Positions 1 through 52,653 of a stretch of DNA of 52,653 nucleotides are shown in pieces; the stretch's first letter is position 1; every line of letters starts with the position of its first letter. The notes below the pieces were generated by a model. The model searched no databases. It was not told the DNA's origin and was given only the letters and a program-made list of their open reading frames with translations. The translations under genes were made by a program, and so were the position numbers. This stretch comes from an uncultured Anaerolineaceae bacterium (lineage in GTDB: Bacteria; Chloroflexota; Anaerolineae; Anaerolineales; Anaerolineaceae): NCBI GenBank assembly GCA_937863605.1, contig CALMGN010000179.1, forward strand, positions 1-52,653, read 5' to 3'.

Positions 1-321
1 CTGGTGACCGAAAATGATGCCGTAGGCTACGGCCCGGCGATTGAATACCGAGTCCCGGGCGGGGTTGGCAAACTCGGTTTCATTTCACCGTTAAGTGAGC
101 ACCAGTTCTGCCAGCGCTGCAACCGCCTGCGCCTCACGGCTGACGGTTATCTCAGACCGTGTTTGATGAGCGATGTGGAAATCCCGGTCCTGCCAGCTCT
201 GCGCAATGGAGAAGCGGTTCTACCGGTAATCCAGCAAGCGGTGGCAGCCAAACCGGAGGGGCATAAACTGGCAACGCAGGCGGCTCCAGGCGGCCGGCGC
301 ATGATTCAAATCGGCGGGTAA
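1..321 (+). CDS. moaA: GTP 3',8-cyclase MoaA, C-terminal part (gene begins before window)
   Basis: Frame open from base 1; GKLGFISPLSEHQFCQRCNRLRLTADGYLRPCL matches the C-terminal Fe-S motif region of MoaA. Confidence 0.9.
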   Translation: MVTENDAVGYGPAIEYRVPGGVGKLGFISPLSEHQFCQRCNRLRLTADGYLRPCLMSDVEIPVLPALRNGEAVLPVIQQAVAAKPEGHKLATQAAPGGRRMIQIGG

Positions 322-343
322 GGTTTCGAAATTGTTATGATGT

Positions 344-378
344 AAAAAAAGAGGCAGGATTTCCTGCCTCTTTAATCA
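344..378. terminator. Bidirectional intrinsic terminator between moaA and upp
   Basis: AAAGAGGCAGG-attt-CCTGCCTCTTT perfect 11-bp stem with A/T tracts on both sides. Confidence 0.85.
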
Positions 379-1005
379 TCAACCTGTTCCGAACTGCCGG
401 TCGCCGGCATCCCCCAACCCTGGGACGATGTAACCCACTTCGTTCAGATGGTCATCAACCGCCGCCAGGTAGATCGGCACGTCCGGATGATGGCTTTGCA
501 TGGCTGCAATTCCTTCGGGTGAACCGATCAAACCCATAAACTTAATGCGTTTGACGCCCCAGTGCTTCAAAATATCCACTGTTGCCACCGCCGAGCCCCC
601 GGTCGCCAGCATCGGATCCAGGATCAGGCAAACCGAAACCCTTGGTTCAGTTGGCAGTTTGTTGTAATATTGCACCGGCTTGAGCGTCTTTTCGTCGCGG
701 TAGATACCGATGTGCCAAACTTCGGCGGACGGCATGAGTTCCCAGATGCCTTCTACCATACCCAGTCCGGCGCGCAAAATGGGGATAAGCCCGATTTTTT
801 CTTCCAGTTCTGCAGCGGGGGCAGTGCCAAGCGGTGTTTTGACGGTTGTGGGGGAGGTTTGGATGTCCGACGTAGCTTCATAGGCTAACAAGCCGGTAAT
901 TTCCCGAACCAATTCACGGAATTTCTTCGGTTCGGTTGAAACAGAGCGCAATTTCCCAAGTTTGTGAAGGATTAGCGGGTGTTGAGAGACATGAACCTGT
1001 GACAT
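379..1005 (-). CDS. upp: Uracil phosphoribosyltransferase
   Basis: 208 aa; [32 protein letters not shown] and [15 protein letters not shown]-binding motif. Confidence 0.95.
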
Positions 1006-1078
1006 GCATGCTCCTTACCTGAGGATTTCAAGTATTATATATCAATTTAGCCGTTTGAAAGCGTGTATAATCGTGTCC

Positions 1079-2107
1079 ATGAGCGATTCTCCCACACGAC
1101 TGATCACCCCCGACGCTCGTCCCGATGACCGCCTTGACCAGACATTACGTCCGCGGCAGCTTACCGACATCATTGGTCAAGACCAGGTGAAAGAAAATCT
1201 GACCATTTTGATAGCTGCAGCGCGAAAACGCCAGGAGCCTTTGGATCATGTGCTGTTTTACGGTCCGCCAGGGCTGGGGAAGACCACTTTTTCGCACGTA
1301 CTGGCCAATGAAATGGGGGTATCGATCAAAATTACTGCCGGCCCGGCAGTTGAGCGGGCGGGCGACCTGGCAGCCATTTTGACCAATTTGCACGCTGGGG
1401 ATATCCTGTTTATTGATGAAATTCACCGCCTTGGCCGTGCTGTTGAAGAAGTGCTTTACCCGGCGATGGAAGATTTTGCACTGGATATCGTGATTGGCAA
1501 GGGCCCGTCAGCGCGCTCCATCCGCTTGAAATTGCCGCGTTTTACAGTCATCGGCGCGACCACCCGTCTGGCACTGGTCAGTGCGCCGCTGCGCGGGCGC
1601 TTTGGCGCTGTGTACCGTCTGGATTATTACGATTTACCCTCCATGGGTACCATCGTTCAGCGGGCAGCAAAATTACTGGCGGTATACGCCGATCAAAGCG
1701 GTATCGAGGAGGTTGCCCGGCGAGCGCGCGGCACTCCGCGTGTAGCGCTGCGCTTGCTTAGGCGGGTGCGTGATTTCGCTCAGGTGCGGGCTGACGGCAC
1801 CATCACCAGTGAGGTCGCCCGCGAAGCATTGAATCTGCTGAATGTGGATCCACTAGGTTTGGACGATGTGGACCGCCGGGTGCTGCTGACCATAATTGAA
1901 AAGTACAGCGGCGGGCCGGTTGGCCTGAACACCATCGCGGCATCGATCGGCGAGGAACCGGATACGATCATGGATGTGGTCGAGCCGTATTTGCTGCAGC
2001 TGGGGTTCCTAGACCGTACGCCGCAAGGCCGGGTAGCGACCAAACATGCCTACGACCACCTGCAGCTGCCGTATAACGCAGAAAATCAACAACCGCGCTT
2101 GATTTGA
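1079..2107 (+). CDS. ruvB: Holliday junction branch migration helicase RuvB
   Basis: [28 protein letters not shown] Walker A, DEIHRL; start taken at internal Met ([11 protein letters not shown]) rather than the ORF start at 1004. Confidence 0.95.
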
Positions 2108-2184
2108 TGAGAGGTTAAGCCAATGAAGGTCGGGATAATTACCATTCATCCCGGCTTAAGAGGGTTAAAACGCAACCTATAACC

Positions 2185-3204
2185 ATGAAAACTTCCGATT
2201 TCAATTATGACCTGCCCGGTGAGCTTATTGCCCAGACCCCGGTGGAGCCGCGACATGCTTCGCGCCTACTGGTGATGAAACGGGATAGGCCAGAGCTTGC
2301 ACACACTAAATTTTGGAATGTCACGGATTACCTGCAGCCAGGTGATTTGCTGGTAATCAACCAGACGCGGGTGATCCCGGCTCGAATCTTTGGCAAAAAA
2401 TCGACCGGCGGCAAGGTCGAGCTGCTGCTGCTGCGCCGCGTTGACCTGACCACCTGGGAAGCGCTGGTGGGTGGCAAAAAAGTTCACAGCGGTACCCGGT
2501 TGACTTTGGATGGCGGGCCGTCGGCTGAGGTGGTGGCAGAATTGGAAGGCCCAAGGCGTTTGGTGCAGTTTGCCGAGCCGGTTGAGACATACCTGGCGGC
2601 AGCTGGTCAAATGCCGCTGCCGCCATACATCCATGAACGCCTGGCGGACCCCGAACGCTACCAGACGGTGTACGCCCGCGAGACAGGATCGGCTGCTGCG
2701 CCTACTGCCGGGCTGCATTTCACCCCGGAATTAATGACGCGCCTGGAAGCGAACGGTGTGCAGTTTGCCCGAGTAACGCTGCATGTTGGACTGGACACCT
2801 TTGCCCCGGTCACCGAAGATGACCCGCTGGAGCATAAAATCCATACTGAATGGTGCGAGCTGGATGCTGATACCGCGGCTCAAATCAACCGCACCAAAAC
2901 TCAGGGCGGGCGAGTGATTGCGGTCGGCACTACCTCGGTGCGGACGCTCGAGAGTGCTGCTCGGACGGCAACAGAGGGGGATGCGGTTGGAGGATATTCT
3001 GGACCGACTGACCTCTTTATCCTGCCCGGATACAAATTTCGGGTGGTGGACGCCATGATTACCAACTTTCACCTGCCCAAATCAACCCTGCTGATGCTGG
3101 TCAGCGCCTTTGCCGGCCGCGAACGCATCCTGGAGGTGTATGCCGAGGCGGTCCGCCTGAATTACCGCTTTTTTTCTTTTGGCGATGCGATGTTAATCCT
3201 ATAG
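2185..3204 (+). CDS. queA: S-adenosylmethionine:tRNA ribosyltransferase-isomerase
   Basis: 339 aa; KTSDFNYDLPGELIAQTPVEPRHASRLL, TAGLHFTPEL, TNFHLPKSTLLMLVSAFAG. Confidence 0.95.
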   Translation: MKTSDFNYDLPGELIAQTPVEPRHASRLLVMKRDRPELAHTKFWNVTDYLQPGDLLVINQTRVIPARIFGKKSTGGKVELLLLRRVDLTTWEALVGGKKVHSGTRLTLDGGPSAEVVAELEGPRRLVQFAEPVETYLAAAGQMPLPPYIHERLADPERYQTVYARETGSAAAPTAGLHFTPELMTRLEANGVQFARVTLHVGLDTFAPVTEDDPLEHKIHTEWCELDADTAAQINRTKTQGGRVIAVGTTSVRTLESAARTATEGDAVGGYSGPTDLFILPGYKFRVVDAMITNFHLPKSTLLMLVSAFAGRERILEVYAEAVRLNYRFFSFGDAMLIL

Positions 3205-3306
3205 TTCCGGAATTCGAGCGCAGGCAAGCCCTCATGGTGGCATGCAGCAATCGGTTTTGGTACAATTTATCCATAACTTCCAAGATTGTTCAACGAAAGG
3301 GTAAAA

Positions 3307-3822
3307 ATGAGCAACATGCAATGGAACAAACCCCCCGCTTTTGAGCTCGACCTTAAGAAGAGCTACACTGCAACACTAACCACTGATCAGGGCGATATCG
3401 TCATTCACCTTTTCGCCGATAAAGTTCCTACTACAGTCAATAATTTTGTTTTCCTGGCACGCCAGGGTTACTATGACGGCACCATTTTTCATCGCGTGAT
3501 CAAGGATTTCATGGTGCAGGGCGGCGATCCGACGGGTACCGGCCGCGGGGGTCCGGGCTATCAGTTTAAAGACGAGTTCCACAAGGATTTAAAGCACAGC
3601 AAACCGGGCATCCTCTCGATGGCAAATGCCGGGCCGCAAACCAACGGATCACAGTTCTTCATCACCCATGTGCCAACGCCGCACCTCGATAACAAGCACG
3701 CGGTTTTTGGCGAAGTGACTTCAGGTTTGGATGTGCTGATGGCCATTCCACTGCGCGACCCAATGCGGCCAAACAGCCCGGCGGGCAAACTGCTCAAGGT
3801 CACCATCGCCGAAAGCGAATGA
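3307..3822 (+). CDS. Peptidyl-prolyl cis-trans isomerase, cyclophilin type
   Basis: [25 protein letters not shown] and [17 protein letters not shown] cyclophilin motifs; ORF start 3286, likely start Met 3307. Confidence 0.93.
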
Positions 3823-4574
3823 CCCCGGTTCAAAATTTAGACTCGCTTCAATCTTCTGGCGCAGGCGGGGATGGGATCGTTCCAAGCAACCAGCAAAAAT
3901 GGATTGAGCTGAACGCCAGCATCACCGCCTGCCGTCTATGCCCGCGGTTGGTCAGCTACCGCGAGGATATTGCCCGTGTCAAAAAACGCGCCTTTCGCGA
4001 CTGGGAGTACTGGGGCAAGCCAGTGCCTGGCTTCGGCGACCCGCATGCCCGGCTGCTGGTGGTTGGGCTGGCGCCGGGAGCGCACGGCTCAAACCGCACC
4101 GGGCGCATGTTTACGGGTGATTCATCCGGCGACTTTTTGTATGCCGCTCTCCATCGGGTTGGGATGGCCAATCAGCCGACGACCGTTCAACGGGATGACG
4201 GGCTAAGGCTGCAGGATGTGTTTATCACCGCCATTTGCCTCTGCGTCCCGCCGGATAACAAACCGAACCCCGAAGAGATCCGTACCTGTCAACCCTATCT
4301 GGAGGCTGAAATGGATTTGCTAACCGGTTTTCAAGGGATCGTGGCACTTGGCAGCCTGGCCTTCCAACAGGTGCTGGCGATATTCCGAGGGCACGGGCAC
4401 ACGGTCGGGCGGCTGGAATTTGCTCACAACGCGTTATATGAACTGGGCGATGGCCTACCTTGGTTACTGGCGTCCTACCATCCCAGCCGACAGAATACGC
4501 AAACTGGCCGCCTCACCATCGAAATGTTCGATGCCATCTGGCAGCGGGCGAAAAACCTTTTAGATACGGAATGA
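3819..4574 (+). CDS. udgB: Uracil-DNA glycosylase family 5 (UdgB-like)
   Basis: [50 protein letters not shown] overlap with the upstream gene. Confidence 0.85.
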
Positions 4575-4607
4575 GTCCCAGGGATTTCTAAATCGGGGGT
4601 AATTGGT

Positions 4608-5570
4608 ATGCATCCTTTGCGATTTTTTGCCTTTATTTTCATCCTGGTTCTGCTGGTTGTGCTGGTCGGACCGCTCATCATGCCGATCCCGCCGCTGCCT
4701 GAGACGATAGCGGTGGCCGACCTGGCCGACTCCGACAGCCACTTCATCGAGGTCAATTCCATTCAGGTGCATTATAAAATGGCCGGCTCCGGCAAACCAG
4801 TGATGGTTCTACTGCACGGGTTTGGCTCAAGCATCTACACCTGGCACAAGGTGATGGATTCGCTGGCTGCCGAGGGAACCGTGATTGCCTTTGACCGCCC
4901 AGCCTTTGGCCTGACGGACCGCCCCGTGCCCGGCGAGTGGACCAGCGAAAACCCGTATTCCAATGAGTTCCAGGTGCAGCTAACGGTTGGGTTAATGGAT
5001 GCGCTAAACGTGGAAAAAGCGGTTCTGGTGGGGCACTCAGCTGGCGGGACGGTTGCGCTGCAAACTGCGCTAACTTACCCGGATCGTGTCAGCGGGCTGG
5101 TCCTGGTGGATGCTGCCGTTTTTGCCACCGGCGGGATGTCGGGAATCGCACGTTGGTTGGCTGATACGCCGCAGATGAAGCGGCTAGGCCCGTATCTGTC
5201 ACGATCACTGGCTGGCAAGCAGGGGGACGCCTTCCTGGAGGCCTCCTGGCACGATTATTCGAAATTCACTGCCGAGGACAAGGCAGCCTATCGTAAGCCG
5301 CTGCAGATTGCCAACTGGGACGTTGCGTTGTGGGAGTACACCAAAGTCAACCGTGAAACCGATCTAGGACAGCGGTTGGGGGAAATAAGGTTTGCAGTGC
5401 TGGTCATTAGCGGGGACGATGACCGGATTATTCCGCCAGCGGAGAGCCAGCGGATCGCTGAGGCATTGCCGGATGCAAAACTGGTGACCGTGGACGCCTG
5501 CGGTCATGTGCCGCAGGAAGAATGCCCTGAGGCATTTTTAAAGCCGGTTTTGGAATATATTGTTCGATAG
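4608..5570 (+). CDS. Alpha/beta hydrolase, membrane-anchored N-terminus
   Basis: VLLHGFGSS, GHSAGGTVAL nucleophile elbow, ACGHVPQEE; N-terminal hydrophobic helix. Confidence 0.88.
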   Translation: MHPLRFFAFIFILVLLVVLVGPLIMPIPPLPETIAVADLADSDSHFIEVNSIQVHYKMAGSGKPVMVLLHGFGSSIYTWHKVMDSLAAEGTVIAFDRPAFGLTDRPVPGEWTSENPYSNEFQVQLTVGLMDALNVEKAVLVGHSAGGTVALQTALTYPDRVSGLVLVDAAVFATGGMSGIARWLADTPQMKRLGPYLSRSLAGKQGDAFLEASWHDYSKFTAEDKAAYRKPLQIANWDVALWEYTKVNRETDLGQRLGEIRFAVLVISGDDDRIIPPAESQRIAEALPDAKLVTVDACGHVPQEECPEAFLKPVLEYIVR

Positions 5571-5612
5571 GGTGCGCTCAAAATGCACCACACATTGTGA
5601 AGTGAAAAACCA

Positions 5613-5667
5613 GGGCACGGGGATAGTGGAAAATCATAGCGAATTGTGAAAATCCCCGTGCCGCTAC
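5613..5667. repeat. Copy 1 of a ~55-bp direct repeat containing an 11-bp inverted repeat
   Basis: GGCACGGGGAT...ATCCCCGTGCC; near-identical to 5766..5820. Confidence 0.9.
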
Positions 5668-5765
5668 AAAAGAATCGACCGATGCAGATTACTCGGCATG
5701 GTGTCAGATAAAACATGCGTAAAGCGCGTTCGGAACGTACCACGCTCTACGCCATGTAAAGGTCT

Positions 5766-5820
5766 GGGCACGGGGATAGTGGAAAATCATAGCGAATTGT
5801 GAAAATCCCTGTGCCGCTAC
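5766..5820. repeat. Copy 2 of the ~55-bp direct repeat
   Basis: Same sequence with one C-to-T change in the 3' arm, still G:U-pairable in the plus-strand RNA. Confidence 0.9.
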
Positions 5821-5861
5821 TGAAATGAACCAATAATATTGCGTATAGCCGATAACTATTG

Positions 5862-5896
5862 AGGAAAATAAAGGGCGGGACATTTTCTCCCGCCCT
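5862..5896 (-). terminator. Intrinsic terminator of eno
   Basis: AGGGCGGGA-cattttc-TCCCGCCCT; a T-rich tract (CTTTATTTTCC) follows on the minus strand. Confidence 0.8.
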
Positions 5897-5918
5897 GTAG
5901 GTCTAGATTAATCGTTTT

Positions 5919-7223
<1,305 letters not shown>

Positions 7224-7329
7224 TCATGAGATTTTCAGGCAATACTGCCTGTAGCTTGTTAAAACGATTGCCCTCAAGTATAACCGGTTTCCGGTCAACT
7301 TGAGGGCTGACTTGTGAACGAAAGCACAA

Positions 7330-8991
7330 TTATTTCTTGTTTGCTTTTTCTTTCACAACGGTGACAACAAACGGGTGCGTCTTGATTCCCGCCCGGTCGC
7401 AGGCAGCCTGGACAAAGGCTTTGAAAAGAGGATGCGGACGGTTGGGGCGTGAGAGGAACTCGGGGTGGAACTGGGTGCCGACCATAAAGGGGTGATCGGC
7501 CAACTCGACGATTTCCACCAGGCGTCCGTCGGGTGACAGACCTGAAATACGCAGCCCGGCGGCGGTCAATGATTCACGATAGGCATTGTTAAACTCAAAG
7601 CGATGGCGGTGGCGTTCCTGCACCTGATCTTGTTTGTAGGCTGCATAGGTCAGCGTCCCCGGCTGCAGGTCGCACGGATAAAGGCCTAACCGCATTGTGC
7701 CGCCCATGTCGGTGACCTCGTGCTGGTCGGGCATCAGGTCAATGACCGGATGCTGTGTTGAGCGGTCAAATTCGGTTGAATTTGCCGTTTCATCTCCCAG
7801 TATGTGACGCCCGAATTCAACCACCATCAACTGCATTCCAAGACACAACCCCAGGTAAGGGATCTTCTCGGTGCGGGCGGTGCGGGCTGCCAGAATTTTT
7901 CCTTCGATGCCGCGGCTGCCGAAACCACCAGGAACCAGGATTCCATCCGCCTTGTGGACGACATCCAGATTCTTCCCGCGTTCCAGGTCAGTGGAATGAA
8001 TCCAGTCAATTTCGACGGTGACCCCCAGGTGCAGGGCAGCGTGGTAGAGCGACTCGCGCACGCTCATATAGGCATCGTGCAGCTCGACATACTTTCCGAC
8101 CAGCGCGACCCGCACGCTCGGACGAGGCTTATCCACCTGAGCTACCAGGCGTTTCCAATCCGTCCAATCCGGTTTTTTACGGGCTTGCAGCCCGAATTTT
8201 TCCAGAATGTAATCAGCAATTCCGTTCTCCTCGAGCATTAATGGAACGGCGTAAAGGTTCTTGCTGGTGACCATTGGCACGACGGCGCGTCTGTCAACGT
8301 CGCAGAACAAGGCCAGCTTGTCGATGATGGCGCGGTCAACCGGATAATCCGAGCGGGCGACCACCATGTCCGGGTTGATACCGATCGAGCGCAGCTCAGC
8401 CACAGAGTGCTGGGTCGGTTTGGTTTTTAATTCGCCGGTAGCACCGATGTAGGGCAGCCAGGTAACGTGGATGAAGAAGGTATTTTCACGCCCAAGGTCA
8501 CCGCGCAGCTGGCGCAACGATTCTAAAAATGGCAGGCTTTCAATGTCACCGACTGTCCCGCCTACTTCGACCAGAACGATTTCAGCGCCGGTAGATTTAG
8601 CCACTTGAGTGATGCGGCGCTTGATTTCATTGGTGATGTGGGGGATGACCTGGATAGTCCCGCCCAGGAAGTCACCGCGCCGTTCTTTGCCGATGACCTC
8701 GGCGTACACCTGACCGGTGGTCATATTACAGACTTTGCTCAGGCGGACGTCGATGAATCGTTCATAATGGCCAAGATCAAGGTCGGTTTCAGCGCCGTCA
8801 TCCAGCACAAAGACTTCACCATGTTGATAAGGACTCATAGTGCCCGGGTCAACATTGATGTATGGATCCAACTTTTGCACGACTACGTTGAACCCGCGCT
8901 CTTTAAGGAGTCGCCCCGTTGCAGCTGCGGTTACGCCTTTTCCAACCGAACTGACCACGCCGCCGGTGTAGAAAATGTATTTTGTGGGCAT
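7330..8991 (-). CDS. pyrG: CTP synthase
   Basis: [57 protein letters not shown], glutaminase LGLCLGMQ; start at Met 8991 with GGAGG upstream. Confidence 0.96.
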
Positions 8992-9027
8992 TAATCCTCC
9001 AGAAGAGAAAATAAGGTTATTAAGCGG

Positions 9028-9062
9028 CGGAGGGAGGGCCGATGAACCGACGCCTCCCTCCG
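9028..9062 (-). promoter_or_regulatory. GC-rich hairpin in the pyrG 5' leader
   Basis: GGAGGGAGG / CCTCCCTCC plus one closing C:G pair, 15-nt loop, ~37 bp upstream of the pyrG start. Confidence 0.5.
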
Positions 9063-9258
9063 GGAAATGCGAATAAACTTGCAATTAGGTGAAACGCCTG
9101 GTGCCGTAAGCTGCCCTTTCAAATAAAACACCGGGAGGAATTAACCTAAAACCACTTCCACCCGGTCGTGCCGGAAAAAACCCGTTTAATAAAAATAGTT
9201 TACCACAATCCGGCTCAAAATCTGTCAAATATTTGGTAAAAATTGATCCTGCAAAGAA

Positions 9259-9286
9259 ACCTGCCTGGCGTTTTTGCCAGGCAGGT
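9259..9286. terminator. Strong hairpin, probable terminator downstream of the S1-domain gene
   Basis: ACCTGCCTGGC-gttttt-GCCAGGCAGGT, perfect 11-bp stem. Confidence 0.65.
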
Positions 9287-9439
9287 AAAGTTTTCTGTTT
9301 TGGGGTGCTGAAACCGCCGGTTCAGACCCGAAGGGGGTGAAAACCGGAGGAACTTTGAAAATCCCTGGCAGTCATCATGGCTGATGGCGCAGCGATGTTT
9401 TGAAAGTGCGGGTCAACCAATTGTTATTATTGGAACCGG

Positions 9440-10279
9440 CTAACTTTCCCGTGAAGAATCGATCTTTTTCTCAAGGGTGCGAGCCAGCAGATCTTCTTGC
9501 TCGGTCTGCAGACTGGAAGCTTTCACCTTTTTGGCTTTTGGCTCAGCTTTGCGGGATTTGGCTTTTTCCATGGCTTCGCGGATGGCGATCTCCATAAAGG
9601 TCGGCTCGGCTTCCTTGGCGGCAGTATTACCGCTCAGAGTAGCAATTTCTTCAGCCGACATATAGCCTTCATCACCCTTTTTGCGTTTGGTGTCTTTCTT
9701 GCGGCGTTTGTCTTTGCCCTTTTCCGGCGCCTGATATTCAACTTCTTCTTTAACTGGTTCAGGCTGCAGTGCCTTCAAGCTGAGTTTGATCTGCTTCTTT
9801 TTCTTGTTGACGTCGATCACCTGGGCCTCGAGCTCGTCGCCTTCTTTGACAACGTCACCCGGGGTGCGGACGTACCCATGGGCTAACTCGCTGATGTGGA
9901 TCAGCCCTGGGCGTTCGGCGCCAATCTCGAGGAATGCGCCAAAGGTCTCAACTCGAACCACGTTGCCTTTGACGACCATGTCCTTCTTGATTTCGTGCCA
10001 ATCGAGGTCAAGGGGTTTGATCATGGTCAATTCGATGCGGTCTTCTTTGACCTTGCGAACCCAGACTTCGACTTCCTGACCTTCCTGCAAGACTTCTTTT
10101 ACACTTTTAATCGTCTGGCCGGTCGGAGAAACAAGCTGCGATACATGAATCACTGCCGGTTTGCCGACACCGATATCTATTACGGCGCCAGCCAGAGAGG
10201 TTCTTTGCACTTTCCCGGTGAATTTAGCTTTTGCTTTTAATTCCTGGGTGGTGCTATCGGATACGACGGGATTTTCCAT
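9440..10279 (-). CDS. S1 RNA-binding domain protein (two S1 domains, basic tail)
   Basis: GKVQRTSLAGAVIDIGVGKPAVIHVSQL and GNVVRVETFGAFLEIGAERPGLIHISELAHGYV. Confidence 0.88.
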   Translation of the reverse strand: MENPVVSDSTTQELKAKAKFTGKVQRTSLAGAVIDIGVGKPAVIHVSQLVSPTGQTIKSVKEVLQEGQEVEVWVRKVKEDRIELTMIKPLDLDWHEIKKDMVVKGNVVRVETFGAFLEIGAERPGLIHISELAHGYVRTPGDVVKEGDELEAQVIDVNKKKKQIKLSLKALQPEPVKEEVEYQAPEKGKDKRRKKDTKRKKGDEGYMSAEEIATLSGNTAAKEAEPTFMEIAIREAMEKAKSRKAEPKAKKVKASSLQTEQEDLLARTLEKKIDSSRES

Positions 10280-10387
10280 TTACTTTTCTCCCAAAGTTCA
10301 AATTTCAGCAAGGGTTGATTATACCCGTGTGTCCCAGAACTGTCAATTAAGGGGTTGAGTTGTCTAAGATCGTAACAAAGATGCAAC

Positions 10388-11380
10388 TTACACCTGGTGC
10401 AGAGAGCGGAAAGAAATCATTCCCAGCAGCAAAGGGAACCAGAAAGTAACCGACCGGTAGGCCAGAGTCACCACCATGGCGGCTTCCAGGGGAATACCGA
10501 GTGACTTCAAGGCCAGGGTCATTACACCTTCGACGATGCCAACGCCGGCGGGAGTGGGGGAAATAATGACGAACAAGTAGGCGATACTGAAACCGGCCAC
10601 CACCACGGCAATCGTGGTTGGTACTTTAAACGCTAAAAAGATGATGCCTAAAATACTAACCAGCAGCAACTTATTCAACAACGTCAGGATTAGCGGGCGC
10701 AGCCAACCGCGCCGAACATGCTGCAACGCCTGGACGCCTTCCACGACTTCGCAGGCAAAAATTCTAGCATTTTCCTCACTTAGAACCTCATGTTTGCGGA
10801 ACGGTTTGACGATTTTGTTGACTGTGCGGGCGATAAAGGATACCACCTGAATTAATCGCGTTTCTGAACGCGAGGCCAGGTAGAGCAATCCCCCCAGGGT
10901 TAGCGCCAGGACCAGGAAGAGCAGGAAGGCGATAACATCCGCCGCATTTAAGGTATTGCGTAAGAAGAGGATTATGAGACCGACGAAGATGATGCTCAGC
11001 AGGCCGAAATAGTCAAATAAAAGGAAAAGCATGCTGCCAACGGTCACGCGGGCGGAGGAATGTCCATTTTTCATGGCGTCTGAGTAGATGACTGCCATCC
11101 CGCTAACGCCGGCGCTTGGGGCGACGATGTTGATGAAATTCACCGCTGCAACCAGACGGGCCAGCGGGATCAATTCTTTACGGATGCCAACGATGCGGAA
11201 GAGCGTTTGAAAGGATTTGCCTAATACAAGAATCCATCCGATTTCGATGAGCACCGCCAGGCCGATAATAAATATATTGCCTTCTTGCAGCACCAGCCCG
11301 ATTTGGCGTAGTTCGCTGAAGCTAGTGATCAGGAAAATGATTGCTAGCAAAACGATGAGGGCGACGACGAATTTTTTCAA
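10388..11380 (-). CDS. Lysylphosphatidylglycerol synthase TM-region / YbhN-like (UPF0104) membrane protein
   Basis: Multi-TM protein with INIVAPSAGVSGMAVIYSDAMKNG and SPTPAGVGIVEGVM. Confidence 0.8.
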   Translation of the reverse strand: MKKFVVALIVLLAIIFLITSFSELRQIGLVLQEGNIFIIGLAVLIEIGWILVLGKSFQTLFRIVGIRKELIPLARLVAAVNFINIVAPSAGVSGMAVIYSDAMKNGHSSARVTVGSMLFLLFDYFGLLSIIFVGLIILFLRNTLNAADVIAFLLFLVLALTLGGLLYLASRSETRLIQVVSFIARTVNKIVKPFRKHEVLSEENARIFACEVVEGVQALQHVRRGWLRPLILTLLNKLLLVSILGIIFLAFKVPTTIAVVVAGFSIAYLFVIISPTPAGVGIVEGVMTLALKSLGIPLEAAMVVTLAYRSVTFWFPLLLGMISFRSLHQV

Positions 11381-11398
11381 TGTGGAGCAACCAACGTT

Positions 11399-11678
11399 TT
11401 AACGGGATTCGGTCAGTACGAGGGAGACGCTTTGCGAACGGTTATTGCGATTAAATTGAATTTCCAGTTCCTGACCAGGTGCGAAACTATACAGCGTATT
11501 CAGGTAAGGGTGGCTTTCGTCAATTGGCGTGCCGCCTATTTGTGTAATGATATCACCAACTCGAAGGCCGGCTTCCGCGGCTGGGCTGCCTGCTATTATA
11601 TCTGAAATGTAGACTCCCCACGCTACCGCGAATTGCAAATAGCAACACAATTGCGATGGTCGCGGTATTCTGCTTCAT
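11399..11678 (-). pseudogene. Remnant of an HtrA/DegP-like protein: signal-peptide-like start plus frameshifted PDZ domain
   Basis: Intact PDZ (GVYISDIIAGSPAAEAGLRVGDIITQIGG) in ORF 11399..11650; an ATG with RBS at 11678 (MKQNTATIAIVLLFA) lies in a different frame; no protease domain. Confidence 0.65.
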
Positions 11679-11723
11679 AACAATAATCTCCTGATATCCA
11701 GTGCCGTATAGCCACAGGTCAAG

Positions 11724-12977
11724 TTAATTTGGCGCAGCCAAGATAATTTCAATTGCTTTATCCAGTTGCGGGTCGAGGTTGGCTTTAACATCCTCTTCGG
11801 TCAGTTGAACCTCGACATCGGGGGTCAGCCCAACCCCGTGGATTTGGCGCTCATTTGGGGTCAGCCAGTGGGCGATGGTCACTTTGATGGCACCCTGGTC
11901 ATCTACCAAGGTTGACCAGGACTGGACGGTGCCTTTGCCAAAAGTAGTGGTTCCAACCAATGTCCCGCGTCCGCGATCTTGAATAGCGCCGGCGGTGATT
12001 TCAGATGCGGAAGCTGACCCCTCGTTGACCAACACTACCAGCGGAATTTCGGTGGCCAAACCACCTGGCCGGGCGGTAAAGGTGACTCTCTCACCGTTTC
12101 CATGGTCTTCGTACATCACAACTCCGTCCGGGATGAATTGCGAAACAACAGCGATGGCGGTGTCCAGATAGCCGCCCGGGTCATTGCGCAAGTCAAGGAT
12201 CAAACCCTGGGGTTTATTCTTCATCAGTTCTTTCAGCGCATCCCGGACATTGTTTTCCGTCTTGTCGCCAAATTGGATGATTTGCAAATAGGCAATGTTG
12301 TTGTCTAGCATTTTGCTGGTGACCAGTGGTATCACGATTTTCTCGCGCACAATGCTGACATCGAAGGGGTTTTCTTCACCTTCACGCTGGATGGTAAGGA
12401 CTACGGTTGATCCGGCCGGGCCAAGCACCTGACGCAGCACCAGGGTCGGGTCGATGCCGACAACACTGGACCCATCCACAGCGGTGATCATGTCACCACT
12501 TTTTAATCCAGCGCCTTCTGCCGGCGACCCTTCCATCGGGCTGATGATGGTCAAAAATTCACCAGTGGGATCCACCCAGGCACCAATGCCTTCATAGGAA
12601 CCTTCCAGCGGCGCATTGGCTTGCTGGTATTGGATCGGGTCCATATAGGCAGTGTTGGGATCGCCAAGCGAACTCAGCATTCCACTGATCGCGCCACGCA
12701 TCAGGGTTGTATCGTCAACCGGCTGTTCTACGTACTGCTTGTGAACCAGATCCCAGGCTTGCCAGAAGGGCCTGAACAAGGTTTCTCGATCGACCGGGGT
12801 ACTAGCCACTTCGGGGGTGGGCTGACTCTGGGATGTCGCCTGCAGCGAGAGGCCGGATGGCAGGTTGAGGTTTGACGGGAGGTTAATACCGGTAAATATC
12901 CCGCCCGCGAAGCTCACAAGCATGAGAAAAATTGCGATGATAAGGGCAACGATTATTCGTAAAGGTTTTGATTCCAT
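11724..12977 (-). CDS. S41 family C-terminal processing peptidase (CtpA-like)
   Basis: PDZ domain, LRNDPGGYLDTA, NEGSASASEITAGAIQD (Ser), GTTTFGKGTVQ (Lys). Confidence 0.93.
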   Translation of the reverse strand: MESKPLRIIVALIIAIFLMLVSFAGGIFTGINLPSNLNLPSGLSLQATSQSQPTPEVASTPVDRETLFRPFWQAWDLVHKQYVEQPVDDTTLMRGAISGMLSSLGDPNTAYMDPIQYQQANAPLEGSYEGIGAWVDPTGEFLTIISPMEGSPAEGAGLKSGDMITAVDGSSVVGIDPTLVLRQVLGPAGSTVVLTIQREGEENPFDVSIVREKIVIPLVTSKMLDNNIAYLQIIQFGDKTENNVRDALKELMKNKPQGLILDLRNDPGGYLDTAIAVVSQFIPDGVVMYEDHGNGERVTFTARPGGLATEIPLVVLVNEGSASASEITAGAIQDRGRGTLVGTTTFGKGTVQSWSTLVDDQGAIKVTIAHWLTPNERQIHGVGLTPDVEVQLTEEDVKANLDPQLDKAIEIILAAPN

Positions 12978-13056
12978 TCTAATCTCCAGTGAAAATTACC
13001 ATTGAGGTGGGCAGTGAAAGTTGACTGACGGGAGGTAAAAACCGCGGAAGCTTTGG

Positions 13057-13314
13057 TCAGGCTTGCGGTGGGTTTTGCGCCTCATCCGATGCGTCGCGTT
13101 GTCCAAGATTGGCTACCTCTTTGGAAAGTTTATCCATTTCGCGGTTTTCAGATTCCCAGGGATTGGTCATCATGCGCCATGATTTCGACCATGAAGGCGT
13201 GTCTGGATTTTTATTTTTTTTACGCAGCATCGACAGCAAACTCCAGTAGCTGGAGAAAACAATGATGGTCACGATGCCGATTAATGCCCAACCGATGGGC
13301 GAGATTTCATTCAA
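13057..13314 (-). CDS. Small membrane protein, unknown function
   Basis: 85 aa, one N-terminal TM helix; its start overlaps the end of the upstream HAD gene (13311..). Confidence 0.55.
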   Translation of the reverse strand: MNEISPIGWALIGIVTIIVFSSYWSLLSMLRKKNKNPDTPSWSKSWRMMTNPWESENREMDKLSKEVANLGQRDASDEAQNPPQA

Positions 13315-13976
13315 TCCGGCCTCCAGATCCCTTCTAGAAAGGGTAGATCGGCGACCAGCGGCAGATCCTCCAGGGTATCGACCCTGACGCTGGCTGCACT
13401 GGCGTTCCCGTTATGATTTCCGACCAGGATGGTGTGGAAGCCGAGTTCGCAGGCGGTGTTGATGTTTCGCAGCGAATCATCAATCAATATACAGCGGGCT
13501 GGATCGAGGTTCCCGAGCAGGTTGAGCGCTTTTTGAAACGCTTCCGGCTGCGGTTTGCAGTGCGGGGACACATCCAGCACATCGATGATGCGTTCGAAGA
13601 TGCCGTCCAATCCCAACTGTGCGATAACACGCAGCGCATGGTTTTGATCGGAATTGGTGAAAATCACCTTGCGGGTGGAAATTTGCTTCAAAATCCGTCT
13701 TAGCGCCGGGTTGGGCTGCAGGTAGCTCTCCAAAGGGATATTATGCACGTAATTCAGGTACTTATAAGGATCGATTCCATAGACGATTTGCAACCCGCGC
13801 AGAGTGGTCCCATAGGTGTGGAATAGTTCATCACGTACCTGAACCACTTCATTCGGTTTGAGCTTGAGGTTATCCCGTAAGAACTGGTTAATCCGGTCCC
13901 CGATAGCATCCCAAACGCCGGTGGAGGGGGGATAAAGCGTGTCATCCAGATCAAAAATCAGGGTATCGAGCGCCAT
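13311..13976 (-). CDS. HAD-family pyrimidine 5'-nucleotidase-like hydrolase
   Basis: LIFDLDDTLYPPS, KVIFTNSDQNHA, ILIDDSLRNI; likely start Met 13976. Confidence 0.85.
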   Translation of the reverse strand: MALDTLIFDLDDTLYPPSTGVWDAIGDRINQFLRDNLKLKPNEVVQVRDELFHTYGTTLRGLQIVYGIDPYKYLNYVHNIPLESYLQPNPALRRILKQISTRKVIFTNSDQNHALRVIAQLGLDGIFERIIDVLDVSPHCKPQPEAFQKALNLLGNLDPARCILIDDSLRNINTACELGFHTILVGNHNGNASAASVRVDTLEDLPLVADLPFLEGIWRPD

Positions 13977-14115
13977 GCCTTGAGTATACTCGAAACCTCC
14001 TGCGCTTGGAACGAGTTCCAGGAGCTGCTGCGGATTTCTAAGCAAGCTCTTATTCTTTCGACATTGGAGAAAGCAAATTTCCACGCTCAGGTATAATCAC
14101 ACGCAGAGGAAACTT

Positions 14116-15846
14116 ATGGCGATCCGAATTTTAGCCGACGATGTAGCATCCCAGATTGCAGCCGGCGAGGTGGTAGAACGCCCCGCCTCGGTGGTAAAAG
14201 AACTGGTTGAAAATGCGCTGGATGCTGACGCCACGACGATTGCAATTCGTGTCGAACAGGCTGGGCGGAAAATCATTGAAATTGCGGACGACGGAACGGG
14301 AATTCCCCCGGTCGAACTACCGCTGGCGGTCACCCGGCATGCCACCAGTAAATTACGCACCGCCGAAGATTTGTTCCATATCCGGTCTTTAGGTTTCCGC
14401 GGAGAGGCCCTGGCATCCATCGGTTCCGTCGCCCGGATGACCGTGATCTCACGCGAGCAAAACGCTGAATTAGGAGCCCGTATGTCAATCGAAGGCGGGC
14501 AAGGCGGGCAGGTGACATCGGCTGGAATCCCGATCGGGACAGTCATACGGGTCGAGGATTTGTTTTACAACGTCCCGGCGCGCCTAAAATTTCTTAAATC
14601 AGACATGACCGAGCGGAATCAGGTGAATAACCTGGTAATGCGCTATGCTCTGGCGTATCCGCGGGTGCGCTTCGAACTCCAGCAGGATGGAAAAACTGTA
14701 CTGCGGACCGCCGGAAACAATAACCGGCGCGAAATTCTGGCGCAGTTTTACGGGGTAGATGTTGCCCGCCAGATGCTGGAAGTAACCCTGGAAGAAGACA
14801 TCCAGGTGAGCGGTTTTATCAGCCCGGTGGCGCTGACCCGATCGAACCGGCGGGAAATTACGTTTTTTATCAACGGGCGCTGGGTGCAGGATGCCGCGCT
14901 GATTTCTGCTTTGATGCAGGCTTATCACACGCTGCTCATGGTCGGGCGCTACCCGCTGGCAGTGCTCTTCATCCAGCTTGAACCGGAAGAAGTGGACGTC
15001 AATGTCCATCCAGCCAAGGCAGAAGTGCGCTTCCGTTCGCCTGACCAGGTCTTTTCGGCAGTACAGCGGGCAGTCAAACGCGCCTTGCTGGCCTATTCGC
15101 CCGTGCCGAATGTAAGCACTCCATATTGGAATGCGCCAGTCTATCAACAAAGGGCGGTTGACCCCGCCTGGGACATGGCTGCCGATCTCCTAGCCAAACC
15201 CGCGCAAGAATCCGGCACCGAAGGCGTTCCCCCTGTCCCCCAACCTGCGTTGCCCAGCGGTCAGGTGCCGCTGCTGCGGCTGGTCGGGCAGGTTGGTGCA
15301 GCATATCTGGTTGCTGAAGGTCCTGGCGGGTTGTACCTGATCGACCAGCATGCTGCGCACGAGCGGGTATTGTTCGAAAAAATGATCCGGCAGCATCAAC
15401 AAAAAATCCCATCCCAGACGCTGCTTGAGCCGGCATTGATCGTGCTGCCGCCGCAGAGCGCCCAGTTGCTTGAGCAGCAGGCGGATATCCTGACGGATTA
15501 CGGCTTTGATATTGAACCCTTTGGTCCGAATACTTTCAGGGTGCGGGCGGTACCGGCCATCCTGGCAGGCACTGACCCGGCAGCAGCAGTGCGGGTGGTG
15601 GTTGAAGATTTCGAAGAGGATGAAACCCCGCTGGCCAACGAGATCGAGGCGCGCATTATTGCCCGCGTGTGCAAACGAGCTGCGGTTAAGGCCGGGCAAG
15701 TTCTAACAACCGACGAGCAGCAGGCTTTGCTGCAGGATCTGGAAAGCTGCCAATCGCCGCGTACCTGTCCGCACGGCCGCCCGACGATGATCCACCTGTC
15801 GGTAGATTTGCTGGAGAGGCAGTTTGGCCGGCGCGGCAGCCGCTAG
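14116..15846 (+). CDS. mutL: DNA mismatch repair protein MutL
   Basis: IAAGEVVERPASVVKELVENALDA, DDGTGI, GFRGEALASI, C-terminal QHAAHERVLFE and CPHGRPT. Confidence 0.96.
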   Translation: MAIRILADDVASQIAAGEVVERPASVVKELVENALDADATTIAIRVEQAGRKIIEIADDGTGIPPVELPLAVTRHATSKLRTAEDLFHIRSLGFRGEALASIGSVARMTVISREQNAELGARMSIEGGQGGQVTSAGIPIGTVIRVEDLFYNVPARLKFLKSDMTERNQVNNLVMRYALAYPRVRFELQQDGKTVLRTAGNNNRREILAQFYGVDVARQMLEVTLEEDIQVSGFISPVALTRSNRREITFFINGRWVQDAALISALMQAYHTLLMVGRYPLAVLFIQLEPEEVDVNVHPAKAEVRFRSPDQVFSAVQRAVKRALLAYSPVPNVSTPYWNAPVYQQRAVDPAWDMAADLLAKPAQESGTEGVPPVPQPALPSGQVPLLRLVGQVGAAYLVAEGPGGLYLIDQHAAHERVLFEKMIRQHQQKIPSQTLLEPALIVLPPQSAQLLEQQADILTDYGFDIEPFGPNTFRVRAVPAILAGTDPAAAVRVVVEDFEEDETPLANEIEARIIARVCKRAAVKAGQVLTTDEQQALLQDLESCQSPRTCPHGRPTMIHLSVDLLERQFGRRGSR

Positions 15847-16628
15847 TTTACTGGTTTTGCCCCCTGCAGCACCAATTCGACGATCAGCGGCAATGTTCTG
15901 GCCACGTCGGCGCGGATCACCACCTGCGCTTTACGGTCGAGGTAGGTAGTGGAGAGGGTGTTAATGATGATTTTTGCGCCGTTTTGGTAAGCAAGGCGCG
16001 GCAGTCCGTTGGCGGGTGAAACTTCGAGTGAACTGCCAATTACCATATAACAATCCGCTGCCTGACTGTGTTCCATTGCATTTTCCCAGGCCTGCGCGGG
16101 CAGCATCTCTTCGAACAGCGTGATATCCGGCTTGAGTAGTGCCTGGCAATTCGCGCAGCGCGGTAAAACGTTGTCCGTCACAAACGGTTGATAATAGGGA
16201 TCAGCCGAATAAGTTGCCTGGCAGCGCGGGCAAGCCAGGGTGGACATGGAACCGTGCACCTCAATCACCGCTTGCGAGCCAGCGCGCTGGTGCAGCCCGT
16301 CGATATTCTGAGTAATCAGCGCTTTCAACCGTCCAGCCTGTTCCAGCTTTGCCAGTGCCAAATGCGCCGGATTGGGGCGGGCGGACCCTATTTGTTGAGC
16401 CAACGGCCGCAACCAGTTGAAAAATTTTTCGGGGTGGTTACGGAAAGCTGTAAGGGAAGCAACTTCCATCGGGTTGGACTGCGTCCAGAGTCCGCTACCG
16501 GCGGAGCGGAAGTCAGGTATCCCCGAAGGCGTCGAAATCCCTGCTCCGGTAAATGCTACAAAATATTGAGCACCCAGGATCAGGTCAGCTGCTTGTTGTA
16601 GGGAATCCTGGGCTGCGGAATTGATCAT
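15843..16628 (-). CDS. NAD-dependent protein deacylase (Sir2 family)
   Basis: FTGAGISTPSGIPDFRS, TQNIDGLHQRAG, HGS, CPRC...CANC zinc site. Confidence 0.93.
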   Translation of the reverse strand: MINSAAQDSLQQAADLILGAQYFVAFTGAGISTPSGIPDFRSAGSGLWTQSNPMEVASLTAFRNHPEKFFNWLRPLAQQIGSARPNPAHLALAKLEQAGRLKALITQNIDGLHQRAGSQAVIEVHGSMSTLACPRCQATYSADPYYQPFVTDNVLPRCANCQALLKPDITLFEEMLPAQAWENAMEHSQAADCYMVIGSSLEVSPANGLPRLAYQNGAKIIINTLSTTYLDRKAQVVIRADVARTLPLIVELVLQGAKPVN

Positions 16629-17778
16629 TTCTCAGTCGAGCCGCGTACTGAGCAGCCAGTTCGTTCACCTGCTGCATATAAATACCGTCTGGTTGCAAAA
16701 AGCCGAGTGGAATATTGCGCACCGCTGCCTGATAGGATTGTTCCGTCACCCCGGGAATAAAGGGAGTCTTGGTCCGGTTCAGCATTTCCTGGACCTGGAT
16801 GGCGGAGAGTTGCATATCCGCACGGACGCGGTTGTTGATGATCACCGAAAGCGTCTTGGTGGCGGCAAACCCCAGATTTGGTAATTCTTCAATCAACTGG
16901 CCAGTGCGTTTTACCGAATGTGGCTGCGGTTCGGTCACCAGGATTAACTCATCAATCATACTCAATATTTTTTCCAACCCCGGCGTGTATGGCGACCCGA
17001 TATCCAGGATGATGAATGAGCCCAGGGTGAACAAGTGAAACAACAGGACCTCAAGTTGTGGAACGGCATTAATCAATTTGGTGCTGTCAGCAGCTTTGTG
17101 CGTGCTAAGCAGCAGGCGAATGCCGTAAGTTGTGCTGGTTAGATGGCGTTCTACATCCTCCAGAGTGATGTCACCGGCGCGCATGGCCAGCAGGCTGGTA
17201 AGACCTTCATCCTGGTTGAAGCCTAATTCCCCGGCCCAGGTCCCTTGCCCTGGACGCATCTCGGCGGCTATCACCTCTGCGCGGGTTTTCTGGTAGTAAC
17301 CCAATCCCAGGTTGAGAGCCAGGGTGGATACTCCCATCCCGCCTTTGGCAGCCATGATACCCACTACATAACCGCGCCGGGTGAGCAGAGGTCCGGTCCC
17401 GCGCGATTTCGCCCGGGTGAACAATGCGCGAATGCGTGCAATCAATTCGGCTGGGTGGACGGGTTTGGTTAGATAGTCGTCTGCGCCTGCCTCATAGCCA
17501 GCAACCTTCTGGTCAAGCTGGGATTTGGCCGTGAAAATGAGAATGGGGATGGTGGCAGTCTGAGGTTCAGAGCGTAGATGCTTGGCGACCTGATATCCAT
17601 CTGGATCCGGCATCATAATGTCCAGGACGATCATGTCCGGATGTTCGTTTAAAGCCATGGATATTGCTTCTGTGCCATCTTTGGCTGATACGACCTGATA
17701 TCCCTGTTTCTGGAGCATCATACCGATCAGGCGTAATGTCTCCAGATCATCATCCACGATCAAGATTTTTTCAGCCAT
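16585..17778 (-). CDS. Response-regulator receiver fused to a CpaE/TadZ-like ParA/MinD ATPase
   Basis: Receiver: ILIVDDDLETLRL, VLDIMMPDPDGY, TAKSQ...GADDYLTKP; ATPase: AAKGGMGVSTLALNLG. Confidence 0.87.
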   Translation of the reverse strand: MAEKILIVDDDLETLRLIGMMLQKQGYQVVSAKDGTEAISMALNEHPDMIVLDIMMPDPDGYQVAKHLRSEPQTATIPILIFTAKSQLDQKVAGYEAGADDYLTKPVHPAELIARIRALFTRAKSRGTGPLLTRRGYVVGIMAAKGGMGVSTLALNLGLGYYQKTRAEVIAAEMRPGQGTWAGELGFNQDEGLTSLLAMRAGDITLEDVERHLTSTTYGIRLLLSTHKAADSTKLINAVPQLEVLLFHLFTLGSFIILDIGSPYTPGLEKILSMIDELILVTEPQPHSVKRTGQLIEELPNLGFAATKTLSVIINNRVRADMQLSAIQVQEMLNRTKTPFIPGVTEQSYQAAVRNIPLGFLQPDGIYMQQVNELAAQYAARLRNDQFRSPGFPTTSS

Positions 17779-18013
17779 TGAAGCTTCCCTCCGTGATGGA
17801 ACCAAACAATTCGAATCCTTTATGAAGGGCAGGAGAAACTAATTTAGACACCCCTTCTAATTTCGTCCTGTTTAGGGAAAATTGTACCAGTATATTGGTA
17901 ATAATAGGAATCAACGTCAGTCTAGCATAAACGGGAACGGCTAGCTAGCTGATAGCATCATTATACGCATAAAATTTCAAATTGCGGGCCTGGTTGATAG
18001 GCCGCTCCCAAAG

Positions 18014-19480
18014 ATGGCTGGCCTCCCACCGCCCAGATGCTATAATCATGGCGTGTTGGCTGACCGAATCGAAACTTTCTTAAGTAAAATGCCTGGGCTG
18101 GATAAACGATATCCGCTGGTGGTTGGTGTATCCGGCGGGGTGGATAGTCTGGCGCTGCTCCACTTGCTGCACAATTCAGGGTTCAAAGTTACCGCAGCCC
18201 ATTTCAACCACCATTTACGCCCGGAAGCTGAGGGGGACGCTCAGTTTGTAGCTCGGACCGCCAAGGACCTGGGTTGTGCATTCATTCGCGGTGATGGCGA
18301 CGTTGCGCAATTGGCTGCAACTGAAAAATTATCCATCGAAGCGGCTGCCCGCAAGGCGCGCTACCAGTTTCTATTTTTGGAGGCAGAACGGCTTGGTGCC
18401 CAGGCGGTGGTCACAGCGCATACCGCTGATGACCAGGTTGAAACGGTGTTGCTGCACCTTATTCGCGGCGCCGGGCTTAAAGGTTTGCGCGGAATGCAGC
18501 CGCGAACGTTTCTGCACAATTATTCAAGCACAATCCCACTGATACGGCCTCTACTTGAGACTTGGCGGGAGGAGTTGGCAGTTTACTGCCGGGAAAATGA
18601 CCTTCGCCCACGAACGGATGCCACGAATGCCGACCCGACTTACTTACGCAACCGCATCCGTCTGGAATTGATCCCTCAGCTTGCGAGTTACAATCCACGC
18701 ATCAAAGAACGGCTGGCGGGGTTGGCAGCCAATGTCCACGGCTCGCTGGAGGTCCTGGAGGGAGACGTTTATGAGAAGTACCAGCTAATTCTCCGGGGGT
18801 CAGGGAATGGTTTTCGCAGTTTTGACCGCTCGCAACTGGCAGCCATGCCGTCTGGCACGCAATTGGAAATTATCCGTCTGGCGGTCTGGGAACTTCTCCC
18901 GATAAGCGAAGACATCGACCGGGCGGCGCTCACACGGGCAGCCGCATTGCTCTCAGGTTCGAAAAGTAGGTTACAGGCTAACCTGGCTGACGGACTGGAC
19001 GCCTGGGTAAGCGGTGACCGTTTTATCCTTGCCCTGGCAGGGGTTCTGGTCATTGAACCCGAATGGCCAGTATCGCCGGCGGATCGCAGGCTGGAATTGG
19101 CTGTTCCCGCGATCGTGGAGCTTGAAAACGGCTGGGAAATTCAGGCACATTGGCTGGATGTTGAAGGTGATTTGGTATTTGATAACAGCAGCAGCCCAAA
19201 TACAGCGGTCCTGGATGCGAGCAGCTTGACCCTGCCGCTGACCATCCGGCGGCGGGCACCCGGTGACCGTTTCCAACCTTTAGGTGTGGGATCGGGCAGC
19301 CTGACGGTGGGGGATTTCTTCACGAATATAAAAATGCCGCGCGATGCACGGGTTGGTTGGCCGCTGGTGTTCTCGGGCAGCCAATTGGTCTGGGTGCCCG
19401 GGTATCGTCCGGCGGAAACCGTAAAAGTACAAAAAAACAGCCGCAAATTGGTTCAGTTGCGGCTGTTGAAAAAATCTTAA
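18014..19480 (+). CDS. tilS: tRNA(Ile)-lysidine synthetase
   Basis: VGVSGGVDSLALLHLL PP-loop, HFNHHLRPEA, AHTADDQVETVLLHLIRGAGLKGLRGM; start uncertain (GTG at ~18050 possible). Confidence 0.93.
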   Translation: MAGLPPPRCYNHGVLADRIETFLSKMPGLDKRYPLVVGVSGGVDSLALLHLLHNSGFKVTAAHFNHHLRPEAEGDAQFVARTAKDLGCAFIRGDGDVAQLAATEKLSIEAAARKARYQFLFLEAERLGAQAVVTAHTADDQVETVLLHLIRGAGLKGLRGMQPRTFLHNYSSTIPLIRPLLETWREELAVYCRENDLRPRTDATNADPTYLRNRIRLELIPQLASYNPRIKERLAGLAANVHGSLEVLEGDVYEKYQLILRGSGNGFRSFDRSQLAAMPSGTQLEIIRLAVWELLPISEDIDRAALTRAAALLSGSKSRLQANLADGLDAWVSGDRFILALAGVLVIEPEWPVSPADRRLELAVPAIVELENGWEIQAHWLDVEGDLVFDNSSSPNTAVLDASSLTLPLTIRRRAPGDRFQPLGVGSGSLTVGDFFTNIKMPRDARVGWPLVFSGSQLVWVPGYRPAETVKVQKNSRKLVQLRLLKKS

Positions 19481-19492
19481 GGGAGTGAATGG

Positions 19493-20395
19493 TCAGCTTT
19501 GCAGCGCAGACAGCTGGCGCAGTTTCATGCCGATTTCACGCCACTGGATTTTGGATATTCCCAATTTCTGGCGAATTTGTTCGTGCTCCATATCGGATTG
19601 CCAGTCCCGCAAGACACTGGTCCAGCGGCACATGTCGAAGGAGAGGTGTTTTTCGATACCAGCGTCTTCGCCCAGGTCCTCCAACAGGTATTCAAGCCGG
19701 CGCGGTGACCAGGGGAATATCACATCCTTGGGTTGGTATTGAGTCAGGTATTCCTGATAGCTCTCCACCCATTCGGCGGGCAGTTCAATCTTGCGTTCTT
19801 TGTAGCGGTTGCTCGGACTGGCGTAGCGCACGAAGAGAATGGGTCCGCCTGGAGCCTCCAAGTCGATGTGGTTAATGTTTACCGCCAGGCATTCCCCTTT
19901 TTTGATCCCGGTCGATAGGAGTAAGGTTAGCAGCGTGTAAGGGCGGGCATCCGGTTTTTTGGCTTTGCGGTACTTCTCAGCTGCAAGAATTACTTTTTCC
20001 TGCTCGTCACGGGTCAACACCGTTGGCAGCGGGCTGATGACGGACTGCTGAATCACTTTTTCGGCAGGGTCCACCATGATTCGCCCGCTTTTATGCAGCC
20101 AGCGGAAAAAGGCTTTGATGGATGTAATGCGGCGCGCCAGACTTTTGGGACTGCAAGGGACGCCGCGCCCGCTTTGCATCCAGGTGAGAAAATTGTTGAG
20201 ATCCTTGGTGGAAACCGTTCCGACGGTTTTATCCGGGGGAAGGAAACTTGCCAGCAACTGCAGGTCGCCAAGGAACGCCTTAACCGTGTAAGGTGACTTT
20301 CCCTGGTCTAGCAGGAACAACTCCCATGACCCGATGGTCGGCAAGAGCGGCGTTTGAGATGTGATGTGAAGGTCGGGAGTAATTTCCTTTGGCAT
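19493..20395 (-). CDS. Tyrosine-recombinase (XerC/D-like) homologue with degenerate active site
   Basis: N-terminal SAM-like core-binding domain and C-terminal phage-integrase fold; catalytic positions substituted (see findings). Confidence 0.8.
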   Translation of the reverse strand: MPKEITPDLHITSQTPLLPTIGSWELFLLDQGKSPYTVKAFLGDLQLLASFLPPDKTVGTVSTKDLNNFLTWMQSGRGVPCSPKSLARRITSIKAFFRWLHKSGRIMVDPAEKVIQQSVISPLPTVLTRDEQEKVILAAEKYRKAKKPDARPYTLLTLLLSTGIKKGECLAVNINHIDLEAPGGPILFVRYASPSNRYKERKIELPAEWVESYQEYLTQYQPKDVIFPWSPRRLEYLLEDLGEDAGIEKHLSFDMCRWTSVLRDWQSDMEHEQIRQKLGISKIQWREIGMKLRQLSALQS

Positions 20396-20450
20396 GGCAG
20401 CTCCGCGAAGGTCAATTTGCGTATAGCTTTATTATTTTATCAGTTTACAA

Positions 20451-20489
20451 CACATTTCCACGAAAGTCAAACTTTTCGTGGAAATTGTG
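20451..20489. repeat. 12-8-12 perfect inverted repeat (candidate recombinase/operator site)
   Basis: cac-ATTTCCACGAAA-gtcaaact-TTTCGTGGAAAT-tgtg; outer CAC/GTG also pair with one bulge. Confidence 0.85.
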
Positions 20490-20516
20490 GGCATATTTTG
20501 GTAATTCTAAGAATTA

Positions 20517-21545
20517 CTATTCCACATTCAATGCTTCAAAGAGCAAAGGTTGAATCAGATCGGGGTTGGGGAGCAGTACCTGAGCGCCTTCAGGCGTTTT
20601 CCAAGCCCAGACTTCTCTCGGACCGATGGCGTATTGATGGATTTTTTCAGTATTCGCGAGCAGGTCAGGTGCGAACCGAACCAGGCTGATGGCAACATCC
20701 AATGGCAGATTGGTCTCTACATTGTTGCGCAGAGAGTTGAACAGTTCCGGAGCGCGGGCGACGGCGTTCAGATTCATCAGCCGGAAGAATGTAGCTTTCA
20801 TCACTTCCTGGGCGCGGCGGGTGCGGTCAAAGTCACTGGTGCTGTAACGTGAGCGGACATACCACAGGGCGGTAGCGCCGTCCATTTCCAATCGCCCAGG
20901 GCCCATAGTGCAATTTCCATCTTCATCAGCTATAGGGAGCGAACATGTGTCCGATAACTGGCTTCCGGCATATACATTGATTCCGCCCAGGCTGTCGATG
21001 ATATTCACAAAACCTTGAAAATTGGTCATCAGATAATAATCGGGCGTAAAACCGAAATTATATTGGAACATCTCCTGGGTGAGTTTAAAGCCGCCAAAGG
21101 CCATGGCGGTGTTGATGCGTTCTTGTTGGACCCCCGGGAGAGTGACGAACAGGTCGCGCGGGAAAGAGACCACGCTGGTGGCGCCGGTCTTTTTATTAAT
21201 CGCAACCACCATCATTACATCCGTACGGTAACCAGAATTTGGCCGCCAGTCCGAGCCGAGCAGCAGGATTTTGACCACATCTTTCGACATTGCCAGGGTT
21301 GGCTGGATGGTAGCCGTCGGCGTAGGAGTGATCGTTGGTTCTTTGGTGGGTTGGTCAACACCCGGTTGAACCGTAGATTCAACCGGCATAAAAGGCGTGG
21401 GGGTTGCGGTAGCGTTAGGGTCAGGGGTTACCAACAACTGTGCAATGGCTTGCGGAAATTGCTGCGCACCTAAACTGGTCCCTGGCAAATTGCATGCCAG
21501 GGCGGTGAAGACAAAAATTGCGGCAATTGCGAAAAGTTTTTTCAT
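20517..21545 (-). CDS. LytR-CpsA-Psr (LCP) family protein
   Basis: LLLGSDWRPNSGYRTDVMMVVAINKKTGATSVVSFPRDLFV and ALWYVRSRYSTSDFDRTRRAQEVMKA. Confidence 0.92.
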   Translation of the reverse strand: MKKLFAIAAIFVFTALACNLPGTSLGAQQFPQAIAQLLVTPDPNATATPTPFMPVESTVQPGVDQPTKEPTITPTPTATIQPTLAMSKDVVKILLLGSDWRPNSGYRTDVMMVVAINKKTGATSVVSFPRDLFVTLPGVQQERINTAMAFGGFKLTQEMFQYNFGFTPDYYLMTNFQGFVNIIDSLGGINVYAGSQLSDTCSLPIADEDGNCTMGPGRLEMDGATALWYVRSRYSTSDFDRTRRAQEVMKATFFRLMNLNAVARAPELFNSLRNNVETNLPLDVAISLVRFAPDLLANTEKIHQYAIGPREVWAWKTPEGAQVLLPNPDLIQPLLFEALNVE

Positions 21546-21595
21546 TAGGCTGACAAAGTTTCGATTCTACGAATTTTCCTGGGCTCCGGGGGAGA

Positions 21596-22507
21596 TTATT
21601 CCGGGGTGGAAGTCGGTATACCTGATGTCGGGAAAGGCGTTAAGGTAAACACAGGTGTCGTCGTTGTGGCTGCTGGGGCGGTGGGGATGTTCGTATACGC
21701 CGGGTTGGGAGGTATGGTGGGTATAGTTGTTGATGTGAAGGTGAAGGCAGCCGTAGCGATGTGAGTTGCGGTCAGTGTGGCATTCACTGTGAATGTTGAA
21801 GATGGTCCAATAGTGTTCGGCGGCTGTTGTGTGGCGGTCGGTGTGGTGGTGAAGGTTGAGGTTGGAACGTTCGGCACCCACAATTTCCATCCCGGGCGGA
21901 TGGTATTTTCCACCAGGCAATTTACCTGTTTCAAATAAGAAATCGAAATGCGGTAGGTTACAGCGATTCGCGTCAGGTTATCACCGGGTTTGACTGTGTA
22001 TGTAATCCAGCCAGCGGGCTGGACGCAGGTTAATTCAGTGGTAACCGGTGATAAATCCACTGCTGAGATGGTTGAACTGGCCGCGTAAGTGAGCGGAGCA
22101 AAGGGTGGCAAATAGATAACCGCATCCGATAGGATCATATCCGAGATAAGACAGTTTCCAGCCTTAATTTGTTCCAGCGAACTGCCGCGAGTTTCTGCCA
22201 ATTTGCGTAAATCATCCCCGGAACTGACGATATACGTCTCCCACCCTATTGGTGGCGGGCAGGCAGTCGGGCTGGCAGGAAGAACCACCTGGGAAACCGG
22301 CCGGGGAATGCCGCCGGTAGTCGCAACCAACTCTGAACCGGGAAGCGGGGTCAGGTTGGGGGCGGGCAATGTGGCGCGCAGAGTGGGGGTAGTCAATAGC
22401 ATCGGCATGGTCTCCAGTAAACCTAGCGCCAAAGCGCCAAGGACGAGCGCTCCGGTAGTCAAAGCGCCTACCATACCAAGCAACCCATTCCGCAGCGGAT
22501 TCATCAT
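21596..22507 (-). CDS. LysM-domain protein, TM anchor and Thr/Pro-rich tail
   Basis: ETYIVSSGDDLRKLAETRGSSLEQIKAGNCL and ITYTVKPGDNLTRIAVTYRISISYLKQVNCL. Confidence 0.85.
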   Translation of the reverse strand: MMNPLRNGLLGMVGALTTGALVLGALALGLLETMPMLLTTPTLRATLPAPNLTPLPGSELVATTGGIPRPVSQVVLPASPTACPPPIGWETYIVSSGDDLRKLAETRGSSLEQIKAGNCLISDMILSDAVIYLPPFAPLTYAASSTISAVDLSPVTTELTCVQPAGWITYTVKPGDNLTRIAVTYRISISYLKQVNCLVENTIRPGWKLWVPNVPTSTFTTTPTATQQPPNTIGPSSTFTVNATLTATHIATAAFTFTSTTIPTIPPNPAYTNIPTAPAATTTTPVFTLTPFPTSGIPTSTPE

Positions 22508-24465
22508 CTATGCATAAAACCCGAAACGGGTTGATTTTCAATCGGCAGGAGGACACTAATGGTCGAAGTGCCTGGTTGGACGGATTCCGCCCAAATGCGG
22601 CCGCGATGAGCCTCCACTAAGGTGCGGGTGATTGCCAGTTCGACACCGCGGTCACCGATGGCGGAGACTGACGGGTGGAGCAGGCGATAATCCCGATCGA
22701 AGACCTTTCCCAGTTCAGCCGCCGGGATACCGCCGCCTTCGTCGGTGACCTGGATGACCAGATATGGACTGCCATCTTCCCCTTCGGTTATTTGGGCATC
22801 CAGGGAGATGGTTCCATGGGCTGGCGTCACCGCGGCGGCATTTTGCAGCAGATATGTCACGATTTGTTGCAGCGCGTCCCGGTCTGCAAACACTTTGGGC
22901 AGGGAACTCGGGACTGCGAGGTGTATATCGATGTACTTTTGGTCCAGGGTGGGCGAAATGTCGATAACAGCCTGATCGATCACCGGGTTTACTGCCACCT
23001 GTCCGGTAGCCAATTCAACCGGACTGATGGTTTGCTCGCTTGTGTGGATCAATTCATCTGTCAAGGATTTGATCTGGTTCGCTGAATCATGTATGCGGGT
23101 CACGAAATTCTGCTGCAGCGGGTCCAGACCGGCAATCACCTCGCCGGATAACAAGTCGGAGTATGCCAGGATGGAAGAAACCGGGCTATTGAGTTTTTGC
23201 AATGTGGTTTGAAACCTCTGGCCTGCATCCTGCGAAAGTTGACCGGGATGCGCACCGCGCTGCTGCAGGTTCATGATGGTGATGTTGGCTTCCGCCAATG
23301 CATTCTGCAGCCGGGCTAATTCTTCCAGTGACGAGCGTAATTCTTGTTCCAGGTACTCGCTTTCCGGTTGGGGTGCATCGAGTAATTGTTCCTGGGCAGC
23401 CATGCGCAGTGAAGCATTTTCGGCTTCCAATGCGGTGATCATCCTTTGGGACTCCTGCTGCACCGCCAGGATCGATTCAAGGGTGAAATCCGAGCTGGCA
23501 GTTTCTTGTTCTGATCGCAGCGCATCCATTTCTTCGAGTAATAGCCGCAGTTCCTCACGCGTAGTTGACAATTCCTCCTGGTTTTTGGCCAATAAGGAAT
23601 ATAGTCCTTCCAGATCATCCATTTTGGATGTTATCGGTTCGGTGTTTGTCTGGATCGGCATCAGCGGCGTTTGGGCAGAGGTGTCACTCAGGGGAACCCG
23701 ATTGTGGATTTCACGACCTGGAGCGTCATTTTCAGCAATTGTGGAGCTTGGTGTACGGGGTATACCAGGCGTTTTCTCCCGACCGGGTTTTAGCACCCAG
23801 GCTAAACCAGGCAACAGGGGGAATACACAAATCAATGCCAACCGGACAGCAGCGGGGTAATCACCTTGGGTGTCTGGCAGAATCACATGTACCAAGCCGC
23901 CAGCAAAAAGGATGGCAAAAAATCCAAAGCCCGTACCCCAGTTCTCCGGGCGGAAATAAGCCAATAGAATCGCACTGGCAACCGAGAGCAGCAGCAGGAT
24001 CACTACCCAGGAGAGATCAAGGGGTGACCCGTTGAAGTTAGCACGCCCAGACAGGGGTGCCCAGGCAATCAGGGCGAAACCGAATACAAGGAAAGCGATC
24101 AGGGTCAACAAACCCACAGCGTAATCGGCAGCACGCGTTGCGTGAGCACCTAAAACCATCCAACCAATCCAAATCAGCGAAATGGCAATGATTGTCCGGT
24201 CAAGCAGCGGGAGAACGAGATGCGGATCGATGATATTTTGCCAGCCCAGGATACTGACTACGAACAGAATTATCTGGCCGACTATAATAACCAAAAAGCC
24301 AATCTTCATCCGCAAAGCGGTTGGTCGATTCCCCGGTAATTCCATCAGAAATACTGTTTGCAATCCAGCCATGGCTGCAAAAACAATGACCAGGTGGTAA
24401 ATCAAATTCCCCGGCGGCTCGAGCAACACTTTGAAAATTTGCGAAAGGATGGATTCCATGCTCAA
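22504..24465 (-). CDS. Membrane histidine-kinase-like protein (TM region, coiled coil, HATPase_c)
   Basis: HATPase_c: LLQNAAAVTPA, VTDEGGGIP, GDRGVELAITRTLVEAHRGRIWAES; several TM helices; H-box lacks His. Confidence 0.8.
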   Translation of the reverse strand: MSMESILSQIFKVLLEPPGNLIYHLVIVFAAMAGLQTVFLMELPGNRPTALRMKIGFLVIIVGQIILFVVSILGWQNIIDPHLVLPLLDRTIIAISLIWIGWMVLGAHATRAADYAVGLLTLIAFLVFGFALIAWAPLSGRANFNGSPLDLSWVVILLLLSVASAILLAYFRPENWGTGFGFFAILFAGGLVHVILPDTQGDYPAAVRLALICVFPLLPGLAWVLKPGREKTPGIPRTPSSTIAENDAPGREIHNRVPLSDTSAQTPLMPIQTNTEPITSKMDDLEGLYSLLAKNQEELSTTREELRLLLEEMDALRSEQETASSDFTLESILAVQQESQRMITALEAENASLRMAAQEQLLDAPQPESEYLEQELRSSLEELARLQNALAEANITIMNLQQRGAHPGQLSQDAGQRFQTTLQKLNSPVSSILAYSDLLSGEVIAGLDPLQQNFVTRIHDSANQIKSLTDELIHTSEQTISPVELATGQVAVNPVIDQAVIDISPTLDQKYIDIHLAVPSSLPKVFADRDALQQIVTYLLQNAAAVTPAHGTISLDAQITEGEDGSPYLVIQVTDEGGGIPAAELGKVFDRDYRLLHPSVSAIGDRGVELAITRTLVEAHRGRIWAESVQPGTSTISVLLPIENQPVSGFMHR

Positions 24466-24585
24466 AATTTACCCACAATGGATTATAGCATGCAGACTGG
24501 AGGCGCGATGGACCTGCGGGTAGTCAAACCTGCCAGGCGCGAATGGGGACAGTTTAACTTTGGATACGGTTGTTGGTCCAAAAGG

Positions 24586-24613
24586 TTGACAAATTGCCAA
24601 TATCCGATAAAAT
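24586..24613 (+). promoter_or_regulatory. Sigma70-type promoter of tRNA-Leu
   Basis: TTGACA - 16 bp - TAAAAT, with the tRNA 5' end 17 nt downstream of the -10. Confidence 0.75.
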
Positions 24614-24630
24614 ACTGATCGTTGTTGAAC

Positions 24631-24715
24631 GCCGAAGTGGCGGAATTGGCAGACGCGCTACGTTCAGGGCGTAGTGGGCAATACGCTCGTGAGGGTTCAA
24701 ATCCCTCCTTCGGCA
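24631..24715 (+). tRNA. tRNA-Leu (anticodon CAG)
   Basis: GCCGAAG/CTTCGGC acceptor stem, CTACG-TTCAGGG-CGTAG anticodon arm, long variable arm, GGTTCAAATCC T-loop; CCA not encoded. Confidence 0.95.
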
Positions 24716-24720
24716 CTACT

Positions 24721-24746
24721 ATCCCGCGATAAGCGGGATTTTGGTT
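24721..24746 (+). terminator. Terminator after tRNA-Leu
   Basis: ATCCCGC-gataa-GCGGGAT followed by TTTGGTTT. Confidence 0.75.
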
Positions 24747-24798
24747 TAAGCTCATGTTTTTCCTTGTCCGGCAGGGAAATTTGCTGTAAGATTGGAGC

Positions 24799-25173
24799 AT
24801 GAAAAATTTCCATATCAACTGGAAACAGCTGGCTGTGATGGGTGCGTTTGTAGTGTTGTTTTTCCTCCTTATGGATTTCAACGGCCGGATTAACGAATTA
24901 AACCGCCTCAACACTGAACTTTCGAAAATGGAAACCCAGGTTTCAGCCAATAAGGCTACCGAAAGCAAGCTGCAGGAGCAAATCCTGTACGTCACCTCGG
25001 ATGCGGCTGTCAATGAATATGCCCGTAATAACGGCCTGGTCCGGGAAGGCGAAAAATTGATCGTTCCGCTCGGCAACAGTACACCCGTACCGCATCAAAT
25101 CCTTCAAACCACGCCTACCCCAGTGAAAATCTCAAGTCGTCAAATCTGGTGGGCCCTGTTCTTTGGTGATTAA
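24799..25173 (+). CDS. Septum formation initiator family (FtsB/DivIC-like) protein
   Basis: Short TM helix followed by coiled coil (INELNRLNTELSKMETQVSANKATESKLQEQI) and YARNNGLVREGEKLIVPL. Confidence 0.75.
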   Translation: MKNFHINWKQLAVMGAFVVLFFLLMDFNGRINELNRLNTELSKMETQVSANKATESKLQEQILYVTSDAAVNEYARNNGLVREGEKLIVPLGNSTPVPHQILQTTPTPVKISSRQIWWALFFGD

Positions 25174-25321
25174 GGACTGGACAACCGCAGGTTAACTCTC
25201 CCGCACTCAGTGGGATTATGTTTTTACTTGCAGGTTTCGTACCAGTAGTGACATTTTTAACTTAAGGGATTGACCGGGGGACGCTTTCGCGGTTCGGTAG
25301 GTGAACCAGGTGTCAAACCGC

Positions 25322-25352
25322 AAAAATCGGGCGGTATTCACCCTGATTTTTC
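25322..25352. terminator. Probable bidirectional terminator between FtsB-like and PP2C genes
   Basis: AAAAATCGGG...CCCTGATTTTT. Confidence 0.6.
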
Positions 25353-25371
25353 TTGTCAGCACCTGTTAACC

Positions 25372-28300
25372 TCAAGTATTGGGGAGCAGCCGGTTGATCA
25401 CCACCAGGGTCAAGTCATCGCTGGCAGGCGCTCCCTGCCGGAAATCCCGGATGACCTGGTTGAGGTGCTGGATCGTATCCTGGGCGGAACCTTGAGGGGC
25501 GTTGGCGAGAGCCTGTGTGAGTCGTTTTTCACCAAATATCTCCCCAGTTGCGGAATAACTCTCACTCACTCCATCGGTATATAAAATCAACTGGTCGCCG
25601 GGACAAATTTCGTAGGTGTGCTCCAGGATTTTACTATTCGCCATCACGCCCAATGCCATGCCGCCCTTTGGCAAGGGTTCGATCCGACGCGTATCTTTGT
25701 GAACAATCAATGGCAGGTTGTGACCGGCATTCGCATACGTCAGTGTGCCTTCCCGCAGGTTGAGTACGGCATACACTGCAGTAACGAACAGCCCATCCTG
25801 TGAGTCGACCACCAACAAACGGTTGACTCGCTCTAAAACCTTTGCCGGCGAAGCGATTTGACGCACGAATGCCCGGATTAGCGTGCGGGCGACGGTCATA
25901 TACAATGCGGCCGGCATGCCTTTGTCTGAGACGTCCGCAATAACAATCCCCAATTTATCCGAGCCAAGTTTGAAGATGTCGTAGAAATCACCGCCGACCT
26001 CGCGGGCGGTCTGCCAGACAATGTCCAGATCCCAGCCGTCCAGAACGGGCAGATGAGAGGGTAAAAAGGTGCGTTGAATCTGGCGAGCCAGCTGGATCTC
26101 TTTCTCCAGGCGTTCACGCTCGACCATCTCCAGGTTGAGCCGGTCATTCTGGATCGTCAGGGAAACCTGCTGGGCGATCCCGCTGATAATCTCCTGGCGC
26201 CGCTCGTGGAAGGAGGGGGGCACATCGGCTTCAGCTGCCAGCATCACGCCGAGCACTTCCCCTTTGACGGATAGGGGCACGGCTAGCACCCAGTTGGATC
26301 CTGGGGAATACTGGTCGTTCAACTCGTCGCCGGGGATTAGATGGGTCAATTTGGCCCAATCCTCAATTGACATGTCCGGGTCATCGACCTTGCTTGCCAG
26401 CAATTCATCTTTTTCCCGCACCGCGTCAAGCAAAGGGAATTGACCGTGAGCATACAGCTTGCCTTCCAGGTAGCGGTCTTCATGACCGTTGTTGTTGAAG
26501 GTCTTGGCAACCTGAAAACCCTGGGTATCAGGCCGCCACAGGTAAATTGCGCAGGAATCAATGCCAACCAAAATGGGCATCAAATGGACGATCGTGTCCA
26601 GGATGTCTTCCAGTGTATTCTGGCTGACGACCGCCTGAGCGACTTGCAGGAGCACAGCTGTGACGTAGGCTTCTTCCTGGCGGGCTTCCAACAAATCCAG
26701 ATTTTCAATGGCTACGGCAGTTTGCTGAGCAATTCCGAGGAGCAGCGAGAGCGTTTGCTGGTCAAAAGATGCGCTGCCGCTGCCCAGGTTTTCATTTTGA
26801 TGGCCCACCAGGAACGCCCCCAGCAGTTTGCCACGCGACAGCAGAGGCAAAATCACCAGGGTGCTTTCGGCCTTTGGCAGCACCAGACTTTCCAGGTTGA
26901 GCTCCTGGATGGGGTCTTCGATGTACACCGGCATGCGGGTCGAAATCAGCCGCTGTATAACTGGCACATCCGGCCCTAAAACCAAATTATCGAGACCGGG
27001 AGTCTCCAATCCGTAATGCGATTTCATGAAAAACGAAAGTAAATTTTCGTCCCAGGTAAAAAAGGCGCATTTCTTGATGCCAATCAGCAACGGCGTTAGA
27101 CGCGCCATGGTTTGCAGCAGTTCGTCGGTGGTCAGGCTGTTCTGCGCTGCTTCCGCAACTTTGAATAATATGGTCGATATCCAGGCTTGTTCCTGAGCTG
27201 AGGTAAACAGGCGGGTATTTTGAATGGCGACCGCTGCATTATTGGCAAAAGTCATTGAAATCAGGCCGGCTTCCTCTCCATAACAGCCTGCATCCGGGTG
27301 CGCCAGGATAAGCACGCCTAGCAGTTCATCACCTGCCCGTAACGGCGCGGAGATGGATGAGTAATCCCTATCGTACCCCATCGCCCGGCCCAATGGTCCG
27401 ATAGGCTCGTGCGGGCTGCGAATGAAGGGGGATTCCAAATCTATAATTTCCGAAAGCAGGTTGCTAACTGCGCTTTCCTCTTCCATCAAGGTCAGCAGAC
27501 GCTCGGGCTCGACACCGCGGGTAGCCGCCAGGCGCAAGTTGTGCTGCCCGCTGTTGCCATTGGAGTAATCTTCTGTCAGGAGCCAGATTGCAGCCGCTTT
27601 GCCGGGCAGATTGCGGTCCAGTTGGGTGAGGATGCGCTCGAGAAGGTCGTCAAGAGCCACATTTGCCGAGACCAAACCAGCAATCTCCCGGAATGAATCC
27701 GCAACCTGCCGCCGCCAGATCTCGGAATTATAGAGACGCGCATTGCGTATAGCAATAGCAATCGAGGCGCTCATGGCTTCAAGCAATGGAATGTCTTGCT
27801 CTTCGAAGCCGTTCAGCCGCTCGGATTGCAGATCAAGCACACCCAGCACCTGGCCTGCGTACTCCAACGGGATGGCCAGCTCGGCGCGGGTGGCTTCAGG
27901 CCGGAGAAAGGTAGGGCGGTAGAGTGGTTCGGAGGAAACATCGTTTGCCAGACGAGTTTTTCCCTCACGGGCTACCCAGGGAATTATGCCGTTTGGATCA
28001 TCCAGGTTGAAGGTCACCTGAAGATCCTCGAAAGACTGGCTGCGATCGCCGCTGCCAGCCTCGTACATGATCTTGCGGCGGCCGGGATTGATCGAATAAA
28101 TATGGATATATTCGTAATCGAAGTGCTTACGGATGGAATTGACCACCACATCCAGCAGCACGTCAAACTCAAGGGTAGATGTCACCGCGTGGCTGATGTC
28201 GAGGACGGCTGAAATTTGTAACGCCCGCTTACCGAGGTGGGTGTACAGGTGGGCACCCTCAATCGCCAGGGCAATATTGTCCGCAAGGGTGCGTAAAACG

Positions 28301-29190
28301 CTGAGGTCAAATTCGTGGATGGCACGGGCTTCGTCATTTTGCACATCCAGCACGCCCAGTACCCGGTTCTCCACCTTTAACGGAATGGAAACTTCGGCGC
28401 GCGTTTCAGGCAGCGCATCACTGAATCGAAATAAAGGTTCGGCGCTGACATCCGGCGTCAGAATTTCCTGCCCGGTGGCTGCGACTGTCCCTACAATCCC
28501 TTCCCCCAGCTTAATCGAGAAGTTATCCCGCTCATGTAAATTCAGCCCGGATGGACCGGAACTGGCCTGGAAATGGAGCGCTGCCGCATTGTTGTCAAGG
28601 GTGAAAATACTGACGAAATAGAAATCGAAAGTTTCCTGGATTAGACCAGTCACCTGACGGCATAGCTCTTCCAGATTACGCTGGTTGGCAATCCGGGCGC
28701 TTACCGTACGCACCAGGGCTAACTGGTCGAAGCGCCAATTTTTCAGGCTGATCTGCCGCATGGTCTGCATGGCGACAGCAGCATGGTTGGCAACACCCGT
28801 CAGAAAGGTTAAATCCTCAGACCTAAACGGATCGTCGGAGGACCGCTCGACCAACAGCACGCCCAGCAAGACACCCTGAGTGACCAACGGCAGGGCAGCC
28901 TGGGTATTTTTGCCTGGTCCGGACTTCCGGATCTGAACTGTCTGATCTTCGTGGGCTTTACGCACGACGGCAGCCGCCCTGGCATTCGGCAGCAGGGGCA
29001 CGTCCGGTTCGTATGGAAGCGGGTAGGCTGGTCGCGCACACCAGAATTCCGCTCGAGCCTGAAGGTGCGTCGAAATAAACTGGTTAATCAGGCTGCTCTG
29101 GCTAGCGACAGTATCCTGGGAGAGCAGTGACTCGCCCAGCTCAAGAAATAGCTTCCAATCCGGTTTGGAATGCGGACTGGCGGCATCCAT
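25372..29190 (-). CDS. Multi-GAF SpoIIE/PP2C-type serine phosphatase
   Basis: 1272 aa; about six GAF-like repeats ending in AVAIQN/ALAIEG-type helices, then LARQIQRTFLPSHLP...GGDFYDIF...IADVSDKGMPAALYM PP2C_SpoIIE. Confidence 0.9.
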   Translation of the reverse strand: MDAASPHSKPDWKLFLELGESLLSQDTVASQSSLINQFISTHLQARAEFWCARPAYPLPYEPDVPLLPNARAAAVVRKAHEDQTVQIRKSGPGKNTQAALPLVTQGVLLGVLLVERSSDDPFRSEDLTFLTGVANHAAVAMQTMRQISLKNWRFDQLALVRTVSARIANQRNLEELCRQVTGLIQETFDFYFVSIFTLDNNAAALHFQASSGPSGLNLHERDNFSIKLGEGIVGTVAATGQEILTPDVSAEPLFRFSDALPETRAEVSIPLKVENRVLGVLDVQNDEARAIHEFDLSVLRTLADNIALAIEGAHLYTHLGKRALQISAVLDISHAVTSTLEFDVLLDVVVNSIRKHFDYEYIHIYSINPGRRKIMYEAGSGDRSQSFEDLQVTFNLDDPNGIIPWVAREGKTRLANDVSSEPLYRPTFLRPEATRAELAIPLEYAGQVLGVLDLQSERLNGFEEQDIPLLEAMSASIAIAIRNARLYNSEIWRRQVADSFREIAGLVSANVALDDLLERILTQLDRNLPGKAAAIWLLTEDYSNGNSGQHNLRLAATRGVEPERLLTLMEEESAVSNLLSEIIDLESPFIRSPHEPIGPLGRAMGYDRDYSSISAPLRAGDELLGVLILAHPDAGCYGEEAGLISMTFANNAAVAIQNTRLFTSAQEQAWISTILFKVAEAAQNSLTTDELLQTMARLTPLLIGIKKCAFFTWDENLLSFFMKSHYGLETPGLDNLVLGPDVPVIQRLISTRMPVYIEDPIQELNLESLVLPKAESTLVILPLLSRGKLLGAFLVGHQNENLGSGSASFDQQTLSLLLGIAQQTAVAIENLDLLEARQEEAYVTAVLLQVAQAVVSQNTLEDILDTIVHLMPILVGIDSCAIYLWRPDTQGFQVAKTFNNNGHEDRYLEGKLYAHGQFPLLDAVREKDELLASKVDDPDMSIEDWAKLTHLIPGDELNDQYSPGSNWVLAVPLSVKGEVLGVMLAAEADVPPSFHERRQEIISGIAQQVSLTIQNDRLNLEMVERERLEKEIQLARQIQRTFLPSHLPVLDGWDLDIVWQTAREVGGDFYDIFKLGSDKLGIVIADVSDKGMPAALYMTVARTLIRAFVRQIASPAKVLERVNRLLVVDSQDGLFVTAVYAVLNLREGTLTYANAGHNLPLIVHKDTRRIEPLPKGGMALGVMANSKILEHTYEICPGDQLILYTDGVSESYSATGEIFGEKRLTQALANAPQGSAQDTIQHLNQVIRDFRQGAPASDDLTLVVINRLLPNT

Positions 29191-29198
29191 GATATGAA

Positions 29199-29606
29199 TT
29201 AACCTTTTCGCTTTATTAATGTCAAGACATTCGTCTTGCCAGTGGTTTCGTAGTTAATCTCATCCATCCACTGATGCATGAAATACAAACCAAGACCGTT
29301 TTCCTGGCGTTGTTTAAGCGGAACGTTGATTTTTGGTTTTGGAACTTTTCTAGGGTTAAAACCTTTACCGGTGTCCTGCAGCTTAATAATCAGGGATTCG
29401 CCTTCTATGCGGTAATTAAATTCAATCTCGCCCTTCCCCTCGCCACCATAAGCATGCTCGATGATGTTCGAGCAGGCTTCATCCACGGCAGTTTCCACGC
29501 CGTATGCGGCTAACGGGTCCAGACCAAATTCCTGGGAAGCCTTTTGAACCAGTTCGGCTATTTTTGCCAGGCTGTCATACCGTCCGGGAAATATCACCGT
29601 TTGCAT
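29199..29606 (-). CDS. Anti-sigma regulatory factor, RsbW-like serine kinase
   Basis: ETAVDEACSNIIEHAYGGEGKGEI, LQDTGKGFNPRKV, ENGLGLYFMHQWMDEI; start Met 29606. Confidence 0.88.
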   Translation of the reverse strand: MQTVIFPGRYDSLAKIAELVQKASQEFGLDPLAAYGVETAVDEACSNIIEHAYGGEGKGEIEFNYRIEGESLIIKLQDTGKGFNPRKVPKPKINVPLKQRQENGLGLYFMHQWMDEINYETTGKTNVLTLIKRKG

Positions 29607-29622
29607 CCAAACGAATTCACCC

Positions 29623-29958
29623 TTAAAAATTGCCAACTGCGGCGACGGCATCATTAAAAATTTTAAACAAGGGCGTAAAGCCTGCCAGTTCGAGTGAGGC
29701 CATGATGGTTGCGGGAACATTGGCAAGGACAACTTCACCTCTGTTGTAGCGTTTGCAGATTTTCTGTGTACCAATCAAAACCCGCAGACCGGCGCTGGAA
29801 ATGAAATCTACGCCATCCATATCGAAAACGATCCGAAAACGGCCTGCCTCAACGATATCATTTGCCACCTCGGCGAATTTTGGGGCAGTGGCACTATCGA
29901 TACGCCCTTTAATATTAATAACGTCGCAGCGTTTCAGTTGGTTGTGCTGGATTTCCAT
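29623..29958 (-). CDS. STAS-domain anti-anti-sigma factor (RsbV-like)
   Basis: INIKGRIDSATAPKF...IVFDMDGVDFISSAGLRVLIGTQK. Confidence 0.9.
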   Translation of the reverse strand: MEIQHNQLKRCDVINIKGRIDSATAPKFAEVANDIVEAGRFRIVFDMDGVDFISSAGLRVLIGTQKICKRYNRGEVVLANVPATIMASLELAGFTPLFKIFNDAVAAVGNF

Positions 29959-30349
29959 TTTCTTTTCTCCAATTCTTGATATGGAAGCCGATTTATATGG
30001 AAAATTATAACATAATGAAAGTTTAGTTCATGCCAAAGTAATTCGCAATTCCTTTGAATTCAGACCAGCAGCCACGAGAATTCCTTAATTTCGACATATT
30101 TTCCTTGCAATGTTTGGGGATATTGTGTTATCTAATAAACAATCGTGTTGAAATTCCCCTTTTTATCCAGTTTCTTTGGTAGATGAAACACCTGGACGTC
30201 GATTGAGAGGACAAAATCTGGATGGGGATTCGTCCCATTTACGATTTTCGGGTAGAATCTTTTCAGAAAATCTCATTTGTTGAATTCCATTGACTTTTCA
30301 CAAACACCGGAATTATTAAGGACCGGCACAAAGGATAGGAAAATAAACC

Positions 30350-31078
30350 ATGAGTGGAAAAAGCTCACCACAAAGTATCATTGATTCTTACAAGAAACGC
30401 CAACGGATGATGCCATATATGGTGTGGGGAATCGCCATCCTGTTAGTCATCATCGGGATCATCCTGCTTGTTGTGTGGTTCACCGGACCGAATGCACCCA
30501 AATTGGGGCTATTCTCTTCGGCGACCCCAACTGCCAGCGCCACACCCACTGCCACCCCGCTAACCCCCACGGCTACCGCTTCGCTGACCCCAACCATCAC
30601 CGAGACGCTGGCCCCAACCATGACTCTCACTCCTTCAGGCCCGTTCGAGTACACGGTCAAGGAAGGCGATACCTGTTTTGACCTGTCACTGACCTATGAT
30701 GTGGATCTGCTGGTGCTGTTAGCCATCAATAATTTTGCCCCCGACCAGTGCCCGATCCGCCCTGGGGACATCATTTTGATCCCGGCGCCAGGTCAGTCGC
30801 TGCCGACTTCGACGCCCATACCCAATGATATGCCGCGTGGAACCAAAATCAATTACGTCGTCCAATCCGGTGATTCTCTGGACAGCATTGCAAATCAATT
30901 CAATTCGACTGTGGACGACATCATGATTCAGAATAAGCTCACCGATAAAAACAAGATCAACGTTGGTCAGACGTTGATTGTGCGGGTGAACCTGGTCACT
31001 CCCACACCGACGCGCCAACCGTCGCTTACCCCGACCCCCGGTGGCGCAACCGCAACCGTACAGCCGACGAACGGCTAA
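30350..31078 (+). CDS. TM-anchored LysM-domain protein
   Basis: One TM helix, Thr/Pro-rich linker, two LysM units (YTVKEGDTCFDLSLTYDVD..., YVVQSGDSLDSIANQFNSTVDDIM...). Confidence 0.87.
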   Translation: MSGKSSPQSIIDSYKKRQRMMPYMVWGIAILLVIIGIILLVVWFTGPNAPKLGLFSSATPTASATPTATPLTPTATASLTPTITETLAPTMTLTPSGPFEYTVKEGDTCFDLSLTYDVDLLVLLAINNFAPDQCPIRPGDIILIPAPGQSLPTSTPIPNDMPRGTKINYVVQSGDSLDSIANQFNSTVDDIMIQNKLTDKNKINVGQTLIVRVNLVTPTPTRQPSLTPTPGGATATVQPTNG

Positions 31079-31094
31079 AGCCTCACACCGAAGT

Positions 31095-31140
31095 AAGAAC
31101 CGCCCTTCGACTCTTTGGAGATGGGCGGTTCTTTGTATTT
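31095..31140 (+). terminator. Intrinsic terminator of the LysM gene
   Basis: AAGAACCGCCC ... GGGCGGTTCTT TGTATTT. Confidence 0.8.
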
Positions 31141-31185
31141 AGAGAGAACCGCGGTGCAGGGAAAGGGGGGTGAAGCCAGTGGTGG

Positions 31186-32277
31186 TTGGAAAGATGGTAT
31201 AAACGGAGCGTGAACTCTTATTCATCGTCATCAAAAACCTTTAAATCTTCAAGGATAACGGACAACACACTACCTTTGATAGCAATTGCGGCTGTGGTGC
31301 TGACCGGCAGCCTGGCGCGTATCCTTGAAACCTCGAGCGGGAAGGCAGCCTGGATGACGGTGTTTCTGGATATTGCGCACCGTTTTTCGGTCGGATTTGA
31401 ACGCATTTTTCTTGAGACCGTGCCGTTTTTATTGCTGGGTGCGTTTGCCTCAGCCATTGTTGCCCACATTTTCACCAACGCCGACATTCAGGCTTTATTC
31501 ACTGGTAGGACGCTGCGAAGTGTACTGATGGGGATACTGGCAGCAGTGATCCTGCCGGTCGGTGACGGAGGTTCAGTGCTGTTGGCAAGGCAGCTTTTAC
31601 GTAAAGGCGCAGGGGTGCCGGCTGCCGCGGGGTTGATGCTGGCGGGTCCGGGGGTGAATTTAATCGCGGTTGGCGCTGGCCTGGCTACGGACGGGATGGC
31701 AGGGCTTACCGGGATGCGTTTTGCTGCTGCGGTCTTATTTGCTCTCGTGTTTGGTCTGATCCTCTCGCAAGAGAACGAACCTGAACGCTTAATCTGTACA
31801 AAATTGCAGCCGGTGGCAGCGGGAAATTCAGCCAGCTTGCCAGGGCTAGAAGGTACGGGTCGAGGTGGCACGGCCAAAACCGTAGCACTGACGGCCGCTC
31901 GCGAATTTCTTGAATTTATGCCGCTTTTGGTCATGGCAGCGTTTATCGGGGCATTGTTGCAAGCACTGATCCCTGACGGGTGGATTCCGCCAATCCCGGG
32001 GAGTGTGCCCGGTCAATTTGCCGGAGCCGGGTTGTGGGCGGTGCTGACTGCCCAAAGCGCCGTCGGTGACCTGTATACTATTCAGGCTGGCTCGTCCAGC
32101 TGGACAGCAGGCGCACAGTGGATGTATTTACTGGTAGGGATGGCGGTCGATATCAAGTTGATCTTGTTTTACGGGCGCATTTTCCGCCGCAAAGCGCTGC
32201 TGTACTGGATCCTGCTGGTGCTGAGTATGAGTATGTTGGCCAGCCTGGCGATCGGGATGGTGGGTGGTGTGAATTGA
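31186..32277 (+). CDS. Permease, YraQ/DUF318-like (divergent)
   Basis: FLETVPFLLLGAFASAIV, LPVGDGGSVLLARQLLRKGAGVPAAAGLMLAGPGVNLI; membrane protein throughout. Confidence 0.75.
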   Translation: MERWYKRSVNSYSSSSKTFKSSRITDNTLPLIAIAAVVLTGSLARILETSSGKAAWMTVFLDIAHRFSVGFERIFLETVPFLLLGAFASAIVAHIFTNADIQALFTGRTLRSVLMGILAAVILPVGDGGSVLLARQLLRKGAGVPAAAGLMLAGPGVNLIAVGAGLATDGMAGLTGMRFAAAVLFALVFGLILSQENEPERLICTKLQPVAAGNSASLPGLEGTGRGGTAKTVALTAAREFLEFMPLLVMAAFIGALLQALIPDGWIPPIPGSVPGQFAGAGLWAVLTAQSAVGDLYTIQAGSSSWTAGAQWMYLLVGMAVDIKLILFYGRIFRRKALLYWILLVLSMSMLASLAIGMVGGVN

Positions 32278-32579
32278 GACGCATTGCGCAGATGAAGTTT
32301 TCAGCACTAGCGTTGGCAGTATTGGGGCTGTTCCTGCTCAGTCTGATCTGGGACGGCCGGTTGGCAGAGTATATCGACTTGCGGCAGGGTATGCTGGTTT
32401 TTCTGACCGGGCTTGGCTGCGTCATTCTGGCGCAGGTGGTGCTATCGGGGACGAGCAGACGGGACATGGAACCAGTTGAAATCAGCGAGGATAATCCGCT
32501 AGAAGGAAAATTAGTCTGGCAGTCATCCAGTCTGATGTGGCTGGCTCTCCCGTTACTGGTGAGCCTGTTGTTCCGGTAA
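32274..32579 (+). CDS. Short membrane protein resembling the N-terminal half of DUF1980/TIGR03943
   Basis: KFSALALAVLGLFLLSLIWDGRLAEYIDLRQGMLVFLTGLGCVILAQVV; starts at TTG 32274 or ATG 32292; coupled to permease. Confidence 0.55.
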   Translation: MRRIAQMKFSALALAVLGLFLLSLIWDGRLAEYIDLRQGMLVFLTGLGCVILAQVVLSGTSRRDMEPVEISEDNPLEGKLVWQSSSLMWLALPLLVSLLFR

Positions 32580-32586
32580 AAACCTG

Positions 32587-33663
32587 ATGAAACTGATGCG
32601 CCGCATCGACCGTGTTCTTATACTGGTACTCATCGGCATTGGGATTGCCGCACTGACGATGTATGCTATTTTCGGCAAAACAATCCGTACCAAGCAACCT
32701 CCAATGATCGCCTACCTTGGCAATCCGCTGGACGCCCCGGAAATCTGGATGGTGCGGAACGACGGCCGTTCTCTCCGCCGATTGACCGCAACCGGTGGTA
32801 CAGTAAGAGACTTTTCGGTTGCGCCGGACGGTGACAAAATTGTTTATTCTGTCCATGAAATGGACGGGAGCAGCTCGCTGTATTTGATTGGCACCAGCGG
32901 AGGGGATGCGGAAATGCTAATCGATTGTGGAAATGCTCGCTGCGAAAAACCTGTCTGGTCCAATGACGGTAGAATAATTGCTTATAGCCAAGTTGTACGG
33001 ATTGATAAAATCGCGACTCGAATTGTCGCGATTTATCCAATCAAAGGCACACCAGCACCAGCCGTGAGCGATATTTTCCTGAGGGGCACAAATCCTGTTT
33101 TTTCACCGGACAGCCAGAAATTGGCAGTGAATAGCCCTGAGCAAGGTTTCATTCGGATTCTGGATTTATCCACAGGGATCGAGCAGCAAGTTCCAACCAG
33201 CACTCCGGATCCCGTCACATGGGCATTGGATTCGAAGTATTTATATTTTAATGAAAACTTAGTGATCGGCGTCTTGCTGCAATCCAGACTGCATCGAGTA
33301 GAACTCGCCACGATGCAAATTGACCTCTACTTTCCAGATCTGCTTTCCGGCTATGATGCAGCCGGATTGGTTTTTTCACCAGACGGAGAATGGGCAGCAC
33401 TAGGGCTGCGGGTCTTGGATTATCAAGCTGGTCGACAGATTTTTATCTCAAAGGTCGACGGCAGCCAGTTCCAGGCGGTCAGCGATGACCCGGGGAGCTG
33501 GCATACAGCAGTGCAGTGGTCACCGAATGGAAGCCAGCTGGTATTTCAGCGTTACACTCCCGGGAGTTCAAACGCAGTTCCGCAGGTGGTCGTCTGGGAG
33601 CGGACCAGCAACCAATTTACGGTTATCGCGGAAAACGCAGCATTGCCTGCCTGGGTGCCTTAA
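32587..33663 (+). CDS. TolB-like beta-propeller protein with N-terminal TM anchor
   Basis: Repeated VFSPDSQKLAV / VFSPDGEWAAL / WSPNGSQLVF motifs. Confidence 0.8.
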   Translation: MKLMRRIDRVLILVLIGIGIAALTMYAIFGKTIRTKQPPMIAYLGNPLDAPEIWMVRNDGRSLRRLTATGGTVRDFSVAPDGDKIVYSVHEMDGSSSLYLIGTSGGDAEMLIDCGNARCEKPVWSNDGRIIAYSQVVRIDKIATRIVAIYPIKGTPAPAVSDIFLRGTNPVFSPDSQKLAVNSPEQGFIRILDLSTGIEQQVPTSTPDPVTWALDSKYLYFNENLVIGVLLQSRLHRVELATMQIDLYFPDLLSGYDAAGLVFSPDGEWAALGLRVLDYQAGRQIFISKVDGSQFQAVSDDPGSWHTAVQWSPNGSQLVFQRYTPGSSNAVPQVVVWERTSNQFTVIAENAALPAWVP

Positions 33664-33669
33664 GCCGAA

Positions 33670-34851
33670 CTAAACACACCCCTGGCAGGCTATCCGTGCA
33701 GCAGTAATTTCTCTCATGACCTCAGCGTCCGACTCACTATCGGAACACTGTTCGAGTACCTGCCTGGCTGCTTCCCCGCCAATTTGGCCGAGCGCCCAGG
33801 CGGCATGCGCTCGCACCAACGGTTCGCTTTCAGACTGGAGGGTTATGGCCAAAGCAGGGACGGCCTTCGCATCACGCAAATTCCCTAAAGCTACGGCGGT
33901 ATTGCGCAAGTAACCGCGCCGGCGAGCACGCAGGATTGGGCTTCCCTTGAACTGACGGTTAAATGCTTGCGGGGTCAGGCTCAGTGCCGCGAGCAAATCC
34001 GGTCGGGCGATTTGCGGCTGCGGGTTCAGTCCGGGGTCAAATTCAGATGATGCAAAACGCTCATTCCAGGGGCAGACCTGTTGGCAAATATCGCAACCAA
34101 AGACCCAGGCTCCCAATTGCGGGCGCAGTTCGGCAGGAATGGGACCCTTATTTTCGATGGTGTGGTATGAAATGCAGCGCCGGGCGTCCAGGGTGCGGTC
34201 GGGGAGGATGCACCCGGTTGGGCAGGCGTCAATGCAGCGCCGGCACGAACCGCAATGATCGGTCGTAAAAGGCAGGTCGGGTTCCAGTTCGAGATTAATG
34301 AACAATTCTGCGAGTAGAAAAAAAGAACCGGCTTGCGGGTTAATCAGGCAGGTATTTTTACCCATCCATCCCAGCCCGGCGCGGGACGCCAGGTCGCGCT
34401 CCAGGATCGGTCCGGTATCGGTGTAGGATTTATGGGCAACCGGGTGCCCCACCTGTTTTTGGAGAAATTCAGTCAATTGCTCCAGGCGCGGCGGAATCTG
34501 GTCATGATAGTCGGTCCCCCAGGCATAGGCGGCCACTCGTCCGTGCAGCCCTGCGGCAGAATCAGCGGGGAGGTCGGTTGGGCGAGGGTAGCGCAGCCCC
34601 AGGACGACGACACTGCGCACGTCAGGCAAGATCAGGTGCAGGTCCGTACGCCGCGCGACTGCCCGGTCCGCTGCCAGGTAGGCCATGCTGCCGTGACGCC
34701 CATGTTCCAGCCATGTGAGATAAACCGGCAATGTGGCGGGCGGTTCTGGCGTAGTCACACCGAAAAGCGTAAAACCGAGGCGGTAAGCCTCGGTTTTTAA
34801 GGCATATTTTAGACCCACAGGCGATTCGCTGGAATTCGGCGCAGTGTCCAT
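33670..34851 (-). CDS. queG: Epoxyqueuosine reductase QueG
   Basis: CGSCRRCIDACPTGC and CDICQQVCPWN ferredoxin motifs, ASRAGLGWMGKNTCLI, C-terminal HEAT-like repeat. Confidence 0.94.
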   Translation of the reverse strand: MDTAPNSSESPVGLKYALKTEAYRLGFTLFGVTTPEPPATLPVYLTWLEHGRHGSMAYLAADRAVARRTDLHLILPDVRSVVVLGLRYPRPTDLPADSAAGLHGRVAAYAWGTDYHDQIPPRLEQLTEFLQKQVGHPVAHKSYTDTGPILERDLASRAGLGWMGKNTCLINPQAGSFFLLAELFINLELEPDLPFTTDHCGSCRRCIDACPTGCILPDRTLDARRCISYHTIENKGPIPAELRPQLGAWVFGCDICQQVCPWNERFASSEFDPGLNPQPQIARPDLLAALSLTPQAFNRQFKGSPILRARRRGYLRNTAVALGNLRDAKAVPALAITLQSESEPLVRAHAAWALGQIGGEAARQVLEQCSDSESDAEVMREITAARIACQGCV

Positions 34852-34867
34852 GGATCAACTGATCATC

Positions 34868-35542
34868 CTACGGAGTGGCTGTCGCTCCTGCGGTTGGTGC
34901 GGTGGTTGCCGTCGCACCAGCACCTGCGACCTTAAAGCTGAAGGTTAGGGGATAAAAATTGACGCCTTCTTTGTTGGTCAGTACCCAAATGGTCGTAAAT
35001 TCGCCGCTGTTAGCGGGAGCCTTCATCGATAGTGTGAGGTCGATGGTTTCATTCGGCTTGACTTCCTTGGGCAATTTCAGATCGCCAGCGCCCATACGCA
35101 ATGACTGGTCAACCAGGTAGTAGCGCAACTGATAGTCGGTGGTCCAGGTGGTGGTGCCGGTGTTTTTTACTGTCCAGATAAGGGTGAAATCCTGGCTGGT
35201 ATTCAAGATGGTGCCGTCGCCTGGATTCTGCGCCACCCACTCGGCTTTGTCGGGACCGGTTGACCTGGTTGCGGTTTTTTGCACCAGCGGGGTGACCGAG
35301 ACGCTCAAAGTTGATGTTGCAGCCAGGGTAGGTGCCTGGGTGTTGGTGGGCTGAAGGGTGGGGGTACTGGTAGCGGTTGGCATCAACACAGCGGTCTGGG
35401 TGAGCCCGGCAGCTACGGTTTGGGCAGCCTGGGTATAGACCATTTCCGGGCTGGTAGTGGGGGTGGCCTTTGAGCAAGCTGCCAGTGTTGCCAGCAGCAT
35501 AACCGCCATTAAGATGCCCCCAAAAAATTTTCGATTTCCTAA
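34868..35542 (-). CDS. Lipoprotein with NBR1-Ig-like domain
   Basis: LLATLAAC lipobox; DFTLIWTVKNTGTTTWTTDYQLRYY...ETIDLTLSMKAPANSGEFTTIWVLTN. Confidence 0.8.
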   Translation of the reverse strand, partial: LGNRKFFGGILMAVMLLATLAACSKATPTTSPEMVYTQAAQTVAAGLTQTAVLMPTATSTPTLQPTNTQAPTLAATSTLSVSVTPLVQKTATRSTGPDKAEWVAQNPGDGTILNTSQDFTLIWTVKNTGTTTWTTDYQLRYYLVDQSLRMGAGDLKLPKEVKPNETIDLTLSMKAPANSGEFTTIWVLTNKEGVNFYPLTFSFKVAGAGATATTAPTAGATATP

Positions 35543-35667
35543 CATCAAAACTAACCTCCGAATTGCAGTTAAATGCAAAATAAATAAACCTTGATGAGTC
35601 CAAACATTGACTCACCTGATGGCCGGATGACCGGCGTCAGGAATTTTCAGGGTTGTTGACCAAATTG

Positions 35668-36807
35668 TCAAGGGTTGACAATCGGCTCGAGCACCGCTGG
35701 CTCGAATACGCTCCCGCTTCCAGGCGCGGGCAATGTGTCTGAAAAGGTCCCTGGACGTTCGAGGAAGGTGAAATAATTCACCATACCGGGTTTAATCGTG
35801 ATTTTATGGCGGTAATCCTTCCAGCGCACTCGGAACTCAATCCAGTAATCGCCAGCCGGTAAATCGCTCAACACCAGGTTCTCCTGGTAAAAATCATCTT
35901 TATTGACACTGGTCGGACCGTAGGTGCGCACCACCCAGGTCTTATCCATATCATCAGAGATAACTTTAACTTTGATTTTGTTCAATGGAAAGCCGTAACG
36001 GTCGATCATTTTACCGACCAGTACACCCCAGCCTTGCGGCGGCGCCAGCCATAATTCCGGGTTGCGCGTATAAAAAAAGTTATTGCTTTCGATGCGCACT
36101 TCAAAGTGCAGGTGCGGACCGGTCGTTTTGCCGGTGCTGCCGACGATTCCTAACTGCTCACCGGCTTCCACAACCTGACCGACTTTAACGTCCACCCGGT
36201 CCATATGGGCGTAAATGGTGTAAATATTCTGCTGGTCATAGCTAAAATTATGCCGGATTGCCACCGCCAGCCCGTAGGGGTCCCCTTCTATGACCCCACC
36301 CTTATACAGTCCTTCGCCTGCCCAGGTTACTTTACCGGAAGCAGCGGCGATCACCGGAACACCGCGGTCGGCGGCGATGTCAACCCCGGTGTGGACAATA
36401 TCGGAGTCAGGGAAGAAATCGCCGTACCGGTAATCCGCTGACGGCCAGTTGACCGCGTCTGTGGCGATCGGACGGCTGAAGTAAAAATGGTCGTATGGGG
36501 TCATTGCCCAGGGGACTGGCACCAACGGCGGACGCCAGGCGGATACCGCCTCGGCTACGGGCGTTGGGAACGTGAATCGCAGTGGTTCTTCTTCCATTGA
36601 CGGGGCTGGTTCGGCTTCTACAGGACTGGTTGCCGGTGGTTCGGCCGCCGGTAGTGGTACGACCTCGATAAGCGCCATTGGAATTGGAGTAGGCACTTGC
36701 TGCAACTCGACAGCCTGGGCGGAGCGAGGAGTGCAGCCAGCCAGGAGCAATAAACAACTCATACTGGCGAGCAAGCCGGAAACCTTCTCCGATAGCCGGC
36801 GTCTCAT
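35668..36807 (-). CDS. M23-family metallopeptidase (LytM) lipoprotein
   Basis: HTGVDIAADRGVPVIAAASGKVTWAG, GSTGKTTGPHLHFEVR; LLLLAGC lipobox. Confidence 0.9.
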   Translation of the reverse strand: MRRRLSEKVSGLLASMSCLLLLAGCTPRSAQAVELQQVPTPIPMALIEVVPLPAAEPPATSPVEAEPAPSMEEEPLRFTFPTPVAEAVSAWRPPLVPVPWAMTPYDHFYFSRPIATDAVNWPSADYRYGDFFPDSDIVHTGVDIAADRGVPVIAAASGKVTWAGEGLYKGGVIEGDPYGLAVAIRHNFSYDQQNIYTIYAHMDRVDVKVGQVVEAGEQLGIVGSTGKTTGPHLHFEVRIESNNFFYTRNPELWLAPPQGWGVLVGKMIDRYGFPLNKIKVKVISDDMDKTWVVRTYGPTSVNKDDFYQENLVLSDLPAGDYWIEFRVRWKDYRHKITIKPGMVNYFTFLERPGTFSDTLPAPGSGSVFEPAVLEPIVNP

Positions 36808-38804
36808 GGGAAATCCTCCCCCGGTACAGGAGTCCAGGTTGGGCGCGGCTCGGGGTTTAAGGGAAGTCCCTGCCAGGGTGTCGCCTGAGCGGTGGCGGTG
36901 CGCGCATTAAGGGGCACAGGAGTGGAGGTTGGGATGCTCGTTAAGGTTGGAATTTGTGTCGGGCGGTGAACCAATTCGACCGGGTAAAGGTGCTGCATGG
37001 CTTCATCCCAGCCCTGGCCTGTGGAATAGGCAAACTGATTGAAACGGGCAGCCGCATAGTAGGTACGCCAGTTGGCATAAGCGGGCAGGCGCTGCCAGCC
37101 AAAACGGGCAGCCACCTCGGTGAAGTCAACCCAATAGCCTTCCGGAACATCACCAGGCGCGCCACCCTGTTCATAGGTGCCCGGGTCGCCACTGGATCGC
37201 GCATCCAGGTTCCAGACTGGATCCGAAACCGGAGCACCTTGTGAGCCGTCCTGGTAACGGGCACGGATGTACAATCGCCAGTACACTTCGCCGCCGATAT
37301 CTTCACGTTGGACTACCATCCAGTCCGCCTGATACGGCAGGGGATTAATTGCGATTCCAAGCCCGGTCACCAGCCAGTCATCGCCAACCCCCGGAAGCGA
37401 GGGTTCGGTCACCGGCAGGTAGGCATTTTGCAGGTTTGCCAGCACATCCCAGCCGGAAATGCGGGCAATTTCCTGGCGCAACGCGTAGAAGGACTCGTCG
37501 GCGCGGTCGCTCAGATAAGGAAAAGGCGCGGTGACGCCGTTCAATGCAACCAACCCAACCCGCCCGGTGGAGGTATTGGTTGGCGCGCTGGTCTGGATAG
37601 CCGTTATCAGGGATAGCGGACCGCCTGAATTGACCTTCAGGTAGGGCTGCAGAAGGTCTGCGAAGTCCCCGGACTGCCAATCAGCACCGTGCGCTTCGGC
37701 CGGCTGCGGTAACGGCGGCAGAGTCAACTGGCCGTTAGTTGGGTTATAACCGGCGATGGAAGTACTTTCGGCTGAACCAAGCCAAACCAAAATTTGCCCG
37801 CCAGCCGGGTCCCACAGCGGACGGCTGCCGGCTCCAAGCGTCTGTGGAGCTGCCCCATTTTCGGTCGCCGCAGCAACCACGACGTTTTGAAGCCCATAAT
37901 TGCTGGTGGTCCAGGCCAACTGCTGCCCGTCCGGTGACCAGGCTGGATCAGTATCCGCTGATGCAGGGTTTAGGCTACGATTTTGGAAGCGGTTAACCGT
38001 TCGGTCGAGGGCTGCGGTCCAAATTTCAGGATCGCCACTGCGCAGGGAGGTAAAAGCTAGCAAGTTTCCAGTTGGCGACCACTCCGGATCGCTATCCGCA
38101 CCGGGATCGGTGGTCAGTTGAAGCGCGGGCTGAGACAGGTCTGCCAGTGATTGAATAAATATATCGAGATTGCCGGTCTGGTATGTCTCGTAAGCCAGCC
38201 ACTGCCCGTCCGGCGCCCAGGCCGGGTTGCCGTCATAAGCGGGGGTGTCGGTCACCCGGGTGGACTGACCGGTAGCTAAATCAAAGATGTAGAGGTCCCA
38301 GTACCCGTTGCGGCTTGACGCATAAGCCAGCCGGCTGCCGTCCGGGCTGATGGCCGGGTGAATGTCGTCCCAGGGATGGTCGGTCAGGCGGGTGAATTGC
38401 AGGTCGGATGGGTGATAGGCGAAGAGGTGGCGATAGTAGCCGTCGGAGAGTGAAAGGACAATCAACCCGTGGGGATACTGAATCTTATTCGTGCTGGTTG
38501 ATACATCAACCGGCGCCGCCACAGTCAAGGATTGGACGGGCGTGGCGGTTGAGGTGGGCGGAGAGGCCGTTTCAGTTGGGACAGCTGAGGGAGTTGGGGT
38601 GGGTGTGGCTTGAACGGCGGCAATTTCCTTTTTCATCCCCGACCATAAAATCCAGACGCCCAGGACCAGCACGGCAACTGCCAGGACGAGAACAAACCGG
38701 GGGACCATCCCTGGCTTATTTTCATCCGGACCTGCTGAGTTAGGCGCAACGCGTGGATTTGATATGAGAGCCGTCCTTGCGTAAGGATTAATTCCTGAAT
38801 TCAT
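36804..38804 (-). CDS. TolB-like beta-propeller membrane-anchored protein
   Basis: AISPDGSRLAYASSRNGYWDLYIFDLATG, WSPTGNLLAFTSLRSGDPEIW, WSPDGQQLAWTTS; N-terminal TM helix. Confidence 0.85.
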   Translation of the reverse strand: MNSGINPYARTALISNPRVAPNSAGPDENKPGMVPRFVLVLAVAVLVLGVWILWSGMKKEIAAVQATPTPTPSAVPTETASPPTSTATPVQSLTVAAPVDVSTSTNKIQYPHGLIVLSLSDGYYRHLFAYHPSDLQFTRLTDHPWDDIHPAISPDGSRLAYASSRNGYWDLYIFDLATGQSTRVTDTPAYDGNPAWAPDGQWLAYETYQTGNLDIFIQSLADLSQPALQLTTDPGADSDPEWSPTGNLLAFTSLRSGDPEIWTAALDRTVNRFQNRSLNPASADTDPAWSPDGQQLAWTTSNYGLQNVVVAAATENGAAPQTLGAGSRPLWDPAGGQILVWLGSAESTSIAGYNPTNGQLTLPPLPQPAEAHGADWQSGDFADLLQPYLKVNSGGPLSLITAIQTSAPTNTSTGRVGLVALNGVTAPFPYLSDRADESFYALRQEIARISGWDVLANLQNAYLPVTEPSLPGVGDDWLVTGLGIAINPLPYQADWMVVQREDIGGEVYWRLYIRARYQDGSQGAPVSDPVWNLDARSSGDPGTYEQGGAPGDVPEGYWVDFTEVAARFGWQRLPAYANWRTYYAAARFNQFAYSTGQGWDEAMQHLYPVELVHRPTQIPTLTSIPTSTPVPLNARTATAQATPWQGLPLNPEPRPTWTPVPGEDFP

Positions 38805-39032
38805 ACCATTCTAGCATTGTAGAAAGCGTTCCAAACAGGCAATTTGAGCAAAATGGTCACAGATTACAGGATTGTAAAGACCATATGCGTTGGAGAGATT
38901 CAAATAAATTCGTGCAAGGACTTTACCCCGCTTGATTTGCACGTGGTTCATTATAGTACCCGGATAAAAATAGCACAATCGTCAGGGAAGTTCATCAACC
39001 CTGACTTTTGGATCTTTTAATCGAGTTCAGAG

Positions 39033-39383
39033 TTATCCGTCCGGCAGCTTGAAGCGGATAGATTTATGATCGACCGCTCCCAGATCCTCGTATTCAATTT
39101 TGGCAGTCAGTTGAAACGGCCCGGGTGCATCCGGCGGCCGGATATGGAGGGTAAACACCAGGTCGAAATCGATATTCTCGATGATCATCACGCTAGCCAC
39201 GTCCAGGCTGTCTGAGTCAGTCAGGGTTGCGATCAGGTTGGGCGGCTTTAAGAAGGGGGTCAGGCGCATGTGCACCCGAACTTTGCTGTTGTCACCCCAG
39301 GGTTCGACGTGCAAATCGACAAACCGCACCTGTTCGGGCGGGACAGCTTCTTCGGCCGGGTGAAGGGGGTTAAATCGCGGCAT
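39033..39383 (-). CDS. Hypothetical protein (116 aa)
   Basis: Intact ORF 9 bp downstream of the DUF1015 gene on the same strand; no recognised motif. Confidence 0.6.
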   Translation of the reverse strand: MPRFNPLHPAEEAVPPEQVRFVDLHVEPWGDNSKVRVHMRLTPFLKPPNLIATLTDSDSLDVASVMIIENIDFDLVFTLHIRPPDAPGPFQLTAKIEYEDLGAVDHKSIRFKLPDG

Positions 39384-39392
39384 GTGCAGGTC

Positions 39393-40709
39393 TCAGGCGA
39401 TCCGGCGGGCTTCCATATAAAAGCGCTTTTCCAACGCTTCACCCATCGAAAAGGTCTTCCGCGGCAGCGCTCCGTCCAGGATTACCGTTTTAAACAGGCT
39501 GTTTTTGGGCATGGTGGGCAGGTAAAAGCCGCAGTTGCCGGGTTGGCTGCCCAACGAGAGGACCACCTCGGCTCCGTGAACATAGTCTATTTTTCCCGCA
39601 TTTCCCTGCTTAAGCCAATTGTCAAGGAAAGCTTGCAGCGCACCTACCGGCAGGTTGGCAGACGAATTGCTGATGAATGCCAGTTCCGGACCATTGGCAC
39701 TCACCAGACCGATGATGTGATCGTCCCCGCGGTAAGTCTCGACCTTTTCGACCATTTCCTCAGGCGACTGGCAGGTTGAAAACTGCAGGGCATCGCCAAA
39801 GTAGGCTTTCATAGAAATTTTCGGGTCGGTCTGGCAGCCAAACATAACCCGATGAATCGGTTCAAAATGCAGCCCTTCATCGTGGACGTTTTCAATTTCA
39901 ACCAGCGCATAGCGGGCCGGGTGGTTCATGCCAACAACTGGTTTAATTTTCTCCCAGATTGCCTTAGCGGTTGCCAGTGAATGGTTGCCGTCGCCAACTG
40001 CAAACAGCAATATACCGTGCTCGTCGGTTACATCGTATTTCGGGTAAAAAACCTCGGGGGATGCCAGTTCCTCTAGCGCTGCCACCGCTTGATGTTCCAG
40101 AGCGGGATTGTTTACTAACCGCCCGGTCAAGTGACCGCTGCCTTGCATCAGGTCAAAGTCGTACAGCAGCGGCAGGGAGGCTGCTTCGGCCGTTATCGGA
40201 TCGATCACCGAGCAGCCGGGGTCGTCGATGAGTACCAGAATGTGCGGGATCTCCAGGATGGCGCCCTCACGGATACGCATGCGCGGCGGCAAACGGTCGA
40301 GGATGGTGCCTTCGGTAGCGCGGATCAGCGTTCGCGACCCTTTGTTGTAATTATAATTTTCCAGGTCGAGCGCTATCATCAAACCACGGCGCAACTTGCC
40401 GAGCGAGGTGCGTTCAACATAGACCAACCCGGTGTGCGTATCCAATAACTCCTGGTGAACGTATTCACGCATTTTTTGTTGCGAAAGCTGGACGCGTTCG
40501 TTCTCATCCGGCGTCCCCAGGAAAACTTCAGGAAGGACCAAGTTATAGGTGGAGGGAGCAGTGCCGACGATATCCGCGACTTTCTGCCAGTATTCCGGCT
40601 GGGAGGTAAACTGGTCGCAGGCGATGGTAGCCCACTTTTGAGGCTCCAAGCCTTGTTTGGGAAGTAAGATATCAGCAACTTGAACGCCAACATTCGGGTA
40701 ATTACGCAT
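39393..40709 (-). CDS. DUF1015 family protein
   Basis: PEYWQKVADIVG, TEGTILDRLPPRMRIREGA, FAVGDGNHSLATAKAIWE; start placed at Met 40709 with GGAG upstream (ORF to 40757). Confidence 0.88.
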   Translation of the reverse strand: MRNYPNVGVQVADILLPKQGLEPQKWATIACDQFTSQPEYWQKVADIVGTAPSTYNLVLPEVFLGTPDENERVQLSQQKMREYVHQELLDTHTGLVYVERTSLGKLRRGLMIALDLENYNYNKGSRTLIRATEGTILDRLPPRMRIREGAILEIPHILVLIDDPGCSVIDPITAEAASLPLLYDFDLMQGSGHLTGRLVNNPALEHQAVAALEELASPEVFYPKYDVTDEHGILLFAVGDGNHSLATAKAIWEKIKPVVGMNHPARYALVEIENVHDEGLHFEPIHRVMFGCQTDPKISMKAYFGDALQFSTCQSPEEMVEKVETYRGDDHIIGLVSANGPELAFISNSSANLPVGALQAFLDNWLKQGNAGKIDYVHGAEVVLSLGSQPGNCGFYLPTMPKNSLFKTVILDGALPRKTFSMGEALEKRFYMEARRIA

Positions 40710-40854
40710 GGGTTCACGCTCCAGGGGAATGAAAATTGGATGGGCAGGATTGGCCAAGACTATTGTAGCAAAATCTCGTTCAGCCTGCGACCCCTAATGG
40801 ATAGACAGAAATAGTATCCGTAAAGATCAGGAAGGCTTGCAGCATTAAAAAGAT

Positions 40855-40891
40855 AAAAAACCCTGCTCGATTATATAGAGCAGGGTTTTGA
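40855..40891 (-). terminator. Terminator of the degV-family gene
   Basis: CCCTGCTC-gattatata... GAGCAGGG flanked by A6 / T4. Confidence 0.85.
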
Positions 40892-40910
40892 TTTAGATGG
40901 GTTGCCCGGG

Positions 40911-41768
40911 CTACATTCCAGCCAGGTAAGCGAACCCGACGGTGCCGGGGCCGGTGTGGGTTCCGATAACCGGGCTGACCGGGGTCAGGAAGGATTCCTT
41001 GAGGACTCCGTCTGGCAAGCGGTCTTTCGCTTTCTGCAATAACTCTTCTGCCTCGAGCGGAGCATTGGCATGCAGCACCGAGAGGTGCAGCGGAGTCTGG
41101 CTGCCAACGTTCTCCACCAGGATATCGGTGACCCGGTCCAGCGCTTTGCTCATGGTGCGTATTTTTTCTTTCGCTTCCACCCGTCCGTCCTGCACCATGA
41201 GAATCGGTTTGAGCCCGAGGGCGGTGCCAAGGAAGGTGGCCGCGCCGCCAATGCGCCCGCCGCGGTGCAGGAATTCCAGCGTGCTGACGACAAAGAACAC
41301 GCCGGTATGATCTACCGCTTTTTCAGCCAGCTGACGGCATTCGGCAAAAGATGCGCCGTCTGCAGCAGCCCGCGCGGCGAGCAATACCAAAAAACCAAGG
41401 CCCATGGAAGTGCTTTTTGAATCAACCAGTGCAATCCGGTCAGACCCAACCGTGTTTTTCGCCTGAATAGCGGAATCCAGCGTACCGGAGAGCTTGGCTG
41501 AAATATGAATACTGAGGATGTCATACCCCTGGTCAAGCAGGTCGGTATAAACGCGCTGGAAGGCTGCCGGAGATGGTTGAGAGCTGGTAGGCATGACCGT
41601 AGCGGACTTTAGCCGGGTGTAGAACTCTAAGGGTGAAATATCGAGGCCGTCGCGGTAAGTATCTTCGCCCCAGATTAATTGCAGGGGGATGGACGTTATC
41701 CCATAACTGGTGACTAAATCATCCGGGAGATTGGAAGTGCTGTCTGTAACAATGGCAACTTTTGACAT
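40911..41768 (-). CDS. DegV family protein (fatty-acid binding)
   Basis: VAIVTDSTSNLPDDLV, TSQPSPAAF, VDSKSTSMGLGFLVL, IGTHTGPGTVGFAY. Confidence 0.93.
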   Translation of the reverse strand: MSKVAIVTDSTSNLPDDLVTSYGITSIPLQLIWGEDTYRDGLDISPLEFYTRLKSATVMPTSSQPSPAAFQRVYTDLLDQGYDILSIHISAKLSGTLDSAIQAKNTVGSDRIALVDSKSTSMGLGFLVLLAARAAADGASFAECRQLAEKAVDHTGVFFVVSTLEFLHRGGRIGGAATFLGTALGLKPILMVQDGRVEAKEKIRTMSKALDRVTDILVENVGSQTPLHLSVLHANAPLEAEELLQKAKDRLPDGVLKESFLTPVSPVIGTHTGPGTVGFAYLAGM

Positions 41769-41867
41769 GAAATCCTCCTGAGGGCGAATGCGAAGAAATT
41801 ACAGGATGATGCGCACGCCTGTAAAACACGGATACCAGTAAAAAGTTACGTTTCGACCCCCTCCAAC

Positions 41868-41897
41868 CTCCCCCGAAAACTGGCGTTTTCAGGGGAG
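41868..41897. promoter_or_regulatory. Long hairpin between divergent degV-family gene and ffh
   Basis: CTCCCC-c-GAAAAC-tggc-GTTTTC-a-GGGGAG: 12 bp, one mismatch, 4-nt loop; no T tract. Confidence 0.5.
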
Positions 41898-42027
41898 ACG
41901 TCAAGGCCGCAACCTGCCACATCATTAAATTTCCCTTCTCCCTTGACCGTAGGGTTAATCCCGACTAAAATTTGGCCTGGCTACGCCCCGGAAAGGGGTG
42001 TCCGTTTCTTATGCATTAAGGTGACGT

Positions 42028-43350
42028 GTGTTTGAATCGCTGACCCAAAGACTAGAGCAAGTATTCCAGCAGCTGCGACGGCGCGGTAAGCTTTCTGAAC
42101 AGGATGTAGATTTAGCTATGCGCGAAGTGCGCCTGGCCCTGTTGGAAGCCGACGTGCATTACAGTGTGGTCAAGGATTTCGTCGCACGCGTGCGAGAGCG
42201 GGCTGTAGGTCATGAAGTATCGCGCGCGCTCAACCCTGCCCAGCAGGTGATCAAGATTGTCCACGAGGAATTGATCCAAACACTGGGTGAACCCTCCCGC
42301 TTAAACCTGAGCGGGGCTAAACCGCGGGTCATCATGATGGTCGGTCTGCAAGGTTCCGGTAAAACCACCGCTGCTGCCAAGATTGCAGCCCGGCTGCGAT
42401 CCCAGGGTGAGCGGGTGGAATTGGTGGCTGGCGACCCGTACCGGCCAGCTGCCATTAAACAACTGCAAACATTGGGTGAGCGCATCGGTGTTCCAGTTTT
42501 TACCGAGGATGGGGTTAAACCACCGGAACTGGCCGCCAAAGCTTTCGACCTGGCGCAAAAGGGCGGCGTGACCGCCTTGATTATCGATACCGCCGGGCGG
42601 TCGCAGCTGGACGACGGATTGATGGAAGAATTGCGTTCCATCACCCGCAAAGTGCCAGCCAACGAAATCCTGTTGGTGGTCGATTCGATGATCGGTCAGG
42701 AAGCGCTGCACATTGCGGAAGGTTTTCGCGATTCGGTTTCGTTGACCGGCCTGGTGTTGACCAAGATGGACGGCGACTCGCGCGGTGGCGCGGCCATCTC
42801 CATTCGCAGCGTGACCGGAGTGCCGATCAAATTCCTTGGAACCGGTGAGGGCATTGATGCCATCGAGGCATACGATCCCGGACGCATGGCTTCACGCATC
42901 CTTGGCATGGGCGATATGCTGGGGTTGATCGAAAAGGCTGAAGCAGCGCTGGATGAAAACGAAGCCCGCGCGCAAGCCGCAAAGATGATGTCCGGCCAAT
43001 TCAGCCTGGAGGACTTTGCCAGTCAATTGAAACAGCTGCGCAAGATGGGACCATTTGCCAAAGTATTGGAAATGCTGCCTGGCGGCATGGGACAAATGGC
43101 GCGCAACGTCTCGCCCGATGAGGCTGAAAAGTCACTTAAAGTTACCGAGGCAATATTATCCTCTATGACGATGAAAGAACGCCGAAATCCTGATATACTC
43201 AATGCCAGTCGGCGCCGCCGCATAGCGCGCGGTTCCGGCACGGAAGTTCAGGATGTAAACCGGGTGCTCAAGCAATTCCGCGATGCGCAACGGTTGTTTA
43301 AAACTCTGCAGAAAACGGGCGGGCGTGGAATGCCACGCCTGTTTGGGTAG
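42028..43350 (+). CDS. ffh: Signal recognition particle protein Ffh
   Basis: MVGLQGSGKTTAAAKIA, DTAGRSQLDD, LTKMDGDSRGGAA, M-domain LPGGMGQMA; GTG start. Confidence 0.97.
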   Translation: MFESLTQRLEQVFQQLRRRGKLSEQDVDLAMREVRLALLEADVHYSVVKDFVARVRERAVGHEVSRALNPAQQVIKIVHEELIQTLGEPSRLNLSGAKPRVIMMVGLQGSGKTTAAAKIAARLRSQGERVELVAGDPYRPAAIKQLQTLGERIGVPVFTEDGVKPPELAAKAFDLAQKGGVTALIIDTAGRSQLDDGLMEELRSITRKVPANEILLVVDSMIGQEALHIAEGFRDSVSLTGLVLTKMDGDSRGGAAISIRSVTGVPIKFLGTGEGIDAIEAYDPGRMASRILGMGDMLGLIEKAEAALDENEARAQAAKMMSGQFSLEDFASQLKQLRKMGPFAKVLEMLPGGMGQMARNVSPDEAEKSLKVTEAILSSMTMKERRNPDILNASRRRRIARGSGTEVQDVNRVLKQFRDAQRLFKTLQKTGGRGMPRLFG

Positions 43351-43468
43351 TCCTCTGGTGGAAAATAAGCACGCCCCTTCAGCGTCCCTCAAACCATTTT
43401 CCGCCGGTGCGGCAACCCTATGGTAAGATTCATACAGTTCACATTTGCAACAGGAGATAGGTCTTAAA

Positions 43469-43807
43469 ATGGTTCGAATTCGTTTACGCCGCGTTGGATT
43501 AAAAGGTCAACCCAGCTACCGCATTATTGCGGCAGATAAAGAAAGCCCTCGGGATGGGCGCTTCCTCGAAATCCTGGGTTCTTACAACCCGCGCACTGAA
43601 CCCTTCACCTTCCAGGTGAACGAAGAACGGGTGTACCACTGGCTGAACAATGGCGCCCAGCCGTCCGAGTCAGTTGCCATGCTTTTCAACAGCGTTGGTC
43701 TGACCAAACGGTACGAGCGGGTCAAAGGTGGCGAAGCTGCGGAAGCAGTTCTTAAAGAAGCCCAAGAGTATTATGTTAACCGAAAGGTCAACACCAAGAC
43801 GAACTAA
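43469..43807 (+). CDS. rpsP: 30S ribosomal protein S16
   Basis: MVRIRLRRVGLKGQPSYRIIAADKESPRDGRFLEILGSYNP. Confidence 0.97.
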   Translation: MVRIRLRRVGLKGQPSYRIIAADKESPRDGRFLEILGSYNPRTEPFTFQVNEERVYHWLNNGAQPSESVAMLFNSVGLTKRYERVKGGEAAEAVLKEAQEYYVNRKVNTKTN

Positions 43808-43832
43808 GTCCTCAGTAAACCTGCTGGATTTA

Positions 43833-43852
43833 GGCCGGTCTGTGTACCGGCC
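43833..43852 (+). promoter_or_regulatory. GC-rich hairpin just upstream of the khpA RBS
   Basis: GGCCGGT-ctgtgt-ACCGGCC. Confidence 0.5.
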
Positions 43853-43870
43853 AGGTTGAAAGGAGAAATC

Positions 43871-44107
43871 GTGAAGGAGTTGATCGAATATATTGCCCGA
43901 TCTTTGGTTGAAGATCCCCACCAGGTAAACGTCCAACAGGAACGCCTGGGCGGTAAAGTTCGACTTGAGCTGTCGGTCGCAAAAGAAGATATGGGCCGGG
44001 TTATTGGCAAGAGCGGCCGGGTAGCCAATGCAATGCGCATCTTATTGCGTGTAGCTGCTGCCCGCGAAGGGAAGCAGGCCAACCTGGACGTGCTGGAGCC
44101 TCGCTAG
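43871..44107 (+). CDS. khpA: KH-domain RNA-binding protein KhpA
   Basis: VKELIEYIARSLVEDPHQV...DMGRVIGKSGRVANAMRILLRVAA; GTG start with AAAGGAG upstream. Confidence 0.92.
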   Translation: MKELIEYIARSLVEDPHQVNVQQERLGGKVRLELSVAKEDMGRVIGKSGRVANAMRILLRVAAAREGKQANLDVLEPR

Positions 44108-44109
44108 GC

Positions 44110-44667
44110 ATGGGTTTGCCAGCCTCTTCAAACCCAGAAAATAACCAGACAGGCTCGCCAAGTGGCGGCGAGCCTGTCTTCTTGGTTATTGGTAAGCTGC
44201 GCCGGTCGCATGGTTTAACCGGCGATGTCCTGATGGACGTATACACCGATTTCCCGGAGCGGCTCGCCACGGGAAAGACGCTCCTGATCGGTGAAAGCCA
44301 CCGGCCGCTAGTAATCCGCAGCCTGCGGCCAAAAAACAAAGAACTGATCATTGGCTTCGAGGGGTACACCAACCCCGAATCTACGGCCGATTTGCGCAAT
44401 CAACTGGTTTATGTATCTTCGGCAGAAATTCCAACCTTGCCAGTGGGGGAATACTATCATCACCAGGTGATTGGATTGCGCGTAGTCAACCAAGATGGAT
44501 CTGAAATCGGCATTTTGGACGATATTCTCGAATCCCGCGCCAATGATGTGTATATGGTCAAAGCAGCGGACGGTACTGAAATCTTGATCCCGGCAGTAGA
44601 TGAATTTATTCTGGAGATTAATTTAGAGCAGCGGGTGATCACAGTTGCTCCGCCAGAATGGGAGTAG
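44110..44667 (+). CDS. rimM: Ribosome maturation factor RimM
   Basis: FLVIGKLRRSHGLTGDVLMDVYTDFPERL; PRC-barrel region YYHHQVIGLRVV...GTEILIPAVDEFI. Start uncertain (see findings). Confidence 0.9.
   Translation: MGLPASSNPENNQTGSPSGGEPVFLVIGKLRRSHGLTGDVLMDVYTDFPERLATGKTLLIGESHRPLVIRSLRPKNKELIIGFEGYTNPESTADLRNQLVYVSSAEIPTLPVGEYYHHQVIGLRVVNQDGSEIGILDDILESRANDVYMVKAADGTEILIPAVDEFILEINLEQRVITVAPPEWE
44111..44190 (+). promoter_or_regulatory. Two tandem hairpins at the apparent rimM 5' end
   Basis: TGGGTTTG-10nt-CAAACCCA, then AATAACCAGACAGGCTCGCC-7nt-GGCGAGCCTGTCttcTTGGTTATT. Confidence 0.6.
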
Positions 44668-44680
44668 CGGGGTCGCCAGG

Positions 44681-45805
44681 ATGGATCCAAAAGCCTACTG
44701 GGTCGGATTTAATTATGTCAAGGGGATTGGCGCCGTCCGGATGCGGGCGCTGTTGGATGCGTTCGATGGTGATTTAAAAGCTGCCTGGGAAGCTCCAATC
44801 AGCCGCTACCAGGGTCTTGGTCTAAGCGGGCGGGTTGTCGAAAATATTCTACGGGTACGCAGCCAAATTAACCTGGAACAAATCTGGGACCGGATGCAGG
44901 CTGGAGGTATTCAGGCACTCACATGGGACGATGATGTGTACCCACGGATGCTCAAGGAAATCGACCAGCCGCCACCTGTGCTTTACCAACGCGGCGAAGT
45001 CATACCCGAAGATGAAACGGCAGTTGCGATCGTCGGAACGCGGCGCGTAACCGCTTACGGACGCGTGGTCACCGAAGAATTAGCAGCATTTTTAGCGCGC
45101 AACCGCATCACGGTAGTGAGTGGACTGGCGCGCGGGGTGGATGCGCTTGCTCACCGCTCGGCCTTGCAGGCTGGCGGACGCACCCTGGCGGTCCTTGGCA
45201 GCGGGATTGACAGAATTTATCCGCCGGAAAATCAGCAATTAGCCATGGATATCGCCGACTCAGGCGCATTGCTTAGTGATTACCCACCGGGTACCGCCCC
45301 GGAAAGCACCAATTTTCCACCGCGCAACCGCATTATCTCCGGCTTGTCGCTGGCAGTGGTGGTGATCGAAGCGGGAGCCACCAGCGGTGCGCTTATCACG
45401 GCATCATTTGCTGCGGACCAGAACCGGGATGTGCTGGCGGTTCCGGGCAATATCAACTCGCCGAACAGTAAAGGCACCAACATGTTGATACAGAATGGGG
45501 CGCGGCCTTACCTCAAGCCCGAAGATCTGTTGGAGGTACTCAACCTCGAACAGGTAAATACGCGTAAAATGGCGCGAAGGGTTCTCCCGGCGGATGCAAC
45601 CGAGACACAAATTATCAAGGTCATCGCCGAGGGGACGCTGTCGGTTGACGAGATCAGCTTTTTGTCCGGCTTGCCGGTTGAAGTGGTCTCGGCTACCCTG
45701 GCGATGATGGAGCTTAAAGGTCTGGTGCGCAATGCTGGCAGCATGTCCTACATGGCCATTCGAGATGAAGCGGCAGAATATTATGCAGGGGATTATGAAC
45801 AATAA
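44681..45805 (+). CDS. dprA: DNA-processing protein DprA
   Basis: VAIVGTRRVTAYGRVVTEELA, SGLARGVDALAHRSAL, FPPRNRIISGLS, C-terminal winged helix. Confidence 0.95.
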   Translation: MDPKAYWVGFNYVKGIGAVRMRALLDAFDGDLKAAWEAPISRYQGLGLSGRVVENILRVRSQINLEQIWDRMQAGGIQALTWDDDVYPRMLKEIDQPPPVLYQRGEVIPEDETAVAIVGTRRVTAYGRVVTEELAAFLARNRITVVSGLARGVDALAHRSALQAGGRTLAVLGSGIDRIYPPENQQLAMDIADSGALLSDYPPGTAPESTNFPPRNRIISGLSLAVVVIEAGATSGALITASFAADQNRDVLAVPGNINSPNSKGTNMLIQNGARPYLKPEDLLEVLNLEQVNTRKMARRVLPADATETQIIKVIAEGTLSVDEISFLSGLPVEVVSATLAMMELKGLVRNAGSMSYMAIRDEAAEYYAGDYEQ

Positions 45806-46886
45806 TTTTTATGCAGTCATTATGGCTGGCGGCGGCGGGACGCGCCTATGGCCGCTTTCCCGGGTTAACCGACCCAAACAGATGATCAGGCTTGGTTCAG
45901 ACCGGTCGCTTTATCAAATTACTTGCGACCGTCTGGCGGGTTTGTTTACCCCAGACCGCATTCTGGTCGTGACGGTGGCGGAGCAAGCAGTCGAACTGCA
46001 AAAACAGGTGCCGGAAATCCCGGTGGAAAATTATCTGTTGGAACCAATGCCGCGCGGTACCGCCTCGGTGGTCGGGTTGGCTGCGGCTGTGCTCCACAAA
46101 CGTGACCCGCAGGCGGTGATGGCGGTGCTAACTGCCGACCATTTCATCGAAAACATACCGTACTTTCAGAAACTACTGCGGGTAGCGGCGGAAGTAGCGC
46201 GGAAGAACATGCTGGTCACCCTTGGAATCACTCCAACTCATCCTTCGACGGCTTACGGCTATATTCAACGCGGTGTGATTCTGGAAACTATCGATGGCCA
46301 GGCGGTATATTCAGTGCGGCGCTTTAAAGAGAAACCAACGGCTGCGGCTGCTCAAAAAATGATGGCGGATGAAGACCACGACTGGAATTCAGGGATGTTC
46401 ATCTGGCAGGTTTCCGATATTCTGGCTGAGTTTGACCATTTGATGCCGGAGTTAGCCCAATCCCTCCGTGAAATCGGTTTGGCCTGGGACACACCGGAGC
46501 AAAACCAGGTGGTCGGCGCGCTGTGGCCAAGCATAAAACCACAAACGATTGATTATGGTATTATGGAGCGCGCCCAACGGGTGGCGGTTCTGCCAGCTGC
46601 CGGGTTGGGCTGGAACGATGTTGGCAGCTGGGATTCGCTTTTCGAGGTACTGCCCCTTGACAGCAGTGGTAATATTCAGCTCAATGACCTCAACGTCATC
46701 ATTGATACGCAAAATTCGTTAATTCTCTCGGATGGGACCAACCGATTGGTCGCAACGATTGGTGTAGATGACCTGGTGATTATCGACACAAAGGATGTGC
46801 TGCTGGTTTGCCGGCGGTCGGACAGCCAAAAGGTAAAAGATGCAGTGCAGCGTCTGAAGGAAACAGGTCAAACTCGTTATTTGTAA
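45795..46886 (+). CDS. manC: Mannose-1-phosphate guanylyltransferase
   Basis: VIMAGGGGTRLWPLSRVNRPKQ, FKEKPTAAAAQKM, WNSGMFIW, GWNDVGSWDSL; start Met 45795. Confidence 0.92.
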   Translation: MNNNFYAVIMAGGGGTRLWPLSRVNRPKQMIRLGSDRSLYQITCDRLAGLFTPDRILVVTVAEQAVELQKQVPEIPVENYLLEPMPRGTASVVGLAAAVLHKRDPQAVMAVLTADHFIENIPYFQKLLRVAAEVARKNMLVTLGITPTHPSTAYGYIQRGVILETIDGQAVYSVRRFKEKPTAAAAQKMMADEDHDWNSGMFIWQVSDILAEFDHLMPELAQSLREIGLAWDTPEQNQVVGALWPSIKPQTIDYGIMERAQRVAVLPAAGLGWNDVGSWDSLFEVLPLDSSGNIQLNDLNVIIDTQNSLILSDGTNRLVATIGVDDLVIIDTKDVLLVCRRSDSQKVKDAVQRLKETGQTRYL

Positions 46887-46887
46887 G

Positions 46888-49206
46888 GTGGTTCATTTGG
46901 AAGCTTATTGTGTAAAGTGCAAAACGAAAAGAGAAATATCCAACGCCAAGGCAGATTTTAATGCAGCCGGCGCCCCAGTTACCCATGGAATCTGCCCGGT
47001 CTGCGGTACCAAAATGTACCGGATGGGGCGTACACCCGCCCACGACCAATTGACGCCCCCGGAAAAGATCAAACGAGAACCCAAAAAAAACGGCAAACTG
47101 GTAATTGTTGAATCACCGGCCAAAGCGCGCACGGTTGGGCGCTTCCTTGGCAAGGGCTACACGGTTAAGGCGTCGGTTGGGCATGTACGCGACTTGCTGC
47201 GGTCGGAATTATCAGTGGATGTGGAGAATAATTTTCAACCGAAGTACCGCGTCCCCAACGAAAAACGCCCGGTGGTCAAGGAGTTGAAGGCGCTGGTCAA
47301 AACGGCCGAGGAAGTCTTCCTGGCGACCGACCCCGATCGCGAAGGAGAAGCCATTGCCTGGCACCTGCTCGAAGCAGCGGAGATCAACCCGGCTGTGACC
47401 AAGCGGGTGGTTTTTCACGAGATCACGCAGCCGGCAATCGAAGAGGCTTTTTCACACCCGCGAGATATCGACATGGACCTGGTCAATGCCCAGCAAGGGC
47501 GGCGTGTCCTTGACCGGCTGGTGGGTTACAGCTTGAGCCCGCTGCTGTGGGAAAAGGTACGCAGCCGGCTGTCTGCCGGACGAGTCCAGTCGGTTGCACT
47601 GCGGCTGATTGTCGAACGCGAACGTGAAATCGAAGATTTCAATCCAGTCGAGTACTGGACCATCGGGGCAGAGTTCAAACCCGATCATGTCCGCCAGACC
47701 TTTGTCACTAAACTGGTCAAGATCGGTGACCAGGATCCGGCGCTGGCACAAAAAGGGGATGCGGAAGCTATTTTGCCCGATCTGGAAAAAGCAGCGTACA
47801 AAATTGTGCGTATCAAACGCGGCGAGCGCAAACGCAAACCGTCTGCGCCATTCATTACTTCAACGCTGCAGCAGGAAGCTTCACGCCGCCTGGGTTTCAC
47901 CACCCGTAAGACAATGGCGGTAGCACAACAACTTTATGAGGGTTTGGATGTTGGCGAAGGCGGCTCAACAGGTTTGATTACCTACATGCGGACCGACTCG
48001 ACCAACGTGTCGGAAACGGCACAAAAAGAAGCGCGCGCGTTTGTGCAAAAAACTTATGGGGCTGATTTCGTCCCACATACCTCGCCGCAATACCGCACTC
48101 GGGCGGTCGGGGCGCAGGAAGCGCATGAAGCCATTCGCCCGACCTCTGTACTGCGCTTGCCGGATAAGGTCAAATCTTATCTAAGCGGGGAGCAGTTCAA
48201 ACTGTACCAGCTAATCTGGCAGCGTTTTGTCGCGTCGCAGATGGAATCAGCGCTGCTTGATACGGTCACGGTTGAGGTGGAAGGTCAGGGTAATCAAAGT
48301 TATCTGTTCCGAGCCTCTGGATCCACAATACGCTTTCCGGGCTTTCTGGTGGTCTTCGAAGATTCGCGGGACGAAGATTTGAAAGCAGATGAAGAAGAAA
48401 ATGTCCGTATCCCGGCCGGGCTGGAAGAAAATCAGAAACAGCACCTGGTGCGGTTGATTCCTGAGCAACACTTTACCCAACCGCCCCCGCGCTTTACCGA
48501 GGCGACACTGATTGCTGCGCTCGAAGAAAATGGAATCGGGAGGCCGAGCACCTACGCGCCGATTATTTCGACCATCCAGGAGCGCGGTTATGTGGTGCGG
48601 GAGAGCAAGCGGCTTTCCCCGACCGAGACCGGTTTCACGGTCAACGACCTGCTGGTTCGCCACTTCTCCGATATCGTCAATTTGAACTTCACAGCCCAAA
48701 TGGAGAAAGCACTCGACGATGTGTCAACTGGCGGGCGCAAATGGGAAGACGTGGTCGGAAAGTTTTATAAGACTTTTGAACCACAGGTGAAAAAAGCCCA
48801 GGTCGAGATCCCGGTCAACAAACCTGAACTCGAAAAGGTGGGAAGAGTCTGTCCGTTATGCGGCAATGAACTCGTTTACCGCTACGGGCGTTTCGGCAAA
48901 TTTATCAGCTGCAGCACCTTCCCAACTTGCCGGCATACCGAACCTTATCTGCAAAAGATCGGCGTGACCTGCCCGGAAGACGGTGGAGCGTTAGTGGAAC
49001 GTAAAACCCGCAAAGGGCGCGTATTTTACGGTTGTGCTAATTACCCCACCTGCGGCTTTACATCCTGGAAGAAACCGATTGCCCAACCCTGTCCGAAGTG
49101 CGGCGGGACGCTGGTCATTCTCAATAAACGCGAAACGCAGTGTCTTAAATGCGAATCCACGTTTTTATTGGAACAAATCCTTGACTCTCCAACTGAACAG
49201 GCATAA
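46888..49206 (+). CDS. topA: DNA topoisomerase I with extra N-terminal zinc-ribbon-like segment (DUF5679-like)
   Basis: LVIVESPAKARTVGRFLGKGY, TDPDREGEAIAWH, GLITYMRTDSTN, C-terminal Cys4 fingers; N-term AYCVKCKTKREI...CPVCGTKMYRMGRT. Confidence 0.95.
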   Translation: MVHLEAYCVKCKTKREISNAKADFNAAGAPVTHGICPVCGTKMYRMGRTPAHDQLTPPEKIKREPKKNGKLVIVESPAKARTVGRFLGKGYTVKASVGHVRDLLRSELSVDVENNFQPKYRVPNEKRPVVKELKALVKTAEEVFLATDPDREGEAIAWHLLEAAEINPAVTKRVVFHEITQPAIEEAFSHPRDIDMDLVNAQQGRRVLDRLVGYSLSPLLWEKVRSRLSAGRVQSVALRLIVEREREIEDFNPVEYWTIGAEFKPDHVRQTFVTKLVKIGDQDPALAQKGDAEAILPDLEKAAYKIVRIKRGERKRKPSAPFITSTLQQEASRRLGFTTRKTMAVAQQLYEGLDVGEGGSTGLITYMRTDSTNVSETAQKEARAFVQKTYGADFVPHTSPQYRTRAVGAQEAHEAIRPTSVLRLPDKVKSYLSGEQFKLYQLIWQRFVASQMESALLDTVTVEVEGQGNQSYLFRASGSTIRFPGFLVVFEDSRDEDLKADEEENVRIPAGLEENQKQHLVRLIPEQHFTQPPPRFTEATLIAALEENGIGRPSTYAPIISTIQERGYVVRESKRLSPTETGFTVNDLLVRHFSDIVNLNFTAQMEKALDDVSTGGRKWEDVVGKFYKTFEPQVKKAQVEIPVNKPELEKVGRVCPLCGNELVYRYGRFGKFISCSTFPTCRHTEPYLQKIGVTCPEDGGALVERKTRKGRVFYGCANYPTCGFTSWKKPIAQPCPKCGGTLVILNKRETQCLKCESTFLLEQILDSPTEQA

Positions 49207-49331
49207 ACCTTGCAACAATACTGACATCTGACCGTCCATAGTCGTTGCCTTTATCTGATATTTGTTCTACAATACGTATAGATAAATTGGTTAATTTGGC
49301 GGGACAGACATAAACCTGTAGGAGCAGAGAC

Positions 49332-50339
49332 ATGGATAAGATCCGAGAACAACTGCGAAATCCAATTATTACAGCTGCGGTCGGCTTCGTTGTCGGCCTG
49401 ATCATCGGCTTGCCCATTTTGGGGTGGGCGGTATGGCCAGTGAAATGGGTTGACGCTGAACCTAAATTCTTGCGTGACGATCTAAAGCAGGATTACCTCT
49501 GCATGACGATCGATTCATTTTTGGTGAGGCAGGATCCCGCAGCAGCCGTAACCCGCTTCAATTTGCTGGGTGAAGATGCCTCGGCGCAGTTAGACGCATT
49601 CAAACCGGGTACATGCAACCTGAACGAAGCTGAAATCAATGCTTTCCGAGCGGTTGTCCTGGGACCCAGCGTACCTTTACCGGTCACGACGGTGACCCCG
49701 GTCGCAACCGAAAAACCAGCTGCCTCCAAAAACACAGGACTGGTCGTTGGGCTATGTCTGGTCACCCTGCTGGTTGGCGCGGGGCTGGTGTATCTACTGG
49801 TGTTCCGCAAACGCGGCGGTTCGACTCCCGAATCTCCTGCCGCGGTGGCGCATGACTTTAGCCAACAAGCAACCCGCACCGACTATTCTGCACAGGGGCA
49901 GGAAGCCCCCATCTCGCAGTTCATGACCACCTATATGATCGGCGATGATCTTTATGATGACTCCTTCAGTATCGACTCACCGACCGGCGAGTTCCTGGGT
50001 GAATGCGGCGTAGGCATTTCCGACACCATCGGGGTGGGCGACCCCAAGAAAGTAACGGCGTTCGAAGTCTGGCTGTTCGATAAGAACGACATTCAGACCA
50101 TCACCAAGGTAGTAATGAGCCCGCACGCTATGAGAGATGGCGCCATTCGCGCCCGCCTTGAATCCAAGGGCGAACCGATTGAAGTTGAAGCAGACAAACG
50201 CATTGTGCTCGAAACCGCAACCCTGGTGCTCGAAGCACGCGTGGTTGATCTAAACCTGGGTGGCGGTGCGCTGCCCGAGAACAGCTACTTTGACCGCTTG
50301 ACGCTCGAACTGGCTGTTTGGCCAAAGACCAATGCTTAA
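49332..50339 (+). CDS. Hypothetical two-TM membrane protein with conserved-looking C-terminal cytoplasmic domain
   Basis: 335 aa; TM near N-terminus and at ~145-160 (TGLVVGLCLVTLLVGAGLVYLLVF). Confidence 0.75.
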   Translation: MDKIREQLRNPIITAAVGFVVGLIIGLPILGWAVWPVKWVDAEPKFLRDDLKQDYLCMTIDSFLVRQDPAAAVTRFNLLGEDASAQLDAFKPGTCNLNEAEINAFRAVVLGPSVPLPVTTVTPVATEKPAASKNTGLVVGLCLVTLLVGAGLVYLLVFRKRGGSTPESPAAVAHDFSQQATRTDYSAQGQEAPISQFMTTYMIGDDLYDDSFSIDSPTGEFLGECGVGISDTIGVGDPKKVTAFEVWLFDKNDIQTITKVVMSPHAMRDGAIRARLESKGEPIEVEADKRIVLETATLVLEARVVDLNLGGGALPENSYFDRLTLELAVWPKTNA

Positions 50340-50367
50340 TCCTTAATTCGCGTAATCTGAGAATAAT

Positions 50368-50402
50368 AAAGGCAGAGGATTTTTCCTCTGCCTTTTATTT
50401 TG
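50368..50402. terminator. Bidirectional terminator between hypothetical membrane gene and greA
   Basis: AAAGGCAGAGG-attttt-CCTCTGCCTTTTATTTTG. Confidence 0.85.
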
Positions 50403-50421
50403 TCCGGGTAAAGCTTCAGGT

Positions 50422-50889
50422 TTATTCGATCTTCAGGATTTTGAAGCGGATACTGCCACCTGGCGTATCGACCATGACTTCTTCGCCAACTTTCCGTCCC
50501 ATCAGGGCTTTGCCGATCGGGGATTCCAGTGAAATCCGCCCATTCCCGGGATCCGCTTCCTTCGGACCTACCAGATGATACTTTTCCGGGGTGTCGGCCC
50601 CTTCTTGAATGGTGATGTGATCGCCAATTCCTACCTCTTCCAGGTTTTTGGAGACGTCCTCGATAACCACTACATTCGAGAGCAGGAGTTCTGTTTCCTG
50701 GATGCGGCCCTCCAGGAACGACTGATCTTCCTTTGCCGAAGTGTAATCGGCGTTTTCAGAAAGGTCGCCCTGGTCAATCGCCGCGCGTAATCGCCTTGCG
50801 ATTTCCTCCCGTTCAGGGCCCTTCATACTAGCCAACTCATTTTTCAAACGGTTTAAACCCTCAAGCGTTAAATAGGATACATCAGCCAT
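50422..50889 (-). CDS. greA: Transcription elongation factor GreA
   Basis: YLTLEGLNRLKNEL, DLSENADYTSAKEDQSFLEGRI, SLESPIGKALMGRKVGEEV. Confidence 0.95.
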   Translation of the reverse strand: MADVSYLTLEGLNRLKNELASMKGPEREEIARRLRAAIDQGDLSENADYTSAKEDQSFLEGRIQETELLLSNVVVIEDVSKNLEEVGIGDHITIQEGADTPEKYHLVGPKEADPGNGRISLESPIGKALMGRKVGEEVMVDTPGGSIRFKILKIE

Positions 50890-51054
50890 TATTCTTGCCA
50901 ACTCCAAAGTTAGTGATGAGTCAATAGTGTAAGAATCAGATTTATTCAACCCGAACAGGGTTAACGAATAAGTTAATACTTACCGTATGGGTGGAATGTC
51001 CCAATAATAACATCAAACCCTAATTATTGGGGATGGATGGCGTTCTGAGCAGGC

Positions 51055-52206
51055 CTATGGCAGTGTTGCCGGGTCAAATAATTTTTGCGATTCTTCGATC
51101 GCATATCGGTCGGTCATGCCAGCGATGTAGTCGCAGATGGTGCGTTCCAGGCCAATCTCCTGAATGCGCGGCTGGATATGTCCGGGCAGCACTGTGGGTT
51201 CCTTGCGGTAAGCTTCGAAGAGCTGACCGATGAGCGTCTCCGCTTTGACTGCCATGCGGACCACCCGGTAATGGCGGTACAACCGGGTGTATAAGAAATC
51301 CTTCAACTGCCGGTTACTGCGGTGCATCTTCTCCGAGAAGGTTACCACATTGTAGGGCAGGCGCTGCAGATCCTCGACAGATGACGGATTGCTCTCGCGC
51401 AGGCGTTGTTCGCTGGTTTCAACCAGGTCATCCACTTCGGTGCCAATTAATCGCCGGATGATTCGATGGCGGGTGAGGTCATCCAGGCTGCCGGTGCGCC
51501 AGCCAATACTCTCGCGCATTACCTGCCAGAGTTCGATGCTTTCCAGCATTTCTTCATTGATCATCCCGGAGCGCAGCCCATCGTCCAGGTCGTGGGCGGT
51601 GTATGCCAGTTCATCCGCTACGTTGGCAATTTGGGCTTCCATATGACCGCGCAGATCGGGGTTAAAGTCGCGGGCATCAGCCCGGTCATACTCCGTCTCA
51701 TGCTTGACAATGCCTTCCAGTACCTCCCAACTCAGGTTCAAGCCTGGGAAGTCGGGGTAGCGCCGTTCCAGCTCGGTGACAATACGGAAGGATTGTTTGT
51801 TATGCTCGAAACCGCCATACTCTTTCATCAGGCGTGCCATCGCGGTCTCGCCAGAGTGCCCAAACGGCGGGTGACCCAGATCGTGTGCCAGGCAAATCGT
51901 CTCAGTCAAGTCCTCGCTGGCGCCCAACACGCGCGCCAGAGTCCGGCCAATTTGCGCCACTTCCAGTGTATGAGTAAGTCGGGTGCGGTAGTAATCCCCT
52001 TCATAATTGATAAAAACCTGAGTTTTGTATTCCAACCGGCGAAAGGCGGTCGTATGCAGGATACGGTCCCGGTCGCGCTGATAAATCGTCCGATATGGCG
52101 GTTCATCCTCACGGTGGAGCCGCCCGCGTGAATATTTGCTGTGCGAGCCATAAGGTGCCAGGAATTTATCTTCGATTGCTTCGAGTTGTTCGCGGGAGAA
52201 AATCAT
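51055..52206 (-). CDS. dgt: Deoxyguanosinetriphosphate triphosphohydrolase-like protein
   Basis: HTTAFRRLEYKTQVF, RTRLTHTLEVAQIGR, LAHDLGHPPFGHSGE (HD). Confidence 0.93.
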   Translation of the reverse strand: MIFSREQLEAIEDKFLAPYGSHSKYSRGRLHREDEPPYRTIYQRDRDRILHTTAFRRLEYKTQVFINYEGDYYRTRLTHTLEVAQIGRTLARVLGASEDLTETICLAHDLGHPPFGHSGETAMARLMKEYGGFEHNKQSFRIVTELERRYPDFPGLNLSWEVLEGIVKHETEYDRADARDFNPDLRGHMEAQIANVADELAYTAHDLDDGLRSGMINEEMLESIELWQVMRESIGWRTGSLDDLTRHRIIRRLIGTEVDDLVETSEQRLRESNPSSVEDLQRLPYNVVTFSEKMHRSNRQLKDFLYTRLYRHYRVVRMAVKAETLIGQLFEAYRKEPTVLPGHIQPRIQEIGLERTICDYIAGMTDRYAIEESQKLFDPATLP

Positions 52207-52209
52207 GAT

Positions 52210-52653
52210 TCAATCTCCTTCATTGTTCGTAATAACCGTCCCATGCATTCGGCCCAGCAGGACGTCATGTAAAACGCCAGGTTGGTTGCCTGAAAAAATG
52301 ACGGCTCGAGTTTGCGGGGTACGGCGCACCAGGTTAAGCAATTGTTCCACTTTGGTGCGCATCCCACCGGTGACGTCAATGCCAGCCGATCCACCAAGAG
52401 TCGATGGCAACTGTTCGTAGGTTGCCGGGGTTATTTTGGAGATCAAGCGGGTGTTGGCCGGGTAGTCTTCCCAAACGCCGGCTTCTTTGCCGCATACCAG
52501 AACCTGGTCAGGCGGAATAGCTGTCGCAAGCGCCGTAAAGACATCTTCGGTGGAAAAAATTGTCCCGCCGCGGGTTGAGTCGAAAATGACATCTCCGGCG
52601 ACCAGCGGCGTCAAACCAGCCTGCAATGCTGAAAGCAGCGGCCCAGCCTGGAG
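52210..52653 (-). CDS. Isopentenyl phosphate kinase, C-terminal part (runs off window)
   Basis: Amino-acid-kinase fold: LVAGDVIFDSTRGGTIFSTEDVF...DVTGGMRTKVEQLLNLV; frame open to window end. Confidence 0.75.
   Translation of the reverse strand, partial: LQAGPLLSALQAGLTPLVAGDVIFDSTRGGTIFSTEDVFTALATAIPPDQVLVCGKEAGVWEDYPANTRLISKITPATYEQLPSTLGGSAGIDVTGGMRTKVEQLLNLVRRTPQTRAVIFSGNQPGVLHDVLLGRMHGTVITNNEGD

Follow-up and report, generated by a model that had tools for sequence, protein, structure and literature searches.

XerC and XerD (TIGR02224 and TIGR02225; PDB 1a0p) and archaeal XerA (5hxy, 4a8e) have the same two-domain architecture and the same length as the protein described here. All 89 members of the family to which this protein belongs match the XerC/XerD models, and XerA and XerD are its best sequence matches in the PDB. 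Tyrosine recombinases that have been domesticated and are catalytically dead are already known as a kind. An earlier case is the XerD-like protein of streptococci (which we take to be NF002685/PRK02436), a chromosomal Xer paralogue said to take no part in dif recombination. The NF002685 model picks up no more than two of the 89 members, the better of them at 2.5e-6, and leaves the protein under study unmatched at 1e-5. In animals, the DUF3504/Crypton proteins represent an ancient tyrosine recombinase domestication in which most of the catalytic tetrad has been lost and the sequence is highly conserved (PMC3212892). These proteins are eukaryotic, transposon-derived and fused to other domains, whereas the protein reported here is bacterial, Xer-type and stand-alone. 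For the integrase of Tn1549, the inactive catalytic mutant R225K binds DNA and has been used to obtain crystals of uncut DNA complexes (PMC5871717). The same Arg I to Lys change, engineered in Tn1549, is natural in the present family, although R225K is a single mutant whereas the family has lost four further catalytic residues. Finally, Bacillus subtilis XerD is cited (in PMC12322038) as a sequence-specific SMC unloader, i.e. in a chromosomal role outside recombination, which shows that a Xer protein can have a role of this kind. That XerD is still an active recombinase, and for the protein studied here a link to SMC is only a suggestion. In the literature searched we found no published description of the Chloroflexota family, here called dead Xer, and the name Chloroflexota does not occur in a survey of tyrosine recombinases.

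Domains and catalytic positions

The window, i.e. the whole stretch of 52,653 nucleotides that was analysed, from an uncultured Anaerolineaceae bacterium, carries on its minus strand (20395..19493) an ORF of 300 amino acids. It runs from an ATG at 20395 to a stop at 19493 in a single clean frame, as the initial annotation had stated in describing it as full length and clean. Pfam detects Phage_int_SAM_1 (PF02899) at residues 27-102 (E 1.4e-9) and Phage_integrase (PF00589) at residues 127-263 (E 7.8e-8). The former marks the N-terminal core-binding (SAM-like) domain (residues 15-102; 20090..20353, minus strand, as are all features of the protein given below), with a near-invariant basic helix that includes K84, R88, R89, T91 and K94. 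The latter marks the fold of the C-terminal 'catalytic' domain (residues 127-300; 19496..20017), for which Foldseek retrieves Cre, lambda Int, XerH and XerA. The NCBIfam models for XerD (TIGR02225) and XerC match the protein at 3.7e-23 (82 bits) and 3.4e-21 (76 bits), respectively, and their cut-offs of 329.6 and about 330 bits are not reached. When the family was compared profile to profile with the canonical XerC/D proteins of the same class, the match had a probability of 99.9% (E 2e-31), and the canonical motifs TGMRVSE, TPHTLRH and LLGHAN were paired with TGIKKGE, SFDMCRW and KLGISK of the family. Taken together, these matches place the homology far above what chance would give.

Residues at the catalytic positions were counted in an alignment of 89 diverse family members. 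The Arg I position (K165; 19901..19903) holds Lys in 87 of the 89 and Arg in the other two. At the His position of the HxxR box (D254..R257; 19625..19636) the counts are D 40, E 30, Q 14, A 4 and N 1, with His in no member, and Arg II (R257), invariant in 89/89, is the sole catalytic position kept. I, L or V occupies the second catalytic His position (the LGH His, Trp in some; I280, 19556..19558) in every member. The Lys of the beta2-beta3 hairpin (GKGxK) is not conserved, the N196 column being variable and the hairpin lacking GKG, in a region where the alignment has a small insertion. In a gap-free alignment the nucleophile Tyr of XerD falls on G289 (19529..19531), a variable column with Tyr in 0 of 89 members. 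The L292 column (19520..19522) holds Leu or Ile in all members outside the sister lineages and Tyr in the 14 that belong to them (EKYRKLA; RRYIRLA in distant members). From the alignment, the column that corresponds to the nucleophile within this family may be that of L292 and not that of G289; members of the window's class have Tyr in neither. Not one of the 89 aligned members was found to be a catalytically complete orthologue (R-K-HxxR-Y).

Much of what the initial annotation had read from the single sequence is borne out: the change of TGLR to TGIK with loss of the first Arg, and the replacement of the HxxR His by Asp with the second Arg kept. It had also taken a change of the following His to Trp as a catalytic loss, but that residue, W258, is not a catalytic one, and the real second His corresponds to I280. 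The proposed change of Tyr to Gly is correct for G289 by gap-free alignment to XerD, but may not concern the family's own column.

Overall, the protein is homologous to XerC/D-type tyrosine recombinases over its full length, but differs from them at five of the six catalytic positions. From XerC/XerD themselves it is set apart by these changes, by a score of about 82 bits against a 330-bit cut-off, and by a clade other than that of the canonical XerC/D proteins of its class. Twelve positions are strictly invariant among the 89 members, and seven of them are Lys or Arg (R88, R89, R151, K166, R201, R232 and R257), which fits a retained grip on DNA; R88 and R89 belong to the core-binding domain. 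A C-terminal motif, RQKLGISKIQWREIxxKLRQL (residues 275-295; 19511..19573), ranks with the best-conserved segments of the sequence.

AlphaFold, given the 89-sequence alignment, predicts an intact two-domain Xer clamp (pLDDT 96.1, pTM 0.87), and the core-binding and catalytic domain folds of XerC/XerD are found alike by Pfam, AlphaFold and Foldseek. Foldseek matches of the model comprise XerA, lambda Int, XerH, Tn1549 Int, integron integrase and Cre, with the best TM-scores (about 0.65-0.70) for DNA-bound XerH, Cre, Tn1549 Int and lambda Int. A fused effector domain was seen neither by Pfam nor in the AlphaFold model. As a side observation, most of chain 14 of PDB 9i5v (401 residues), named RaiA, can be aligned with the Xer family (E 1.5e-13); the chain is either a mislabelled Xer protein or a Xer-RaiA fusion.

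Judging from sequence and model, dead Xer is probably a domesticated, catalytically dead Xer-type recombinase that acts as a non-cleaving DNA-binding protein. Binding to DNA would follow from the fold and the invariant Lys and Arg residues, and the altered catalytic positions suggest that it would not cleave.

Distribution and relation to other Xer recombinases

A search of 60 relatives detected an orthologue, at 41-93% identity and clearly apart from ordinary recombinases, in most genomes of the window's order. Across its class a single-copy orthologue (E 1e-44 or better) is present in about 206 of 249 genomes, and several of the class genomes without a match are incomplete assemblies. Elsewhere in the phylum, families f85, f103, f77 and f101 contain clear members, with E-values of about 1e-47 to 1e-62, and families f105, f94, f127, f111, f121 and f137 contain distant ones. 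Most remaining families have matches at the level of canonical XerD only. The protein is thus kept and tightly conserved over a large branch of Chloroflexota. In maximum-likelihood trees (short searches, midpoint roots) the family lies on one side of a branch with SH-aLRT 98-99, apart from canonical XerC/D and from the other recombinases found in the same genomes, and its internal order largely follows taxonomy; it forms its own clade and is vertically inherited. A recent phage or plasmid origin was rejected, since tblastn against phages and plasmids returned only generic Xer proteins below 30% identity and no close relative, and a scan of viral contigs returned no relative.

Canonical XerC/D is absent from the window's order, where a different, intact resident Xer-type recombinase is found in 41 of 61 genomes. 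This resident Xer (L234, 1447-2466, minus strand; G036:C1:2782594-2783613) is a single, divergent and apparently intact protein, with motifs GLRVHE, IGKGN, HSFRHYFVT and VTQRYAH, and from its sequence it is likely to be the dimer-resolution enzyme. The window's own assembly (92% complete, 299 contigs) yielded no copy of it. The only other PF00589 protein of that genome (G000:C160:2010-3062; L036, 988-2043) has close orthologues, patchily distributed, in 8 or 9 of 61 genomes and is probably a mobile-element integrase.

XerC/D were counted in 81 genomes of the class with a completeness of 95% or more, a set that also takes in the window's own genome at 92%. No canonical XerC/D-level match exists in 23 of them, all of which have dead Xer (23/23), compared with 49 of the 57 genomes that have XerC/D and a known dead Xer status; the difference is suggestive, not strong. 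This distribution rules out a dependence of dead Xer on canonical XerC/D. It also bears on the possibility that dead Xer is an inactive regulatory partner of an active Xer, entering mixed complexes at dif-like sites and controlling synapsis or strand choice in the way XerC and XerD control each other. Both the excess among genomes lacking XerC/D and the presence of an intact resident Xer in an order without them would agree with such a role. However, no single Xer co-occurs with dead Xer: it is present together with XerC and XerD, with the resident Xer only, and in near-complete genomes in which no resident Xer was found (e.g. G002, G016 and G037), and it is therefore not tied to one partner. 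In addition, only about 8-11 residues follow the Tyr position in dead Xer, whereas XerD has 19, and a tail this short makes the usual tail-exchange tetramer somewhat less likely. A regulatory partner is consequently an unlikely explanation, and the 'synapsis protein' offered by the initial annotation has no support of its own, the short tail speaking mildly against it as well. The other part of that suggestion, a domesticated DNA-binding protein, is in our judgement the best reading of the sequence and the model.

Gene context, sister lineages and selection

No constant neighbour was found when a conserved operon partner was sought across classes. The gene lies beside tilS and LCP in the window's order and beside comEC/comEA-like genes in one other lineage, and the context implies no partner. 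In that lineage, f85 (L114, L116, L117, L120 and L121), it adjoins a gene for a zinc-ribbon membrane protein and comEC-like and comEA-like genes on the opposite strand, and a link to DNA uptake is possible there; the window's class does not show this arrangement. Neither scpA nor scpB is part of the gene clusters that recur around dead Xer. A fixed position relative to ori or ter was also sought, but the distances to dnaA follow no pattern, with values between about 0.06 and 0.38 of the genome, some genomes having two dnaA copies. Upstream of dead Xer, in the gap that separates it from the LCP gene, the window has a perfect inverted repeat at 20454-20485, ATTTCCACGAAA, with 12-bp arms and an 8-bp spacer. 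As a dif-like binding site of the family it was rejected, being present only in the three closest genomes, and it could be a terminator or a local operator. No DNA-binding site of the family was found.

These observations weigh on the idea that dead Xer is a recombinase-derived transcription regulator that binds promoters. There are precedents for it, as the domesticated Crypton (DUF3504) proteins of eukaryotes, without most of the R-H-R-Y tetrad, often occur in transcriptional regulators (PMC3212892), and ALOG domains are another recombinase-derived DNA-binding domain (PMC3537659). Nevertheless, dead Xer lacks a fused effector domain, no conserved operator was found upstream of its own gene, and its neighbourhood differs between classes, so that this role seems about as improbable as that of a regulatory partner.

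The sister lineages show a different state of the active site. In families f85, f103, f77 and f101 (L111-L124) and in L125-L132 a C-terminal Tyr is conserved within EKYRKLA, RRYIRLA or ARYRILA, 3-4 residues downstream of the XerD nucleophile position, and the canonical Arg I and both His are missing. The most distant members have the conserved Tyr (RRYIRLA, ARYRILA) and Arg II, with Arg I shifted by one residue and the HxxR His usually replaced by Gln. Since the Tyr is kept in the sister lineages, the simplest reading of these sequences is a stepwise decay of the active site, in which Arg I and both His would have been lost or altered early and the Tyr in the ancestor of the window's class. 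The Tyr-retaining proteins may be decay intermediates or weakly active. One could go further and suppose that dead Xer is itself an active recombinase with an alternative nucleophile and altered catalytic residues, considering that the sister lineages keep the Tyr along with Arg II and that Arg I has been relocated in some integrases (CTnDOT group, PMC8138268). Yet the window's class has no Tyr at or near the nucleophile position, with only L or I in the L292 column, and it lacks the two catalytic His residues as well as the catalytic Lys; we consider such activity very improbable.

Within the genus, pairwise dN/dS of the gene is 0.02-0.07, dS being near or above saturation for more distant pairs. 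Conservation was compared with that of neighbouring genes within the same genome pairs. Against one member of the order, dead Xer has 66% identity and TilS 36%. With a second member, dead Xer reaches 68%, MutL 59%, LCP 46% and TilS 32%, and with another its 61% is slightly under the 65% of MutL. Dead Xer is thus usually slower-evolving than its neighbours TilS and LCP and about as slow as MutL, and its conservation is that of a core gene. The low dN/dS, retention throughout the class, conservation usually above that of the neighbours and a high-confidence fold all support the initial annotation in its view that the ORF is selected rather than decayed. A decaying pseudogene or local mobile-element relic, which the loss of the active site alone would permit, is refuted by the dN/dS, by orthologues inherited vertically throughout order and class, which also exclude a decayed one-strain copy, and by the lack of any phage, plasmid or viral-contig relative above 30% identity.

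Possible function and meaning

The fold, the conserved loss of catalytic residues, purifying selection and the absence of mobility, all found here, are the general marks of a domesticated non-catalytic tyrosine recombinase. As Tn1549 Int R225K is inactive yet binds DNA, and as the same Lys change occurs naturally in dead Xer, a clamp that binds without cutting would be the most economical model. The two-domain clamp would close round a specific DNA site. Its hold on the backbone, at the would-be cut point, would come from the helix of the core-binding domain together with what is kept of the basic pocket, namely the Lys that replaces Arg I and the invariant Arg II. With no nucleophile, no His as general acid/base and no catalytic Lys, neither cleavage nor strand exchange would take place, and the protein would thereby occupy or mark chromosomal sites. 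A similar pattern of conservation would also be compatible with binding of RNA or protein.

For the non-cleaving DNA-binding protein that we favour, a chromosomal housekeeping role is our guess. Its most likely use would be in core chromosome maintenance, e.g. at specific sites where a DNA translocase or an SMC complex is halted or unloaded, or as an architectural factor, and control of one neighbouring gene would be less likely. The gene is widespread and evolves slowly, and neither its neighbours nor its map position are constant, which would fit a general task on the chromosome better than the control of one operon. More specifically, and only tentatively, the phylum-level family might be a core chromosome organiser (an SMC/FtsK unloader or roadblock, or a marker of the termination region) that survived the loss and replacement of the catalytic XerC/D pair. 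Were this so, the DNA-marking role of Xer proteins would be separable from recombination.

Current annotation would call the dead Xer proteins recombinases or integrases, a label that is probably wrong. Most of what is known of non-catalytic tyrosine recombinases concerns eukaryotes and their domesticated transposons. Here one is found in bacteria, in the greater part of a class, conserved to much the same degree as MutL and retained where canonical XerC/D is absent. If dead Xer does bind chromosomal sites, it would represent a natural separation of Xer DNA-marking from recombination and a testable core function in the poorly studied Chloroflexota.
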